Source: Pseudanabaena mucicola str. Chao 1806
Lineage (GTDB): Bacteria; Cyanobacteriota; Cyanobacteriia; Pseudanabaenales; Pseudanabaenaceae
Reading direction: 5' to 3'
DNA: 64,000 nucleotides
Assembly (NCBI RefSeq): GCF_030323025.1
Contig: NZ_CP097329.1
Coordinates: 1,395,001-1,459,000 of the forward strand
In this document: positions 1 through 64,000 of the stretch, piece by piece
Position numbering within the stretch: the stretch's first letter is position 1
How the letters are laid out: each line of letters opens with the position of its first letter
Notes under the pieces: model-generated
Databases searched by the model: none
Told to the model about the DNA's origin: nothing
What the model saw: the letters and a program-made list of their open reading frames with translations, nothing else
Program-made: the position numbers and the translations under genes

Positions 1-362
1 CCTCAACTACTGGTGGTGGATATTCCAATGCCAAGATCACCAGCTTTGTTGGTATTTTCCCTTCTAAATCTCCTCGCTATGTGGTGCTTGCGGTAGTTGA
101 TGAACCTGTTGGCTCGGATGCTTTTGGTTCTACCGTAGCTGCGCCAATTGTAAAGACAGTGATCGAAGATATTATTGTCACGGAAGGCATTCCTCCTAGC
201 CATCCCGAAGAGGTAATTTCTAAGATCCCTACTTTGTCTGAGCCACAGCCTTCGATCATGCCTTCAGCAACAGTTTCCCCCGCTCCTCAAAATCCGACAC
301 CTGCAACCACCTCATCGCCCCAACCTTCTGTTAGTCCCAAGCCATCACGCGATCGCCAATAA
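1..362 (+). CDS. Penicillin-binding protein transpeptidase, C-terminal end (partial)
   Basis: The frame is open from base 3, so this is the 3' end of a gene that begins outside the window; about 119 residues are visible. The strings [20 protein letters not shown] and [10 protein letters not shown] are characteristic of the end of the transpeptidase domain of class B penicillin-binding proteins (FtsI/PBP2 type), which cross-link peptidoglycan at the septum or lateral wall. The last 35 or so residues are a Pro/Ser/Thr-rich tail with repeated Q-P-S motifs. FtsI and PBP2 cannot be told apart from this piece. A perfect hairpin follows 41 bases after the stop. Confidence 0.85.
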
Positions 363-403
363 AAACCATTTTTGGTAACGAAGGCGAAAAATGGGAAAAT
401 TTC

Positions 404-440
404 CGCCATTTGCGTGGTGCTTCGCACCGCACAAATGGCG
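404..440. repeat. Perfect hairpin downstream of the PBP gene
   Basis: Arms CGCCATTTGYG and its complement enclose a GTGC-TTC-GCAC tip. It lies between the PBP gene and the glutaredoxin gene. There is no U-tract, so it is not a classical terminator. It shares its architecture (long stem, TTC triloop) with other gene-flanking hairpins in this window. Confidence 0.8.
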
Positions 441-554
441 TTATCGAACTCACGTTTTGTTAAAGTATTAGGGTGAAAAGCATACTTCCTTAGATGGTGT
501 GCTTCCCATACCCTTTTTTTAATTGCTACAGTTATATAAATCTAAAAAATAAAT

Positions 555-815
555 ATGGCAAAAGTTGAGATCTATACATGGCGAATGTGTCCCTTTTGTA
601 TTAGAGCAAAACACTTGCTCGATAAGAAAGGCGTGAAGTATATCGAATATGCGATCGATGGTGATGAAGTAGCGCGATCACAAATGGCAGCGAGAGGCTC
701 TGATGGGAAACGTTCCGTACCTCAAATTTTTATTAATGATCAGCATATTGGCGGCTGTGATGCCATCCATGAGCTAGATCGTCAAGGCAAACTTGATCCA
801 CTACTGGCTGCATAG
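555..815 (+). CDS. grxC: Glutaredoxin (GrxC type, dithiol)
   Basis: An 86-residue single-domain glutaredoxin that reduces disulfides and glutathione-mixed disulfides in the cytoplasm with glutathione as electron donor. The active site CPFC (C12-C15) sits after the first strand (KVEIYTW), the conserved SVPQIFIN (cis-Pro) segment is near residue 55, and the GG-C-D motif (HIGGCDAIHEL) binds glutathione. The length is normal for bacterial GrxC. It reads alone on the plus strand, with the phosphorelay operon converging on it. The ATG at 555 is the only sensible start. Confidence 0.93.
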   Translation: MAKVEIYTWRMCPFCIRAKHLLDKKGVKYIEYAIDGDEVARSQMAARGSDGKRSVPQIFINDQHIGGCDAIHELDRQGKLDPLLAA

Positions 816-859
816 ATACGGGTAATGGGCTGTGCCCTCTGCCAGCCCTAATTTAATCT

Positions 860-2038
860 CTATTTTCCTGTCAAGGGAGTGTCTAAGTCATGAGCTACTA
901 AGGGCAATTCTAAATTCACCGTAGTCTCTTGTTTATAAATACTGGAAATTAAGAAATTCCCTCCATATTTTTCTATAATTTTGGTTACGATTTTTAGCCC
1001 TAGTCCTGCCCCCTGTTGCTCATGCACTTTGCGTTCAAACTGCATAAATGCGCCTATTTTGGCAATTTGATCTTCTGTCATGCCCCAACCATGATCAGCG
1101 ATCGCTAAATGTAGGGAATTATTGATTACCTTACCGCTTAATTTCACCTCAGTCCCAACTTTAGAAAACTTGAACGAATTTTCCAATAGCTCACATAGGA
1201 CACTTCGCATATCTTGGTTACTGACTACAACAACTGCATCATCTAGATCACACCGTAAATCCTCAGTCCGATTATCTCGTTTCGCTTGCTCACGCGCAAT
1301 ATTGCAGATAAACGTGGCATCCGAACCTTTCTCTTGCTGAATTTGGCTAGCTCTAGAACTTGGCAATTTGTAGGGTGATAGCTTCAGATATACATAGGTC
1401 AAAAACTTGCGTGTCAATTTCTCTAGCCTTGTAGATGACTCTTGGGCTAATAGTAAAAACTCTTTGATCTCTTCTGGATGCATAGTCTCATACTCTTCGA
1501 GTAATATGCTAATCGCTCCGACAATTCCATTGAGAGGTGTATTTAGTTCATGGGGAAAACTAGATGCTAAATTACCGCTTAGTTCTCTTAAGTTATTTTG
1601 CAATACCTCAATCGTTTGTGATTGTAATTTGGAGAGATTGTTGATGCTGTCGTACTGCTGTTTGATTCGCATCATGGAGTTCACCCTAGCGCGTAACTCC
1701 ACACTGTTAACTGGCTTACCAATAAAATCATCAGCTCCTGCATTCAGGCAACGTGCGAGATCTTCTTTCCCAGTCAAAGCTGTCACCATGATGATGGGTA
1801 CACTTTCCCATTTGGGCATAGCCTTAATACGCTGACATACTTCCATTCCATCAATCCCAGGCATCATCACATCTAAAAGAATCAGATCGGGGTTGACAGT
1901 TTCTAAAATACTGAGAGCAGAATCGCCACTTGAGGCGTAAAATAGTTGGTAATCTTGTTCCGATAGAAATGTTTCAATGACATCAAAGTTATTTGGCTCA
2001 TCGTCCACAACGAGGACATTTGGTATTGTTTGATTCAT
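860..2038 (-). CDS. Response regulator-histidine kinase hybrid (REC-HATPase)
   Basis: A 392-residue cytoplasmic signalling protein. Residues 1-125 are a receiver domain (acidic pocket DDE near 12-14, phospho-acceptor D56 in LLDVMMPG, K in IGKPV). A coiled linker follows, then a kinase core with the H-box-like SFPHELNTPLNG, an N-box (ELLENSFKFS), DHGWGMT and GAGLGLKIV. It has no membrane segment or sensory PAS/GAF domain, so input presumably comes through phosphorylation of the receiver. It is the last gene of a three-gene minus-strand operon, 8 bases after the large hybrid kinase, and likely works in the same relay. Confidence 0.9.
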   Translation of the reverse strand: MNQTIPNVLVVDDEPNNFDVIETFLSEQDYQLFYASSGDSALSILETVNPDLILLDVMMPGIDGMEVCQRIKAMPKWESVPIIMVTALTGKEDLARCLNAGADDFIGKPVNSVELRARVNSMMRIKQQYDSINNLSKLQSQTIEVLQNNLRELSGNLASSFPHELNTPLNGIVGAISILLEEYETMHPEEIKEFLLLAQESSTRLEKLTRKFLTYVYLKLSPYKLPSSRASQIQQEKGSDATFICNIAREQAKRDNRTEDLRCDLDDAVVVVSNQDMRSVLCELLENSFKFSKVGTEVKLSGKVINNSLHLAIADHGWGMTEDQIAKIGAFMQFERKVHEQQGAGLGLKIVTKIIEKYGGNFLISSIYKQETTVNLELPLVAHDLDTPLTGK

Positions 2039-2046
2039 AGTTTTAT

Positions 2047-5000
2047 TTAAGAACTTAACAATCGTTTAATCATATCAACTAGTTGTTTGAGTCTCACGGG
2101 TTTAGCAAGATATTCATTTGCACCTGCGGCTAGACATTTTTCACGATCTCCTGCCATCACTAAAGCAGTCAACGCAATAATCGGAATGTGATCAAAGGCG
2201 CGATCACTGCGGATTTGGCGAATTGCTGTTATCCCGTCAACAATAGGCAATTGAATATCCATAAGAATTACATCGGGATTATGTGATTTAGTAATATTAA
2301 CTACTTCCTGTCCATTATAGGCAAGGATTAAGTGATATCCTTTTGCCTCTAGATAACAGGAAATAGTTCCAATATTCGCCTTATTATCTTCTGCTAATAA
2401 AATTAAGGGTGAATTGAATGATGACGCTCTATTAGTTTCTACTTCTTCTAGATGGAGGTTTTGAGATGTTTCAGTTTTGGAGTCAACAATTGTTCTGTCT
2501 CTAGAGTCCTGAAAAGGCAGTGCAATCATAAAACAACTGCCATGACCGATTTTGCTCGTTACTCTGACCATTCCACCATGTAGCTCGGTTATTTGCTTGA
2601 CGATTGCTAGTCCTAGACCCGTACCCATATATTGTCGGTTGAGTGAACTATCAATCTGTACAAAGGGTTTAAAGAGTCGCCTAATATTTTCTGGGGAAAT
2701 GCCAATTCCTGTATCAGTAATGGCGATTTGGAGATAATTGAAACATTGATTTATTTTGTCTAGAGATAGTTTTGGCAATTGAGGATCATCAGGATGGATG
2801 AGAATAGATTCAGGAATTGCATCTGTTAATGGATGTCCTTTAAAAAAAATTTGGCTTGTAACTTCTAGACCAATCTGACCGCCTTCAGGAGTGAATTTGA
2901 CGGCATTGTTTAGCAAATTAATTAATACTTGACGAATGCGACGTTCGTCTAGCATCAATTGAGGAAGGTTATCAGGAATGTTTACATTAAGTTTAATCCT
3001 TTTTTGGTGAGCGAGTTGTCTGATCAAAGCGATGCTCGAATGACATAGAGTATCAACAGAAGTAAGGGCGTATTCTAGCTTTAATTGACCAGATTCGATC
3101 TTAGCGACATCGAGAATATCATTAATTAATGCTAAAAGATGCGTGCCACTTCGCTCAATGGTATTTAAAGCATTAATTTGATCTTCATTCACTTCTCCAA
3201 ATACCTCTTCTTGCATCGCTTCTGCCATTCCTAAAATAGCATTAAGAGGAGTACGGAGTTCATGGCTCATATTGGCAAGAAATTCATCTTTCAGTCTCGT
3301 AGCACGCATCAATTCCTCATTAGTTTTCTGTAATTGTGCTTCCGCCTGTTTGCGATCACTAATATCACGGATGAAAAAGACTACTTCATCGTTAACACAG
3401 GGAGCAACCCGTACCTCTTCATAGCGCATGTGACCATCAATCTGAATTTGTTGTTCATAAGTCTGTAAGGTATTAGTATTCAGCGCTTTTTGCATCGCGT
3501 GATATTCTTTAGCCCAAGTTTCTGGAGGCAGACAATCGGCTAAGCTTTTACCAATTACTTGCCGAGGATCAATAATATTACCAACGTTAGGAGAGGCTAA
3601 AAAATCTATATATTCCCCTGAACGATTGACACGAAAGACGAGATCTGGCAAGGCTAATAATGTGGCTCGAGCACGTTCTTCACTAAGTTTTAAAGCTTCT
3701 TGCATGGCTTTGCGATCGCTAATATCCATTGCAATTCCAAATAATCGGGTAGAATGACCTGCAACGTCATACAGGAGTTCTGCTTTAGCAAAAATATAGC
3801 CCAAAGAACCATCAGCGCGAATAATTTGAAAATCTGTAGCATAGGGTTCTGAGAGTTGAATAGCACGCTCAATCAGGTTATTAAAGCGAATGCGTTCATC
3901 TGGGGGAAAATATTGCAACATTTGCTCATAGGTAGGTTCCTTTTGGTTAGCATCCATGCCAAAAATATTAAAGATTTCCCTTGACCAAATAATCTCTTTT
4001 GTTTGGACATCCAATTCCCAACTACCAAGACGGGCGATCTGTTGGGCTTCAATGAGCTTCGCTTCACTTTGGCGCAAGGCATCTGTACGTTGTGCCACAC
4101 GCATTTCTAGATTGTGGTTTAAGTTTGCTAAGGCTTGAGCCGCTTGATCTCGCTCGATCGCAATTTTGGCAATATCCGTCGCTAAATTGGTAATCTCTAT
4201 TTCTTGAGGAATGGGATAATGAATGTATGGATAGTAAACAGCAAAGGTAGCGATTACATTACCATCGGTAGCGATCACGGGTGTAGACCAACAAGCTCGT
4301 ATGTTATGGGCAAGCGCTGTTTCCTTCAAGTCTTTCCAGAGCGGATCATTAGCAATATCCGCGACAATCACTCTTTCTCGTCGAAACGCTGCTGTACCGC
4401 AGCAACCTGCCCCCTCACCTATAGACATCTTATCAATCACTTGATTGTATGCTTCTGGCAAATTAGGCATTGCTCCACAATACAATTTTCCTTCATCACA
4501 TAACAAAATTGAACATATCGCTCCATCTAGTTGTTCTTCAATGTTGCTTACCAATGCTTCTAAGATTTTTGGCAATGATTCAGCTTTAGCAATTCTCTCT
4601 AAAATAGAACTTTGAAGAGATAAACGTAATTCTGCTTGTTTGCGATCGCTAATATCTAAATGTGTTCCTGTCATTCTTTGGGGTTTACCTTGGGCATCCC
4701 ATTCTGTTACTTTCCCTCGACATAGGATCCACACCCAATGCCCTAATTTATGGCGCATTCTTAGTTCATCTTCATAGGCAGGAATTTCCCTGTGAAAGTG
4801 CTTTTTTAATAATTTTAGAGTTCTTTTAACGTCATCAGTATGCGTATGATCGTGCCAAGTTTCAAAAGTAATAGGTTCTAATTCTAAGGATGTGTAGCCT
4901 AGAATTTCAGCCCATCTTTCATTAATCGTTAATTCCCCTGTTGATATAACCCAATCCCAAGGCCCAATCGCTGATCCTTCGAGTGCAAGTTGGAGTCGTT

Positions 5001-5424
5001 GTTTGGTCAATTCTAATTCGAGGGATGCTTGTTGGCGTTCCTGTCGCATCTTGAATTCGCGGATCTCACGTCTTACGGCTTCAGCCAAACGTGCGAGACT
5101 TCCTTTCATCAAATAGTCATTTGCCCCTGCACGCATGAGATCAACCGCTAATGTTTCGCCAATTGTGCCAGAAACAACGATAAATGGGAGATCGAGTTGA
5201 CTTTGTTTGACTATTTCTAATGCCATCGGTGCATTCATCTTGGGCAAATTGTAATCAGAAATAATCACATCCCAAGTACGATTTGTGAGTGCTTGGTTTA
5301 GCTCTTCTACAGTTTGTACTCTTTCCCAAGTAAGGACAAATCCACTCTGACGCAGCGATCGCACTATTAAAATGGCATCATCTTCTGAGTCTTCAATGAT
5401 GAGGACATTGACAGTATCACTCAT
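2047..5424 (-). CDS. Multidomain hybrid sensor histidine kinase (REC-PAS-GAF-PAS-PAS-HisKA-HATPase-REC)
   Basis: An 1125-residue soluble hybrid kinase. Order of domains: receiver (1-125, D57 in IISDYNLPKM), PAS/PAC (about 150-265, ending ISDRKQAEL), GAF (about 275-430, with the GEGAGCCGTAAFR loop), two further PAS/PAC domains (about 465-580 and 585-700, each ending DISDRK), HisKA with H in ANMSHELRTPLN (about 725), HATPase with N-box LLNNAVKFTPEGG, DTGIGIS and GTGLGLAIV, and a C-terminal receiver (about 1005-1120, ILMDIQLPIVDG). No transmembrane segment is seen, so the signal is cytoplasmic. Three bases separate it from the upstream response regulator, implying cotranscription. The GAF lacks an obvious conserved phytochrome Cys, so a bilin photoreceptor is not indicated. 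Confidence 0.92.
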   Translation of the reverse strand: MSDTVNVLIIEDSEDDAILIVRSLRQSGFVLTWERVQTVEELNQALTNRTWDVIISDYNLPKMNAPMALEIVKQSQLDLPFIVVSGTIGETLAVDLMRAGANDYLMKGSLARLAEAVRREIREFKMRQERQQASLELELTKQRLQLALEGSAIGPWDWVISTGELTINERWAEILGYTSLELEPITFETWHDHTHTDDVKRTLKLLKKHFHREIPAYEDELRMRHKLGHWVWILCRGKVTEWDAQGKPQRMTGTHLDISDRKQAELRLSLQSSILERIAKAESLPKILEALVSNIEEQLDGAICSILLCDEGKLYCGAMPNLPEAYNQVIDKMSIGEGAGCCGTAAFRRERVIVADIANDPLWKDLKETALAHNIRACWSTPVIATDGNVIATFAVYYPYIHYPIPQEIEITNLATDIAKIAIERDQAAQALANLNHNLEMRVAQRTDALRQSEAKLIEAQQIARLGSWELDVQTKEIIWSREIFNIFGMDANQKEPTYEQMLQYFPPDERIRFNNLIERAIQLSEPYATDFQIIRADGSLGYIFAKAELLYDVAGHSTRLFGIAMDISDRKAMQEALKLSEERARATLLALPDLVFRVNRSGEYIDFLASPNVGNIIDPRQVIGKSLADCLPPETWAKEYHAMQKALNTNTLQTYEQQIQIDGHMRYEEVRVAPCVNDEVVFFIRDISDRKQAEAQLQKTNEELMRATRLKDEFLANMSHELRTPLNAILGMAEAMQEEVFGEVNEDQINALNTIERSGTHLLALINDILDVAKIESGQLKLEYALTSVDTLCHSSIALIRQLAHQKRIKLNVNIPDNLPQLMLDERRIRQVLINLLNNAVKFTPEGGQIGLEVTSQIFFKGHPLTDAIPESILIHPDDPQLPKLSLDKINQCFNYLQIAITDTGIGISPENIRRLFKPFVQIDSSLNRQYMGTGLGLAIVKQITELHGGMVRVTSKIGHGSCFMIALPFQDSRDRTIVDSKTETSQNLHLEEVETNRASSFNSPLILLAEDNKANIGTISCYLEAKGYHLILAYNGQEVVNITKSHNPDVILMDIQLPIVDGITAIRQIRSDRAFDHIPIIALTALVMAGDREKCLAAGANEYLAKPVRLKQLVDMIKRLLSS

Positions 5425-5427
5425 AAC

Positions 5428-5850
5428 TTATAAACCTTTGGGTAAGGGTTCATTAACTAAAGCCCAGTACAACCCCAATTGGCGTACTGCTTCGGTAAAG
5501 CGATCGAATTCCACGGATTTACGTACATAGCTATTTGCACCAAAACTATAGCTTTCGAGAATATCGCGATCTTCACTTGACGAGGTTAAGACTACTACTG
5601 GCAACAAATGTGTACGTTCATCTGACCGAATCCGCCGTAATACCTCTAATCCATCAATTTTGGGAAGCTTTAAATCTAAAAGTACAACACATGGCAAAGG
5701 ATTAGCATTTAATACCATATTTAATGCCTCCTCCCCATTTCGAGCTACTTTAATCTCATTAGCAATTTTCCCCTTTCGCAAAGCACGAATAGTCAAACGC
5801 TCATCATCAGGATTATCTTCAACTATGCAAACGATAGGTAAATTGTTCAT
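5428..5850 (-). CDS. Single-domain response regulator (Rcp1/CheY-like)
   Basis: A 140-residue receiver with no output domain. The acidic pair is ED near residues 11-12, the phospho-acceptor is D59 in VVLLDLKLPKIDG, and the T/S and K switch residues are in VVLTSS and YVRKSV. The long loop and FxxxxRQLGLYW end are typical of the cyanobacterial Rcp1 group that pairs with phytochrome-type or multi-PAS kinases. It is the first gene of the operon with the two hybrid kinases. Phosphotransfer with the 1125-residue kinase is inferred from this arrangement. Confidence 0.92.
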   Translation of the reverse strand: MNNLPIVCIVEDNPDDERLTIRALRKGKIANEIKVARNGEEALNMVLNANPLPCVVLLDLKLPKIDGLEVLRRIRSDERTHLLPVVVLTSSSEDRDILESYSFGANSYVRKSVEFDRFTEAVRQLGLYWALVNEPLPKGL

Positions 5851-6274
5851 TATTGAGAATAGTTGTAATTGTTTTATTACTTAGCACAGGTCAAGCTAAT
5901 CCTATATCTATAACAATTCTAAATGTTTTGTGGAAGCGCACTCCTTCGAGGAGCGCTTCCACAAAACATGCACAAATGGTTGGACTGCTATTATTTTAAG
6001 ACTAGAATAGCCTATAGCTCTTTAGATCTCTCATGATTTTATCGTTTATTCACTAAGTACATGTTTCGTACAAGACAAAAAGTTGCAAAAGTTAGAGAGG
6101 CATGGGTTTTATAAAAGACAACCACATCACAAATAAGACCCCTATAAAAGAGATTAACCTCTTGATGCTTCTTATTTTGAGTGGAAAAACGAGAAAAAGA
6201 GTAAAAAAATGTATAAGTGGTGTGGGCTTTGCCCGCATCACTTATACCCAATGCATCAGCCCAATTTTATAAGC
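5851..6274. other. Intergenic region with two hairpins, no gene seen
   Basis: This 424-base stretch separates the phosphorelay operon from the end of leuS. It contains a long hairpin at 5923-5969 (stem ATGTTTTGTGGAAGCGC, one bulged A, TTCGA tip) and another at 6211-6247 (stem GTATAAGTGGTGTGGGC with TTT loop, two mismatches) just after leuS. The operon promoter is presumably just upstream of 5850, but no clear -35/-10 pair could be assigned. Confidence 0.6.
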
Positions 6275-8854
6275 CTAAACAACTACAAAATTCACTAACT
6301 TTTTGGGAACTGCTATCACTTTCTTAATCTCCTTACCTTCGAGATATCTCTTGGCTGCACTAGAACTACGGGCATATTCTTCCAATGCTTGCTTGTCATT
6401 GCTGGCACTAGATGGTACTTGAAGATTGCCGCGCACTTTACCATTGATTTGAATGACGAGAGTGATCTCATCAACGGAGAGCGCATCAGGGTCGTAGGTG
6501 AGCCAAGATTGGCTATGAATAGATTCTGTGTGACCAATTAATAACCAAAGTTCCTCAGCAATATGTGGTGCAAAGGGAGCCAGCAAAGTTAAGAGAGTTT
6601 CGATACCTTCTAGGAAAGTAGCCGAACTCTTATCTTCCGCATCCTGCAAAGCATTACTGAGTTTCATCAATTCCGAAATGGCGGTATTTAATTGATAGCC
6701 ACCATCGAAATCTTCGGAAACTTCTTTAATCGCAATGTGAATGGCGCGGCGCAGGTTACGATCAATTTTATCGGAAATACCACTTTGTTTGATTTCTGCA
6801 AAGCTAGAAACTAGTCGCCAGACCCGATTTAAGAAGCGTTGCTGACCTTCGACATCGGCATCTTCCCATTCCAAATCCTTTTCAGGAGGTGCTTTAAAGA
6901 GGGCGAACATCCGCAAAGTATCGGCTCCATATTTAGCGATCGCTTCGACAGGTGACACCCCATTGCCCTTAGACTTGGACATCGTGGCAAAAAGTGCTTG
7001 CAAAGGTTCACCAGTTTTAGGATCTTTGGGATCTTTGGGATCGACTAAAGCCGAAGGAACCCATTTGTCTTTGCCGCTTTTGTTTGGATTCATGTAGGTC
7101 AAGCCCTGTACCATGCCCTGCGTGAGCAAGCGTGTAAAGGGTTCATTGAAATCGAGTAAGCCGCGATCGCGCAAAACTTTAGTGACAAATCGGGAGTAGA
7201 GTAGGTGCAAAATCGCGTGTTCGACACCGCCCACGTATTGGTCAACGGGTAACCAGTTATTGATAGAATTGCGATCGCCTATTTCCTGATCGTTCCGTGC
7301 ATCGGCAAACCGCAAGAAGTACCAAGAAGAATCGATGAAAGTATCCATCGTATCGGTTTCACGCTTAGCGGCTCTACCACATTTAGGGCAGGGGACATTT
7401 ACCCAAGAGTCCTTTTGGGCGAGAGGTGATGCGCCGCGTCCTGTAAGTTCCACATCTTCAGGCAAAATTACGGGTAAGTCAGCATGGGGGACAGGAACGA
7501 TGCCACACTTTGGACAATGAATCACAGGAATCGGACAGCCCCAATATCTTTGGCGCGAAATCAACCAATCCCGCAGACGATAGGTGATTTTGGCGGTTCC
7601 CCATTGGTTCTTTTCTGCAAATTCCACGATCTTAGTTTTTGCAGTTACGGAATCTAAGCCGTTAAACTCTCCCGAATTTACTATGATTCCTGCTTCGGTG
7701 TAGGCAGATTCCCTCACCCCTTGGCATTCTCCCACAGGGAGAGGGAAGTTTGGAGTGATCACAGTTTGAATGGGAAGGTTGTATTGCTTCGCAAAGGCGA
7801 AATCGCGGACATCGTGGGCAGGAACACCCATGACAGCACCAGTACCATATTCAAAAAGAACATAATCGGCAATCCAAATGGGAACTACTTTTCCTATGAA
7901 GGGATTAATTACGCTTGCGCCGATCGCTACGCCACGTTTAGGTCGATCATCAGAAGTGCGATCAATTTCGCTAAGATTTTTGACTTCTTCAATAAATTTG
8001 CTAACTGATTCTTTGTGATCATCATTGGTCAAAGTCTCTACCAATGGATGTTCAGGAGCAAGCACTACATAGCTCACACCGTAAACGGTATCAGGACGGG
8101 TTGTGAAAACGGTAATTTTTTGATCACTGCCAACGATAGGAAAGCTTAGCTCTGCGCCTGTGGACTTGCCGATCCAGTTGGCTTGCATAATCTTGACGCT
8201 AGATGGCCAGTCTTTGAGCTTATCCAAATCTTGCAAAAGCTGTTCAGCATAGTCGGTGATTTTCAAGAACCATTGACGCAATTTGCGCTTCTCTACCAAG
8301 GCTCCTGATCGCCAAGATCTACCTTCACTATCCACCTGTTCATTGGCAATTACGGTCTGATCAATCGGGTCCCAATTAACCTTAGCTTCCTTTTGGTAAG
8401 CCAAACCTGCTTCCAAAAACTGCAAAAAGATCCATTGTGTCCATTTGTAATAGTCGGGCGAACAGGTTGCTAATTCGCGATCCCAGTCATAGGACAAGCC
8501 CACTTGCTGAAGTTGCGATCGCATATTGTCGATATTGGCATAAGTCCATTTCGCAGGATGCGTATTGCGATCGATCGCCGCATTTTCCGCAGGCAATCCA
8601 AAGGCATCCCAACCCATCGGATGCAACACTTGATAGCCCTGCATTCTTTTGTAGCGAGAAATTACATCGGTAATTGTATAGTTACGGACATGCCCCATAT
8701 GCAGATCGCCCGATGGATAGGGAAACATGGACAGCGCATAGAATTTCTTTTTGTCTGCGCTAATTGCATCGTTGTTTACTTTGTCAAGTTGTTTCTCTGC
8801 CCAAACTTTTTGCCATTTAGGTTCGATCTGCTGGGGATTGTATCTGGTGTCCAT
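6275..8854 (-). CDS. leuS: Leucyl-tRNA synthetase
   Basis: An 859-residue class Ia aminoacyl-tRNA synthetase that charges tRNA-Leu. The HIGH motif is HMGH (52-55) in [15 protein letters not shown]. The CP1 editing domain contains [12 protein letters not shown], a zinc-ribbon-like CPKCG...CPKCG stretch precedes the second half, and the KMSKS signature near residue 625 reads TMSKSKGNG, with the first Lys replaced by Thr. The family's WYFLR(F/Y) and [12 protein letters not shown] motifs are present, and the anticodon-binding and C-terminal domains are complete. A tandem DPK repeat (9-bp unit) lies just before KMSKS. The length is normal for bacteria and the gene stands alone. Confidence 0.97.
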
Positions 8855-9005
8855 TACGTGTTAATCAACTTAATCAATATGCGAAAATATGCGAATAGGG
8901 AAAAATAGCAATTTAGGCGATCGCTTAAATCGCTAGTCTTGAATCTTAATAATACTAAACATTTAGCATGAAAGCTCTAACCTACCTAAATTGAGGTGAA
9001 ATACG

Positions 9006-9584
9006 ATGACAGCCCAATTAGTTACACCCAGTTTTACGAGCAATATCCATAGGTTTACGGTGCAGCAATACCATCTCATGCACGAGGTGGGGGTATTTGC
9101 GGAAGGCGATCGCTACGAGTTAATCAACGGAGAAATCAGAGAAATGGCTCCAATTGGCATCAAGCACGCAGTTTGTGTAGCGAAAACAGCAAGATTGTTG
9201 CAAATCACATTAGGAGATCAGGTATTTGTATGGGCGCAAAATCCCATTATTCTTAGAAATCATTCAGAACCACAGCCAGATCTTGCCATTCTTAAATGGC
9301 GTGATGATTTTTATGCTAGTGCTTTGCCAACGCCAGAGGACATTTTGTTAATTATTGAAGTCGCTGACAGTACGATCGCCTATGACCGTGATGTGAAAAT
9401 GCATCTATATGCTGCCGATGGAATTCCTGAGATGTGGCTATTTGACCTAAATCAACAAATTATCGAAGGCTATTCTCAACCATCAGCCTCAGGCTATAAG
9501 CGATCGCAGCGCTATGAACAGGGTGATACTCTATCTTTGCTTGCATTTCCTGAAGTAGTTTTTAATTGGGAAGCCCTGATGTAA
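9006..9584 (+). CDS. Uma2-family putative endonuclease, copy 1
   Basis: A 192-residue Uma2 (DUF820) protein with a PD-(D/E)XK-like nuclease fold, one of the most expanded families in cyanobacteria and of unknown biological role. Visible family features are RYELINGEIREM near residue 38, PQPDLAILKW (putative catalytic Asp) and ILLIIEVADST (putative Glu), followed by a C-terminal E-G-Y strand. It converges with the next Uma2 gene and overlaps its 3' end by 23 bases. A paralog with nearly the same upstream 20 bases lies at 15184-15762. GTGAAATACG precedes the ATG. Confidence 0.88.
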   Translation: MTAQLVTPSFTSNIHRFTVQQYHLMHEVGVFAEGDRYELINGEIREMAPIGIKHAVCVAKTARLLQITLGDQVFVWAQNPIILRNHSEPQPDLAILKWRDDFYASALPTPEDILLIIEVADSTIAYDRDVKMHLYAADGIPEMWLFDLNQQIIEGYSQPSASGYKRSQRYEQGDTLSLLAFPEVVFNWEALM

Positions 9585-10185
9585 AGATTTGATTAGCGGT
9601 CAGGTTTAGCTCAGGGAAAATTTGCGAGATCAAGCGATCGCTATTCTGAAATTTACTAATTTGATATTCTCCATCCACCAAATTACAAACTGAGATAGTT
9701 GGCTGTTTGGGATTACCAATAAAGTTCCGTCCGCCCAATGCGGCATAATCAATAATCCAATATTCAGCTATGCCCATTTCTTCATAATCGGCAAATTTTA
9801 AATGATAATCATCACGCCAATTGGTAGATACAATTTCGATCGCTAAAGGTATGGATGCACCCTGACTAAGCACTGATTCTTTTTTCCATCGTGGCTCATT
9901 GGGCAGATTGGCACGATTTACCACCAATACGTCTGGGAAGTATCCACAATCTTTGCCTTCGGGTCTGACGATTACTTGATTAGGAATACCGTATGGTAGT
10001 CCCAATCGTTTGATTTCAAAGGGGATTTCTACACCCAAAAAGCTTTTAAGTTCTTCGTGATCTCCAACTGGTTGAGCCATTTCAACAATATTTCCGTTAT
10101 GTAGTTCGTAACGCACGCCAGAATTCTCAGGAATAAATTCCACAAATCCGTCAAAGGTTGTAACTTTGGGTAAGGTTTGAATCAT
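9562..10185 (-). CDS. Uma2-family putative endonuclease
   Basis: A 207-residue Uma2 protein. The N-terminal VRYELHNGNIVEM motif, the central DCGYFPDVLVVN (putative catalytic Asp) and SIPLAIEIVSTNWRDD (putative Glu) followed by YEEMGIAEYWIIDYAALGG define the family. It is convergent with, and overlaps by 23 bases, the preceding Uma2 gene. A truncated second copy that has lost its start codon is present at 15799-16137, which makes this the intact parent or sister copy. The function is unknown; a DNase activity is only inferred from the fold. Confidence 0.88.
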   Translation of the reverse strand: MIQTLPKVTTFDGFVEFIPENSGVRYELHNGNIVEMAQPVGDHEELKSFLGVEIPFEIKRLGLPYGIPNQVIVRPEGKDCGYFPDVLVVNRANLPNEPRWKKESVLSQGASIPLAIEIVSTNWRDDYHLKFADYEEMGIAEYWIIDYAALGGRNFIGNPKQPTISVCNLVDGEYQISKFQNSDRLISQIFPELNLTANQIFTSGLPN

Positions 10186-10292
10186 TATGGCTGTTGTGGC
10201 TGGCTGACGATAAAATATGCTTGCGCTCGTATTTATGTTATCTCAAATTTAAAAACCGCTATAGTAGAAAATACGAGTTTAGAAAAATTATT

Positions 10293-10511
10293 ATGACTGA
10301 TTTACTGGAACGTACGATCACGAAACTTAGAGATCTTTCTGTTGAACAACAGGATGCGATCGCTATGATGATCTTAGAAGAACTTGAGGATGATAGTAAA
10401 TGGGATCGCTCTTTTGCCAGTTCTCAGAATCTTTTGGCAAAGTTAGCGGAAGAGGCTATGGCTGAATATCGCGCTGGTGAAACTGAAGAATTATCTCCTA
10501 AAAAATCATGA
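10293..10511 (+). CDS. Putative antitoxin of a type II toxin-antitoxin pair
   Basis: A 72-residue small protein starting at the ATG at 10293 (MTDLLERTITKL). It has an acidic, helical central part (VEQQDAIAMMILEELEDD) and a C-terminal half rich in Ala and Glu, which suits an antitoxin that wraps a basic toxin. Its stop codon overlaps the start of the following RelE/ParE-like gene (ATGA), the usual coupling in such modules. No DNA-binding motif can be assigned with certainty. The identification rests mainly on size, order and overlap. Confidence 0.7.
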   Translation: MTDLLERTITKLRDLSVEQQDAIAMMILEELEDDSKWDRSFASSQNLLAKLAEEAMAEYRAGETEELSPKKS

Positions 10512-10777
10512 AGTCGGTCATTACGAAATCTTTTAGGGATCTTCTGTCTCAGTTGCCAATTGATATTCAAGAAAAAGCCAATGATGCTTATCTTCAGTTT
10601 CAGCAAAATGTCAATCATCCAAGCTTGCGGTTCAAAAAAGTACATTCATCGTTGCCAATCTATTCAGTTAGGATTACTAAAAACTATCGGGCTGTTGGGC
10701 AATTAGATGAAGATGTGGTGATCTGGTTTTGGGTTGGGTCGCATAGGGAATATGAGAAGCTATTATCTCAACTTTAA
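10508..10777 (+). CDS. RelE/ParE-like toxin
   Basis: An 89-residue protein with the RelE/ParE-superfamily pattern: an N-terminal helix pair (SFRDLLSQLPIDIQEKANDAY), then strands with SLRFKKV, YSVRITKNYRAVGQL and a C-terminal strand VIWFWVGSHREYEKLL. The R-x-x-x-x-YRA segment and terminal GSHxxYE are typical of RelE/HigB-like ribosome-dependent RNases or ParE-like gyrase inhibitors. It overlaps the putative antitoxin by four bases. Which sub-activity applies cannot be read from the sequence. Confidence 0.8.
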   Translation: MKSVITKSFRDLLSQLPIDIQEKANDAYLQFQQNVNHPSLRFKKVHSSLPIYSVRITKNYRAVGQLDEDVVIWFWVGSHREYEKLLSQL

Positions 10778-10813
10778 AGTTTGTGAATGCAATAAGAAAC
10801 CAAAGATCAATAG

Positions 10814-11488
10814 TTAAGGTGACAATGCTGCTAGTCTATCTCTTAACTCTTGACCTCCATGAATAATACATAGTCTTAAATGCAAGTCTTCAGGATGCAT
10901 TGCAACATGTACACCTTTACGACCACGGGGAAGTGTTTGCACATTGCATCTCCAATCTCGCAGAATATCATTAACTCGATACATTATTGATGGATCACTA
11001 AAGCTCTTTTGCTCAAGGCGGAGAAAAATTTCTAGAGAATCTAGGTTGCGAGACGCTCTTAGTTCTGTTGTCCAATCAGAAGCAAACAATAGCTTTCCAT
11101 AATCCAGTAGTTCTAAAAAAGATTCTACACAATTTCTTGGTGTAACGCTCAAGTCTAAAAGATGTGTGGAATGAAAAAAATCATTTCGTCGATCACGCCT
11201 TGATTTCATGTTGGTATGTAAAGCTTGTACTTGTGCGAGTTCTGCTGTACCTGTTGCAAATTCAGCTTGAACATCATTCTGGATATCGTGATAGTTTTTA
11301 AATCGCCCGTTAGGTCTTGTGTCTGACCAATTTTGGTTCCTTTTTAGCAAAAAGAGTTTAGATGTTAATTCGGTATAGTCATCGCAGAGGATGAAAGCCG
11401 TTTTAAGATACTGTCCGCCTTGCCTTCCTGTGTAGTAGATTTCAACCCCTGCACAGATTTCATCCATAAGATATGTCAATTGACTCAT
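10814..11488 (-). CDS. Putative HEPN-domain accessory protein of the restriction locus
   Basis: A 224-residue protein not recognised as a named family. The start is placed at 11488 rather than 11503 because a strong AGGAGG lies eight bases before that ATG and the start then follows the hsdS stop by two bases, implying translation coupling. The central helix contains RRDRRNDFFH; R101-N-D-F-F-H106 fits the Rx4H signature of HEPN ribonucleases. A charged helical middle and a C-terminal LHLRLCIIHGG segment follow. It is the third gene of the modification/specificity operon, and an abortive-infection or RNase role is inference from the motif and location. Confidence 0.6.
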   Translation of the reverse strand: MSQLTYLMDEICAGVEIYYTGRQGGQYLKTAFILCDDYTELTSKLFLLKRNQNWSDTRPNGRFKNYHDIQNDVQAEFATGTAELAQVQALHTNMKSRRDRRNDFFHSTHLLDLSVTPRNCVESFLELLDYGKLLFASDWTTELRASRNLDSLEIFLRLEQKSFSDPSIMYRVNDILRDWRCNVQTLPRGRKGVHVAMHPEDLHLRLCIIHGGQELRDRLAALSP

Positions 11489-11489
11489 A

Positions 11490-12788
11490 TTATTCCTCCT
11501 CACCTAATAGCTTACGCTCAAAGTGAGTTTTAGCAGATTCCCATTCTGTTTCTGCTTCCTGTCGCAATCTGCGTACTTCTGTACGCCTGTGTTTTACCTC
11601 AATAACAAGGCGCTCTTGAATTTCTAATTCTGGAGTTGGTACTACAAGATTGATAACATCTTCATTTGCTAAACGAGGATGAGTGTTACCTGTCATCATG
11701 TGCTTAGTTTGAGCAAGAATTAATGAAGATCGAAGTATTGTTGCTAAGTAATCAGGAAGAATCTCATTTCTATACTCTTCTTTGATACGTATTACATGAA
11801 ATTCTGTAGAACATACGCCAGTTCTCTCAGCCCGATAAACTTTATTTAAATATGGACGAAGACGAGCAAAGAGAATATCGTCTTCAATAAAAGCAAAGCT
11901 CTTACCTTCAGTTTCTTTATCATTTGATTCAACAAGTTCTCCTGTATTTCTCTGTACATTTGCCATGCCAATATAACTTGCTGAAGTGTAATCAGAAATG
12001 GTATGACGAACAAAATCTACAAACTCAGCTAAACATTTTGAATGTAACTCTGTCCTATCTTCTTGCTCACGAATTGCTATTATCCGTTCAGGATGAAAGT
12101 AGTCTACATCTATTCTTTGTGCTGAACGTACTTTCCTAAGTGACATTGCAAAGACTTTTTTATCACTCTTTTGAGGCATATTTAACCCAAGTTGATCGAG
12201 CAAATACCCATCAAGGCTAGAAAGCAACTCATCTGCTTGAGCTAGTTTTTGCTTTCGGGATTGTCGGGCGGCTTCGATTTCGGCAACTAGCGATCGTTGG
12301 ATCTCAATGGGTGGTAAAGGAATTAATAAATCTTGAAGTTCCTCTGCATTGACGTTAGACATTCCAATAATCTGACGACTCACTCTATCAATTTGAATTC
12401 TTCCTGCTTTAGTACTCAGGAAAGTAGATACGAACTTAGGAATTGCTTTAGTCTGGTCTAGAACAATACGAATTAAGTATGAAGCAAAAACCCAGTCTCC
12501 CTCTTCACCAAAGACCTCACACTTTCCGACAAGTTCTTTTGAATTTGTTCTATTAAATAAAATGTCTCCCGAATTTACTCGATATAATTCTGCTTCTTTT
12601 TCAGATAACTCTATATATTTGAGATCAGTAAGATCCCAACCGTCATTCTGTAAATTATTCATGCGAATCATAGGTATACCAATAGGCTCCTCAGTAGCAG
12701 GTAGTGAGATGCCATATTGAGCTGTATGAATAACTCTTCTCAATGGTGTTAGTACATAATTTGGATTGGCATATCGTTTGGATACCAA
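11490..12788 (-). CDS. hsdS: Type I-like DNA specificity subunit (HsdS)
   Basis: A 432-residue HsdS-type protein. Two target-recognition domains are each followed by a conserved helical spacer: IEIQRSLVAEIEAARQSRKQ near residue 165-190 and LEIQERLVIEVKHRRTEV near the end. It confers sequence specificity on the partner methyltransferase. The first canonical start in frame is TTG at 12788, with no Shine-Dalgarno. The frame stays open for a further 36 codons and reads convincingly as protein (GFSVTRGDIRERTDVNYAAS), running back into the end of the modification gene. The true N-terminus therefore probably comes from a frameshift fusion, an unusual start or a sequence error. Confidence 0.85.
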   Translation of the reverse strand: MVSKRYANPNYVLTPLRRVIHTAQYGISLPATEEPIGIPMIRMNNLQNDGWDLTDLKYIELSEKEAELYRVNSGDILFNRTNSKELVGKCEVFGEEGDWVFASYLIRIVLDQTKAIPKFVSTFLSTKAGRIQIDRVSRQIIGMSNVNAEELQDLLIPLPPIEIQRSLVAEIEAARQSRKQKLAQADELLSSLDGYLLDQLGLNMPQKSDKKVFAMSLRKVRSAQRIDVDYFHPERIIAIREQEDRTELHSKCLAEFVDFVRHTISDYTSASYIGMANVQRNTGELVESNDKETEGKSFAFIEDDILFARLRPYLNKVYRAERTGVCSTEFHVIRIKEEYRNEILPDYLATILRSSLILAQTKHMMTGNTHPRLANEDVINLVVPTPELEIQERLVIEVKHRRTEVRRLRQEAETEWESAKTHFERKLLGEEE

Positions 12789-12880
12789 AATTGAAGAAGC
12801 TGCATAATTTACATCTGTTCTTTCTCTAATATCGCCCCGCGTGACTGAAAAACCTTGAAGATTAACTTCAGTAGCAGGGC

Positions 12881-14848
12881 TTAGACGAAAAAAGATTTAG
12901 GGTCTTGCTTGAATTTACGATACTGGGCAAGAATCCCCGAATTTGGGATAACGCAATCTGGTTCTGAAACCCACTCCTCACCTTCTTTTCGATATGGAAC
13001 TCGGCGATCAAACAAATCACAGCGTTGAATTTCTATTTTCGTATCGCCATTAATCTGAGTATCTACCACCTTCATACTTTTGCGTCCAGTCGCATCATAG
13101 CCAATGTTTTCCGCCACAGCCATAAAGATCGCCTCATCATCATTAGCTTTCTCCTTCGGCTTCCGCTTTCGCAAAAATACCAGACTAGCCTTTACCCCAG
13201 CCCCAAAGTGTGAAAATGCAGTCTGCGGCAAACTTACCACCGCCAATAATTGAAAATTCTCTAACAACCAATCACGCACACCCTGAAGCGATGAATTAGT
13301 GAGAATGCCGTCAGGTAAAACAATCGCCGCTCTCCCTCCCGCCTTAAGAAACCGATGCACCCGTTCTAAAAACAGAATTTCCGTCTTTACAGATGTTTTC
13401 GCCTTAATTGCCTTTTTCCCAGATTTTGGATCTGATTTAGTCGATTTTTTCACCGTAAAAGAAATATTCGCCAAATCATAGCTTTCTAGATAAGGCTTTT
13501 CATCCTGCTTCACCATCGCCCCAAAAGGCGGATTAGTCAGCACCAAAGTAAACCGATTTTCATCAAAACCCTTGTTATGAGCTGTCAATCGCTCCATCGA
13601 TTCCAGCGCATCCTCCCCAATCACATTGGTATGCCCGTCATCATGCAAGATCATATTCATCTTGGCAACGCGAGTAATCTCCTCATTAATCTCAATCCCA
13701 AACAAACGCTTTTCAGCAAAATCATGCCAATGATTGAAATGTTCTTTACTATTTAGCTCGTGATATTCATCAGCCTCTCGCCGCACCGCATCCAACGCAT
13801 ACAGCAAAAATCCACCCGACCCACAAGCAGGATCAAGCACAATATCCTCGTGGGTTGGCTCCATCATCGCTACCGTAAACTCAATAATTTCACGCGGCGT
13901 AAAATATTGTCCAAAATCACCCTTAAAAAAACCATCCATGAATTGCTCAAAAGCAACCCCTTTCGTATCTAGATCCGTCTTATTTAGATTGATGCTTTCC
14001 AAGTGAGAAACGATTGTCCGAATGATGCTGTCATCAACCTTGATGTTTTCTGTGAAAACCTCTGGATCTTTCTCTTTCTCTTTCTGTTTATCGTAAAGCG
14101 ATCTAATCCGCTCCGCTAAACGACGACTTTCTTCATGGGTTTTAATCTGAAACTCATAGGGTTCTCCTTTCTTGCGAGGAGATTTCTCATCACTAATTTT
14201 GACAAAAATTAACTTACACAATTCACCAAACGCTGTAGGAGGAGACAACCGCCCACCACCCCAGAGCGTCTGATGGCATTTACGAATTGCTAAAATCAAA
14301 GCTTCCTTATTAACAGCCTGAATATCCAGATTGCCATTCTTTCTAAACTTATATTCTTCAGGCTTACCGTATTTGATTGGCAAGTCAGCAACAATATTTT
14401 TATCCCGTTCCAACGCCCCATAATTATCCGTGCAATCTAATACCCGCCGAGTGGAACCCGCCACTACCATCACATAGTCGGCACGAAACTTTGCCCAAGT
14501 TCCATTTCCATAAGCTTGTTCAACCGCTTGAGTAAACTCTGAATCCGTAACGCCATCGCGCTTACATTCAACCACCGCATAGGGACGTTTGCGCTCATCA
14601 TCCCGAAATACAACTAAATCCGCCCGATCTGAAGGAGTGCGATCGGGGACAACTATCTCAATCCCAATTCTTATAGGCTCATATTGATAACGATAAACGA
14701 GTTCTGCCCAAAACTCAGCCCTAACTTGCTCTTCTGGATCGGCGTAACGCTCACTATGGTCAACAGCTTTGTAAAGTATTTTCTGTTGCTTACCATCACC
14801 TACAATCTCAGCGTGTCCATCTTTTAGGGCTTTTTCAAGATAGGTCAT
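12881..14848 (-). CDS. hsdM: N6-adenine DNA methyltransferase (HsdM-like) with nuclease-like N-terminal domain
   Basis: A 655-residue protein from the ATG at 14848, chosen because GGAG lies about eight bases upstream; a longer frame reaches 14902. Residues 40-110 resemble the HSDR_N restriction-nuclease fold, with RADLVVF (D77) and AVVECKRDG (E94, K96) giving a D...ExK catalytic pattern. The middle is an HsdM helical bundle (QFMDGFFKGDFGQYFTPREI), followed by the methylase domain with DPACGSGGFLL (SAM motif I, about 337) and LTNPPFGAM (catalytic NPPF, about 438). It ends KSFFV and adjoins the specificity frame. No separate hsdR gene is in the window, so the protein may cut as well as methylate. 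Confidence 0.88.
   Translation of the reverse strand: MTYLEKALKDGHAEIVGDGKQQKILYKAVDHSERYADPEEQVRAEFWAELVYRYQYEPIRIGIEIVVPDRTPSDRADLVVFRDDERKRPYAVVECKRDGVTDSEFTQAVEQAYGNGTWAKFRADYVMVVAGSTRRVLDCTDNYGALERDKNIVADLPIKYGKPEEYKFRKNGNLDIQAVNKEALILAIRKCHQTLWGGGRLSPPTAFGELCKLIFVKISDEKSPRKKGEPYEFQIKTHEESRRLAERIRSLYDKQKEKEKDPEVFTENIKVDDSIIRTIVSHLESINLNKTDLDTKGVAFEQFMDGFFKGDFGQYFTPREIIEFTVAMMEPTHEDIVLDPACGSGGFLLYALDAVRREADEYHELNSKEHFNHWHDFAEKRLFGIEINEEITRVAKMNMILHDDGHTNVIGEDALESMERLTAHNKGFDENRFTLVLTNPPFGAMVKQDEKPYLESYDLANISFTVKKSTKSDPKSGKKAIKAKTSVKTEILFLERVHRFLKAGGRAAIVLPDGILTNSSLQGVRDWLLENFQLLAVVSLPQTAFSHFGAGVKASLVFLRKRKPKEKANDDEAIFMAVAENIGYDATGRKSMKVVDTQINGDTKIEIQRCDLFDRRVPYRKEGEEWVSEPDCVIPNSGILAQYRKFKQDPKSFFV
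12887..12893 (-). other. Candidate -1 slippery heptamer joining hsdM to hsdS
   Basis: Read on the minus strand, the last hsdM codons are TCT TTT TTC GTC TAA, which contain T-TTT-TTC in the X-XXY-YYZ phase. A -1 slip yields TTT TTT CGT CTA AGC and enters the hsdS frame exactly, giving a single chain of about 1119 residues. A loss of one base from the T-run in the genome or assembly would produce the same appearance. Confidence 0.5.
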
Positions 14849-15183
14849 TTTCGTTACTCCACAGTCAGCATTATTATTTTGAGTTATTATCTTAACCCTC
14901 AAACATTCACAAAAAAAGGCTTTTGAAACAATAAGTGAATCGGAAAGCTTAAAATTAGCCTTATTGCTGCAATTTGATGTTCAATACTTGAATTACGAGG
15001 TCTAGCAATCACTCAAAATATTGACGCTCAAAGGTTTAGGTGATCGCTACTAAACCATGATTTATGAAATAAGCGATCGCTATTTAATCCATTTTGAAGC
15101 GATCGCTTTTTTGCCATAATTGAAGTGGGCGAGTCCCATATTGTGATCTGCCCCAAAATCCACCAAAATTCAGGTGAAATACG
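14849..15183. other. Intergenic region between hsdM and the second Uma2 cassette
   Basis: No gene was recognised. It contains the AT-rich promoter area of the restriction operon and two GCGATCGC (HIP1) octamers at about 15072-15108. The last 16 or so bases match the leader of the first Uma2 cassette. Confidence 0.5.
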
Positions 15184-15762
15184 ATGACAGCCCAATTAGT
15201 TACACCTAATACTCACCTCAATCTACATAAATTTACAACTAAGCAATATCAGCTTATGTACGAATCGGGCGTGTTTGCTGAAAGTGATCGCTATGAATTA
15301 ATCAATGGAGAAATTAGAGAAATGTCGCCGATTGGGATCAAACACGCAGTTTGTGTAACTCGTTTGACTAAAATTTTTGAACAAAAATTAGGCGATCGGA
15401 CAATTATCTGGGCGCAAAATCCGATTCTCCTTAGTGATTATTCTCAGCCTCAGCCAGATGTTGCCATTCTTAAATGGCGTGATGATTTTTATGCTAGTGC
15501 TTTGCCAACACCAGAGGATATTTTTTTGATTATCGAAGTTGCCGATAGTACGATCGCCTATGACCGTGATGTAAAAAGGCTACTTTATGCTGCCAACGGG
15601 ATTCCTGAAATGTGGCTTTTTGACCTAAATCAGCAAATTATCGAAGGATATTTGCAGCCATCTGCTTCAGGTTATAAGCGATCGCAGCGCTATGAACAGG
15701 GTGATACTCTATCTTTGCTTGCATTTCCTGATGTGATTTTTAATTGGGAAGCCCTGATATAA
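15184..15762 (+). CDS. Uma2-family putative endonuclease, copy 2
   Basis: A 192-residue Uma2 protein and clear paralog of the gene at 9006-9584. The middle (from RYELINGEIREM) and the C-terminal 90 residues are almost identical, while the segment just after the conserved HAVCV has diverged (RLTKIFEQKLGDR against KTARLLQITLGDQ). The putative catalytic residues are in PQPDVAILKW and FLIIEVADST. It is intact, unlike its convergent partner. The leader AGGTGAAATACG is shared with copy 1. Confidence 0.87.
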   Translation: MTAQLVTPNTHLNLHKFTTKQYQLMYESGVFAESDRYELINGEIREMSPIGIKHAVCVTRLTKIFEQKLGDRTIIWAQNPILLSDYSQPQPDVAILKWRDDFYASALPTPEDIFLIIEVADSTIAYDRDVKRLLYAANGIPEMWLFDLNQQIIEGYLQPSASGYKRSQRYEQGDTLSLLAFPDVIFNWEALI

Positions 15763-15798
15763 AAATTTGATCAGCTTGGTGGATACAATTTCGATCAC

Positions 15799-16137
15799 TC
15801 AAGGTATGGATGCACCCTGACTAAGCACTGATTCTTTCTTCCATCGTGGCTCATTGGGCAGATTGGCACGATTTACCACCAATACGTCTGGGAAGTATCC
15901 ACAATCTTTGCCTTCAGGTCTTATGATTACTTGATTAGGAATACCGTATGGTAGTCCCAATCGTTTGATTTCAAAGGGGATTTCTACACCCAAAAAGCTT
16001 TTAAGTTCTTCATGATCTCCAACTGGTTGAGCCATTTCAACAATATTTCCGTTATGTAGTTCGTAACGCACGCCAGAATTTTCGGGAAGAAATTCTACAA
16101 ACTCATCAAAGGTCGTCACTTTCGGTAAGGATTGAAT
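15799..16137 (-). pseudogene. Truncated Uma2 gene, decayed copy of 9562-10185
   Basis: The first 100 or so codons match the Uma2 gene at 9562-10185 very closely (same VRYELHNGNIVEM and DCGYFPDVLVVN). The parent start codon ATG is ACG here, so only an internal ATG at 16119 remains. A deletion removes everything after SQGASIP, including the IEIVST putative Glu and the C-terminal half. A functional nuclease is not expected. Confidence 0.85.
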
Positions 16138-16226
16138 CGTTATGGCGATTATGTCCTGCCTACGACAAAAAATATGGCTCTAGCTATAATAATATTGATA
16201 CTGTCATTTCTTGTTGGTTTGCGAAC

Positions 16227-17051
16227 ATGGTAAACACTCTTCCCCAACAGACGACTAGCGAAATTGTAGAAATAGAATCGGACGCATGGATTCCACCCAT
16301 GCCGCCCACAGATTTAATATTTGATGATGGAGAGCCATTGGAAACTAATCAACATCGGGTAGCGATGAATGTGTTGATTCGCTCCTATCAACAATATCGT
16401 GGTGCGGATACCGACTTCTATGTCGGTGGCAATATGTTTATTTACTACAGCACCACCCAAGTTAAGAATCGGGATTTTAGGGGACCAGATTTCTTTGTAG
16501 CATTGGATGTCGAAGGTCAGCGCGATCGCCTTGGCTGGGTAGTCTGGGAAGAAGAGGGGCGTTATCCTGACATCATCATTGAATTGATGTCTCCCAGTAC
16601 AGCAAATGTCGATCTAGGCTTAAAAAAGCAGTTGTATGATCGCGTGTTCAAAACTCAAGATTATTTTGTTTACAATCCCTTTGACCCAAATTCATTACAG
16701 GGTTGGCATCGAAATAGCACCTATGAGGCGATCGCCCCAGATGAGCGCGGTTGGCTGTGGTGCGAGTCCTTGGGGTTATGGCTAGGCACTTGGCAAGGCA
16801 CGATTGACCGTGAGACTTTAACTTGGTTACGCTTTTATGATCAATCAGGAGCTTTAGTGTTATTGCCTGAAGAAGCAGCACAGCAACGTGCAGAGACTGA
16901 GGCTCAACGGGCTGAGGCTGAGGCTCAACGGGCTGAGGCTGAGGCTCAACGGGCAGAGATTGAGGCTCAACGGGCTGAGACTGAGAGACTTAGGGCTGAA
17001 AGGTTGGCGGCACGACTAAGAGAGTTGGGTGAAGATCCTGATAGTTTGTAA
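16227..17051 (+). CDS. Uma2-family protein with C-terminal coiled-coil repeat
   Basis: A 274-residue protein. Residues 15-200 are a Uma2 domain of a second subgroup, with FRGPDFFVAL (putative Asp), YPDIIIELMSPST (putative Glu) and a DYFVYNPFD strand. After residue 215 comes a highly charged helix made of a tandem seven-residue unit, AEAEAQR, repeated about five times and encoded by nearly identical 21-base units (16895-16980). The tail ends RLRELGEDPD, common in this subgroup. The repeat should form a coiled coil for oligomerisation. It is not part of the duplicated cassette. Confidence 0.85.
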   Translation: MVNTLPQQTTSEIVEIESDAWIPPMPPTDLIFDDGEPLETNQHRVAMNVLIRSYQQYRGADTDFYVGGNMFIYYSTTQVKNRDFRGPDFFVALDVEGQRDRLGWVVWEEEGRYPDIIIELMSPSTANVDLGLKKQLYDRVFKTQDYFVYNPFDPNSLQGWHRNSTYEAIAPDERGWLWCESLGLWLGTWQGTIDRETLTWLRFYDQSGALVLLPEEAAQQRAETEAQRAEAEAQRAEAEAQRAEIEAQRAETERLRAERLAARLRELGEDPDSL

Positions 17052-17089
17052 GTAATATAGCGATCGCTGATTAGATATTTTTTTCAAAA

Positions 17090-17132
17090 AAAAGAAAAAT
17101 TTGTGGCATGAAGCGTTACAAATTTTTCTTTT
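17090..17132. terminator. Bidirectional terminator-like hairpin
   Basis: Arms AAAAGAAAAATTTGT (17090-17104) and its perfect complement (17118-17132) enclose a 13-base loop. A/T runs on both sides let it serve the Uma2 gene on the plus strand and the WD40 remnant on the minus strand. Confidence 0.6.
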
Positions 17133-18119
17133 AGGTTTCTAATGCTCCTAAAGCTTGTAAGGTAGCGATTTCAGCTTGAGTTAAACCTGTCGCATCCTTG
17201 ATACCCATACCTTTGTAAGGAAGAATCGATCGCAAAGTTTGCCAACATTTCCCTGTGGTGATATCCCAACATGCGATCGTTTCATCCCAACTGCCGCTAA
17301 TTAGGGTTCTGGCATCTTGGCTTAGCGCTAGTGAAGCAACCCAGTGACTATGCCCTTGTAATGTTTCAAGGCAATTTCCTGTGAATAGATCCCAAATTTT
17401 GATGGTGCGATCACTACTGCCACTAATCAGGCGATCGCCCTTGGGCGTAAAGACGAGCGAGACAACGGGGTGGGAATGTCCAGAAAATATGCGTAAACAA
17501 GCTCCTGTCTCTATATCCCATAGTTTTATCGAGCGATCATCGCCACCCGTTGCTAGGTGCTGTGAATTAGGGCTAAGCGCCATTGCCCAAACACGATTAC
17601 TAGAATCTGCCTCCCAAGTATTTAGACATTCACCCGTTTCAAGATGCCAATGTTTAACTAGCTTGTCATAGCCACTACTAAATAAAGTCTTGCCATCGTG
17701 ACTAAACCTAACCGATAGAACGGAACTCGGATGACCTGGCAAAGTTTGTAAACATTCACCAGATTCTAGATCCCACACTTTAACGGTGTGGTCATAGCTG
17801 CCACTCGCTAAGAATTTGCTATCGGCACTAATGGCAATTCCCCAAACCCAACTACGATGTCCCTGAAGTGTTTTTATGGGCTTGTCTACATGAGGATACA
17901 GATGGGAATGCCAAAGTTTAATTGTGTGATCGGCGCTACCACCAAGCAATCTCGAAAGGAAGCTTTAGTAAAGTTGACCCGATGTAAGTTTAGCGATCGC
18001 AAATCACAATCACGAATCGTCAGCCGCGAAAAGTCATAGCCCGTTAAATCAGTTCCCAAATACGCCAATAAATGAATCAGATTTGCGCCTGCATAATTGT
18101 TCGCAAAATGTAGGGGCAA
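17131..18119 (-). pseudogene. Broken pentapeptide-WD40 repeat protein
   Basis: Two overlapping minus-strand frames form one decayed gene. 17886-18119 encodes FANNYAGANLIHLLAYLGTD followed by pentapeptide-like DFSRLTIRDCDLRSLNLHRVNF. 17131-17949 encodes about five and a half WD40 repeats (such as LASGSYDHTVKVWD) and a short helical tail. In intact cyanobacterial homologs an NB-ARC or similar ATPase region precedes the pentapeptide stretch and the WD40 propeller. That N-terminal part is absent and a frameshift near 17945 separates the rest. If the WD40 frame is expressed it would be a free propeller fragment. Confidence 0.8.
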
Positions 18120-18143
18120 TTCATGAATTGCCCCTACATTTTG
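18104..18143. repeat. Perfect 40-bp palindrome
   Basis: Two 20-base arms (CAAAATGTAGGGGCAATTCA and its complement) meet with no loop. It sits exactly at the 5' break of the WD40 remnant and next to the transposase relic, so it may mark an insertion or deletion junction. Confidence 0.85.
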
Positions 18144-18150
18144 TTCTTTC

Positions 18151-18917
18151 TCATTTCAAAGACTTGTGAAATTCTTCAACTTTCCATCGTTTTTGATAGA
18201 TTGTGTTGATGTCAGTTGCGCTTATGTCGAGATTACTGCAAGCTAAATACAAAATCCCTGTGGATTGATTTTTGTTTTATGTCCCTGACTTTTGTCGTCC
18301 GCACAGATGGCTAAACGATTACCCTTCACAGCCATAATGAAGTCTTTTTTGACTCGTTGTTTAATGTATTCCATATTTTCCTTGCTGCTGAACCAACTAT
18401 CAGCCAATACATAACTGAACTTTAGTCGATTCTGACAGCAGACATGAAGCATGTTTCGCATCATCTCATTTTTGCTTTCCACAGATACGAATTTTGTTTT
18501 ACCTGTTTTTGTGTCGGTTACCTCTTGCTGTTTTTGCACAATTTCAAAGGCGACAGGTAAGCTGATGGCTTCGTTGTGATAAATACAGTTGAGAATATTT
18601 ATGCCTTTGACACTACGGTTACTACTATGGTCAAAGTACCACCCTACTATCGTATTTTCTTCACTATAAGGTTTTGGCTCTAGGGTGTCATCAAATATCA
18701 GTACTCCCTCTTCGCTTTCATGCTTGCGGATTGTCGGTTTGACCAGATACCACAACTCTGGTGATCCTCCTGTAATTTGCCTTAACCGACTGGTAATTTG
18801 GTCATGGCTTAGTTCCCCGTCTAGTAATTCTGATAGTCCTGTTGCGGTCACCTTTCCGATACTACTGATTAAGTAGTCTGAGTATAGGTCTAAGAACTTT
18901 CTGTCCATACCTTTCAA
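18151..18917 (-). pseudogene. IS4/IS701-like DDE transposase, frameshifted and truncated
   Basis: The main frame (18243-18917, about 224 residues) contains the first DDE Asp region VLIFDDTLEPKP and the second in YVLADSWFSS, followed by IMAVKGNR. It stops at GFCI. The reading continues in another frame at 18151-18242 with ILYLACSNLDIS and YQKRWKVEEFHKSLK, which carries the catalytic Glu of the Y-x-x-RW-x-(V/I)E motif, and then stops. Both a frameshift and a missing C-terminus make it inactive. No terminal inverted repeats were assigned. Confidence 0.85.
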
Positions 18918-19133
18918 ACTCTTTCTAACCCTATCTTTACTCTACTCTGCTTTCCTTCCACGTAACATCAGTTAGTAAGATAAAAATTGAGCAACTCACA
19001 AATTTATTTTATGAGTTAAATTAATTCTCTTATACGTCAAAATCCCCGTAGGATAGGATTTGTATCTACATTTACAGATAGGGCACGATCATACTGAATT
19101 AATAGAGTAGAAAGAAATACAAGAGTGTTTGTC

Positions 19134-20603
19134 ATGAATATAAAACTGCCCTCTCGTAGAAGATTTTTATTTTCTATATCATTGTTCTCTTTGAGTTTAA
19201 TCACTGCCTGTAGTAGTAGTTTTGTTAGTAATCCTGCTGATAAATCTAGCTCTTCAGGAAACAAAAAAGTAATTCGGATTGCCATTGCAACTCAAGATCA
19301 AACGATTAATACAGCTACGGGTGGTCCAATTATTCGTGAAGAAAAGCTTCTAGAAAAGTATTTACCAAAGACAGGTAAATATCAAGATGTAGAATATAAG
19401 ATTGAATGGTCGAGTCATACTTCAGGACCGCCTATCAACAACAAGATGTTAGCCAATCAAGTTGATATTGGCATGATGGGAGACTTTCCCCTAACCATCA
19501 ATATAAATACATTCAGAGATAAAGGTGCAGGAGTCAATAGTATCTATATTGCTACCCTATCCTATGGTGCAACTGGAGCAGGCAATGCAATTATGGTTCC
19601 CAAGGATAGTCCGATCAAGGTTATTGCAGACTTAAGAGGAAAACAAGTCTCAGTTCCATTCGGTTCAGCTGCCCATGGTATGTTATTGAAGGCTCTAAAG
19701 AAGGAAGGGATTAATCCTGATACTGAAGTAAAACTTATCAGTCAAGCTCCTGAAGTCGGTGGCACAAGCTTGAAAACTAATCAAATTGATGCCCATGCAA
19801 ACTTTGTTCCCTTTGGCGAGTTATTTCCTTTACGTGGTTTTGCAAGAAAAATTTTTGATGGTGCTGAGCTAGGAGTACCGACATTTCACGGTGTAGTCGT
19901 ACGTTCTGACTTTGCTAAAGAGCATCCTGAACTGGTTGTTGCTTACCTAAAAGCGCTCTTGGAAGCTAATCAAATGGTGCGCGAACAACCTGAAGCGATC
20001 GCAACGAAAATGGAAAAGTGGACAAGTGTGGAAAAAGAAGCTGTCTATATGTTCATTGGTCCCAATGGATTACAAAAAATCAGCCCAGCTATTCTTCCTA
20101 TCCATTTAGAAGCCCTGACCAACAGCGTCAATACCCTCAAGCAATTAGGTAGATTAGATGCCAAGGTTGATGCTGCTGAAATCACCAAGCTCGTTGATGA
20201 CAGTTACTTGAAACTTGCTGTCAAAGAGATGGGGCTGAACTATGACGAAATGATTGCCAAAGCGGAAAAGTTTCCAATTTCTGGTGAAGATGCGACAACC
20301 AAGCAAACAATTACTGAGCCAAAACTTGCCGCACAAGTTTGGGTTGATGGTGAAGAGAAGCTCAGAAACTTCGCTTCTATCAAAAATATGGTGGCAGCAG
20401 TATCAAAGTTGAAGACTGAAGGTAAGCAGGCTAAAAGTACTGTTTTTGTGCATGATTTCAACAAGGGTTGGAAATTACTAGCTGCAAATTCCTTCTTTGT
20501 ACGCAAAGGTGATGATGTCGCTGCCTTCATGACCGAAAGGGATGCTCAGGAATATGCAGCAAGTCAAGGGAATGCTCAGGTTCTCACCTTTAACGCGCTC
20601 TAA
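19134..20603 (+). CDS. ABC transporter solute-binding lipoprotein (NrtA/SsuA/TauA type) with NosL-like C-terminal domain
   Basis: A 489-residue periplasmic binding protein starting at the ATG at 19134 (a GTG at 19125 is in frame but less likely). The N-terminus has a twin-arginine-like SRRRFLF and a lipobox ending at C26 (LITAC). Residues 40-340 are an NMT1/SsuA-like binding domain: IRIAIATQDQT, VDIGMMGDFP, GNAIMVPKDS, IADLRGKQVSVPFGSAAHGM, FHGVVVRSDFAKEHPE. Residues about 400-489 resemble a NosL domain (VFVHDFNKGWKLLAANSFFV, FMTERDAQEYAASQGNAQVL) but lack CGM and PMG metal-ligand motifs. It starts a transporter operon. The substrate is unknown; a sulfonate or other organosulfur compound is inferred from the neighbours. 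Confidence 0.88.
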   Translation: MNIKLPSRRRFLFSISLFSLSLITACSSSFVSNPADKSSSSGNKKVIRIAIATQDQTINTATGGPIIREEKLLEKYLPKTGKYQDVEYKIEWSSHTSGPPINNKMLANQVDIGMMGDFPLTININTFRDKGAGVNSIYIATLSYGATGAGNAIMVPKDSPIKVIADLRGKQVSVPFGSAAHGMLLKALKKEGINPDTEVKLISQAPEVGGTSLKTNQIDAHANFVPFGELFPLRGFARKIFDGAELGVPTFHGVVVRSDFAKEHPELVVAYLKALLEANQMVREQPEAIATKMEKWTSVEKEAVYMFIGPNGLQKISPAILPIHLEALTNSVNTLKQLGRLDAKVDAAEITKLVDDSYLKLAVKEMGLNYDEMIAKAEKFPISGEDATTKQTITEPKLAAQVWVDGEEKLRNFASIKNMVAAVSKLKTEGKQAKSTVFVHDFNKGWKLLAANSFFVRKGDDVAAFMTERDAQEYAASQGNAQVLTFNAL

Positions 20604-20609
20604 TAATCT

Positions 20610-20702
20610 TAGGATTTACGCAAACCGAACGAGTTTATTAGACTTGAAGTAGATTTGGTGCGGGCGAAGCCCGCACCAAATCTACCCAATGCGTAAGTCC
20701 TA
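20610..20702 (+). repeat. Interspersed palindromic element, 93-bp family, copy 1
   Basis: Ends TAGGATTTACGCA and TGCGTAAGTCCTA are inverted repeats with one mismatch, and the core is GGTGCGGGC-GAA-GCCCGCACC. It lies between the binding-protein and permease genes. Other copies are at 29286, 41604 and 47269, with a decayed one at 31643. Confidence 0.9.
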
Positions 20703-20763
20703 AATTTGCTAATGCAAAACAGAAACTTGGTCATGTTTATATTAGGCTTGCTTCTAAATTTAT

Positions 20764-20796
20764 GAGTATGTAACGCGCAAAGCGCGTTACATACTC
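20764..20796. repeat. Perfect hairpin in the ABC transporter operon
   Basis: Arms GAGTATGTAACGCGC and its complement around an AAA loop, about 30 bases before the permease start. It may adjust permease and ATPase expression relative to the binding protein. Confidence 0.8.
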
Positions 20797-20826
20797 TTCT
20801 CTATAAATATCTTTTGGAGATGATCG

Positions 20827-21717
20827 ATGTCTAACATACCTTCTGAGCAATCACTACCTATAGAATTTTGGAATAGCTTCAGCACGTCCATCAAAAGTTT
20901 GTTTGGGCGCTCATCGGATATGGTGAAAGAGCCATTCTCAGCACGCAAACGTAATCAACTATTGAGAAGAATACTATCCATAGTCTTGTTTTTTGGTGTT
21001 TGGCAAATTCTATGTATGCTGAAGTTTAATTTCTGGATTAACTTTTCCTTCTTACCATCACCTATAGAAGTATCAGAAGCAACAGTCAAATTTTTCTCCA
21101 CCAACGCGATGATTCACATCCAATCCAGCGTGATTCGTGTGTTATCTGGTTATTGCTTTGCGACTATTTTAGGAGTAGGTTTAGGGATTTTGATTGGTTG
21201 GTTTCAGCAGTTAGAAGATCTTGTGTTTTTGCCATTGGAGTTATTACGACCGATTCCTGCTGTAGCTTGGATTCCCTTGGCGATTCTTATGTTTCCTGAT
21301 GCTGAGTCAGGTATGATTTACATTACCTTTATCGGTGCATTTTTCCCCATTTTAATTAGCACGATCAAGGGGGTAGAAGGAGTTGATCTGCTGTTGTTAA
21401 GGGTGGGTCAATGTTTGGGTGCGGGACAATGGTACGTGTTTAAAGATATTGTTGTACCAGGGGCGATGCCTAGCATTGCCAGTGGTTTAGTAATCGGCAT
21501 GGGTAACTGTTGGTTTTGCTTGGTAACAGCGGAGATTTTAGCAGGTCGTTATGGCATCGGTTATATCACTTGGGAGTCCTACGTTACTTCCAACTATCCG
21601 CCAATTGTGATGGGCATGTTGATGATTGGTTTGATGGGTTCTCTCAGTTCTTACTTAGTTGAGCGTTTAATACATTTGCTGATGCCTTGGCGCGTTACTA
21701 AAAAGAAGACTGCTTAA
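20827..21717 (+). CDS. ABC transporter permease (SsuC/TauC type)
   Basis: A 296-residue inner-membrane permease of the nitrate/sulfonate/taurine family. After a soluble N-terminal stretch of about 40 residues there are roughly six hydrophobic segments. The EAA-loop region that docks the ATPase is LGAGQWYVFKDIVVPGAMPSIASG near residues 198-221, and FLPSPIEVSEA after the first segment is typical. GGAGATGATCG lies just upstream of the ATG. It works with the binding protein before it and the ATPase after it. Confidence 0.92.
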   Translation: MSNIPSEQSLPIEFWNSFSTSIKSLFGRSSDMVKEPFSARKRNQLLRRILSIVLFFGVWQILCMLKFNFWINFSFLPSPIEVSEATVKFFSTNAMIHIQSSVIRVLSGYCFATILGVGLGILIGWFQQLEDLVFLPLELLRPIPAVAWIPLAILMFPDAESGMIYITFIGAFFPILISTIKGVEGVDLLLLRVGQCLGAGQWYVFKDIVVPGAMPSIASGLVIGMGNCWFCLVTAEILAGRYGIGYITWESYVTSNYPPIVMGMLMIGLMGSLSSYLVERLIHLLMPWRVTKKKTA

Positions 21718-21799
21718 TATTTAGGATTTAACTTTTAATTTAAGTTTTGGTTTGGTTCTGGATTTTGTGGTAACAGATATTTAGCAAGGATTTACGTCG

Positions 21800-22621
21800 A
21801 TGGCAAAGTTGCTCGAAAGTAGTCTGCGATCGCAGGTTAAAGGATTAGTAGAGGTTGAGAATCTATCGGTAGGTTTTCGACGCAAGGGAGTATTTACTTC
21901 AGTTTTAGACAACGTCAATTTTACGATTCAACCTGGAGAATTTATTTGTCTGCTAGGACCATCGGGCTGCGGTAAATCAACGATCTTGAATACGATCGCA
22001 GGATTTATTAAACCTTCTGTAGGTAATGTGTTGGTTGATTACCAAAGGATTACTAAACCAGGTGCTGATCGTGGTTTTGTATTTCAGCAATATTCGCTCC
22101 TACCTTGGAAAACAACCTTCCAAAATGTGGAATTTGGGCTAAAGGTGCGGGGTGTGCCCAAAGATGAACGCAAAGAACTTGTTGATTACTATTTAAATCG
22201 AGTGGGATTGTACAAATATCGCCATGCCTTTCCCTATCAGATGTCAGGAGGTATGCAGCAGCGAGCAAGTATCATACGTGCCTTAGTCAACTCACCTTCA
22301 GTCTTGCTAATGGATGAGCCTTTTGCTGCCCTAGATGCCCAAACCCGTCACATGATGCAGGAGCTATTGCTAGATATTTGGCAAGATTTAAAATCAACGG
22401 TGGTATTTGTGACGCATGATATTGAGGAAGCTGTATTTTTAAGCGATCGCATTTTTGTGATGGGTGTTAACCCTGGTCATATTAAAACAATGGTGAATAT
22501 TGACCTAGAACGTCCCCGTCATGTTGATCTGATGCTCACTCCCGAATTTATGCAGCTCAATCGTTATGTATTTGATCTGATTCGCGAAGAAACTTTAAAA
22601 AGTATGGCATTTGAGGATTAA
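21800..22621 (+). CDS. ABC transporter ATPase (SsuB/TauB type)
   Basis: A 273-residue ATP-binding subunit that powers the importer. The Walker A is GPSGCGKST (53-61), the Q-loop is VFQQYSLLPW, the signature is MSGGMQQR (about 149), Walker B is LLMDEPFAALD (about 168-178), and the switch His is in VFVTHDIEEA. The length and C-terminal ERPRH motif match the NrtD/SsuB group. It does not carry the extra solute-binding domain seen in NrtC; that domain is instead found on the neighbouring LysR regulator. Confidence 0.93.
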   Translation: MAKLLESSLRSQVKGLVEVENLSVGFRRKGVFTSVLDNVNFTIQPGEFICLLGPSGCGKSTILNTIAGFIKPSVGNVLVDYQRITKPGADRGFVFQQYSLLPWKTTFQNVEFGLKVRGVPKDERKELVDYYLNRVGLYKYRHAFPYQMSGGMQQRASIIRALVNSPSVLLMDEPFAALDAQTRHMMQELLLDIWQDLKSTVVFVTHDIEEAVFLSDRIFVMGVNPGHIKTMVNIDLERPRHVDLMLTPEFMQLNRYVFDLIREETLKSMAFED

Positions 22622-22639
22622 TTGATTAATTTAACAGAG

Positions 22640-22682
22640 ATAGTTGGAAACAGCAGCGCAAAGTGCCGCCATTCCTAACTAT
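22640..22682. terminator. Imperfect hairpin between the convergent ATPase and regulator genes
   Basis: Arms ATAGTTGGAAACAGCAGC and GCCGCCATTCCTAACTAT pair imperfectly around GCGCAAAGT. Its position between converging genes suggests termination, though no U-tract follows. Confidence 0.5.
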
Positions 22683-22732
22683 CTTTAGGGCTCTTTGATC
22701 AAGAATCGGTTTAGCTATTTCTTGATCTTGTA

Positions 22733-24745
22733 TTACCGTGAAGTGGTGTAGGTTTGCTTGAGAAATTCTGGCTGAATCCAGTGATTGAGATTAATCTTAA
22801 TTAAATGCTCATTTTCAGGAATCCTGCTGAGGTGGTCTATATGCAATTTCAGCCAGTCAGGACGGATTACGGTTTCGGAAAAGAAGCGTGCTGTTTGTTT
22901 GGGATGATAAGAGCCATTGAGAATTTCAGTTACTAAATCTAGATCCAAACGAGTCCATTGGGCAACTTGAGCAGGAGCAGAGGATGTATTGTCATACCAA
23001 TATTGGGCGGCTTTGAGAGATTGTAAATAGGCTATCACCACTTCAGGATAGCGATTAGCGAGGTCATGATTGACAACAACTCCATAAAAAGATGGCAGAA
23101 TATCGAGATTGCCATCGGCAAGATAGCGAAATTTTCCACAACGGCAAGCGACATCATGAAAAGGCGCAAAATGTGCATAGCTATCGGCTAAATGCAAGGG
23201 AAAGTTAAAGCCACGAATCGCTTGAATATGCTCAAGAGAAATTAATTCCACATGATCTAGTAAGTTGGCAGCTTGAAGTGATCGCATCACCATTCCATGC
23301 GCCGAAGACCTCAATGGCACTGCAATATTTTGCCCCCGCAGATCGGCGATTGTTTCTACTTTTGATTTATGAGGCACGATGAAGGCATTACCAGAACCAT
23401 CGGGATTACTAGACACAAAGCTGACTAAATGAGTTTTGTACTGCTCTGTCTCAGGATTAGGCAAAGCACTCAGTAGTAATGGATAGTCCCCCAAAATGCC
23501 AATATTCAAGGTGCCCGAATCTAGTCCCGTAACAATTGGTGAACCCGTCGCAAAATTTTGCCATTCAATCTGAAACTGGATGCCACTGTAGCGCCCATCC
23601 TTGGGTAAAAAATGAGATAGCAATTGCAAACGCTGAATAATTAATCCAGCCGTTACCGAGGGAATTGTGCCATTTTGAATACCAATCGAGAGGGTAAGCG
23701 TTTCGGGTCGATTGCCATTAAGTGTTCGCAGTGCAAAATTAGGCGATCGCATAAGCATCGCATTATTAACATTAGTATTAACATCAGCAAGCTGATGTTG
23801 GTCTTCTTGAAGTAATTTTACTAATTTTTGCGTAGGCGTGAGATCAAGGGATCCCCGCGACAATTTAGATGATCTATGCTCATTTAAGTCATTAATCTCG
23901 TTAATTCCTTTAGAAGTTAGTAAAAAGAGACTGCTTGACAAAGCAAATTCTTGCAAAGAAATCGCGACCAAATTTCCAACTTGACATTCCAACTGAAATT
24001 CAAAATTAGAAGCAAAGCCCAAATATGATCCTTGAGTTATATAGGTGAGCATGAAACTTGATGTATCTACGGTTTCCACATTAGAAAAATCGCTAAGAGA
24101 TAGACCAATTTCTGCTAAGCGTGACTCCAAAACTTTACGGCTAGGGGCTTCAGAATTCATTAATACCCAATGATGATGCTTTAAATCGCCAAGGCTAAGC
24201 CACTTTTTGTGGGCTAGGGGATGATGAGCAGACACAAAAAGAGAGTAGCGGATTGATGCAATTGCGATTGAAGAAATTTCGGCAACATCAGCAAAATTTA
24301 TATCTGAGAAGCCAATATCAATCTCATTATTAATTATGCTCCGATATAATAATTCCACAGAATCAAAAATATTACATTGAATTTGTAAGTTTGGATACTT
24401 TTGTCGATATGCAAATAGTTTTGTTGGCAGCCAACCATTACCTATTTCTGAAGTACAACCAATTTTAATTATTCCAGATTTACCCTTTTTTATATGCTCA
24501 ATTTCCTGTAATAAATCGTTTTCAAGATCGATTAGTCTAGGACCATTTTCAAGAAGGAATTCTCCCACATCTGTCAGTTGGATTTTACGACCCAGTCGAT
24601 GAAATAATGGAGTCCCCAACTCCGTTTCTAGAGACTTAATTTTAGCGCTAACAGCTGGTTGTGTAAGGTTTAAAACATCAGATGCCTCCGTAAAACTTAA
24701 ATGCCGAGCCACTTCAAGAAATACACGGATTTGATAAACTTCCAT
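22733..24745 (-). CDS. LysR-type regulator fused to an ABC solute-binding domain
   Basis: A 670-residue protein about twice the length of a LysR regulator. Residues 1-60 are the winged HTH (FTEASDVLNLTQPAVSAKI). Residues about 90-290 are the LysR effector domain. Residues about 340-670 align along their length with the binding protein at 19134: GNAFIVPHKS, ADLRGQNIAVPLRSSAHGM and FYGVVVNHDLANRYPE match GNAIMVPKDS, ADLRGKQVSVPFGSAAHGM and FHGVVVRSDFAKEHPE. There is no signal peptide, so this domain is cytoplasmic and presumably senses imported substrate. It is divergent from the AprA-like gene across a 328-base region with a strong palindrome. Confidence 0.92.
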   Translation of the reverse strand: MEVYQIRVFLEVARHLSFTEASDVLNLTQPAVSAKIKSLETELGTPLFHRLGRKIQLTDVGEFLLENGPRLIDLENDLLQEIEHIKKGKSGIIKIGCTSEIGNGWLPTKLFAYRQKYPNLQIQCNIFDSVELLYRSIINNEIDIGFSDINFADVAEISSIAIASIRYSLFVSAHHPLAHKKWLSLGDLKHHHWVLMNSEAPSRKVLESRLAEIGLSLSDFSNVETVDTSSFMLTYITQGSYLGFASNFEFQLECQVGNLVAISLQEFALSSSLFLLTSKGINEINDLNEHRSSKLSRGSLDLTPTQKLVKLLQEDQHQLADVNTNVNNAMLMRSPNFALRTLNGNRPETLTLSIGIQNGTIPSVTAGLIIQRLQLLSHFLPKDGRYSGIQFQIEWQNFATGSPIVTGLDSGTLNIGILGDYPLLLSALPNPETEQYKTHLVSFVSSNPDGSGNAFIVPHKSKVETIADLRGQNIAVPLRSSAHGMVMRSLQAANLLDHVELISLEHIQAIRGFNFPLHLADSYAHFAPFHDVACRCGKFRYLADGNLDILPSFYGVVVNHDLANRYPEVVIAYLQSLKAAQYWYDNTSSAPAQVAQWTRLDLDLVTEILNGSYHPKQTARFFSETVIRPDWLKLHIDHLSRIPENEHLIKINLNHWIQPEFLKQTYTTSR

Positions 24746-25073
24746 GATAGTTACAACAAAAGGTAGGATGATTTATCTGTAATGATTTTACCTAATGATA
24801 CATTCTATTGATTCAATGAATTTATCAGTCTATAAAATACCTCGATAAACTAAACCTGAAATTCATTGCATAATGAAATCAATATATGCAACACAAACAG
24901 TATTGTTGCATATATTAAAGGGATTAAATAGATCTCAATGAACATAGTTGTTATCTAAAATTTGCTTGCAGTCATCTTGTCTGTATTGTTAGCAACATTT
25001 TACGAACAAATATTCAAGTGATTTTTCCCATAATGCAAGTTCGACTTTCTTTAGAAACGAGGAGGATTTCAAA
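24746..25073. promoter_or_regulatory. Divergent regulatory region between the LysR-fusion gene and the AprA-like gene
   Basis: This 328-base region separates divergent genes. It holds a 36-bp inverted repeat at 24881-24916 and a smaller one, TTCATT-GCAT-AATGAA, at 24862-24877. GAGGAGG at 25060-25066 is the ribosome-binding site that sets the TTG start of the AprA-like gene. Confidence 0.6.
24881..24916. promoter_or_regulatory. Candidate LysR-type operator
   Basis: Perfect 12-base arms AATATATGCAAC and GTTGCATATATT are separated by 12 bases. It lies 136 bases from the regulator start and 158 bases from the AprA-like start, a usual place for autoregulation plus activation. Binding is inferred, not shown. 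Confidence 0.6.
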
Positions 25074-26777
25074 TTGAATACTCAATGGCTCAAGACAGAT
25101 GTTTTGGTAATTGGTGGTGGCACAGCAGGAACGATGGCAGCCATCAAAGCCAAGCAAGCTAATCCAGATGGCGATGTTCTGGTGCTAGAGAAAGCCAATA
25201 TTCGTCGTAGCGGTGCGATCGCCATGGGTATGGATGGTGTCAATACGGCAGTTATCCCTGGAAATTCCACTCCTGAGCAGTACGTCCGCGAAATTACGAT
25301 CGCCAATGATGGAATTCTCAACCAAAATGCTGTCTATCAGACTGGTAAACTTGGCTTTTCGGTCATTCAAGAACTTGAGCAATGGGGCGTAAAGTTTCAG
25401 AAGGATACACAGGGGGATTATGACCTCAAGCAGGTACATCGAGTTGGTAAATATGTATTGCCAATGCCAGAGGGTAAGGATCTCAAAACAATTTTGGCGC
25501 GTCAGGTTAAACGCCACAAGGCGAGAGTAACTAATCGTGTCATGGCAACCCGCATATTGGTGAGAGAGGGTCGAGCAATTGGGGCAATTGGCTTTGATGT
25601 TCGTAATGGTGATTTTATAGTCATCCAATCTAAAGCTGTGATTCTCTGCACAGGAGCATGTGGCAGATTGGGACTACCTGCTTCTGGTTATCTCTATGGA
25701 ACCTACGAAAACCCTACTAATGCAGGTGATGGCTACTCAATGGCATACCATGCAGGTGCAGAATTGAGTAACATTGAGTGCTTCCAAATTAATCCTTTGA
25801 TGAAAGATTATAACGGTCCCGCCTGTGCCTATGTAGCCAGTCCATTTGGAGCCTATACTGCCAATGCAGAAGGGAACCGCTTCATTAGCTGTGACTATTG
25901 GAGTGGACAAATGATGCTAGAGGTTTGGAAAGAACTGAACTCTGGTAAAGGGCCAATTCAGCTTAAAATGACTCACTTGGATGAGAATACGATCGCGGAA
26001 ATTGAATCAATTCTCTGGGCGAATGAACGTCCTAGCCGTGGCAGATTTCACCAAGGACGCGGCGAGAACTATCGCACCAAGGGCGTAGAAATGAACATTT
26101 CTGAAATCGGTCTCTGTAGTGGTCACAGTGCATCAGGCGTATGGGTTAACGAGAAAGCAGAAACTTCCGTTAAAGGGCTGTACGCTGCTGGTGACATGGC
26201 AAGTGTTCCCCACAACTACATGATTGGAGCCTTTGTATTTGGACGTATTGCTGGGGAGAATGCCGTGGAATATGTCCAAGGTTTAGAGCATCTCGAACCA
26301 GATCCTGAATTTGTGGCAAACGAGAAAGCCCGTATCTATGCGCCACTAGATCGCCCCAATGGTATTCCCCATACCCAAGTTGAATACAAGCTACGCCGCT
26401 TGGTCAATGACTATCTCCAACCACCCAAGTCTTCTAACCGCATGGAAATTGGCTTAAGCTACTTCGTTAATTACCATGCTAGCCTCGATCAAATGGGCGC
26501 ACAAGATCCCCATGAACTGATGCGTTGCATGGAGGTTCACTTTATTCGTGATTGTGCAGAAATGGCGGCGAGAGCGTCACTCTATCGCAAAGAAAGCCGT
26601 TGGGGGCTATATCACTATCGTGTCGATTATCCTGAAAAGAATAATGAAGAATGGTTTTGTCATGTGCATCTTAAAAAGGATGAATCTGATCAGATGGTGC
26701 TGTTCAAGCTTCCAATTGAACCTTATATTGTGGATGTGAATGTTGAAACGGAAGTTTATGATGTTGCTGTACGCTAA
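25074..26777 (+). CDS. AprA-like FAD flavoprotein (fumarate reductase/APS reductase alpha family)
   Basis: A 567-residue FAD enzyme starting at TTG (25074) eight bases after GGAGG. The dinucleotide-binding motif is VLVIGGGTAGT (11-20), then LEKANIRRSG and IAMGMDGVN. ECFQINPLMKDYNGPACAYVA, SGHSASGVWVNEKAE and GLYAAGDMASVPHNYMIGAF are the closest to AprA of adenylylsulfate reductase rather than to succinate dehydrogenase. It is somewhat shorter than true AprA. With the two-cluster ferredoxin directly downstream it resembles an AprAB pair, but cyanobacteria are not dissimilatory sulfate users, so the substrate is open. No signal peptide, hence cytoplasmic. Confidence 0.87.
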   Translation: MNTQWLKTDVLVIGGGTAGTMAAIKAKQANPDGDVLVLEKANIRRSGAIAMGMDGVNTAVIPGNSTPEQYVREITIANDGILNQNAVYQTGKLGFSVIQELEQWGVKFQKDTQGDYDLKQVHRVGKYVLPMPEGKDLKTILARQVKRHKARVTNRVMATRILVREGRAIGAIGFDVRNGDFIVIQSKAVILCTGACGRLGLPASGYLYGTYENPTNAGDGYSMAYHAGAELSNIECFQINPLMKDYNGPACAYVASPFGAYTANAEGNRFISCDYWSGQMMLEVWKELNSGKGPIQLKMTHLDENTIAEIESILWANERPSRGRFHQGRGENYRTKGVEMNISEIGLCSGHSASGVWVNEKAETSVKGLYAAGDMASVPHNYMIGAFVFGRIAGENAVEYVQGLEHLEPDPEFVANEKARIYAPLDRPNGIPHTQVEYKLRRLVNDYLQPPKSSNRMEIGLSYFVNYHASLDQMGAQDPHELMRCMEVHFIRDCAEMAARASLYRKESRWGLYHYRVDYPEKNNEEWFCHVHLKKDESDQMVLFKLPIEPYIVDVNVETEVYDVAVR

Positions 26778-26850
26778 TTAAAATCGCATCTAATCCTTAA
26801 CAACAAAGGTTTGTTCATAATATGCAAAGTTTGGAGTATCAGAAATAATT

Positions 26851-27078
26851 ATGGCTTTAACCAATCAACGAGTTGATGTACCCGTAATCGTCGATGAGTC
26901 TAAATGCTTGGAAAAATGTGTGGCTTGCATTGAAGTTTGCCCCCTTGATGTATTGGCGAAGAACCCTGAGACGGGTAAAGCCTACATGAAATACGATGAG
27001 TGCTGGTTTTGCCTCCCTTGCGAAAAGGAATGTCCCACCAATGCGATCACCGTCCAAATTCCATTCTTATTACGCTAA
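26851..27078 (+). CDS. AprB-like 2[4Fe-4S] ferredoxin
   Basis: A 75-residue ferredoxin. The first cluster motif is CLEKCVACIEVCP (C-x3-C-x2-C-x3-C) and the second is CWFCLPCEKECP (C-x2-C-x2-C-x3-C). The VPVIVDESKC start and the wider first spacing are typical of AprB. It lacks AprB's long C-terminal tail. It sits 73 bases after the AprA-like gene and 14 bases before the HEAT gene, and most likely carries electrons to or from the flavoprotein. Confidence 0.9.
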   Translation: MALTNQRVDVPVIVDESKCLEKCVACIEVCPLDVLAKNPETGKAYMKYDECWFCLPCEKECPTNAITVQIPFLLR

Positions 27079-27092
27079 GGGAGGTACGGATC

Positions 27093-28055
27093 ATGGATAG
27101 TGAAATGGATCAATGGTTAGAAATGTTGCGATCGCCTAATGTGGAGGATCGACTCGTAGCAGTTAAAAGTTTGCAACATATCGGTGATGAAGAAATCTTC
27201 ACGCCTTTACTAGAAGCTGTCAAGGATGAAAACCCCCTTGTCCAAAAGTTGGCAGTTACTACCCTATGGGAACTTGCTAACCCTGCGGCTGTTCCTGTGT
27301 TGGTCGATTGTCTTTCCTCGCCCGTGGAAGGTATTCGCGAAGAAGCTAAATCCGCTTTAGGGGAATTGGTTACTCCTGATCATCTTCTACTATTGCTAGA
27401 TGCACTGTTGCGCGATGACATCAATATGCAATTGAATATTCTCTTTCTGTTGCGGAAGATTCATGATGTCCAATGCTTGCCCTATGTGATGCCATTCTTT
27501 GAATCGCCCTTGCCAGAATTACGAGAAACGGCAATCACTACTCTCAGATACTTAAATCAGGTAGAGCGCTGCGAACCTGCTCTTGCACTAATATCCGATC
27601 CTGAAGCAACAGTCCGACGTGCGGCGGCTCTGACTCTTGGGCATTTGACTGATGCAGCAATTGTACCCATTCTCTGTAAAGCTGTCACCGACGATCCAGA
27701 TTGGGAAGTGCGCCGCAATGCTGCAAAGTCTCTAACCACCCATGCCAATCCCGATGCGATCGACGCTTTGGAACAGTCCGCCGAAGATCAGCATTGGCAA
27801 GTTCGTAAGTTTAGTCTTCAAGCTTTACAAAAAATCGCCGCCGATCGCACTTTGCCTCTATTTATCAAAGCTTTAACTGATGAATATTCAGACGTGCGCC
27901 GTGAAGGTGTAATTGCGATGCGGATTTTAAACAATCCCATAGCACTAACACCTTTACAGCAAGCTCTTGATGACCCTGATCGCGATGTTTGTATCTTTGC
28001 CCAACGTGCCATCCAAAGCATTCAAGATAGTATTCAAGAGACCTCCAATGTCTAG
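27093..28055 (+). CDS. HEAT-repeat protein
   Basis: A 320-residue all-helical protein starting at the ATG at 27093, eight bases after GGGAGG; a longer upstream frame is not needed. About nine HEAT/PBS-lyase-type repeats can be seen, each with a D-P/L-x-VRR-x-A-A-x-x-L-like core (VRRAAALTLGHL, VRRNAAKSL, VRREGVIAM). Such repeats form a protein-binding scaffold. It overlaps the Mrp-type gene by eight bases, so translation is coupled. It may assemble the flavoprotein-ferredoxin complex or help cofactor insertion; this is inferred from position. Confidence 0.88.
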   Translation: MDSEMDQWLEMLRSPNVEDRLVAVKSLQHIGDEEIFTPLLEAVKDENPLVQKLAVTTLWELANPAAVPVLVDCLSSPVEGIREEAKSALGELVTPDHLLLLLDALLRDDINMQLNILFLLRKIHDVQCLPYVMPFFESPLPELRETAITTLRYLNQVERCEPALALISDPEATVRRAAALTLGHLTDAAIVPILCKAVTDDPDWEVRRNAAKSLTTHANPDAIDALEQSAEDQHWQVRKFSLQALQKIAADRTLPLFIKALTDEYSDVRREGVIAMRILNNPIALTPLQQALDDPDRDVCIFAQRAIQSIQDSIQETSNV

Positions 28056-29154
28056 CCATACCTCCCCTTTCCAGAGAGCAGAACACCCTGTGCCAATACC
28101 TCAAGATCCCAAGGTTGAGGTAAAGGAACTAGCAGTCAAATCTCTGCTCAAAACGGTGATTGAACCAATTCTGAACATGGATATTGTCAGTTTGGGCATG
28201 GTGCGAAATTTGCGAGTTGTCGATGAATATGTGTACTTACGTCTTTATGTGGGTAAACATCAATTTGCTCTCAAATCGCAAATCATAGATTTGTTGTCAT
28301 CATCCCTAGACTGGTGCAAAAAGTCCTATGTGGAAGTTTGTACGATCTCAGGAGTCCGCACTACGCTCGCTGTATCTAGTGGTAAGGGTGGTGTGGGCAA
28401 ATCAACAACAGCAGTAAATTTGGCTGTCGCTTTGCAATCACAAGGTAACAAGGTGGGCTTACTAGATGCTGATGTCTACGGACCAAACGTACCACAAATG
28501 CTAGGACTAGCTCAAGAGGATGTAAAGGTGATTGACACAGCTACTGGTCAACGCTTTATCCCTCTTGAAGCGCATGGTATTAAGGTAATGTCAGTGGGGT
28601 TACTTGCTGCACCCGATCATCCCCTTGCGTGGCGAGGTCCAGTTCTCCACAAAATCATTACCCAATTCATTCAAGAAGTTGAATGGGGAGACTTAGACTA
28701 CCTCTTGATTGATTTGCCACCTGGTACAGGCGACGCTCAGATTACGATTGTGCAAGAGAGTCCGATCTGTGGCGTAATTTTGGTCACTACTCCGCAGCAA
28801 GTTGCTGTTGCCGATGTCCGCCGCAGCATTCACATGTTCCGTCGAGTTGGCATTCCTGTTCTCGGTATCATTGAAAATATGAGTTATTTGCTCTGTGGAC
28901 ATTGTGGAACGCCAAATCCAATTTTTGGAAGTGGTGGAGGTCAGCAACTTGCCGATGAACTGCAAGCACCCTTGTTAGGACAGGTTCCCATTGATGCCAA
29001 AATCTGCACTGGTGGCGACATCGGTATTCCCCTTACCCTCAGTGAGCCTCATTCAGTAGTTGCAGAAGTGTTTACCAAAATTGCGATCGCACTTGACAAT
29101 TGTTTTACAGAACGTAAACCCATAGAACCCCTTCTTGAAATTGGGCAGTGCTAA
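28048..29154 (+). CDS. Mrp/ApbC-type Fe-S carrier P-loop ATPase
   Basis: A 368-residue protein starting at ATG 28048 inside the end of the HEAT gene. Residues 25-100 are a MIP18/DUF59-like domain, and residues 105-355 a MinD-like ATPase with deviant Walker A SGKGGVGKST (111-120), DADVYGPNVPQML, and LIDLPPGTGDAQIT. The LLCGHCG motif supplies the CxxC for a bridging Fe-S cluster. Proteins of this family deliver 4Fe-4S clusters, and a dedicated copy here probably matures the adjacent AprB-like ferredoxin. It may be an extra paralog to a housekeeping mrp elsewhere. Confidence 0.92.
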   Translation: MSSHTSPFQRAEHPVPIPQDPKVEVKELAVKSLLKTVIEPILNMDIVSLGMVRNLRVVDEYVYLRLYVGKHQFALKSQIIDLLSSSLDWCKKSYVEVCTISGVRTTLAVSSGKGGVGKSTTAVNLAVALQSQGNKVGLLDADVYGPNVPQMLGLAQEDVKVIDTATGQRFIPLEAHGIKVMSVGLLAAPDHPLAWRGPVLHKIITQFIQEVEWGDLDYLLIDLPPGTGDAQITIVQESPICGVILVTTPQQVAVADVRRSIHMFRRVGIPVLGIIENMSYLLCGHCGTPNPIFGSGGGQQLADELQAPLLGQVPIDAKICTGGDIGIPLTLSEPHSVVAEVFTKIAIALDNCFTERKPIEPLLEIGQC

Positions 29155-29157
29155 ATA

Positions 29158-29196
29158 GGTAAGGATGTGCGGCACAAAGTGCCGCACATCCTTACC
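29158..29196. terminator. Perfect hairpin after the Mrp-type gene
   Basis: Arms GGTAAGGATGTGCGGCAC and complement with an AAA loop, starting four bases after the stop. It likely ends or stabilises the operon transcript, though there is no U-tract. Confidence 0.6.
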
Positions 29197-29226
29197 ACAA
29201 TAAATCCTTTCCTTTTTAGGACTACT

Positions 29227-29277
29227 CAATTAAATCTATCAATTCAAGAACTACTCTTAAATTGATAGATTTAATTG
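29227..29277. repeat. 18-bp perfect inverted repeat, AT-rich
   Basis: Arms CAATTAAATCTATCAATT and complement enclose 15 bases. It lies between the Mrp hairpin and a 93-bp element. It could be an operator for the YeiH gene or the ends of a small element. Confidence 0.7.
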
Positions 29278-29285
29278 AAATATTT

Positions 29286-29378
29286 TAGGACTTACGCATT
29301 GGGTATATGTGGTGCGGGCAAAGCCCGCACCACATATACCTCAATCCTAAGAAATTCGTTCGGTTTGCGTAAGTCCTA
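29286..29378 (-). repeat. Interspersed palindromic element, 93-bp family, copy 2 (inverted)
   Basis: Same termini (TAGGACTTACGCA / TGCGTAAGTCCTA) and GCGGGC-AAA-GCCCGC core as the other copies, but in the opposite orientation, upstream of the YeiH-family gene. Confidence 0.9.
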
Positions 29379-29449
29379 TATTTAAGAATTTTTGATTGTT
29401 GGAATTGACATATTCCATTTCATCAATCACAGCAATATTTTAGAGAAAA

Positions 29450-30472
29450 ATGATGAACACATCTTCACCTTCTCAAGTTTGGAAATGGTTATCTCAGCAT
29501 ATCTATGGACTTTATCTGACAATCGCTTTAGCGGGAATAGCCTATTTATTGCGAAATCTACCAATATTTGCTCTGTTTAGTCCATTGATTATCGCTATTA
29601 TACTTGGCATTCTGTTCCGCAACATCATCGGAATGCCAAATTATTGTCAAGTGGGCGTAACCTTCTCCATGAAGCGTATTTTACGATTTGCAATTGTTCT
29701 TTTAGGAATGCAACTTAGCCTTATACAGGTCTTGACAATTGGTAGCAAAGGGGTGTTTCTAATTATCTTGACTCTGTTTGGCACCTTTTGCTTTACCTAT
29801 TGGTTAGGACGAAAACTAGGAGTTAGTAAAAGCTTGACCTGTTTGATCGCATCAGGAACTTCCATTTGTGGAGCTTCCGCCGTGGTTGCCACTAGTAGCG
29901 CTACTCATAGTTCTGATCGCGATACCACCTATGCTGTGGCAATCGTCACCATATTTGGAACTCTATCAATGATTCTTTATCCATTATTACAAACATTGAT
30001 CAACCTCCCCCCTAAAACATTTGGTATTTGGTGTGGAGTTTCAATCCATGAGGTGGCTCAAGTTTTGGCAGCAGCTTACCAAGTAAGCCCAATTAGTGGT
30101 GAATTAGCGAGTATTACTAAGCTGTCACGAGTATTGTGGTTAGCGCCTGTCATTCTTGGCATTAATTATCTATATTCCCAGCATAAGCAAAACTATAATC
30201 ATCTATCACCAACTACAATCGCAATTCCTTGGTTTATATTTTACTTCATTCTATTGATTATCCTCAATAGCCTAAATATTTTCCCAACTGAGTTTAAAAG
30301 TGCCATTGAGATTGTCAATAAGTTCTTATTGACAATCTCAATGGCAGCGATGGGTTTAGAAACAAAGTTACATCAGCTTCGTGAAACTGGACTAAAACCT
30401 TTATATTTAGGTGCAGGCTCTTGGTTGTTTATCTCTATAGTGAGTTATGGATTAGTTAAGATGTTTTATTAA
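29450..30472 (+). CDS. YeiH-family membrane protein (putative sulfate/sulfur-compound exporter)
   Basis: A 340-residue integral membrane protein of the YeiH/PF03601 family with about ten hydrophobic segments. Family landmarks are GILFRNIIGMP, FAIVLLGMQLSL, CLIASGTSICGASAVVA (the conserved G-T-S-I-C-G-A-S-A signature), and SIHEVAQVLAAAY. Members have been linked to export of sulfate or sulfur compounds in sulfonate-degrading bacteria, but the activity is not firmly assigned. It follows the AprA-like operon on the same strand after a 295-base repeat-rich gap, so it may be separately transcribed but functionally linked. Confidence 0.88.
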   Translation: MMNTSSPSQVWKWLSQHIYGLYLTIALAGIAYLLRNLPIFALFSPLIIAIILGILFRNIIGMPNYCQVGVTFSMKRILRFAIVLLGMQLSLIQVLTIGSKGVFLIILTLFGTFCFTYWLGRKLGVSKSLTCLIASGTSICGASAVVATSSATHSSDRDTTYAVAIVTIFGTLSMILYPLLQTLINLPPKTFGIWCGVSIHEVAQVLAAAYQVSPISGELASITKLSRVLWLAPVILGINYLYSQHKQNYNHLSPTTIAIPWFIFYFILLIILNSLNIFPTEFKSAIEIVNKFLLTISMAAMGLETKLHQLRETGLKPLYLGAGSWLFISIVSYGLVKMFY

Positions 30473-30802
30473 AGATCAATAATGCGTGATTCTCCACAAC
30501 CCAACCTACATTATTGATCGCTACTTCAGAATTACTTATTCAAGATTAGTGAATCCATATTATCACTGACACTAACAATTCTAACAGCCTTCATTCTCTT
30601 TGCTTACACGTTTGTTCGCTCTGCTGTAAGGATTGGCGATGCTTTACTTGCTAAGCATCTTCTAGGGCTAATTATGAGTCTTCGGATTGCTTCACCCATG
30701 GGGTAGTGTTTCACATTTATTGGAAAGCTGAATGGGAATGAATAGAAAAACTGTATTTATTGATAAACAAACCAATGACAATATTGTGCACCAGAATAGA
30801 TT
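30473..30802. other. Intergenic region, nothing recognised
   Basis: Between the YeiH gene and the first 104-bp repeat. No open frame with family character and no clear repeat is seen here. Confidence 0.4.
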
Positions 30803-30906
30803 TAAGTAGCTAGACATAAGTAAACTAAAAACCGAGAGTTTTGTTCCGCCCGCTTAGCGGGCGGAACAAAACTCTGGTTTGGGTTTTAATTAAGTTGAGC
30901 TACTTA
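30803..30906. repeat. Interspersed palindromic element, 104-bp family, copy 1
   Basis: Ends TAAGTAGCT and AGCTACTTA are perfect inverted repeats, and the core is GTTTTGTTCCGCCCGC-TTA-GCGGGCGGAACAAAAC. Copies at 47040-47143 and 52255-52358 have the same length. The whole element is one long imperfect palindrome with no coding capacity, like a MITE. Confidence 0.92.
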
Positions 30907-30935
30907 GAAAAGCAAATAGTCTTTCTAGCTAAGCG

Positions 30936-31568
30936 CTAAATTCGAGTTCGCAAAGTTAAATGCTTGCGTTCAATTTTCTGAGTATTTTGCTTGCCGATTA
31001 GATGAGTGTGATGGTCAAGAATTCTTTCGTATGCGCCCCAAGTATCCGTAAAGAATCGTTTGATGCCAAATGGTTCAAGGAGAGCAACCAGTTTAACTAA
31101 AGCTTGATCTTGATGTGGTACTAGTACATAGGCTAAAACATCTCCACTTATATGATCTATGGCATGCCATAACCATCTTTGCTGTTTTTTTCTGCCAACA
31201 AAACTCCACATTTCATCCATCTCTGCTGATTCAACTGGATAAAGATCGACATCTATTGTCTCTACATCCAATTGCTCTAGTAATCGATAGTTGACAACTT
31301 TTACATCTTCCTGCTTTTTTTTAATTCGTTGATCGTTGATCACTGTAGTGGGGCTGATGCCTAGTACTCTGACTGTATCTCAGATACCACTGCCATTGAT
31401 TGCCATCTCTGCAATTTGTTGTTTTACTGTTGCTAGATGACCTTTATAGGTGTAAGCGAGAATAAAAGTCTTGCGAATACAGTTTTCGTTACGACATATG
31501 TATCTTTTTTTACCTGTGGCACTTTGTCCATGTCTATGGATATCTACTCCTCCACAGTTTGGATATTA
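30936..31568 (-). pseudogene. IS1-family transposase remnant
   Basis: The downstream part (30936-31343) reads as IS1 transposase: ESAEMDEMWSFVGRKKQQRW, AIDHISGD, FFTDTWGAYER and QKIERKHLTLRTRI, where it stops prematurely. Upstream, the same frame continues back through an in-frame TGA (near 31379) into the InsA-like zinc-finger part (PNCGGVDIHRHG, RYICRNENC, GHLATVKQQIAEMAINGSGI) up to a stop at 31566-31568. The nonsense codon, lost N-terminus (C to Y and a stop) and missing C-terminal end make it inactive. Confidence 0.88.
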
Positions 31569-31642
31569 GACTGCTTTAAATACCATACCTCTTTTGCCTT
31601 TTGCAATTTTTAGTCTAGTATTCTACAATAATTCTGAAACAC

Positions 31643-31733
31643 TACCGATTTACACAAAGCAGACAACTAGCTTAAGTTTGAAGTGGTTGCAGTGCGGACG
31701 AAGCCCTTGCAATAAACCAATGTGTAAGTTCTA
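31643..31733 (+). repeat. Decayed copy of the 93-bp element
   Basis: Still alignable to the 93-bp family (GATTTACACAAA at the left, GTGCGGACGAAGCCC in the core, AATGTGTAAGTTCTA at the right), but stem complementarity is lost. Confidence 0.65.
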
Positions 31734-31785
31734 TGTTAATCACTAAATTAATTAACGTTGTGGTAGGAACCTAAGCTTTACATCT

Positions 31786-31825
31786 AAATGAAACAACCCG
31801 TCACTTGTGACCGGATGTTTCATTT
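31786..31825. other. Imperfect inverted repeat in the rpoB upstream region
   Basis: AAATGAAACAACCCGTCACT pairs with the following GTGACCGGATGTTTCATTT with a few mismatches. It could be a leader hairpin or a terminator for upstream transcription. Confidence 0.45.
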
Positions 31826-31951
31826 ATGTCTATTAGACAACAACACCATTTGTATGGCGCGAATCGACGAACTGTTTCAGGGCTTTAAGTAAGTCCAAAG
31901 TGCTGTAAACAAAGCGGCTCTAATAAAAAAAATCTTAAATTTTATATTAGC

Positions 31952-31981
31952 TTGACAATCAATTCGCAAACGAGCTAAGAT
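31952..31981 (+). promoter_or_regulatory. Candidate rpoB promoter
   Basis: TTGACA (31952-31957) and TAAGAT (31976-31981) are separated by 18 bases, about 68 bases before the rpoB ATG. They match the group 1 sigma consensus well at -35 and moderately at -10. Confidence 0.6.
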
Positions 31982-32048
31982 AATGTGCTTATGTCTTGAC
32001 TTAATGTCAGATATAAACTCCGCCCACTAAAACTGCAGTCATTAGTGC

Positions 32049-35000
32049 ATGAATAAGCCTACTCTTGTTACTCCTGCCTTCGTTCTACCAGATCTTGTAG
32101 AAATCCAGCGGGAGAGTTTTCGATGGTTCCTAGAAGAAGGACTTATTGAAGAGCTTGAGAGTTTCTCACCGATTACAGATTATACGGGCAAAATGGAACT
32201 CCATTTTATTGCCAAAGATTATAAACTCAAGCGTCCAAAATATAGTGTTGATGAGTCCAAGCGTCGGGATGCCACCTATGCCGTACAGATGTACGTTCCC
32301 ACGAGGCTTATTAATAAAGAAACAGGAGAAATTAAAGAGCAAGAAGTTTTTATTGGCGATCTGCCCCTGATGACAGATCGTGGAACGTTTATCATTAACG
32401 GCGCTGAACGAGTCATCGTCAATCAGATTGTCCGTAGTCCTGGAGTTTATTACAAACAAGAAATCGACAAAAACGGTCGTCGTACATTTAATGCCAGCCT
32501 CATCCCTAACCGAGGCGCATGGCTCAAGTTTGAAACCGACAAAAATGACCTTGTTTGGGTGCGAATCGACAAAACTCGTAAACTTTCGGCACAGGTGTTA
32601 CTGAAAGCGATCGGCTTAAGTGATTCTGAGATTTTGGATGCCCTCACTCATCGTGAATATTTCCAGAAAACTATTGATAAAGAAGGTCAATTTGATGAAG
32701 ACGAAGCCCTCAAGGAGCTTTATCGCAAATTGCGTCCTGGTGAACCGCCTACTGAGTCGGGTGGTCGCGAACTATTGCGATCGCGATTCTTTGATCCTAA
32801 ACGCTATGACCTTGGCAAAGTTGGTCGTTATAAGCTCAATAAAAAGCTACGTCTCAATACCCCTGACACCGTGCGGGTACTAACCGAGAAGGACATTCTC
32901 ACTGCGATTAATTACTTGATTAACCTCAAGTTTGACATTGGTGAAATCGACGATATTGATCACTTAGGCAACCGTCGTGTGCGTTCCGTCGGTGAATTGC
33001 TGCAAAACCAAGTCCGTGTGGGCTTAAATCGTTTGGAAAGGATCATTCGTGAACGAATGACCGTTTCTGATGTCGATGCCCTCACTCCTGCATCGTTGGT
33101 TAACCCCAAGCCCTTGGTAGCTGCAATTAAAGAATTCTTTGGCTCCAGCCAACTATCTCAGTTCATGGATCAAACCAACCCTCTGGCTGAGCTTACCCAC
33201 AAGCGTCGTCTTAGCGCTCTTGGTCCTGGCGGTCTGACTCGAGAACGTGCAGGTTTTGCTGTGCGTGATATTCACCCCAGCCACTATGGTCGCATCTGCC
33301 CTATCGAAACTCCTGAAGGTCCTAACGCAGGTCTCATTGGTTCCTTGGCAACCCACGCTCGTGTTAACCAGTATGGTTTTATCGAGACTCCTTACTATGC
33401 AGTCGAGAACGGCAAGGTGTTGAAAAACCAAGAGCCGATCTACATGACGGCTGATGAGGAAGATGAATTCCGCGTTGCTCCTGGTGACGTAGCAACCAAT
33501 GAAGATGGGTACATTTTTAACGAAATTGTACCAATTCGCTACCGTCAGGAATGGGGTACGGCTTCTCCCGAAGAAATCGATTATGTAGCGGTTTCACCTG
33601 TACAGATCATCTCGGTAGCAACATCACTGATTCCATTCCTTGAGCATGATGATGCTAACCGAGCTCTCATGGGATCGAACATGCAACGTCAAGCTGTTCC
33701 TCTTTTGCGTCCTGAGCGTCCCCTAGTTGGTACTGGCTTGGAAGCACAGGCAGCCCGTGACTCAGGGATGGTGATCGTCTCGCGAGTTACAGGTGAGGTT
33801 TCCTATGTCTCCGCCGATGAAATTCGGGTCAGGGCTGATGACACAGGTGTCGAGAGCGTTTATCGTCTGCAAAAGTATCAGCGATCAAACCAAGATACTT
33901 GCTTAAATCAGCGTCCTCTGGTTTGGGTTGGCGATAGCGTTGTCGCTGGACAAGTGCTAGCTGATGGTTCTGCAACTGAAGGCGGCGAAATAGCCCTTGG
34001 TCAAAATATTCTCGTTGCCTATATGCCTTGGGAAGGCTACAACTATGAAGACGCAATCCTAATTAATGAGCGTCTAGTAATTGATGATGTTTACACCTCA
34101 ATTCACGTTGAAAAATACGAAATTGAGGCACGCCAAACTAAGTTAGGTCCCGAAGAAATCACTCGCGAAATTCCGAACGTTGGTGAAGATTCTCTCCGTA
34201 ACCTTGATGAACAAGGGATTATACGCATTGGTGCTTGGGTAAGTTCTGGTGAAATCCTTGTTGGTAAAGTGACCCCCAAAGGTGAATCCGATCAGCCACC
34301 TGAAGAAAAGCTGTTAAGAGCGATTTTTGGTGAAAAAGCTCGCGATGTTCGTGATAATTCTTTGCGTGTGCCTAACGGTGAAAAGGGTCGGGTTGTCGAT
34401 GTGCGCGTATTTACTCGCGAACAAGGTGACGAATTACCGCCTGGCGCAAACATGGTTGTTCGTGTATATGTGGCTCAAAAACGCAAGATCCAAGTCGGCG
34501 ACAAGATGGCAGGTCGTCACGGCAATAAGGGGATTATTTCCCGCATTTTGCCGAAAGAAGATATGCCTTTCTTATCCGATGGGACTCCTCTCGACATCGT
34601 GTTGAATCCTCTGGGTGTACCTTCACGGATGAATGTGGGACAGGTGTTTGAATGCTTGCTTGGTTGGGCTGCAGAAAACTTGAATGCTCGATTTAAAATT
34701 GTACCTTTTGACGAAATGTACGGCGAAGAAGCATCCCGTGAGTTGGTACATGAGCAACTCGAACATGCTCGTAATAACACTAGTAAGGATTGGGTATTTA
34801 ATGATGAATTCCCCGGTAAATTGACGGTCTATGACGGACGTACTGGCGAACCCTTTGATCAACCTGTGACTGTTGGCAAGGCATATATGCTGAAACTAGT
34901 TCACCTAGTCGATGACAAAATCCATGCGCGTTCTACTGGTCCTTACTCTTTGGTTACACAGCAACCTCTCGGTGGTAAAGCTCAACAGGGTGGTCAGCGC

Positions 35001-35351
35001 TTTGGCGAAATGGAAGTATGGGCTTTGGAAGCCTTCGGTGCTGCCTATATTCTCCAAGAATTGCTCACTGTTAAATCTGACGATATGACGGGACGCAACG
35101 AAGCTCTCAATGCGATCGTTAAAGGTCATGCAATTCCTCGCCCTGGAACACCTGAATCATTTAAGGTATTGGTACGCGAACTGCAGTCTCTTTGTTTAGA
35201 TGTGTCAGTTCACAAACTGTCTGAAGATGGAAGTAACCAAGATACTGAAGTTGATCTAATGGTGGATGTCGGTTCTCGCCGCACCCCTAGTCGCCCAACC
35301 TACGAGTCAATCTATCGAGGCGATATTAACTTTGATGAGGATGATGATTAG
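32049..35351 (+). CDS. rpoB: RNA polymerase beta subunit
   Basis: An 1100-residue beta subunit, the normal cyanobacterial length. Typical segments are [21 protein letters not shown] at the start, the rifampicin-pocket region [20 protein letters not shown] and [41 protein letters not shown], and [13 protein letters not shown] near the active centre. The C-terminal [21 protein letters not shown] clamps to beta'. It heads rpoB-rpoC1-rpoC2. No strong Shine-Dalgarno precedes the ATG, as is common in cyanobacteria. Confidence 0.98.
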
Positions 35352-35361
35352 GTTTGAGTTT

Positions 35362-35457
35362 TGGTAATGGGTGGATTGGTAATGGGTAATGGGTAATGGG
35401 TAATGGGTGAACTAATCAATCCCCAACTACCAATCCCTAATTACCAATCCCCAATTA
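35362..35457 (+). repeat. Heptanucleotide repeat tract between rpoB and rpoC1
   Basis: GGTAATG units are repeated about five times, followed by an inverted set of AC-rich units (CCCCAACTACCAATCC, TTACCAATCCCCAATTA). This resembles the short tandemly repeated repetitive sequences of cyanobacteria and can fold back on itself. Confidence 0.75.
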
Positions 35458-35497
35458 AGAATATAAATATGCAATTAATTTAAGGACGTTGTAACGT

Positions 35498-37534
35498 ATG
35501 GCGAAAGTGGAACAGCGATTTGACTATGTCAAGATTGGCTTGGCATCACCTGATCGCATTCGTAAATGGGGCGAACGTGTTCTACCAAATGGTAGTTTGG
35601 TTGGTGAAGTCACAAAACCTGAAACAATCAACTACCGAACATTAAAGCCAGAAATGGATGGCTTATTTTGTGAAAGAATTTTTGGCCCAGCTAAGGACTG
35701 GGAATGCCATTGCGGCAAATATAAGCGGGTGCGCCATCGTGGAATTGTTTGCGAACGCTGCGGCGTAGAGGTAACGGAGTCGCGAGTGCGCCGTCACCGC
35801 ATGGGATTTATTAAGCTCGCCGCGTCAGTTACTCATGTGTGGTATCTCAAGGGTATCCCTAGTTATATGGCAACCTTGCTGGATATGCCCTTGCGTGATG
35901 TTGAGCAAATTGTTTACTTTAACGCCTACGTTGTCCTCAATCCTGGAATTCAAACTGAGGTAGATGGGGTTGTGGTATCTGTTAATAGTCGTGAAATTCG
36001 GATTCGCGGTATTGATGGTGTGGAACGTGCTCACTTGCTACATCCGAAGCATTTGCCAATCGTTCATGAGAATCAAGTAGTTGAAGCTAGTGAGGCGATC
36101 GCGAGTGCCTACAATCTCTCTTACAAGCAGCTACTGACTGAAGATCAGTGGATTGATCTTGAAGATCAAATCTATTCTGAAGATCCTGTCTTAGATGGCA
36201 TAGAAGTTGGTATTGGCGCTGAGGCAATTAAGCAATTATTGCAAAATATCAATCTAGAGAAAGAAGCTGAGCGTCTCCGTACTGATATTGAAAACTCTAA
36301 AGGGCAGAAACGCGCCAAATTAATCAAGAGGTTGCGCGTGGTTGATAACTTTGTGGCGACTGGCTCGAAGCCTGACTGGATGGTACTGGATGTCATTCCT
36401 GTGATTCCGCCTGACTTGCGCCCAATGGTGCAATTAGACGGCGGACGTTTCGCCACCAGCGATTTGAATGATCTCTATCGTCGCGTGATTAACCGTAATA
36501 ACCGTCTAGCACGTTTACAGGAAATTCTTGCTCCTGAAATTATCGTTCGTAACGAAAAGCGGATGTTGCAAGAAGCGGTTGATGCCTTGATCGATAACGG
36601 TCGTCGTGGTCGGACGGTAGTCGGCGCAAACAATCGACCGCTCAAATCACTATCTGACATCATTGAAGGTAAGCAAGGTCGATTTCGTCAAAACTTGTTG
36701 GGTAAACGGGTTGACTATTCGGGACGTTCGGTTATAGTCGTTGGTCCTAACCTCAAGATTCATCAATGTGGTCTGCCCAAGGAAATGGCGATCGAGCTAT
36801 TCCAACCCTTTGTAATTCATCGCTTGATCAAAACAGGTTTGGTTAATAACATCAAGGCTGCCAAGAAGCTGATTCAACGCAATGATCCATCTGTTTGGGA
36901 TGTCCTCGAAGATGTGATTCGTGAACATCCTGTGATGCTTAACCGCGCACCGACGCTTCACCGTTTGGGTATTCAAGCCTTTGAGCCCTTACTAGTTAGT
37001 GGTCGTGCAATTCAATTACATCCTCTTGTCTGTCCTGCCTTTAACGCCGACTTTGACGGTGACCAAATGGCGGTTCACGTTCCTCTTTCCATTGAAGCTC
37101 AGGCGGAAGCTCGTTTGTTGATGTTAGCTTCTAACAACATTCTCTCGCCTGCAACAGGTCGTCCGATCGTTACACCTAGCCAAGACATGGTTTTAGGCTG
37201 TTATTATCTCACCACCGAAAACCCCTATAAGCAAAAGGGTGCAGGTCGCTACTTTGCCAATTTCAGTGATGTGGTGATTGCCTATGAGCAGGGTGAAATT
37301 GATATTCACTCCAGTGTATGGGTTCGCTTTGATGGCATTATTGAGGGTCAAGGTGAGGAAAAAGATGGAGAAGAATCCAAGGTCACAACACTAGAAGATG
37401 GCACGAAAGTTAAGGAGTTCCCATTCCGCCGTATTCGTGAGGATGCTGAAGGTGGCTTGATTTCTCAATATGTCAAAACCACTCCTGGACGGGTGATTTT
37501 CAATCAGGCAATTTATGCATCTCTGGCTAGCTAA
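35498..37534 (+). CDS. rpoC1: RNA polymerase gamma (beta' N-terminal) subunit
   Basis: A 678-residue protein equal to the N-terminal part of bacterial beta'. The zinc-binding [20 protein letters not shown] is near residues 70-90, and the catalytic magnesium loop [12 protein letters not shown] is near residue 520. [13 protein letters not shown] and the DNA-binding rudder/lid region are present. It is about 50 residues longer than most cyanobacterial gamma subunits, in part because of an acidic insert near 620-650 ([20 protein letters not shown]). Separate rpoC1 and rpoC2 genes are a hallmark of cyanobacteria and plastids. Confidence 0.98.
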
Positions 37535-37538
37535 ATAT

Positions 37539-37569
37539 ATGAAAAACAGTATTGAATGCTGTTTTTCAT
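37539..37569. other. Hairpin between rpoC1 and rpoC2
   Basis: Arms ATGAAAAACAG and complement around nine bases, beginning just after the rpoC1 stop. It may act as a partial attenuator or RNA processing site. Confidence 0.6.
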
Positions 37570-37618
37570 AGTTATAAAAGTTTGAACTAATTACAAGATT
37601 ATTAAATAGCTTAATACC

Positions 37619-40600
37619 ATGGCAGATTTCACGATTAGCAACACGGATTCGCCTGAAGAAAAGAAGCCTCAACGCTTTATTAATCGCACCATTGACAAAG
37701 GACAGCTAAAAAAGCTGATTGCTTGGGCTTTTACCCATTACGGAACCACTAGTGCCGCTAATGTTGCTGACCAACTGAAGTCCTTAGGCTTCCGTTATGC
37801 AACTCAAGCTGGGGTATCGATCAGTATTGAAGATTTGCAAGTTCCTGCCAGTAAGAAAGCTCTGCTAGCAGCAGCAGAGCAAGAAATCGAAGAAACTGAA
37901 AGCCGTTATACTAGAGGTGAAATCACTGAAGTAGAACGTTTTCAAAAGGTAATTGATACATGGAACGTTACCAATGAGAATCTCAAGGACGAGGTGGTGA
38001 AAAACTTTAAGAGCAACAACCCTCTGAATTCCGTGTACATGATGGCTTTCTCTGGTGCTCGTGGTAACATTTCGCAGGTGCGTCAGCTAGTCGGTATGCG
38101 TGGCTTGATGGCAGATCCGCAAGGGGAAATCATTGACTTACCGATTAAAACTAACTTCCGCGAAGGTTTAACGGTTACCGAGTATATCATTTCTTCCTAT
38201 GGTGCGCGGAAGGGGCTGGTAGATACGGCGCTACGGACGGCTGACTCTGGATACCTGACTCGTCGCCTGGTGGACGTATCGCAGGATGTGATCGTTCGTG
38301 AAAATGATTGCGGTACTACGCGCGGCATTAAGCTCAAGGCAATGCGTGATGGGGAGAAGACCTTAATTAAGCTGTCTGATCGCTTATTTGGTCGTGTTGC
38401 TGCCGAAGATATTGTCGATCCGAAGACTGGTGAAGTAATTGTATTGCGGAATCAAGAGATTTCCGAAGATCTCTCTTTAGCAGTCCAAAAGGCTGGTGTC
38501 GAGGAAGTCTGTGTCCGTTCTGCTTTTACCTGTGAATCGACGCGATCGGTTTGCCAGATGTGCTACGGCTGGAGCTTGGCCCATGCCGAATTAGTAGATA
38601 TAGGTGAAGCTGTGGGGATTATCGCAGCTCAGTCCATTGGTGAACCTGGTACACAGCTAACCATGCGTACATTCCACACTGGTGGTGTATTTACTGGGGA
38701 AGTTGCCGAACAGCAACGCGCTCCCTATGATGGGGTGGTTAAGTACAGCAAAAAGTTGAAAGTTCGCCCCATGCGTACCCGTCATGGTGAAGATGCGTTC
38801 ATCGTCGAAGGAAATGGAGATTTCACCTTAGAAAGCGCTGAAGGTAAGCGGATTTATGCGGTTACCCAAGGTTCTACTCTCTTGGTCAGTGATGGTCAAA
38901 AAGTAACTCAAGGTCAGTTGATGGCTGAGGTTGCAGCAACAGGTCGAACAGCTCGTAAGACTACAGAGAAAGCAACTAAGGCGCTCAATACTGGTTTAGC
39001 AGGTGAGGTTTTATTCTCGGATTTAGCGATTGAAGAGAAGAAAGATCGTCAAGGTAACACCAGTTATGTCGCTCGTGGCGAAAAAGGTCGGGTCTGGGTC
39101 TTGGCTGGTGAAGTTTATAACTTGCCCCCAGGTGCGGAGCCAACTGTACAAAACGAGCAGCAAGTTAATGAGGGTGATGTTTTAGCGGAAACTCGCTTGG
39201 TTACTGAGCATGGAGGTGTGGTGCGTCTCAGTGAAGAAGATAGCCGACATAATCGTGAAGTAGAAATTATTACTGCTTCGGTGGTGCTTGATCAAGCGAT
39301 CGTCAAAGAAGAAAGCTACCAAGGTCGTGAGCATTACATTCTCGAAACCCAAGGCGGTCAAAGCTTTTCGCTCAAAGCTTCTCCTGGTACAAAGCTGACG
39401 AATAATCAGGTAGTTGCGGAATTAATTGATGATACCTATCACACAAAGAGTGGTGGAATTATCAAGTTTGCGGGTGTTGAAGTTGCCAAGCGCAGCAAGG
39501 GTAAACAGGGTTATGAGGTTGTCAAGGGCGGTACTTTGCTCTGGATTCCTGAGGAAACCCATGAAGTCAACAAGGATGCTTCGTTGTTGATGGTGGAAGA
39601 GAACCAGTTTATCGAAGTTGGTACGGAAGTTGTGAAGGATATCTTCAGTCAAACCGCAGGTGTTGTTGAAGTATTCCAAAAGAATGATATTTTGCGAGAA
39701 ATCGTCATTAAACCTGGTGATTTACACCTAGTTGACGATCCGCAAACTGCCATGCAAAAGAATGGTTCTTTGGCTTATCCTGGCAACGAAATTATGCCTG
39801 GATTGGTTTCGACCGAATTGCGCTATGTGGAATATTTGGATTCGACTGAAGGTCCTGCTTTACTATTGCGTCCTGTTGAAGAGTACCTAGTTCCTGATGT
39901 CCCAACAGTACCTAGCCAAGAGTCGGTTAACCAAGAAGGACGTTCCATTGGTTTACGGGCGGTACAACGGATTCCTTATAAGGATGGCGATCGCGTGAAG
40001 GCGATTGATAGCGTTGAGCTACTCAAAACCCAATTGTTGTTGGAAGTTGATACAGACGCGCCCCAATTGGCTGCTGATATCGAGTTTATTCCTAACGAAA
40101 AAGATCCTGGTAGCTTGCGTTTGCAGTTGGTTATCCTCGAATCCCTTGTGATTCGTCAAGATACCTCTGGTGATCCAGCTCATAGCAATTCACGAACTCG
40201 TCTACTCGTGAATGATGGCGATCGCATTGAACCTAGTGCAGTCGTGGCTCGTACAGAGATCCTCTGCAAACGCGCAGGTCAAATTCGCGGTATTCGCCAA
40301 GGCTCGGAAGTAGTACGCCGACTGCTTGTAGTTACTGACGCTGATTGCATCACGATTCCTTGTTCTAATCCCAATGTCCAATCTGGCGATCTTTTGAGAG
40401 CGGGGGATGAAATTGGTGCAGGTGTAATTACTGAAGAATCAGGTCAAGTACTCAAGATTGAAGATGGCAAGGTGATCTTCCGTATCGGTCGTCCTTACCT
40501 TGTATCTCCTGGTGCATTGCTGCAAATCCATGATTCAGATCTTGTCCAACGGGGTGATAACATTGCGCTACTTGTCTTTGAACGGGCGAAAACAGGGGAC

Positions 40601-41599
40601 ATTATCCAAGGTCTACCTCGGATTGAAGAACTGCTCGAAGCCCGTAAGCCTAAAGAAATGTGCGTACTTGCCCGTATCTCAGGAACTGCTCAAGTGACCT
40701 ATGATTCTGACGATAATCCTGAGGTGAGAATTATTGGTGATGACGGCACGGTAGATGATGACTACTCTTTCAATGCTGGTCAAAGCCTTATCATTTCTGA
40801 TGGTCAGAAAGTTTCAGCAGGAGAAGCGATTACAGACGGACCTGCTAATCCCCATGATATCCTCGACATTTACTTCCATGCTTATAAGGAATCCCTTGGA
40901 GTTCGCCAAGCAGCACTCATTGGTTTACAGAAGGTACAAGAGTTCTTGATGAATGAAGTACAATCGGTATACCAATCTCAAGGCGTAGATATTTCTGATA
41001 AGCACATTGAAGTAATTGTTAAGCAGATGACCTCTAAGGTTCGCATTGAGGATGGTGGCGATACAACCCGTCTCCCTGGAGAACTTGTGGAACTCCATCA
41101 AGTTGAGCAAATTAATGAGGCGATGGAAATAACAGGTGGTGCACCTGCGGACTATACGCCAGTATTGATGGGTATCACTAAAGCGAGTCTGAATACCGAT
41201 AGTTTTATCTCGGCGGCTAGCTTCCAAGAGACCACTCGTGTACTCACGGAAGCGGCGATCGAAGGCAAGTCTGATTGGTTGCGTGGTCTAAAGGAAAACG
41301 TCATTATTGGTCGTTTGATTCCTGCGGGTACTGGTTTCAACGCTTATGATACGCCTATCGTCGATGTCGATAATGGCTATGAGCCAGATTTTGGTTACGA
41401 CGAAGAAGCGGATGATGTGATTATTGATGACAATACAGCCCGTAACTATCAAATCATTGAGCCACGCATTGAGCCAATTCGGGTCATTGATAAGCCTCGT
41501 AGTCGCCGTAGCTTTGATGATGAGCTAGTGGATGATGATGTGGAATTTGACGATGACGATGACGATGAAGATGACGATGATTTTGATGATGAAGACTAA
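37619..41599 (+). CDS. rpoC2: RNA polymerase beta' C-terminal subunit
   Basis: A 1326-residue protein carrying the C-terminal half of beta'. The N-terminal trigger-loop region contains [27 protein letters not shown]-type sequence and [36 protein letters not shown]. Zinc-binding Cys residues occur in DCGTTRG and [14 protein letters not shown] long SI3 insertion built of beta-sandwich repeats (about 340-970) is typical of cyanobacteria. The last 25 residues are almost all Asp and Glu. It completes the polymerase operon. Confidence 0.98.
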
Positions 41600-41603
41600 C
41601 TAA

Positions 41604-41696
41604 TAGGACTTACGCAAACCGAACGAATTTATTAGGCTTGAGGTAGATGTGGTGCGGGCGAAGCCCGCACCACATCTACCCAATGCGTAAGTCCTA
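41604..41696 (+). repeat. Interspersed palindromic element, 93-bp family, copy 3
   Basis: Starts five bases after the rpoC2 stop. Ends TAGGACTTACGCA and TGCGTAAGTCCTA are perfect inverted repeats, and the core is GGTGCGGGC-GAA-GCCCGCACC. It lies between rpoC2 and its terminator, so it is transcribed with the operon. Confidence 0.92.
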
Positions 41697-41698
41697 AC

Positions 41699-41732
41699 TA
41701 AAAAAAGGAGCGCTCAGCGCTCCTTTTTTTAG
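41699..41732 (+). terminator. Rho-independent terminator after the rpo operon
   Basis: Stem GGAGCGCT-C-AGCGCTCC is flanked by an A-run and a seven-base T-run, the best classical terminator in the window. Confidence 0.9.
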
Positions 41733-41790
41733 TTAGTCTTGTAGAAGCCCCTAGAATAAAGGATAATCGGATTTTAACGTTTATAAATTC

Positions 41791-43233
41791 ATGTCTGTTC
41801 GAGTTCGTATTGCACCAAGTCCTACGGGTAACTTACATATAGGCACTGCCCGCACGGCTGTATTTAATTGGCTATATGCCCGTCATCACAAGGGAAAATT
41901 TATTCTCAGAATCGAAGATACCGATCGCGAAAGATCTAAGGATGAATATACTCAAAATATTTTGGAAGGTTTAGCTTGGTTAGGAATTGATTTTGATGAG
42001 GGACCATTTTTTCAAACCCAGCGCAGCGATCGCTATATTGCCGCAGTCCAAAAACTCCTCGATAAAAAGAAGGCATATTTCTGCTATTGTACAGAAACTG
42101 AGCTAGATGCAATACGGGAAGCCCAAAAAGCTAATAAACAAGCTCCTCGCTACGATAATCGCCATCGCTATCTGACCGACGATCAACGTCAAGTCTTTGA
42201 AGCAGAAGGTCGTCGTCCTGTCATTCGTTTCATCATTGAGGAACCTCGCACGATCACTTGGAATGATCTTGTACGCGGTACTGTCTCTTGGAGCAGTAGC
42301 GATCTCGGAGGTGACATGGTGATTGCTCGCATTGACGATCAAGGCAATATTGGCTTGCCTCTGTATAACTTTGCGGTGGTTGTCGATGATATTGATATGC
42401 AGATTACCCAAGTCATTCGTGGGGAAGACCATATTGCCAATACCGCTAAGCAAATTCTAGTTTATGAGGCTCTGGGGGCAACACCTCCTCAATTTGGACA
42501 TACTCCTCTAATTCTCAATCAACAAGGCGCAAAAATTTCTAAACGTGATGGCGCAACTTCCGTTTGGGAATTTCGGAATATGGGTTATATTCCCGAAGCA
42601 TTTAATAACTACATGGCACTGCTTGGCTGGTCACCAGCCGATGGGAAGGAACTCTTCACCCTCCAAGAAGCATCGCAAATCTTCAGTTTTGATCGCGTTA
42701 ATAAAGCGGGTGCGAGGTTTGATTGGGATAAACTCAATTGGATAAATAGCCAATATTTGCATTCTCTACCGACTGAGGATGTTTGTGATCGCCTGACTCC
42801 CTTTCTAAAAGGATCTGGCTATGACCTGACATCAGTAGATCGCCAATGGTTACTCGATCTTACTAAATTGATTGCCCCCAGCTTGACCTTGCTCACCGAC
42901 GCGGCAACGATTAGCAAGTTCTTCTTTATGGACTTTGAAGACTATACTGAGGAGGCGAAAACTACTCTCCAAGGTGAGGCGATCGCAGGTATTATCAAGG
43001 CTTTGATTGATGCATTGAAGGAAACTTCAGATTTAGATACCGATAGTGCAGGTGAAATTATTAAAGCTGTTACCAAATCACAGGGCATAAAAAAAGGTGT
43101 GGTGATGAAGTCCCTACGGGCTGCCCTTACAGGTGACCTGCATGGACCTGAGATTTTGCCGACCTTTGTACTGCTGCACCGCAAAGGCTTAGCATTACCG
43201 CGTCTACAAAGAGCTTTAGCTGTACATAACTAA
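41791..43233 (+). CDS. gltX: Glutamyl-tRNA synthetase
   Basis: A 480-residue class Ib synthetase that charges tRNA-Glu (and feeds tetrapyrrole synthesis through Glu-tRNA). HIGH is HIGT in APSPTGNLHIGTARTAVFNW (residues 7-26) and KMSKS is KISKRDG near residue 250. RVRIAPSPTG at the extreme N-terminus fixes the ATG at 41791. A CYCTETELD segment in the zinc-like insert and the helical anticodon-binding domain at the end are present. The length is normal. Confidence 0.97.
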   Translation: MSVRVRIAPSPTGNLHIGTARTAVFNWLYARHHKGKFILRIEDTDRERSKDEYTQNILEGLAWLGIDFDEGPFFQTQRSDRYIAAVQKLLDKKKAYFCYCTETELDAIREAQKANKQAPRYDNRHRYLTDDQRQVFEAEGRRPVIRFIIEEPRTITWNDLVRGTVSWSSSDLGGDMVIARIDDQGNIGLPLYNFAVVVDDIDMQITQVIRGEDHIANTAKQILVYEALGATPPQFGHTPLILNQQGAKISKRDGATSVWEFRNMGYIPEAFNNYMALLGWSPADGKELFTLQEASQIFSFDRVNKAGARFDWDKLNWINSQYLHSLPTEDVCDRLTPFLKGSGYDLTSVDRQWLLDLTKLIAPSLTLLTDAATISKFFFMDFEDYTEEAKTTLQGEAIAGIIKALIDALKETSDLDTDSAGEIIKAVTKSQGIKKGVVMKSLRAALTGDLHGPEILPTFVLLHRKGLALPRLQRALAVHN

Positions 43234-43234
43234 A

Positions 43235-43277
43235 CCCAAAACAAATGGTGATGCTTCACATCACCATTTGTTTTGGG
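43235..43277 (+). terminator. Perfect hairpin after gltX
   Basis: Nineteen-base arms (CCCAAAACAAATGGTGATG and complement) around CTTCA directly follow the gltX stop. There is no U-tract, so it may be a transcript-end stabiliser. Confidence 0.65.
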
Positions 43278-43633
43278 CAAAAATTACAATAAATTTTTGC
43301 TTGTTTGCAGTTTTTTACAAAATTTCGCCAACATTTGCTAATCCTGAGATGTACCCTTCGCAAGAGAGAAATACGTGTAAACTATTTTGCAAAAAAGCGT
43401 AGTCGAAAAGAATGCGTATTAAACTTGTTGTGACACGGGTAATTGGGGCAGCAGCCATTGATTAAGCAATGGCAACTGAAAGCCGATCAACGCTTTTCAT
43501 TAGGCTGGTAGCCATATAATAAATTATTGTACCTGATTCACATCCCGACTTTATACTTCGAGAAAAAGAAGATTGGTTGAATGAGCAGGTGAGATTGGAA
43601 ATTAGGCAGCAACTTGTGAGGTTGAATCCATTA
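43278..43633. other. Intergenic region before the amine oxidase
   Basis: No gene is recognised. An in-frame TTG at 43577 would extend the amine oxidase by 19 residues, but the Tat-like signal begins at 43634. Confidence 0.4.
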
Positions 43634-45010
43634 ATGTATAGGCGAAACTTCCTGAAGATATTTGGTTTAACAATGATGGGATCTGCTTATAGTGCTTGTA
43701 GTGAAAAATCGCAAGGACATATAGCAACATCTAGTAAGAAGCGTGTTGTGGTGATTGGTGCTGGGTTGTCAGGTCTTGCTGCTGCTCAAGAATTGCATGG
43801 ACATGGGCATGCAGTTGTTGTCGTTGAGGCTCGCGATCGAATCGGTGGTCGGATTTGGACAAGTTCTAAATGGACTGATATGCCCTTAGATTTTGGAGCA
43901 ACATGGATACATGGAACTCAGGGCAATCCATTAACGGATTTGGCTGACAAAATCAATGCGAAACGGATGACAACGAGTTACGACAGGGCAACAACGTACA
44001 ACACCTCTGGAGAACTACTCTCCAATTCAGAAGAAGTCAACTTGAAAAATTTCAGAAAAAAAGTATTCAGGGAGTTGAAGAAGGCTCAGAAAGAAGATCC
44101 AGATGTCTCGATAAGACAAGCAATTGAACCGTTGATCCGCCAATTTGAAGAATCCTCAGAGTCAAACCGCTTCATAAACTTTATTCTGAGTGGTGAGATT
44201 GAACAGGAGTATGCGGGAAGCACTGAAAGAATCTCTACTCATTTTTATGATAGTGCTCAAAAATTTGATGGTAATGATGACCTATTCGTACAAGGATTTG
44301 GAGTCATTCCAGAATTTCTAGCTCAAGGGTTACGGATCGAACTGGGTCAGGTGGTGAAGGAAATTCAATGGCATCAGCCCCCCATTCGTGTGATCACCCA
44401 AAAGACCGAGTTTCTAGCCGATCATGTCATAGTCACTCTGCCGCTAGGAGTTTTGCAAGCTGGAAAGGTGCGTTTCATCCCCGAATTACCCCAGAGTAAA
44501 CAAACTGCGATCGCTAACCTAGGCATGGGTGTCCTGAACAAATGCTATCTTCGATTTTCTGATACTTTTTGGTCTGCTGATGTGGATTGGTTGGGGTATA
44601 TTTCGGCAAGTCATGGTGAGTGGACAGAGTGGGTAAGCTTTAATCGAGTAGCAAATAAGCCCATATTGCTGGGATTTAATGCTGCTGAACGGGGAAGAAC
44701 CATTGAATCATGGTCGGATCGACAAATTGTTGCGAGTGCAATGCAAACCTTAAGGAAAATCTATGGAGATAGCATTCCTGAACCAATTGACTATCAAATG
44801 ACTCGTTGGGCAACAGATCCCTATTCGTTGGGTTCATATTCTTACAATCCTGTTGGTGCTGTGCCAAAGATGCGCCAAGAGCTTGCTGCGCCTATAAGAG
44901 AAGCTTTGTTTTTCGCAGGCGAAGCCTCTAATGAGGACTATTTCGGGACTGCTCATGGTGCATATTTATCTGGTTTGCGTGCAGCCAATGAAATTCAGAA
45001 TATAAGTTAG
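43634..45010 (+). CDS. Flavin-containing amine oxidase, Tat-exported lipoprotein-like
   Basis: A 458-residue FAD enzyme of the monoamine/polyamine oxidase family. The start at ATG 43634 gives MYRRNFLKIFGLT, a twin-arginine signal, followed by a lipobox-like SAYSAC, so export with cofactor bound is expected. FAD binding is shown by VVVIGAGLSGLAAAQEL and VEARDRIGGRIWT, the substrate-side by DFGATWIHG, and the C-terminal FAD motif by FAGEASNEDYFGTAHGAYLSG. A TTG at 43577 is an alternative start. It would oxidise amines to aldehydes with release of peroxide and ammonia; the specific amine is unknown. Confidence 0.88.
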   Translation: MYRRNFLKIFGLTMMGSAYSACSEKSQGHIATSSKKRVVVIGAGLSGLAAAQELHGHGHAVVVVEARDRIGGRIWTSSKWTDMPLDFGATWIHGTQGNPLTDLADKINAKRMTTSYDRATTYNTSGELLSNSEEVNLKNFRKKVFRELKKAQKEDPDVSIRQAIEPLIRQFEESSESNRFINFILSGEIEQEYAGSTERISTHFYDSAQKFDGNDDLFVQGFGVIPEFLAQGLRIELGQVVKEIQWHQPPIRVITQKTEFLADHVIVTLPLGVLQAGKVRFIPELPQSKQTAIANLGMGVLNKCYLRFSDTFWSADVDWLGYISASHGEWTEWVSFNRVANKPILLGFNAAERGRTIESWSDRQIVASAMQTLRKIYGDSIPEPIDYQMTRWATDPYSLGSYSYNPVGAVPKMRQELAAPIREALFFAGEASNEDYFGTAHGAYLSGLRAANEIQNIS

Positions 45011-45048
45011 ATAACCTTCGCTATCCAATTACGAAGCGATCTCTCAAG

Positions 45049-45445
45049 TCAGTTTACATGGCTTTGAGCGGAGCTATCCCCATCAACTTTCTGGTGGTAT
45101 GGCGCAACGGGTTCCCTAGCGAGAACCCTAGCCCGTCGTCCTCAATTGTTGCTACTAGATGAACCCTTCAGTGCCCTTGATGCAATTACCCACCTCGATA
45201 TGCAAAATTTGCTGCTATCCATCATTTCTCAGCAACAAACAACGGTATTGATGGTAACCCATGATATTGATAAAGCCCTGTTAGTTGGAGATCGCGTGTT
45301 ATTGATGGCACGTCACCAAATCCGTCAGGAATGGTCGATTACTCAACCAAAATCCCGTGTGCAACAGGCGCATCTTCTTTCAGAAATTCGTTTCGAGATT
45401 TTAGAATCCCTATCCACAGTAATGGGTAGTCCATATCTTGCATAG
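45049..45445 (+). pseudogene. ABC transporter ATPase remnant (SsuB/TauB-like)
   Basis: A short frame (FERSYPHQLSGGMAQRVP) carries the ABC signature and stops. The next frame continues RTLARRPQLLLLDEPFSALD (Walker B), VLMVTHDIDKALLVGDRVLL and a C-terminal domain to 45445. Loss of one base near 45113 (GTTCCC where GTTGCCC is expected) splits the two. The Walker A half is absent. It is the tail of another nitrate/sulfonate-type importer, not the one at 21800. Confidence 0.85.
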
Positions 45446-45621
45446 TCCGTACTTGTAGTGGACAGACACAGCTAAAATAGTGCATTAGATGTAGGTAATT
45501 CTCGATCCTAAGTTAGCTTCTTCATGACTCACAAAGCTAGCAGTTGGGGAGAATTACTTTAGAGAGTTATTGTATTGAATGATACAATAATATATATGCC
45601 TGTATGGGCAGGGAGGTAAAT

Positions 45622-46137
45622 ATGAAACCTCGGATATCCTCTGCTTTTATCGTACTGACTGCGATCGCAGCTAGCTTTGTGTTTAGTGAATCCGCAGGCG
45701 CACAATGCGATCGCTATATTGGTCAATCTGTGGGTGGACTATCAGTTATTGTTGATAGCTGTTCAATTTCTAGGGCTAGCTATCGTAGTGTCGATTTTGT
45801 CTATTATCTCGGTAGCGAACGGGTTGATAGTCAAGCTAATTGTGAAGATATGACATGGACGACTTTTCCTGAGCGACAAGTATACCGTCCGCGTTCGCAA
45901 GCAACAATAAAGATGCTCGATTACGTTTGTAATTATGATTCTCGACCTTCTAATCCCAAGAGTTCTGCGTTTGTCTTTGCACCTCCATCAAATGTAAGGG
46001 TTGTCCCCAATGGCGATGTCCTATGTGTAGTGAGATCGCCGATGGCAATCAATACCTATGGTGCGATCGGTGACTGGTACTACACAGATTTCTGTGGCTC
46101 CATGGGAGTTATTCACGATAGTCAATTGCGCTTTTAG
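45622..46137 (+). CDS. Secreted protein of unknown function
   Basis: A 171-residue protein starting at ATG 45622, seven bases after GGAGG; the upstream ATG at 45604 overlaps that site and is unlikely. A signal peptide (MKPRISSAFIVLTAIAASFV) is probably cleaved after SAGA-Q. The mature part has several Cys (such as QCDRYIG, VDSCSI, YVCNYDS, DVLCVV, DFCGSMG), suggesting disulfides in the periplasm, and a C-terminal segment VLCVVRSPM...GDWYYTDFCGSMGVIHDSQL like an SH3-type fold. The stop codon TAG is formed at the junction with a 155-bp repeat element, so the C-terminus may be altered. Confidence 0.7.
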   Translation: MKPRISSAFIVLTAIAASFVFSESAGAQCDRYIGQSVGGLSVIVDSCSISRASYRSVDFVYYLGSERVDSQANCEDMTWTTFPERQVYRPRSQATIKMLDYVCNYDSRPSNPKSSAFVFAPPSNVRVVPNGDVLCVVRSPMAINTYGAIGDWYYTDFCGSMGVIHDSQLRF

Positions 46138-46290
46138 AGATAGCCTGCATAAGTTCTCTCTAGCACCAAAACTAAAATGGCATAGCCAATTTAGTTTTAA
46201 AAACCCGTACTAGGTTTGAGTTCTATTTCACAAAGTTGTAAGTATGGTGCGAAATATACTGAATGATGCCCTGTCTCGCAGGCTATCTCT
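46136..46290. repeat. 155-bp element with 13-bp terminal inverted repeats
   Basis: AGAGATAGCCTGC (46136-46148) is inverted perfectly at 46278-46290. An internal AAACTAAAATGGC-ATA-GCCAATTTAGTTTT hairpin lies inside. No coding capacity. Its left end overlaps the stop codon of the secreted-protein gene. Confidence 0.75.
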
Positions 46291-46370
46291 AATACTAAGC
46301 CTTGTGGATGCAATACTTGGAAAAGTGTTTCTAGGATTACTTCTTGAATCGAAAATCAATCGGCAATTGA

Positions 46371-46832
46371 TTATTTAGGCTTTGAGATAGAAAACTGCTT
46401 GCGAATGGGCTTGGAGTTGTCTGTATTTATGGAAAGTACAATCTCATAATTACCATCGGGCCATCCGTTGGTTGGGGCGGTTAGAGAGGAAAGAACGAAG
46501 GTTGTGTCAGACTTTGTTTCGACAGTTACGCTATCAATATCAGTTGCTTTAACTGTGTCACTTCCTAAGTATTTCCAATCAAATTTTATCTTTGTTCCTT
46601 CAGGTGCATACTTGATATTCGACGTGACAAAGATTTTTTGGGTGTTATTCTCGAATTGCGAGATGTCGCTAGCACATGTCCGATTTTCTGGAACTTCAGT
46701 ACAGGTTTTGACATCTTCTAGCGTTGCCGTAGATACGTTAAAGCTACAGGCTGTTGTAGCAAAAGCACTCAATACAATTAAGCCAAAATACTTTACAAGT
46801 TTATTGCTGTTGTTTTTTAAATTGTCCAACAT
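46371..46832 (-). CDS. Small lipoprotein of unknown function
   Basis: A 153-residue protein with a lipoprotein signal: basic N-terminus (NNSNKLVKYFG), hydrophobic stretch (LIVLSAFATT) and lipobox Cys in ATTAC. The mature part has a Cys pair (KTCTEVPENRTC) and a beta-rich region (KIKFDWKYLGSD, DSVTVETKSDTTFVL, NGWPDGNYEIVLSINTD) reminiscent of Ig-like folds. It stands alone on the minus strand. The function is not recognised. Confidence 0.75.
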   Translation of the reverse strand: MLDNLKNNSNKLVKYFGLIVLSAFATTACSFNVSTATLEDVKTCTEVPENRTCASDISQFENNTQKIFVTSNIKYAPEGTKIKFDWKYLGSDTVKATDIDSVTVETKSDTTFVLSSLTAPTNGWPDGNYEIVLSINTDNSKPIRKQFSISKPK

Positions 46833-46978
46833 TCTTTTCTCATTTATTGCTTGGTTTTTATTTCTGCTTTAAAACTTGTTTGAGACAAAACTAAAGATGC
46901 GAAGTCAAGTGAAAAGATATTAGGGTATTGACTTTGAAAGATCCAGTAGCGATCGCACTTCGTAACACCTATCAATCC

Positions 46979-47268
46979 CTAAACAACTCTCTCCAATCGC
47001 CTCACAAAAGCCGAATCCCGATCACATTAAATCTCTAAATAAGTAGCTAGACATAAGTAAACTAAAAACCGAGAAGTTTGTTCCGCCCGCTACGCGGGCG
47101 GAACAAACTCTCGTTTTGGGTTTTAATTTAGTTGAGCTACTTACTCAGTAGCCCTAGTCATCGCTACATACAACAACTTTGCCTCATCCGCGATCTCCTG
47201 AGACTGCATCGGCATAAATCCCACACCCGCAATAAACACCACAGGCAACTCCAGACCTTTACTACTGT
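46979..47268 (-). pseudogene. UvrD/Rep-type helicase C-terminal remnant, split by a 104-bp element
   Basis: Reverse translation of 47148-47268 gives SKGLELPVVFIAGVGFMP and EIADEAKLLYVAMTRATE, the motif V-VI region of a UvrD-like superfamily 1 helicase. After the 104-bp repeat (47040-47143) the frame resumes as DRDSAFVRRLERVV and stops at 46979. The rest of the gene is cut off at 47269 by a 93-bp element. It is a two-times interrupted fragment without Walker A. Confidence 0.75.
47040..47143. repeat. Interspersed palindromic element, 104-bp family, copy 2
   Basis: Same ends (TAAGTAGCT / AGCTACTTA) and GTTTGTTCCGCCCGC-TAC-GCGGGCGGAACAAAC core as copies 1 and 3. It is inserted in the helicase remnant. 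Confidence 0.92.
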
Positions 47269-47361
47269 TAGGACTTACGCAAACCGAATGAATTTATTAA
47301 GCATTGGGTAGATGTGGTGCGGGCGAAGCCCGCACCACATCTACCCAATGCTTAAGTCCTA
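47269..47361 (+). repeat. Interspersed palindromic element, 93-bp family, copy 4
   Basis: Ends TAGGACTTACGCA and TGCTTAAGTCCTA, core GGTGCGGGC-GAA-GCCCGCACC. It separates the helicase remnant from the transposase remnant. Confidence 0.9.
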
Positions 47362-47364
47362 ATA

Positions 47365-47841
47365 AGGTTGAGTCGCAGCAAGTTGCTCCAGATACCAATC
47401 AATTCTGGTCTTCTCTGTTTCTGTTTGGGTAGGTGGTGTTTGCTGTACTGATAGTGCATACCCCTGTTTGCGATCAACATCGACTACGGCAACTACGGCG
47501 ACTTCTAATCCTTTCTCTGCTTTACCCGCGCTCCCATTGTAAAAATAATCGAGTCCATAGGTTGCTTTACCACTTTTCTTGATGAACGACCAGTCTGTAG
47601 CGATTATCTACCGTGATGTTGGCAATACCGCTTTTTTGATAATTGCTGCGTTTCCCTTTATGAAGTTGTACGATCATGAAAACTGTCGTCGATAGGTGCG
47701 TTCGCTGATGTCACTATATCGTCTCAGATTTGTGAAGTTTACCTTCCCACAAATCACGATTATTGTCGAGAACAGCATTGCTAGAAATTTCTGTTGTACT
47801 TTGTTCTCCAACTTCGGTAGTATGTCGATGATGCTATTCAT
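47365..47841 (-). pseudogene. IS4-like DDE transposase remnant
   Basis: From ATG at 47841 the minus strand reads MNSIIDILPKLENKVQQ, then NLRRYSDISERTYRRQFS and a stop. A later frame gives ATDWSFIKKSGKATYGLDYF (first catalytic Asp in DWSFI), YNGSAGKAEKGLEVAVVAVV and KTRIDWYLEQLAA. At least two frameshifts and a missing C-terminal half make it inactive. The plus-strand open frame over the same bases is a shadow. Confidence 0.8.
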
Positions 47842-47947
47842 TTGGTGTTTTGTTTCAACACTTGCACCTTATGCGATGATTAGCTTTTTGGACTCCTTTT
47901 TTAAATTTGTCCGCAGTGTTGATACACAATAGTATAGGTCAGGAGTT

Positions 47948-48403
47948 ATGTATATTCTCACACAACGTTTATCTACGCAGGCAAAGCAATTATTTAATAC
48001 TGAATCTTTACTTACATTGTCTTTAATTGCGGAAGATAGAACTCGTAGTCGTCATCGCTTTACTACAGTGGAAGGAGAAGAGGTGAATTTACAACTTCCT
48101 AGAGGAACTGTCCTAAAGGAAGGAGATTTTCTTGCTGATGAGCATGGTCAGGCGATCGCTAAAGTCATTGCCAAACCAGAACCCGTTGTCACTGTTACCA
48201 CCCACCATCCTCTTGAGTTCCTTCGTGCCGCCTACCATTTAGGAAACCGTCACATAGCCTTAGAAATTAACGAAACTTATTTGCGCCTATCTCCCGATCC
48301 TGTTCTCGAAGATATGGTTCGCAAAATGGGGCTGCAAGTCATCGAAGAAGTTCAGCCATTCCAACCTGAAACTGGCGCTTACCATCATCACCATGATCAC
48401 TGA
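47948..48403 (+). CDS. ureE: Urease accessory protein UreE
   Basis: A 151-residue nickel metallochaperone for urease maturation. The N-terminal domain includes TLSLIAEDRTRSRHRFTTVEGEEVNLQLPRG, the C-terminal domain contains the THHPLEFLRAAYHLGNRHIALEI metal-site region, and the protein ends in HHHHDH, a nickel-binding His tail. AGGAG precedes the ATG by about six bases. It overlaps ureF by 11 bases, so the two are translationally coupled. The urease structural genes and ureG are not in this window. Confidence 0.95.
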   Translation: MYILTQRLSTQAKQLFNTESLLTLSLIAEDRTRSRHRFTTVEGEEVNLQLPRGTVLKEGDFLADEHGQAIAKVIAKPEPVVTVTTHHPLEFLRAAYHLGNRHIALEINETYLRLSPDPVLEDMVRKMGLQVIEEVQPFQPETGAYHHHHDH

Positions 48404-49115
48404 TTCAAATGCTTCGCAAATATTGCGTCTCTTGCAAATTACTAGTCCTGCTCTGCCTGTGGGAGCCTACAGTTATTCAGAAGGAATTGAGTATCTTTGC
48501 AGTTCAGGCGTGATTCAAACTGATGCAGATCTCTATTATTGGCTAAAGAGAGAAATGCGATTTGGATTTATCTCCAACGAAACGACGATCGCTCTCCGCG
48601 CCCATCAAGCAATGCTCAAAAATGATCTAGTTGCCCTGAAATATTGGAATAGTTGGTTGTCAGCGACAAGGGAGACTGAAGAAGTACGTCTCGCTAGTTG
48701 GCAAATGGGACAGTCATTGATGAGGCTCTGGGCGCAGCTTGACGATCAGCAATTATGGCAATCACAATCTATAAATCAGATTTTGCCAACCGCTAAAGAG
48801 AATGCCGAAGGTCAGGGTTGTAACTATGCGATCGCTTTTGGCATTGTCGCTGCAAATTTAGAAATTGATGCCATTAATACTGTCCTTGGCTATACTCATA
48901 GCTGGGTATCGAATTTAGTGAGTGCGGCTGTGCGATCGGTTCCCTTTGGACAAACCGCAGGACAGCAAGTGATCTATCGACTCAATGCCGATATTTTACA
49001 AAGCTCGCAATTAGCATTAGATCGTCTAGATAGTGAGTTGGAATGGTGTGGCTGGGGAGCAAGTTTAGCCAGCGCCAATCATGAAACACAATATTCACGA
49101 CTATTCCGTAGCTAA
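48393..49115 (+). CDS. ureF: Urease accessory protein UreF
   Basis: A 240-residue all-helical accessory protein that works with UreD/H and UreG to load nickel into urease. Typical segments: LLQITSPALPVGAYSYSEGIE near the N-terminus, GQSLMRLW, GCNYAIAFGIVAANLEI, and AAVRSVPFGQTAGQQVIYRL. Its start lies within the end of ureE. The length and order are standard for the family. Confidence 0.95.
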   Translation: MITDSNASQILRLLQITSPALPVGAYSYSEGIEYLCSSGVIQTDADLYYWLKREMRFGFISNETTIALRAHQAMLKNDLVALKYWNSWLSATRETEEVRLASWQMGQSLMRLWAQLDDQQLWQSQSINQILPTAKENAEGQGCNYAIAFGIVAANLEIDAINTVLGYTHSWVSNLVSAAVRSVPFGQTAGQQVIYRLNADILQSSQLALDRLDSELEWCGWGASLASANHETQYSRLFRS

Positions 49116-49140
49116 GTACAGCGCTTCGCGCTGACTTAAA

Positions 49141-49193
49141 TAAATCCAGAAGATTTTTTGAAAGCGACGCTTTCAAAAAATCTTCTGGATTTA
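49141..49193. repeat. Perfect 25-bp-stem hairpin after ureF
   Basis: TAAATCCAGAAGATTTTTTG and following AAAGC, then GAC, then the perfect complement. The stem core (AGAAGATTTTTTGAAAGCG) recurs at 58050-58093. Confidence 0.85.
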
Positions 49194-49234
49194 TAAATGC
49201 CCAACAGGATGTGGCTCGTCATACTACCCACAAA

Positions 49235-49275
49235 CAATATTGAGGAGGGACACACTGTGCCCCTCCTCAATATTG
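49235..49275. repeat. Hairpin upstream of folD
   Basis: Arms CAATATTGAGGAGGG and complement around an 11-base loop containing CACACTGTG. It precedes folD by about 30 bases. Confidence 0.7.
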
Positions 49276-49304
49276 AGCCATCAAACGATACAATCGTCTA
49301 GTTA

Positions 49305-50201
49305 ATGGGTATCGCAAAAAATTTAGAGAATATGGCAGCAGTTATTGACGGCAAAGCCCTTGCTAAGAAAATGCAAAGCGCGATCGCAGAGGAGGTCGCC
49401 CAACTACAAGCCCAATATGGTCGTCCTCCAGGGCTAGCCGTCCTAATGGTTGGTGACAATCCTGCCAGTGCAGCCTATGTCAAAAACAAAGAAACTGCCT
49501 GTCATAAAGCGGGGATTGCATCTTTTGGGAAGCATTTTCCTGCAAGTGTTACCCAATCAGAATTAGAGCAAGTAATTGATGAACTCAATGCTGATGATCG
49601 CGTTGATGGCATTTTGATTCAATTACCTTTACCCGACAAATTTGATGCGATCGCCCTGTTAAACCGTCTTGATCCTGACAAAGATGCCGATGGCTTACAC
49701 CCAAATAATCTAGGTAAACTGGCACGAGGTGAAGCAGGCTTACGGAGTTGCACACCTGCAGGAGTGATGGAGCTATTAGCCGAAGCCAAAATTGATATTG
49801 CTGGTAAAAAGGCTGTAGTGATCGGGCGCAGTATTCTTGTAGGTAAACCTGTCGCTCTCATGCTGTTGGAAGAAAATGCCACAGTGACGATCGCCCATTC
49901 CCGCACCAAAAATCTTGCCGAAATTACCCGCAAAGCTGATATTTTAATTGCAGCGATCGGTAGACCTGAATTTGTAACCGCCGAGATGGTAAAACCTGAA
50001 GCTGTGGTGATCGATGTGGGGATTAACCGCATCATTGATTATGAAGGCAAGTCCCGATTAGTTGGTGATGTAGACTTTACCAGCGTCAGTGAAGTTGCAT
50101 CCCACATTACCCCTGTGCCTGGGGGAGTCGGTCCCATGACTGTAACCATGCTCCTACACAACACAGTTTGGAGCTATAAGCAAAAATTTACTAAGCTATA
50201 A
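49305..50201 (+). CDS. folD: Methylenetetrahydrofolate dehydrogenase/cyclohydrolase
   Basis: A bifunctional enzyme of one-carbon metabolism that converts methylene-THF to formyl-THF in the cytoplasm. The catalytic Lys is in [14 protein letters not shown], the substrate motif is [13 protein letters not shown], and the NADP site is [20 protein letters not shown] followed by [13 protein letters not shown]. The end is [19 protein letters not shown]. Full length is 298 residues; an in-frame ATG at 49332 ([13 protein letters not shown]) gives 289 residues and fits the usual family start better. Confidence 0.96.
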
Positions 50202-50240
50202 AAAATTTTGATTACAGCTCATTGTGCCTTTGAGTAGTAC

Positions 50241-50289
50241 AGAAATATTTTTAGAAGTGTCGCTTCGTGCCACTTCTAAAAATATTTCT
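50241..50289. repeat. Hairpin between folD and crtE
   Basis: Arms AGAAATATTTTTAGAAGTG and complement with an 11-base loop. The flanks (GAGTAGTAC and TTTTTAAG) resemble those of the hairpin at 58050. Confidence 0.75.
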
Positions 50290-50452
50290 AGATTTTTAAG
50301 TAAGCAAAAATATTCTTACTCTTGCAAGCAAAAATTTTTAGAGAGGATCGCAAGACATTGCATAATATACATTCTGGAGACTGTCTGGAATTTTGCCCCG
50401 ATTCTAGAAATGATTTATTGTCAAGTTATTGTCGAAATTATTAAAGCTAGCC

Positions 50453-51355
50453 ATGCCATCACAAACCGTCGCATTTAATTTGGATAAGTATTTACGCGAT
50501 CTCAAGCAAGAGGTTGAGGCAGCCCTTGATGCTTCGATCGCTGTTACCTATCCCGAAAAAATTTATGAATCTATGCGCTACTCGCTGATGGCTGGTGGTA
50601 AGCGGTTGCGCCCCATCCTCTGTCTTGCCGCTTGTGAGTTACTCGGTGGTGATCGGGCTTGGGCGATGCCCACGGCTTGTGCGATGGAGATGGTGCATAC
50701 AATGTCTTTGATCCATGATGATTTGCCATCGATGGACAATGACGATTTTCGACGAGGCAAACCAACTAATCACAAGGTTTATGGCGATGATATTGCAATT
50801 TTGGCGGGGGATGCCTTACTTGCCTATGCATTTGAATTTATTGCCGCCCAAACCCAGAATGTACCTGCGGAGAGGATTTTAAAAGCGATCGCCCATCTTG
50901 GTCATGCGGTGGCGGCAACAGGTTTGGTCGGTGGTCAAGTAGTTGACTTAGAATGTGAGGGTAAGCAGGATGTAACTTCAGACACCCTCACATTTATTCA
51001 TTTACACAAAACTGCGGCTCTATTAGAGTCCTGTGTAATCTGTGGAGCATTGCTAGCAGGTGCAAATGATACCGACATTAATCGTTTATCGACTTATTCT
51101 AATAATATTGGTTTAGCTTTTCAGATCGTTGATGACATCCTAGACATCACCGCTACTTCTGAAGAGCTTGGCAAAACTGCTGGTAAAGATATCGCAGCCC
51201 AAAAGGTTACTTACCCTAGCCTATGGGGAATTGAGGTTTCTCAGCAAAAAGCTCAGGAATTGGTAGAACAAGCAAAAGCTCAACTGGTAAGTTATGGTGA
51301 TGCTGCTTTACCACTTGTGGCACTTGCTGATTACATCACTTCTAGGAAAAACTAG
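50453..51355 (+). CDS. crtE: Geranylgeranyl/farnesyl diphosphate synthase
   Basis: A 300-residue polyprenyl synthase making the C20 (or C15) precursor of carotenoids, phytol and quinone tails. The start is placed at ATG 50453; an upstream TTG adds eight residues. The first Asp-rich motif is [18 protein letters not shown] and the second is [10 protein letters not shown], with [16 protein letters not shown] and [12 protein letters not shown] in between. Magnesium-diphosphate binding at both DD motifs is well known for the family. It is followed 58 bases later by a DUF212-type gene, an arrangement common in cyanobacteria. Confidence 0.94.
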
Positions 51356-51413
51356 ATTACATTCTCAAACTATTTCTTCCTCTTTTCATACCCCTTAACT
51401 GTTGCAATTGATT

Positions 51414-51854
51414 ATGAACTTACATCCTGTTGGCGAAATTCTCGATAACCAAGTTCTGCTAATTGCTTTATGTTCTAGCCTAACTGCTCAAATCCTCAAG
51501 TTATTTATTGAACTAGCGCAGTTTGGCAAAATCAGACCCAAGGTTGTCTTTGAAACAGGGGGAATGCCTAGCTCGCATTCGGCTCTTGTTTCGGCGCTGG
51601 CTACAGGGATCGGACGTACTCAAGGTTGGGACACACCCCAGTTTGCGATCGCTACAGTTTTTGCACTTATCGTTATGTACGATGCCGCAGGTATCCGCCG
51701 TGCAGCAGGTAAGCAGGCTAAGGTTCTCAATCAGATCATGGTAGAAGTATTTGAAGAGGAGCATGATCCTCTTAAGGAGCTATTAGGTCATACTCCTGCC
51801 CAAGTTGTTGCAGGTTCACTCTTAGGCATTTTGTTAATGTGGGTGTTCTTATAG
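51414..51854 (+). CDS. Divergent PAP2/DUF212 membrane protein
   Basis: A 146-residue integral membrane protein. The start is set at ATG 51414 rather than the TTG at 51402. The PAP2-like active-site motifs are KVVFETGGMPSSHSALVSAL and ALIVMYDAAGIRRAAGKQAK, and GHTPAQVVAGSLLGILL closes the protein. The family is related to acid phosphatases/phosphotransferases and may dephosphorylate polyprenyl or lipid phosphates, in keeping with its place after crtE. Four or so hydrophobic segments are visible. Confidence 0.88.
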   Translation: MNLHPVGEILDNQVLLIALCSSLTAQILKLFIELAQFGKIRPKVVFETGGMPSSHSALVSALATGIGRTQGWDTPQFAIATVFALIVMYDAAGIRRAAGKQAKVLNQIMVEVFEEEHDPLKELLGHTPAQVVAGSLLGILLMWVFL

Positions 51855-52510
51855 ATTGTGACTAAGTACAGGACAAAAATTTAATGGAGTTAAAGAAGGC
51901 TTGGGAATTGAGATGAAGATCAAAGATGATATGACGCAGGTAATCAAAACCAAGGCGGAACAGAGTCTCAATAGTCCAACGCTTGGCATAGTCAGCAATA
52001 GCTGGATCAGGATCGTGAGCAGTAGGGACAATTAATAATCTACTATGGTGTGCCACCTGTTGTGTGTTTGCAGGTATGTCGGTTTTTCCTGAGTAATGCT
52101 CTTTTTGTTGTTCCGCATCTTGCGGACGTTGCACTGGTCTTTCTGTCCCATCTTGGTCGATGTACCCAATCATGAGTGCATGAACGTTCAAACCCAAATA
52201 ACACACTCATTAAGTCGAAGGTGGGATAGCATTTGCAGTACAACAGGATAAAAATAAGTAGCTAGACATAAGTAAACTAAAAACCGAGAGTTTTGTTCCG
52301 CCCGCTACGCGGGCGGAACAAAACTCTGGTTTGGGTTTTAATTAAGTTGAGCTACTTAATTTGTCAGCACTACTTCTCAGTATTGCTTTCCTACCACCTC
52401 CTAATGTTCGCCATCGTATGCTTCTTCATGAGCATTTGCTGGTAGGCTTCTTCAAAGCTTGGTAACAGCGCCTCGAATGTTGCTTGACGGTTTAACCTTG
52501 TGGTTGCTCG
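51849..52510 (-). pseudogene. IS transposase remnant interrupted by a 104-bp element
   Basis: The N-terminal part lies at about 52390-52500 (RQATFEALLPSFEEAYQQML, KKHTMANIR, then in a shifted frame GGGRKAILRSSADKL). The 104-bp repeat interrupts it at 52255-52358. It resumes as LLYCKCYPTFDLMSVLFGFE and CTHDWVH, then in another frame ANTQQVAHHSRLLIV and IADYAKRWTIETLF, which holds the catalytic Glu. The gene is an IS4/IS5-like DDE transposase with several frameshifts and a degraded C-terminus. Confidence 0.8.
52255..52358. repeat. Interspersed palindromic element, 104-bp family, copy 3
   Basis: Same termini and core as copies 1 and 2. It is inserted precisely within the transposase remnant; coding similarity is recognisable on both sides. 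Confidence 0.92.
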
Positions 52511-52856
52511 TATTTGCCTATCTTATTTTAAAATCTCTTCTAGATTAAGCATCTTTTTTTCGATTGTTTTGGGGTGATGATAACCACTTTTGAATCTCTT
52601 TTATGCTTCGATTTATTTCGATGAAAGTGTGTTTGTTTCAGTAGGGATTGAAATGCAGAAATAAATGTGAAGTTAACTCTACACCTTGCTTTTGTTTCCC
52701 AACAAGTCTATTTTAGTCACTAAAAAATGGAAACTTGGCTTACGGATAGGAATTGCATAAGTAATGGTGAATAGTAAAGGTAAATAAGACTATCTCAAAT
52801 TTCTCTAATTCAAAGACTGAACTTATACTGAGCTTCTAGACCTCCATCATAGCGAA
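52511..52856. other. Intergenic region, nothing recognised
   Basis: AT-rich sequence between the transposase remnant and the end of the potassium channel gene. No gene-like frame or clear repeat is seen. Confidence 0.4.
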
Positions 52857-53645
52857 TTAAATCTTAGTCCCACATACCTTACAAAACTGAGCATCGCCAT
52901 CATGACAAGATAAGCCACAGCTAGAGCAGGTAATATCTTTCTTTTCACCAAGGCGATCGCTTTGATTCGCAGTTTTAATCAAGCGCTTAAATAGTTCTCC
53001 TAACTGCACGGGAATGAGGGCAATCCCCGTAAGCACCATGAGTACAGTTGTCAATTTTCCTGCATCGGATTTGGGCATCACATCGCTATAGCCCACGGTC
53101 GTCATTGTAAAAATGGAGAAATAAAAGGCATCCAGAAAGTTATGAAATTTGGGATTAGTCGGATGCTCAATTTGGTAAATTAAGCCTGAAAATACAAAGA
53201 CAATCGCAAATAGTGTAAACAAAATTCTCAATAAAATTGCGATATCCTCGGTCTTATTGGCAAATAGTGAACGCGACTCCAATAAGCGAATGAGACGCAA
53301 AATCCGAAACCACCGTAAGAGCCGAATGAAGGTTACATCGATTGCGCCTAAAAAGAATGGCAAAATTGCTAACAGATCGACGATTGCATAGAGGCTAAGT
53401 AAATACTTCAGCTTTTCTTCGGCACACCATAGCCGCAAAAAATATTCAAAGACAAATATTCCCAGAATAATGTCATCAAGTAAATTCAGACTTTGGCGCG
53501 TAATCTCACGAATCGGGTAGGTTTGGGCGACAAAGCTGGTTGCCGAAGCAAGAACGAGTAGGGCGATCGCAATATTTATCAATTTGCCAATTGGTGTGGC
53601 AAGGTCATCAAGATAAAAGCTGATTTTCTGTTTTAGCATAGACAA
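52857..53645 (-). CDS. Voltage-gated-type potassium channel with C-terminal zinc ribbon
   Basis: A 262-residue six-segment channel subunit. S1-S3 span about residues 20-105. S4 carries regularly spaced Arg (RLLRWFRILRLIRLLESR, about 108-125), S5 follows, and the pore loop has the filter TMTTVGYSD (about 188-196), specific for potassium. S6 is LTTVLMVLTGIALIPVQLGE. The C-terminus contains CSSCGLSCHDGDAQFCKVCG, a CxxC...CxxC zinc-ribbon pattern instead of a RCK domain. It would form a tetramer in the plasma membrane. Confidence 0.9.
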   Translation of the reverse strand: MSMLKQKISFYLDDLATPIGKLINIAIALLVLASATSFVAQTYPIREITRQSLNLLDDIILGIFVFEYFLRLWCAEEKLKYLLSLYAIVDLLAILPFFLGAIDVTFIRLLRWFRILRLIRLLESRSLFANKTEDIAILLRILFTLFAIVFVFSGLIYQIEHPTNPKFHNFLDAFYFSIFTMTTVGYSDVMPKSDAGKLTTVLMVLTGIALIPVQLGELFKRLIKTANQSDRLGEKKDITCSSCGLSCHDGDAQFCKVCGTKI

Positions 53646-53737
53646 CCTGTAAGCATAATGTCGCGGTTTCTACTAAAGTTACATTAGAGGAGCTATTCCC
53701 AGTATCCAGATCCTAGATTAGATTTTTTGGGTAAAAC

Positions 53738-54967
53738 GTGGAAATTTTATGTATTAGTAACGGACATGGTGAAGATCTCATCGGAGCCCGTATTTGCATT
53801 GAACTAGAAAAATTAGGATTTTCTGTAATCGCTTTGCCACTGGTAGGCGTGGGTCATGCTTTTACTAAAGCCAATATTCCTATTGCTGCTCAAGTGACGC
53901 AAGCCATGCCATCGGGGGGATTTGTTCGTATGGATAGTCGCCAACTCGCCCGAGATGTCAAAAGTGGATTAGTGGGACTAACTTTTAAACAACTAGACTT
54001 TGCGTGGAAATGGTCACGGGGTGGACGCAATGGTAAAAAATTAATTTTAGCAGTTGGAGATATTGTGCCATTGCTATTTGCATGGATGCCAGCCAAGTTC
54101 GGTGGTTGCAATTTTGTCTTTGTTGCTACTGCCAAGTCTGAATATTTTTGGCGTGATCGCAAAAGCTATTTGCCCCATGTCAAAAAGCCCTTCGGCGGCT
54201 CCAATTTTTTCCCTTGGGAACGTGTTCTAATGAGTAGCAATCACTGTAAAGCGGTATTTGTCCGCGATTTGCTTACTGCAGAAGTATTGAATCAAGAGTT
54301 CAAATTACCTGCAATTTATCTTGGCAATTCGATGATGGATGGACTAGAACCCAAAGGAATTGATTTTGGCATTAGCGAAAATGACTGGGTTGTGGCGATT
54401 TTACCTGGATCGCGATCGCCAGAAGCCTATGAAAACTGGCTTACTCTCATGCTCTGTGCTCAGGTTGTCGCAAGGACAATTCCCCATGAAGTGAATTTTT
54501 TAGTGGCGATTGCTCCAGATTTAGATCTAGAAGTAATCGGACAGAGCATCGTCCAAAAGGGCTGGTTACGCATTGATGAAATGACTTTTAGAGTTCAGAA
54601 TGCAAGATTGATTTTATTAAAAGATGGGTTTAGCGATTGTTTGCATCAATGTCATTTAGGCTTGGCAATGGCAGGGACAGCAACAGAACAACTTGTGGGT
54701 TTAGGCAAGCCTGTAATCACGATCGCAGGAAACGGTCCTCAGTTTACGCGCAAGTTTGCCGAAGAACAGGCAGATTTATTAGGATGCTCTGTCAACCTGA
54801 TCGATAAACCAGCTCAAGCCGCCGAGGTCCTCAATAGTATTTTGCAAGATCCTGACTATTTTCAAGAAGCTGGTCGCAATGGCTTAGAAAGAATGGGACA
54901 AGCAGGTGCTTCTGCAAGTATTGCTAAATATATCTTTGATAATAATATTGTTGATAAAGTTTACTAA
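53738..54967 (+). CDS. Lipid-A-disaccharide synthase-related glycosyltransferase
   Basis: A 409-residue protein starting at GTG (53738). ISNGHGEDLIGARI at the N-terminus and VAILPGSRSPEAYEN, then LAMAGTATEQLVGLGKPVITIAG (nucleotide-sugar binding) place it in the LpxB-related GT-B family that is conserved in cyanobacteria and plants. It is distinct from true LpxB. The precise acceptor is unknown; a membrane glycolipid or envelope role is inferred from the family. It is monocistronic. Confidence 0.85.
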   Translation: MEILCISNGHGEDLIGARICIELEKLGFSVIALPLVGVGHAFTKANIPIAAQVTQAMPSGGFVRMDSRQLARDVKSGLVGLTFKQLDFAWKWSRGGRNGKKLILAVGDIVPLLFAWMPAKFGGCNFVFVATAKSEYFWRDRKSYLPHVKKPFGGSNFFPWERVLMSSNHCKAVFVRDLLTAEVLNQEFKLPAIYLGNSMMDGLEPKGIDFGISENDWVVAILPGSRSPEAYENWLTLMLCAQVVARTIPHEVNFLVAIAPDLDLEVIGQSIVQKGWLRIDEMTFRVQNARLILLKDGFSDCLHQCHLGLAMAGTATEQLVGLGKPVITIAGNGPQFTRKFAEEQADLLGCSVNLIDKPAQAAEVLNSILQDPDYFQEAGRNGLERMGQAGASASIAKYIFDNNIVDKVY

Positions 54968-55019
54968 AGTATTTGCCAAAAATATTTGCTAAAAATATTT
55001 TTCAGAATATTCATTCACA

Positions 55020-55140
55020 TTTGACATCCACCCCGCACTGAAGCGATGGGAATTTCTAAGATTCACGACTTAGGTTTCTGCTTCGTAGCACTAGCCTGAA
55101 CAGACTTAATCTTTTCAGAGCTTACAGTCACCACAGAAAT
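55020..55140 (-). mobile_element. Possible IS200/IS605 right end with TnpB tail
   Basis: On the minus strand a frame reads KIKSVQASATKQKPKS and stops, resembling the extreme C-terminus of cyanobacterial TnpB. About 20 bases later comes an imperfect CCCATCGC-TTCAGT-GCGGGG hairpin and then ATGTCAA, like an IS605 right end, a region that in active elements also forms the guide RNA scaffold. The remainder of tnpB is absent. Confidence 0.4.
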
Positions 55141-55162
55141 TCACCGTTGAGCTTCAGATAGC

Positions 55163-55236
55163 GCTTTTCAAGCAAGCGAGGTACATATGTTTGTTTCTGC
55201 GGGAAAACAAACATATACTTCACCAGACTGGTAAAC
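55163..55236. repeat. Interspersed element, 80-bp family, copy 1
   Basis: Shares TTTTCAAGCAARCGAGGTAC on the left and TACTTCACCAGACT-GTAAAC on the right with 60629-60713. The central hairpin differs (here TATGTTTGTTT...AAACAAACATA). Confidence 0.8.
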
Positions 55237-55240
55237 GATA

Positions 55241-55289
55241 TAAGAAGTTATTGAAAGTGCTGCTTCGCAGCACTTTCAATAACTTCTTA
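55241..55289. repeat. Perfect 23-bp-stem hairpin with TTC loop
   Basis: TAAGAAGTTATTGAAAGTGC-TGC, loop TTC, perfect complement. Confidence 0.85.
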
Positions 55290-55319
55290 GGCTCAACAAC
55301 TATAAATTCATGAACTAGT

Positions 55320-55470
55320 TAACGTCAGTTCGGGTTAAGCTGGCAAATTTTAAAAGCCCAAAAGTAAAAGCCTTGCTAAGCAAGGCTTTTACTTTTGGGC
55401 TTTGAGAGAGGGTTTGTGTAGCAAACCCTCTCTCAAAGCCCGTTTCAAATTATCCCGAACTTGCGTTAGT
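55320..55470. repeat. Compound nested hairpin element
   Basis: Outer arms near 55320-55333 (TAACGTCAGTTCGGG) and about 55456-55470 (CCCGAACTTGCGTTA) enclose two perfect hairpins: 55353-55403 (AAAGCCCAAAAGTAAAAGCC...) and 55401-55437 (TTTGAGAGAGGGTTTG). This predicts a three-way junction. Confidence 0.75.
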
Positions 55471-55596
55471 TATGTGGGTCTTTGCCCCACACAACTGGTT
55501 CATGAGAAGTAAGAAAAAGGTGAGTATTTCTTGCCTTCTTCTTTTTGGCTTTTGGTTACGGTATAGTACAGATCATTAGCTTCACCAAAATTCAAG

Positions 55597-56445
55597 ATGC
55601 TGAATTTAAACGAAATTATGTCACTTGTCCGCCCGATCGCTTGGGGCGCAGGTGACATTCTGATGAAGTACTATCAAGAGCCTCAAGATTTAGAAATTAA
55701 GTTCAAGGGTGAAGAGGATGGTAATGTCACATCCGCAGATTTAGCTGCTAATGATTTTATTCTGAGTCAGTTAAAGCAAACTTTTGGAACCGAAAATTTT
55801 GCCTATCTTAGTGAAGAAACAGAGGATAGTATTGATCGACTTGATCATGAATGGGTATGGATTATCGATCCGATGGATGGTACGAGTGACTTTATTCGGC
55901 GGACTAACGAGTTTGCTGTACATATTGGGCTGAGCTATCGTCAACGTCCTGTACTTGGATTAGTGGCAACTCCTGCTCAAGATCGCTTATTTCAGGGCGT
56001 TCTGGGGAATGGAGCATTTATGGAAACGAGAGATGGTGCAAAGCAACTTATCCATGTTTCTGATAAGGTTAATCTCGACAAAATGGTGGTAGTTGCTAGC
56101 CGTAGTCATCGCAATTACCAATTAGAGAGTATTCTCCGCCAATTGCCCAAGGCGGCTGAAATTGCAGTGGGTAGTATCGGTGGTAAGTTTGCAGCGATCG
56201 CTTCAGGTAAGGCAGATGTCTATATTTCCGTATCTGGCAAATCTGCCCCCAAGGATTGGGACTATTGCGCTCCTGAGATTATTTTGACTGAGGCGGGGGG
56301 ACAACTTACGCACGCAGATCTGTCACCACTGTCTTACAACAACCTTGAATTAAGGCAATGGGGAACTATCGTAGCTAGTAATGGGCATTGTCATGATCGG
56401 ATTTGTCAAATTAGCCAAGATGCGATCGCGCCAATCAATAAGTGA
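55597..56445 (+). CDS. cysQ: 3'(2'),5'-bisphosphate nucleotidase / inositol monophosphatase family protein
   Basis: A 282-residue magnesium-dependent phosphatase. The metal-binding motifs are SEETEDS (about 70), WIIDPMDGTSDFIRR (about 87-101) and the C-terminal KDWDYCAPEIILTEAGGQLT. The family removes the 3' phosphate from PAP/PAPS, which recycles a by-product of sulfate assimilation, or hydrolyses inositol phosphates. CysQ-like assignment is favoured by the length and the SADLAANDFIL region but is not certain. It is a single-gene unit followed by a hairpin. Confidence 0.82.
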   Translation: MLNLNEIMSLVRPIAWGAGDILMKYYQEPQDLEIKFKGEEDGNVTSADLAANDFILSQLKQTFGTENFAYLSEETEDSIDRLDHEWVWIIDPMDGTSDFIRRTNEFAVHIGLSYRQRPVLGLVATPAQDRLFQGVLGNGAFMETRDGAKQLIHVSDKVNLDKMVVVASRSHRNYQLESILRQLPKAAEIAVGSIGGKFAAIASGKADVYISVSGKSAPKDWDYCAPEIILTEAGGQLTHADLSPLSYNNLELRQWGTIVASNGHCHDRICQISQDAIAPINK

Positions 56446-56489
56446 AAGAATTATTAGAGCGTGGCTTAGCCGCGCTCTAATAATTCTTT
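56445..56489. repeat. Perfect hairpin after the cysQ-like gene
   Basis: Arms AAAGAATTATTAGAGCG and complement around TGGCTTAGCCG, starting just after the stop codon. Confidence 0.75.
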
Positions 56490-56504
56490 AATTGAGGAGA
56501 GAGT

Positions 56505-56834
56505 ATGAAATTGCAAATAATTTTAATTGGGATTGTAGTAGTTGCTGTCGGTATGACAATCACTAATCCCAGCAAAGATCGCTACATCGAATATGCAACA
56601 GAGCAGTTTTCGGAAACAGGTAAAACCTCAATTTGTGCTGGTGAAAATATACCGATCGCTGCTCAACAATCCTGTAAATTTGTGATCTCTCAGGGTAAAG
56701 GGGTAATCAAGAGAATTGTTAACAACTCGACTAAACAGCAAAACTTTATTTTGTTTAGTCTTTACGAAACGGATCTACCGAATAAAAAAGTAACGACTAT
56801 CGCTGCCTTTGGTAATTTTCATATGCTCAAATAA
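56505..56834 (+). CDS. Small DUF4359-like exported protein
   Basis: A 109-residue protein with an N-terminal hydrophobic segment (LQIILIGIVVVAVGMTITNP) as signal anchor. The NPSKDRYIEYATEQF segment right after it and the C-terminal NFILFSLYETDLPNKKVTTIAAFGNFHML resemble DUF4359 proteins of cyanobacteria. Two Cys (ICAGEN, QSCKFV) may form a disulfide outside the membrane. GAGGAGAG precedes the ATG. The function is unknown. Confidence 0.75.
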   Translation: MKLQIILIGIVVVAVGMTITNPSKDRYIEYATEQFSETGKTSICAGENIPIAAQQSCKFVISQGKGVIKRIVNNSTKQQNFILFSLYETDLPNKKVTTIAAFGNFHMLK

Positions 56835-56865
56835 AAGAAGCGGTGCAATGCACCGCTTCTTTTAT
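56831..56865. terminator. Bidirectional terminator between DUF4359 gene and obgE
   Basis: Perfect stem ATAAAAGAAGCGGTGC with AAT loop and A/T flanks. It contains the 3' ends of both convergent genes. Confidence 0.8.
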
Positions 56866-57857
56866 GGATTGTCTTGCTCAAATTGATCCAATAGTTTCCA
56901 GACTGTTTGCAAGAGTTTATCTAAACCCTTTTTCGAGGCGGCTGAAATTTGGAGAATCGGCTGATCAAAATGTGAAGCGATCGCATCAACATCTTCAGGC
57001 AACATCGCATCAATTTTATTTAAGGCGAGAATCTGAGGCTTTTCGTCTAAGCCATGACCATAAGCAGCTAACTCTTCTTGAATTGTGTGATAGGCCTCTA
57101 AAGGCTCCTCTTGGGTAACATCTATTAAATGAATTAAAAGTTTGGTGCGTTCAACATGACGCAAAAAATCATGCCCTAAGCCAATACCATCAGAAGCACC
57201 TTCGATTAATCCAGGAATATCAGCAAAGACTACGCCATCGCCTGATGGTTTGGAGACGACTCCTAGATTTGGTACTAGGGTCGTAAAAGGGTAATCCGCA
57301 ATTTTGGGGCGTGCTGCGGAGACAACTGAGATCAGAGTTGATTTACCTGCATTAGGTAAGCCAATAATTCCCACTTCGGCAATAAGTTTTAGTTCTAAAT
57401 ACAATGTCAGTTCTTCCCCTGGTAATCCTGGTAAAGCATAGTCAGGGGCACGATTTTGATTGCTCAAGAAATGTCGATTACCTAAGCCGCCTTTACCACC
57501 CTTAGCTACTACCAAAGTTTGATTCACTTCAGTGAGATCGCCCAAAAACTCACCTGTTTCGTCATTCATGACCACAGTACCCAATGGTACTTTGATAATG
57601 CGATCGCTGCCACGCTTGCCCGTCATGTTGCTAGGACCGCCACGCCCACCATCTTCTGCTTTAAAAATATTCTCGAAGCGAAAGTCTAGAAGAGTTTGGA
57701 GATCAGTAGTTGCCTGTAAAATCACCGAGCCGCCATTGCCGCCATTGCCGCCCGCAGGTCCCCCCGCAGGTACATATTTTTCTCGGCGAAAGGCAACGAG
57801 TCCATCACCTCCATTTCCAGACTTTACTTGTATTGTGGCGCGATCAATAAAATGCAT
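56862..57857 (-). CDS. obgE: GTPase Obg/CgtA
   Basis: A 331-residue essential GTPase involved in 50S ribosome assembly and stress control. The start is placed at ATG 57857 (MHFIDRATIQVKSGNGGDG), the invariant Obg N-terminus; an upstream ATG at 57890 is in frame. The glycine-rich Obg fold (about 1-158) is followed by the G domain: GLPNAGKSTLI (P-loop, about 166), DIPGLIEGAS (G3), LNKID (G4) and ISAASKKG (G5). The C-terminal OCT domain found in some bacteria is absent, as usual in cyanobacteria. Confidence 0.96.
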   Translation of the reverse strand: MHFIDRATIQVKSGNGGDGLVAFRREKYVPAGGPAGGNGGNGGSVILQATTDLQTLLDFRFENIFKAEDGGRGGPSNMTGKRGSDRIIKVPLGTVVMNDETGEFLGDLTEVNQTLVVAKGGKGGLGNRHFLSNQNRAPDYALPGLPGEELTLYLELKLIAEVGIIGLPNAGKSTLISVVSAARPKIADYPFTTLVPNLGVVSKPSGDGVVFADIPGLIEGASDGIGLGHDFLRHVERTKLLIHLIDVTQEEPLEAYHTIQEELAAYGHGLDEKPQILALNKIDAMLPEDVDAIASHFDQPILQISAASKKGLDKLLQTVWKLLDQFEQDNP

Positions 57858-57892
57858 TGCTAATCCGATTAATTGCTTTAAGGAGTTCACGA

Positions 57893-57933
57893 AAACTTTA
57901 GAAAGACTTACTTTGCAAGTCTTTCTAAAGTTT
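57893..57933. repeat. Perfect hairpin upstream of obgE
   Basis: Arms AAACTTTAGAAAGACTT and complement around ACTTTGC, about 36 bases before the obgE start. Confidence 0.75.
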
Positions 57934-58049
57934 CCTCTGGGTGTAAGTAGAACAAAACGCTATATGAGATAACGCACTTTACTTGCAGCGTTATCTTGAT
58001 TCAGTTTTATATCTATTATCCTACAGCCCCTTCAGGCTTTAAGTAGTAC

Positions 58050-58093
58050 AGAAGATTTTTTGAAAGCGAAGCGTCGCTTTCAAAAAATCTTCT
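58050..58093. repeat. Hairpin sharing its stem with the one after ureF
   Basis: Arms AGAAGATTTTTTGAAAGCG and complement around six bases. The same stem occurs at 49149-49185. Confidence 0.85.
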
Positions 58094-58124
58094 CGGTTTT
58101 AAGTCAGCGAGCATCTCGAATAAT

Positions 58125-58543
58125 CCTTGTATAAAGTTTTGAGAACTGCTGCCATATCATTACTCAAAATTGCATTGACATTTAGCTATAACCCTGCAAA
58201 CTCTTGGCTACAGATAATTCCTGATGCATCAGGTTCTAATTGCTCATATTTGCCATTGACGAGAATAAACCATTAGATTTGACGGTCTAATGTGCGCCAG
58301 ACAATGTATTCCTTCTTCTAGACCATTGACCATTGATTGATAAGTTCCAAGCCAAGTGATGATATTGCTGTGGGGTTTGCCATGGGGAATAAAACGAAGC
58401 GGAGAGGCCACGTGGACGAGACCTTCGATAAGTTCTGCTTTTTTGACATTAGATACTGTAAAACGTCGCTCAAATTATTCTCGATTGCGGCGATCGCCAT
58501 TTTCAAGAATGGTGAGTGGTGATGGAGATTTGGCAATAACCAT
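58125..58543 (-). pseudogene. Uma2-family gene remnant
   Basis: From ATG at 58543 the minus strand reads PSPLTILENGDRRNRE, a stop, FERRFTVSNVKKAELIEGLV, VASPLRFIPHGKPH and IITWLGTYQSMVNG. After a deletion and frame change it continues EYIVWRTLDRQI, stop, WFILVNGKYEQLEPDASGII, SQEFAGL, stop, LNVNAILSNDMAAVLKTLYK. These are the start and end of a large Uma2 subgroup; the middle with the catalytic residues is missing. Several nonsense codons confirm decay. Confidence 0.85.
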
Positions 58544-58603
58544 AGCTTTTAGAGGTTGAGCTTTGATTGATCTTAGCAGCTTGGATTTAGGGACTCGCGT
58601 TTG

Positions 58604-58644
58604 CCAAAGAATAAAAAATGGCTATGCCATTTTTTATTCTTTGG
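58604..58644. terminator. Terminator-like hairpin overlapping the SH3 gene stop
   Basis: Arms CCAAAGAATAAAAAATGGC and complement around TAT. The stop codon of the SH3 gene lies inside the stem. Confidence 0.7.
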
Positions 58645-59077
58645 TGATATTGCCAGATCTGACCCAGCCTTCCTCTTTAGTACTTTCATTGCGAACATAT
58701 ACCCATTCGCGATCGGGAGTTTCCCGAATTACAGAAACTTTAGTATTAAAGTCCGCACCACCAACACTTTTAGAACCTTGACTTGGTTCCGCACGAAATA
58801 CTAGCCCAATGCTAGCGTTAACCTTGCCTTGATATTTAGCATCATTTGCTTTTGGCTTTGCCTTGACTGTTGGTTGGGGCATCGTTGGAGCTTTAATAGC
58901 CATGATCGGTGGGACAGGGGCGGGAACCGACTTGAGATCATTAGAAAATACAGGTCTTTGGGGATGTTTCTGAAATGGCAAAATGACGTAATACCAGCCT
59001 GTAGCCACGATCGCCACAATTATCCCTAGACTAAAAGCTAAACTTGTACTCGATTTTGCGGTTTCGGGAAATCTCAT
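58634..59077 (-). CDS. Membrane-anchored SH3-domain protein
   Basis: A 147-residue protein with one N-terminal membrane segment (LAFSLGIIVAIVATGWYYVI), a Pro/Lys/Ala-rich linker (KAPTMPQPTVKAKPKAND) and a C-terminal bacterial SH3 domain (LVFRAEPSQGSKSVGG, VSVIRETPDREWVYVR, EEGWVRSGNI). Such domains bind peptidoglycan in the periplasm. Its 3' end lies within a terminator hairpin. Not further assignable. Confidence 0.85.
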   Translation of the reverse strand: MRFPETAKSSTSLAFSLGIIVAIVATGWYYVILPFQKHPQRPVFSNDLKSVPAPVPPIMAIKAPTMPQPTVKAKPKANDAKYQGKVNASIGLVFRAEPSQGSKSVGGADFNTKVSVIRETPDREWVYVRNESTKEEGWVRSGNITKE

Positions 59078-59269
59078 TCAGTCTCACCTATTCTCTATCA
59101 AAAATTAATAGCAAAATTGATGAGAGATTTAGCAAACAATAATTACTGAGTAATTAATATTTACTAAATCTCTATCCATGCAAATTTGATGATTGGTTGA
59201 ATAGATTACCTTAAGTTCTCCAAATTTGACACATTCAATTGAAATTTTTCTGATACATGACCAGAAACA

Positions 59270-59310
59270 CCAAGATAAAAAGCATTGCAGAGCTATGCTT
59301 TTTATCTTGG
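59270..59310. terminator. Hairpin after hisZ
   Basis: Arms CCAAGATAAAAAGCAT and complement around nine bases, 26 bases beyond the hisZ stop. Confidence 0.7.
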
Positions 59311-59335
59311 GAAATGGATTTCAGTGTAAAGTGCT

Positions 59336-60538
59336 TTAGATAGAGATTGTTTCTGTCTCGATTGCACCGTTGCTACTGACCCATGCAATCTCAGTAATCC
59401 CACGCGATCGCGCATGGTCACGAACTACATCAGCATTACGAAACTCTAGCTCTAACTCGATCGCTGATATTTGCGGTTCTTGACGTAATTTAGCGGCATA
59501 GGAAAAGGCGGATTGCAGTGCTTCTGGAGTCTTAGCGACAACTAGGCAGTTTGAGGTAGAGAGGGTTTGTGGTAATTGCTTATGAAGAGCCTGTTGCAGA
59601 TCTTCAAGATTAATGCAAAAGCCGATACTGGGATAGCTGATATTTTGGGGATGATAGACTCCCAACAGATGATCGTAGCGTCCACCTTGAGCCACAACAT
59701 AGTTATTACAGACAAGCTCGAACACGATCCCCGTATAGTAGTCAAAGGTTTGCATAAAGCTAAGATCGAGGATGAGGCGATCGCTAGCCTTTTGATTAGT
59801 ACTTTCCCAGAGATCAATTAATGACTTGAGGTAATTGATCTCACCCGTTAATCCTGATGTCCATTTGCTTGCAGAAAGACGACTCAAGATATCCTTGGGC
59901 TTGCCACGTAGATCAACTAGTTCGAGAGCATAGCCTTTGACATCTTCGGGTAAGTCCATTTCAGTAATGGCAATGCGATCAAGTTTGGCTAGGCTTTGGC
60001 GGACTTTGGTACGATATTGCTCTGGCAGGAGAGCGAGTAGTTCTACTGTAAGTCTTGCATCGCCGAGGATAATCTGCCAATCGGGTAGCTCTACGTGATC
60101 AAGGCTCTCGGCTAAAAGCAGCAAAATTTCGCCATCAGCTAATAGCCCTGAAGCTCCCAGCAGCTCTACGCCAGCTTGAAAGGATTCTTCGGAGGTGCTG
60201 TTAGCTCTGCGTCGAAAGACATTGGCGTTGTAATAAAGTCGTTGCGGACAGGTAGCCACATGACTAGCCAAACGGGCGGCATAGGCACGAGCGATCGAGG
60301 CTGTAAATTCGGGACGTAATCCTAAAATGTCGATACTGTTGCTATGTAGTTGGATTACGGATTTAGGATCGACGGCTCCGCCTGCGGTGAGAGATCGCAA
60401 ATGTTCTACTGTTGGGGTAATGATGCGTTGATAGCCCCATGACTGAAAAACTTTTTGAATGCGGCTCTCGATCCAACACTTTTGAGCAACATCTAGGGGA
60501 AGTAAGTCTTTTGCGCCAGTCGGTAGTTGATGCACCAT
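59336..60538 (-). CDS. hisZ: ATP phosphoribosyltransferase regulatory subunit
   Basis: A 400-residue HisRS paralog that activates the short form of HisG at the first step of histidine synthesis. PTGAKDLLPLDVAQKCWIES at the start, motif-2-like LGLRPEFTASIARAYAARL and RLYYNANVFRRR, and YDHLLGVYHPQNISYPSIGFCI match HisZ. The HisRS class II core is present but the tRNA-binding residues and anticodon domain are reduced, as expected. The length suits cyanobacterial HisZ. It is monocistronic. Confidence 0.92.
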   Translation of the reverse strand: MVHQLPTGAKDLLPLDVAQKCWIESRIQKVFQSWGYQRIITPTVEHLRSLTAGGAVDPKSVIQLHSNSIDILGLRPEFTASIARAYAARLASHVATCPQRLYYNANVFRRRANSTSEESFQAGVELLGASGLLADGEILLLLAESLDHVELPDWQIILGDARLTVELLALLPEQYRTKVRQSLAKLDRIAITEMDLPEDVKGYALELVDLRGKPKDILSRLSASKWTSGLTGEINYLKSLIDLWESTNQKASDRLILDLSFMQTFDYYTGIVFELVCNNYVVAQGGRYDHLLGVYHPQNISYPSIGFCINLEDLQQALHKQLPQTLSTSNCLVVAKTPEALQSAFSYAAKLRQEPQISAIELELEFRNADVVRDHARSRGITEIAWVSSNGAIETETISI

Positions 60539-60628
60539 ACAATTCTCTCAGTCTTCGTCTTTTATCCTATCGCGAATGCTTACCGAAACACGAGCAAGGT
60601 ATCAAGGTTATAAAGTAATCTCTTTACT

Positions 60629-60713
60629 TCGTTTTTCAAGCAAACGAGGTACATAGGTTTACTTCCCCGCCTTTGGCGGGGAAGTAAACCTGTACTTCAC
60701 CAGACTTGTAAAC
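60629..60713. repeat. Interspersed element, 80-bp family, copy 2
   Basis: Flanks as in 55163-55236. The core hairpin here is GGTTTACTTCCCCGCC-TTT-GGCGGGGAAGTAAACC, a perfect stem. Confidence 0.8.
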
Positions 60714-60793
60714 TCTAAATGTGAAAGTTTGTGCAAGAGATTTAATATATCGATACGATTGGCAAGTTTGCTAACAACTAAGAAGATCACGAC

Positions 60794-60907
60794 ATGCTTG
60801 GCACTATAATTGACAAAAAAATTATCAAAGTTGTTAGCAAAGCCGCGAAGTTACTTGTCCCCGTCCAAGAGATCGCCGATGGATTGCAAAAGATTCTACA
60901 GCTATGA
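60794..60907 (+). CDS. Possible 37-residue amphipathic peptide
   Basis: ATG at 60794 opens MLGTIIDKKIIKVVSKAAKL and continues LVPVQEIADGLQKILQL before TGA. The peptide alternates Lys and hydrophobic residues and would form an amphipathic helix. Only a weak AAGAAG precedes it. It could be a real small protein or chance. Confidence 0.3.
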   Translation: MLGTIIDKKIIKVVSKAAKLLVPVQEIADGLQKILQL

Positions 60908-60942
60908 GAGCCAGAAACTTGCAGTGAGTTGTTATAGGATCA

Positions 60943-61629
60943 CTAGCCTCTGCTTTTGATTTCGTTTTTGATCGCCTGCAAAGTATCATTCAAAGCGTCC
61001 TTAAAAATTCCATAAAAAGCATCCGCAGGTGTCGCATTACTTGGCTGAGCATTAACAGTATAAGTGATCAAAACCTGATTAGTAGGACGATTAGGGATCG
61101 CAGCGACAGGTTCTATTTTCCAATAACCTTCCATTTTGGCAAGGTCACCATCAATGAGATGGAAATCTATCTGTTTACGATCAGTCTCCTCGATTGCTAA
61201 CTTAGTGCGCGAAATGATCGAAACAATAAAGACTTGGCGCGTATCAACCTGCTCAATTACCTTGCGATTGCCATAGCTCTCAAGGACTTTGCTAGAGGTC
61301 ATATTTGGGATGAATTTGTAAAGATTGGCATAGTCAGTCAAAACTCGCCACACTGCATCAGGAGAAGCCGTGACTAACACCCTAGCCACATACTTGCCCT
61401 TCTCACCCGTTACCACTGTTTGCCCCTTCCGCAGAGAATCACGCTCAGTTGCAGGCAAGCGATCAACAGGACCATCAAAGAGCGCAGCACGAACAGGCAT
61501 GGCCGGTGTGCAAAAAGTGATCGCGATCGCCATCATCATTGCCGAACCAGTAGAGAATTTCTTCATAAACTTTGAGACTAAATTCTGAGAGGACTGCATG
61601 GAATTTGGATAGGATGAGTACTTGGTCAT
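60943..61629 (-). CDS. Secreted SRPBCC (START-like) protein
   Basis: A 228-residue protein; an internal start at 61566 (MKKFSTGSAMMMAIAITFC) gives a standard signal peptide cleaved near VRA-ALF, and is likely the real one. The mature part is an SRPBCC/polyketide-cyclase-like lipid-binding fold: RVLVTASPDAVWRVLTDYAN, LYKFIPNMTSSKVLES, EGYWKIEPV and a final helix YGIFKDALNDTLQAIKNEIK. Cyanobacterial members may bind hydrophobic ligands in the periplasm or lumen. It is divergent from trpF. Confidence 0.85.
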   Translation of the reverse strand: MTKYSSYPNSMQSSQNLVSKFMKKFSTGSAMMMAIAITFCTPAMPVRAALFDGPVDRLPATERDSLRKGQTVVTGEKGKYVARVLVTASPDAVWRVLTDYANLYKFIPNMTSSKVLESYGNRKVIEQVDTRQVFIVSIISRTKLAIEETDRKQIDFHLIDGDLAKMEGYWKIEPVAAIPNRPTNQVLITYTVNAQPSNATPADAFYGIFKDALNDTLQAIKNEIKSRG

Positions 61630-61646
61630 GAAAGATTATGCTTGTT

Positions 61647-62300
61647 ATGTATATCAAAATTTGTGGGCTTACGAAAATCGATCAAGCCCAATCGATCGCT
61701 CAAATGGGAGTTAACGCAATTGGTTTCATATGTGTATCGTCATCACCAAGATATATCACCACCTCTGCGATCGCCCAAGTTACAACTAGCCTAATCCCAA
61801 ATTTTCCTAATCTCGATTTGATTGGCGTATTTCTCAATGCTAGCACTGAAACAATTTGCCAAACCGTAAAGAATGGGGGGCTTAATGGCGTACAACTACA
61901 TGGTGATGAGTCTCCAGAGTTTTGTGATGAGGTGCGATCGCATCTCGCTCAATTGAAACCAAACATTAAACTCATCAAAGCTCTCCGAGTTAAAGATCAA
62001 TCAGGATTAGCACAAGCTCAACGTTATAGTGATGTGGTTGATGTGATCTTACTCGATGCCTACGATCCACAAATAGCAGGAGGCACTGGCAAAACCATCG
62101 ATTGGCAAATGTTGCGCGATTTCCGTCCCCATTGTGACTGGTGGCTAGCGGGAGGTCTATCCCCAGAAAATGTTGAACAGGCGATCGCACTTGTATATCC
62201 CAGTGGTTTAGATGTATCGAGTGGGGTGGAGCGTTCTGCAGGCGACAAGGATTTAGCTAAAGTTCAGGATTTTTTACAGACTTGCTATTTTTCAATATAA
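61647..62300 (+). CDS. trpF: Phosphoribosylanthranilate isomerase
   Basis: A 217-residue TIM-barrel enzyme of tryptophan synthesis. The start at ATG 61647 gives MYIKICGLT, with the catalytic Cys in the first strand; an ATG at 61638 is an alternative. Catalytic Asp is in VILLDAYDPQIAGGTGKTIDW, phosphate-binding motifs are WWLAGGLSPENV and LDVSSGVERSAGDKD. VNAIGFICVSSSPRYI is the usual second strand. It overlaps no other gene and shares a short divergent promoter region with the SRPBCC gene. Confidence 0.95.
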   Translation: MYIKICGLTKIDQAQSIAQMGVNAIGFICVSSSPRYITTSAIAQVTTSLIPNFPNLDLIGVFLNASTETICQTVKNGGLNGVQLHGDESPEFCDEVRSHLAQLKPNIKLIKALRVKDQSGLAQAQRYSDVVDVILLDAYDPQIAGGTGKTIDWQMLRDFRPHCDWWLAGGLSPENVEQAIALVYPSGLDVSSGVERSAGDKDLAKVQDFLQTCYFSI

Positions 62301-62606
62301 ATGTCAACGATAGTTTCGGCTTTGCTCAGCGAACAATGGATGTTAGTTTATAACAATGGCTTAGGCTTCGCTCAGCCATCTTTACTCAACTCAGCCATCT
62401 TTACTCAGCCATTGATAGCTTCAACTTATTTCATCTAGAAATAGCTGAGATTTCGGTTAATCAACGATGGCTGAGCGCAGTCAAAGCCATCGTTGATTAA
62501 CTTTATTTATAATTAAGATAGATTAAGGAGCTAATTCATATTTGTTTGCGTCACATAGTCCCATCGATCGCGGCAAACTTAATCAACAGCGTTGAGGATC
62601 AAAATT
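62301..62606. other. Intergenic region with hairpin
   Basis: It holds a hairpin at 62456-62501 (arms GTTAATCAACGATGGCT and complement) preceded by imperfect repeats of GGCTTAGGCTTCGCTCAGCC. No gene is seen. Confidence 0.5.
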
Positions 62607-63209
62607 ATGAAAATACCAGTTTTAAGTAAAGGTACTTGGTTAGGGCTAGTGGGAGCAGCGCTAGTTGGTGGTTCAGCCACGGCTGTTTTGCTCAATGGGC
62701 ATTTTAATCAACCAAATCAACCCAATCCTCAAATCTCTACTCCTGTTTCAGTCAATCAAATTAGCCAGTCACCACCTGCACAGCGAGCCATCGATGGTGA
62801 ATTGGCAGTTTATTGGATTGAGGCTAGCAAAAATAAATTAAAGGCTGTCCCGATTGCCATCAAAGCCAAAAGTAATGACGAGGCGATCGCCACTAGTTTA
62901 AATACTTTGATAGCTGAGAAACCATCGGAATCGAGTCTCTATAGCGCCATTCCCGCCAATACAAAAATTTTAAAGGTACAGGCTAAGGGCAAAGAAATTC
63001 GGATTGACTTATCTAAGGACTTTACCAAGGGTGGTGGCGCAGCATCAATGCAGGGTCGGATTATTCAGGTACTGTATACAGTAACTAGCTTAGAACCTGA
63101 AGCAAAAGTCTATTTATCCGTTGAAGGTAAAGCATTAAAATATATCGGCGGGGAAGGTTTAGAAGTGCCACAACCGATGACACGCAAAGATTTTGCGCTA
63201 GAGTTTTAG
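62607..63209 (+). CDS. GerMN-domain protein, exported
   Basis: A 200-residue protein from ATG 62607. A hydrophobic N-terminal segment (TWLGLVGAALVGGSATAVLL) acts as signal or anchor, then a Pro/Gln-rich linker. The rest is a GerMN domain: LAVYWIEASKNKLKAVPI, EAIATSLNTLIAEKP, IPANTKILKVQAKGKEIRID, and FTKGGGAASMQGRIIQVLYT with the conserved GG-x3-M. GerMN occurs in envelope proteins of many bacteria and its ligand is unclear. A TTG at 62592 is in frame but less likely. Confidence 0.88.
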   Translation: MKIPVLSKGTWLGLVGAALVGGSATAVLLNGHFNQPNQPNPQISTPVSVNQISQSPPAQRAIDGELAVYWIEASKNKLKAVPIAIKAKSNDEAIATSLNTLIAEKPSESSLYSAIPANTKILKVQAKGKEIRIDLSKDFTKGGGAASMQGRIIQVLYTVTSLEPEAKVYLSVEGKALKYIGGEGLEVPQPMTRKDFALEF

Positions 63210-63259
63210 GAATGTGCGGTGCTTACCGCCGCATGTCATTGTTTATTTCGTAGTTAACT

Positions 63260-64000
63260 ATGCCGATCCATTTGCCTGATATTGATACGTTGAGCCTTGT
63301 TGAGCAAGTCTCGCAAATGTTGGTTGTCCGCACCTGTGGAATGCTATATGACCATCAAATTCAATATCCACAGTGGGAATTAACAAGTAAACAACTACAA
63401 ACCCTGATTGATGAATATGGTGTAGGTGGCGTAATTTTGCTAGGTGGTAGTGCGGCGGAAATTTCGCTCAAAACCCAGCAAATGCAGTCATGGGCAAAAA
63501 TACCTCTGTTAATAGCCGCCGATATCGAAGAAGGCGTGGGACAGAGATTTAGTGGCGCGACATGGTTCCCACCACCGATGGCGTTGCAGGATGTCGGGAT
63601 TGACTATGCCGAAGCAATGGGGCGAGTTACTGCTGAAGAGGCTTTAGCGATCGGGTTAAATTGGGTACTGGCTCCGATTGTTGATATTAATAACAATCCC
63701 AAAAATCCTGTCATCAATGTGCGATCGTTTGGTATTACAGTGGGTGAGGTGATGCGGGCAACACAAGGTTTTATTGCAGGCGCAAAGCAATATCCTGTAT
63801 TGACCACTGCAAAACATTTCCCTGGACATGGTGACACGGCTGTAGACTCGCATTTACAAACCCCGACATTGACTCATGATCGCTCCAGATTTGAGAATCT
63901 CGAATTTCTGCCCTTTCGCAATGCGATCTCTGCTGGCGTAGATGCAATTATGAGCGCCCATATCTTTGCGCCAAATTTAGATCCACAAAATATTGCGACT
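63260..64000 (+). CDS. Family 3 glycoside hydrolase (beta-N-acetylglucosaminidase-like), N-terminal part
   Basis: The frame from ATG 63260 stays open to the window end (247 codons), so the C-terminus is outside. MLVVRTCGML, GVGGVILLGGSAAEI, LIAADIEEGVGQRF, GLNWVLAPIVDIN and the catalytic-loop TTAKHFPGHGDTAVDSH are typical of NagZ/GH3 enzymes that remove N-acetylglucosamine from muropeptides. The nucleophile Asp region and any second domain are not visible. Cytoplasmic because no signal peptide is seen. Confidence 0.9.
   Translation, partial: MPIHLPDIDTLSLVEQVSQMLVVRTCGMLYDHQIQYPQWELTSKQLQTLIDEYGVGGVILLGGSAAEISLKTQQMQSWAKIPLLIAADIEEGVGQRFSGATWFPPPMALQDVGIDYAEAMGRVTAEEALAIGLNWVLAPIVDINNNPKNPVINVRSFGITVGEVMRATQGFIAGAKQYPVLTTAKHFPGHGDTAVDSHLQTPTLTHDRSRFENLEFLPFRNAISAGVDAIMSAHIFAPNLDPQNIAT

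Follow-up and report, generated by a model that had tools for sequence, protein, structure and literature searches.

A predicted programmed -1 frameshift cassette at a restriction-specificity gene junction and its near-twin in Mu-like phages

The RM-S locus and its junction

The window analysed is a 64,000-nucleotide stretch of the Pseudanabaena mucicola str. Chao 1806 genome. Its minus strand carries an RM gene, an S coding sequence in the -1 frame and a further gene directly 3' of S (Table 1). The RM product matches PF13588 (HSDR_N_2, 1.6e-10) and PF02384 (N6_Mtase, 3e-40). The preliminary description had named this gene hsdM; the N6 methylase is present, but HSDR_N_2 stands ahead of it, and the gene is therefore an RM gene and not a bare hsdM. 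By eye, protein P0001 has a D..ECK motif at residues 119-143 and NPPF at 483. The RM start at ATG 14848 is our choice and corresponds to residue 45 of P0001. The best solved relative of RM is RM.BsaXI (2.5e-34, residues 199-611). S matches PF01420 (Methylase_S, 1.1e-14) in two stretches, and its best solved relative is EcoKI S, also in two stretches; S.BsaXI is matched as well (6.1e-12). As in Type IIB enzymes, Pfam places a nuclease and an N6 methylase in one RM chain and two recognition domains (the two Methylase_S stretches) in S. Among the open reading frames (ORFs) read around RM-S, no separate HsdR with an ATPase motor, as Type I systems have, was recognised. The locus is flanked by a near-copy gene pair (window 9006-10185 and 15184-16119), which we take to be Uma2-like; the reverse gene of the second copy is shorter.

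Table 1. Features of the RM-S locus in the window
Feature	Position	Strand	Basis
RM gene; 655 aa in the zero frame, with an N6 adenine methylase behind an N-terminus of nuclease type (HSDR_N_2); C-terminal ...SFFV*	12881..14848	-	translation, Pfam
Slippery heptamer U UUU UUC, in phase	12887..12893	-	sequence; identical in 8 RM loci
6-nt spacer GUCUAA, ends in zero-frame stop UAA	12881..12886	-	GYCUAA in 8/8 aligned RM loci
Hairpin 5' arm GCCCUGC	12874..12880	-	folding
Hairpin 3' arm GCGGGGC	12834..12840	-	folding
Inner helix predicted within hairpin loop	12866-12872 / 12844-12850	-	folding
S coding sequence, -1 frame, post-slip RLSP..., 465 aa after FF, then stop	11490..12887	-	Pfam, alignment
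Next gene, 224 aa from its ATG	10814..11488	-	without Pfam or NCBIfam match

The RM gene ends AAA TCT TTT TTC GTC TAA, and its zero-frame product ends ...KSFFV*. The heptamer TTTTTTC is of the X XXY YYZ type and lies in phase with RM (T TTT TTC), as had been described, and the claim that a -1 slip enters the S frame also holds; this frame is open from 12896 to 11490 (468 aa). RM had been said to end four residues past the heptamer; the actual stop, TAA at 12881-12883, is one codon past it. The 654 aa of RM (ATG 14848 through FF) and 465 aa of S would make a single chain of 1119 aa, in agreement with the earlier estimate. The first ATG, GTG or TTG in the S frame past the slip is the TTG already pointed out, at codon 35 (12788). 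An in-frame TAA lies directly 5' of the T-run in the S frame, and a start of S inside RM is therefore impossible in the window. TTTTTTCGYCTAAGC has a single occurrence in the window (0.00 expected), and TTTTTTCGNYTRRGCCC occurs once in the 4.53-Mb genome. The predicted hairpin begins directly past the stop, 6 nt behind the heptamer.

Junctions in related RM genes

The closest homologues, clade A, were defined as the eight RM loci with ~54% or more full-length tblastn identity, the window included. All eight keep the T6C junction TTTTTTCGYCTAAGCCC with a zero-frame stop and an open -1 S frame; the zero frame reads FFV* or FFA*, and the -1 frame reads FFRLSP. In the alignment of the eight rows, CTTTTTTCG and CTAAGCCC are invariant. 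Four of the eight are metagenome bins, and these are the four RM loci of a genome scan: L009, L012, L010 (Chloroflexi) and L011 (Anaerolineales). The nearest named relatives are L012, an uncultured cyanobacterium bin (97%), and L009, a Pegethrix bin (Cyanobacteriota, 90%). L013-L015 come from a 386-genome sample of the window's phylum and match at 57-58% by that search and 53.8-54.7% by tblastn. In L009-L012, the four loci followed to the end, the -1 S frame is 462-485 aa long, and the window S aligns with it from residue 2. The gene 3' of S has a relative in this position in L012 (53 and 71%, in two pieces) and none in L009-L011. The next long ORF past S in L012 resembles a gene of the pair that flanks the window's locus.

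None of the eight loci has a normal ATG for S, the homologue check proposed in the preliminary description, but GTG or TTG codons are available in some. The first S-frame start past the slip is at codon 93 in L009, 64 in L012, 20 in L011 and 13 in L010. The L011 start falls behind the start of a conserved FxVxRG block, and this block precedes any S-frame start in the window, L009, L011 and L012. In L010, TTG/GTG codons precede the FxVxRG stretch, and the S frame of L013-L015 contains a GTG upstream of the slip, at a distance of 10 codons.

More distant relatives have other junctions. Four genes at 45-49% (L016, L017, L018 and L026, three of which belong to one genus) each consist of one uninterrupted frame; the junction carries T9 in 4/4, and a shift into either of the other frames meets a stop after a few codons. 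Methylase_S was found behind the methylase in L016 and not in L017 (Pfam, 0.001). The T9 run in these four fused genes is a possible transcriptional slippage site. At about 30%, L020-L023 and L025 have a separate S with an overlapping ATG; these junction types leave out L019 (truncated) and L024. A 400-genome search centred on G387 gave six RM matches. L166, which is the L010 locus, has the cassette, and S is separate in L167, L169 and L171, with an overlapping ATG; L168 and L170 are left out of these types. L167 matches RM at 54% over residues 218-609 in this search and at 43.5% by tblastn over 41-607. The Trichormus relative L177 (39%) has separate genes.

Clade C comprises 17 loci: a viral contig (L029, 26.6% to RM), relatives in 14 of the 386 genomes, plasmid pAQ6 of PCC 7002 (L174) and a Klebsiella plasmid (L176). 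The junction T-run is kept in 14/17, as T7 in 13 and as T6C in L029, where an 11-bp stem begins at the base after the stop. In 11 loci (L322-L331 and L174), the zero frame runs through SFF into S with T7, and the -1 frame reads FF*. The remaining three with a T-run (L029, L321 and L176) have a zero-frame stop, and their -1 frame opens into S. Polarity at the T-run is thus opposite among related genes, where a slip would give the fusion in three and a stop in 11. Seven T residues had been named earlier as the mark of a true fusion gene; such fusions exist, but in a different RM clade from the window, and a slip there would lead to an immediate stop in 11 loci, so that both products are still predicted. 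The 11 fused genes contain 38 FF dipeptides; a T7 slip would turn 12 of these into FF*, namely all 11 junctions plus a single site elsewhere. Methylase_S was found in L174 and not in L322 (Pfam, 0.001). Stems past the T-run (n=14) have 7-16 bp. In 11 of the 14 loci, no more than 7 of 200 shuffles match them (0/200 in eight; 4 in L176, 1 in L329 and 7 in L331). For L323, L328 and L330, the shuffles that match the stem number 35/200, 74/200 and 16/200. L327, L329 and L331 carry other stops, which together with these last three stems suggests that some clade C copies may be decaying. No T-run is found at the junction of L332-L334, and L332 and L333 have a separate S with an overlapping ATG.

Portal-MuF junctions and the hairpin

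Nearly the same cassette joins the portal and MuF genes of many uncultured Mu-like phages. The exact 17-mer was found in 38 IMG/VR stretches, 36 of which have an ORF end and a -1 frame; five of these 36 are cut short by contig ends (L033, L042, L046, L056 and L063). All pairs tested (L047, L064, L036, L028, L054 and L045) are Portal_Mu (PF06074) plus Phage_Mu_F (PF04233). Six of seven reference portals match Portal_Mu (Pfam), and the seventh, L034, matches a PHROG portal family. Two IMG/VR scans with a strict or relaxed motif gave at least 149 loci, of which 139 pass and 10 fail an ORF-pair test that asks on each side for either an ORF of 60 aa or an open contig edge. Among the 139 that pass, 136 resemble one of the seven portals, one is an RM gene (L029) and two are unclassified (L277, at a contig edge, and L289); a reversed-pattern control gave 0/25 by a similar ORF test. 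The relaxed pattern has eight matches in the 386 genomes of the window's phylum, four RM loci and four without an ORF pair (reversed control, 1). In the 400 genomes centred on G387 it has three, the known RM locus plus L335 and L336, which fail the ORF-pair test; the reversed control, 6, exceeds the pattern's 3 in this set. The protein query found no RM relatives among viral_contigs; 104 phage records match RM, all under 60% identity. BLAST of the window junction against plasmids gave no match.

Portals were also collected by protein search, which gave 89 loci: query L047 contributed 9, and query L036 its best 80 of 170. The motif is present in both queries, 7/89 loci lie on contigs already found by motif, and near copies are included. 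Three loci run off the contig (L087, L107 and L133), and 82 of the 86 readable ones have the T6C cassette (81 by script and L071 by a second reading). L093, L099 and L118 are without it, and L125 has an earlier stop ~30 nt before its cassette. With two GenBank records added to the same set (for L036, the best 80 of 170), the cassette is present in 84/91, 55 of them nonredundant at 90%; the 84 spacers are GACTGA (46), GACTAA (21), GTCTAA (6), GATTAA (5) and others (6), and GCCC follows the spacer directly in 83.

Three unannotated GenBank phage records carry the cassette (L178, L181 and L320), and the four annotated phage records examined are arranged differently (lotta8-2, BKO1-TP4, Peternella_1 and a Porphyromonas phage). 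The single ORF of the Porphyromonas phage keeps TTTTTTCG and a GCCCC hairpin, and its -1 frame stops after 26 codons. In Winogradskyella phage Peternella_1 (L183:3216-3300), the portal ends past A-runs (AAAAAAAGTGGTCTAA) and the -1 frame is open into MuF, whose annotated start is ~100 nt later; this is perhaps the same junction with an A-type heptamer. Portals without T6C (L093, L099, L118 and L180:3273-3275) end in TGGTAG or TGGTGATG shortly past a GCCCCG-type hairpin, where MuF is perhaps made by coupled restart. The portal cassettes of L084, L110, L113, L127, L147 and L150 show no GGGGC arm within the 52 nt that follow the stop.

The window hairpin folds at an MFE of -21.8 kcal/mol (z -4.32), and 0/200 shuffles are as stable. 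Folds are also predicted for L012 (-27.8, z -4.95, 0/200), L029 (-37.3, z -4.70, 0/200), L013 (-22.8, z -4.29, 1/200) and L074 (-17.5, z -3.18, 2/200); that of L047 is weak (-11.9, z -1.63, 13/200). Among 144 junctions nonredundant at 90% (137 portal and 7 RM, found by motif or protein), the mean stem, capped at 8, has 6.73 pairs, a value that 0/500 permutations of the arms among loci reach (5.21 when permuted). Uncapped, six junctions have 3 pairs or fewer. Covariation was measured on 65 phage junctions, 55 of them distinct, that were picked for one stem geometry, with shuffles that ignore relatedness. Pairing holds in 97.9% of the stem cells of this set, compared to 83.8% after shuffling; changes on both sides are seen in 47 cells (11.5 after shuffling), and the covariation score is 0.348 (0.088 after shuffling). 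Each of these three values is reached by 0/500 shuffles. The other two of the five measures, double-change pairs and further pair types, do not differ from the shuffles (258/500 and 257/500). Pairing slid by one gives 49.9 and 57.6%. An Rfam search of five loci (E up to 1) was negative, as was one of the window at gathering scores.

Proposed frameshift, alternatives and known systems

The in-phase heptamer, the hairpin predicted 6 nt past it and a coding -1 frame that is kept with its site among homologues point, as a strong prediction, to a programmed -1 ribosomal frameshift that yields RM and RM-S. This was one of two options in the preliminary description, and the 8/8 conservation and the hairpin favour it. 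A ribosome translating RM would meet U UUU UUC with the hairpin 6 nt ahead. Part of the ribosomes would terminate at the UAA one codon on and release RM (655 aa). In the others, the two Phe-tRNAs would move back by one base and pair again with UUU UUU, and translation would continue into S to make RM-S (1119 aa). One RM and one RM-S would together bring in RM twice and S once, the composition of an (RM)2S Type IIB-like enzyme, and the slip rate would then set subunit stoichiometry. We infer the slipping agent (the ribosome, not RNA polymerase), the slip frequency and the pairing of RM with RM-S.

Single-ORF enzymes show that RM-S is tolerated. The T6C, T7 and T9 forms would each give RM and RM-S. 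Our main argument that the pair of products is kept, and not the fusion alone, is that forms of both polarity would give both. In a wider reading, to which we give an even chance, RM/S recoding is old and has been repeatedly re-polarised in Type IIB-like enzymes (slip-to-fuse in T6C, slip-to-stop in T7/T9), fixing RM:RM-S for (RM)2S; Mu-like phages, with nearly the same 17-nt-plus-hairpin cassette, would fix portal:portal-MuF, by convergence on an optimum or by transfer.

Three other explanations of the junction were weighed. RNA polymerase could slip on the T-run and produce a mixed pool of mRNAs, each read normally, with the same protein outcome. All forms have a T-run, and the T9 clade, with its longer run and stops in both shifted frames, would suit such slippage. 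Transcriptional slippage needs a homopolymer of about 9 or more; the T6 of the window is short for it, and the phase of the heptamer, the 6-nt spacing and the covarying hairpin fit a ribosome, which makes polymerase slippage an unlikely account. In an ordinary two-gene system, S would be made separately from its own start, which could be the TTG at 12788 or a site close to the UAA used by coupled restart. The overlapping ATG of distant relatives (L020-L023, L025, L167, L169, L171, L332 and L333), the upstream GTG of L013-L015 and the TTG/GTG codons of L010 speak for this. Against it, the FxVxRG block lies ahead of any S-frame start in four clade A loci including the window, and restart would leave the invariant T6C and the T-runs of other clades without explanation. 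We consider a separate S very unlikely.

A one-base sequencing error or recent indel in a true fusion gene was the second option of the preliminary description, and in-frame fusions do exist in other clades. The same junction is kept in separate assemblies down to about 54% identity, with -1 S frames of 462-485 aa in the four loci followed to the end. This candidate was rejected on the 8/8 conservation and has practically no chance of being correct. If the programmed frameshift is true, the locus is a natural case in which frameshifting sets the subunit ratio of a restriction enzyme, the way in which an (RM)2S enzyme obtains RM and S at 2:1 becomes testable, and S and MuF frames without a start are explained. 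It also offers a short, apparently transferable frameshift cassette.

In the full-text literature searched, which leaves most subscription papers outside its scope, the string FFRLSP is absent and no report of a frameshift at an RM/S junction was found. Term searches in the available parts of Antonov 2013 and Atkins 2016 (PMC5009743) returned no RM or portal case. Sharma 2014, in the part available, sought hairpins 4-10 nt behind the motif, a range that includes the 6 nt predicted here, and PMC6158711, likewise available in part, presents a 2018 model of RM evolution.

The closest enzyme for comparison is BsaXI, a Type IIB (RM)2S heterotrimer (PMC11997821, PDB 8w0p). It provides the best solved match of the window RM, over residues 199-611 and not the nuclease end, and its S subunit is also matched. 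In the accessible text of that paper, RM and S of BsaXI are separate subunits and the word frameshift was not found, whereas the S of the window is predicted to form a single chain with one of the RM parts. An EcoKI M-S fusion (Roberts et al. 2012, PMC3510504, in its accessible text) likewise joins M to S, and its cleavage in vitro depends on the addition of HsdM, which fits a pairing of RM with RM-S. That fusion is engineered and in-frame, and what the title of the paper calls a 'frameshift' is an overlap of 1 nt between genes that are separate. In vivo the fusion worked even when no separate hsdM was present, for which its authors suspect traces of HsdM; this activity would count against the reading as RM plus RM-S.

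The Mu-like portal (PF06074) and MuF (PF04233) pairs share nearly the same cassette with the RM-S locus, but the proteins are unrelated and the product would be a portal-MuF fusion, not an enzyme. Known -1 signals of dnaX, the IS1/IS3-type elements and phages consist of an X XXY YYZ heptamer, a short spacer and a downstream hairpin, and yield two proteins per mRNA. The cassette described here has the same type of heptamer, a short spacer and a hairpin, and two proteins are predicted from it. It differs in its place, at RM/S and portal/MuF junctions, in having U UUU UUC as the heptamer, in a spacer that includes the stop, and in the GCCC clamp directly past that stop.
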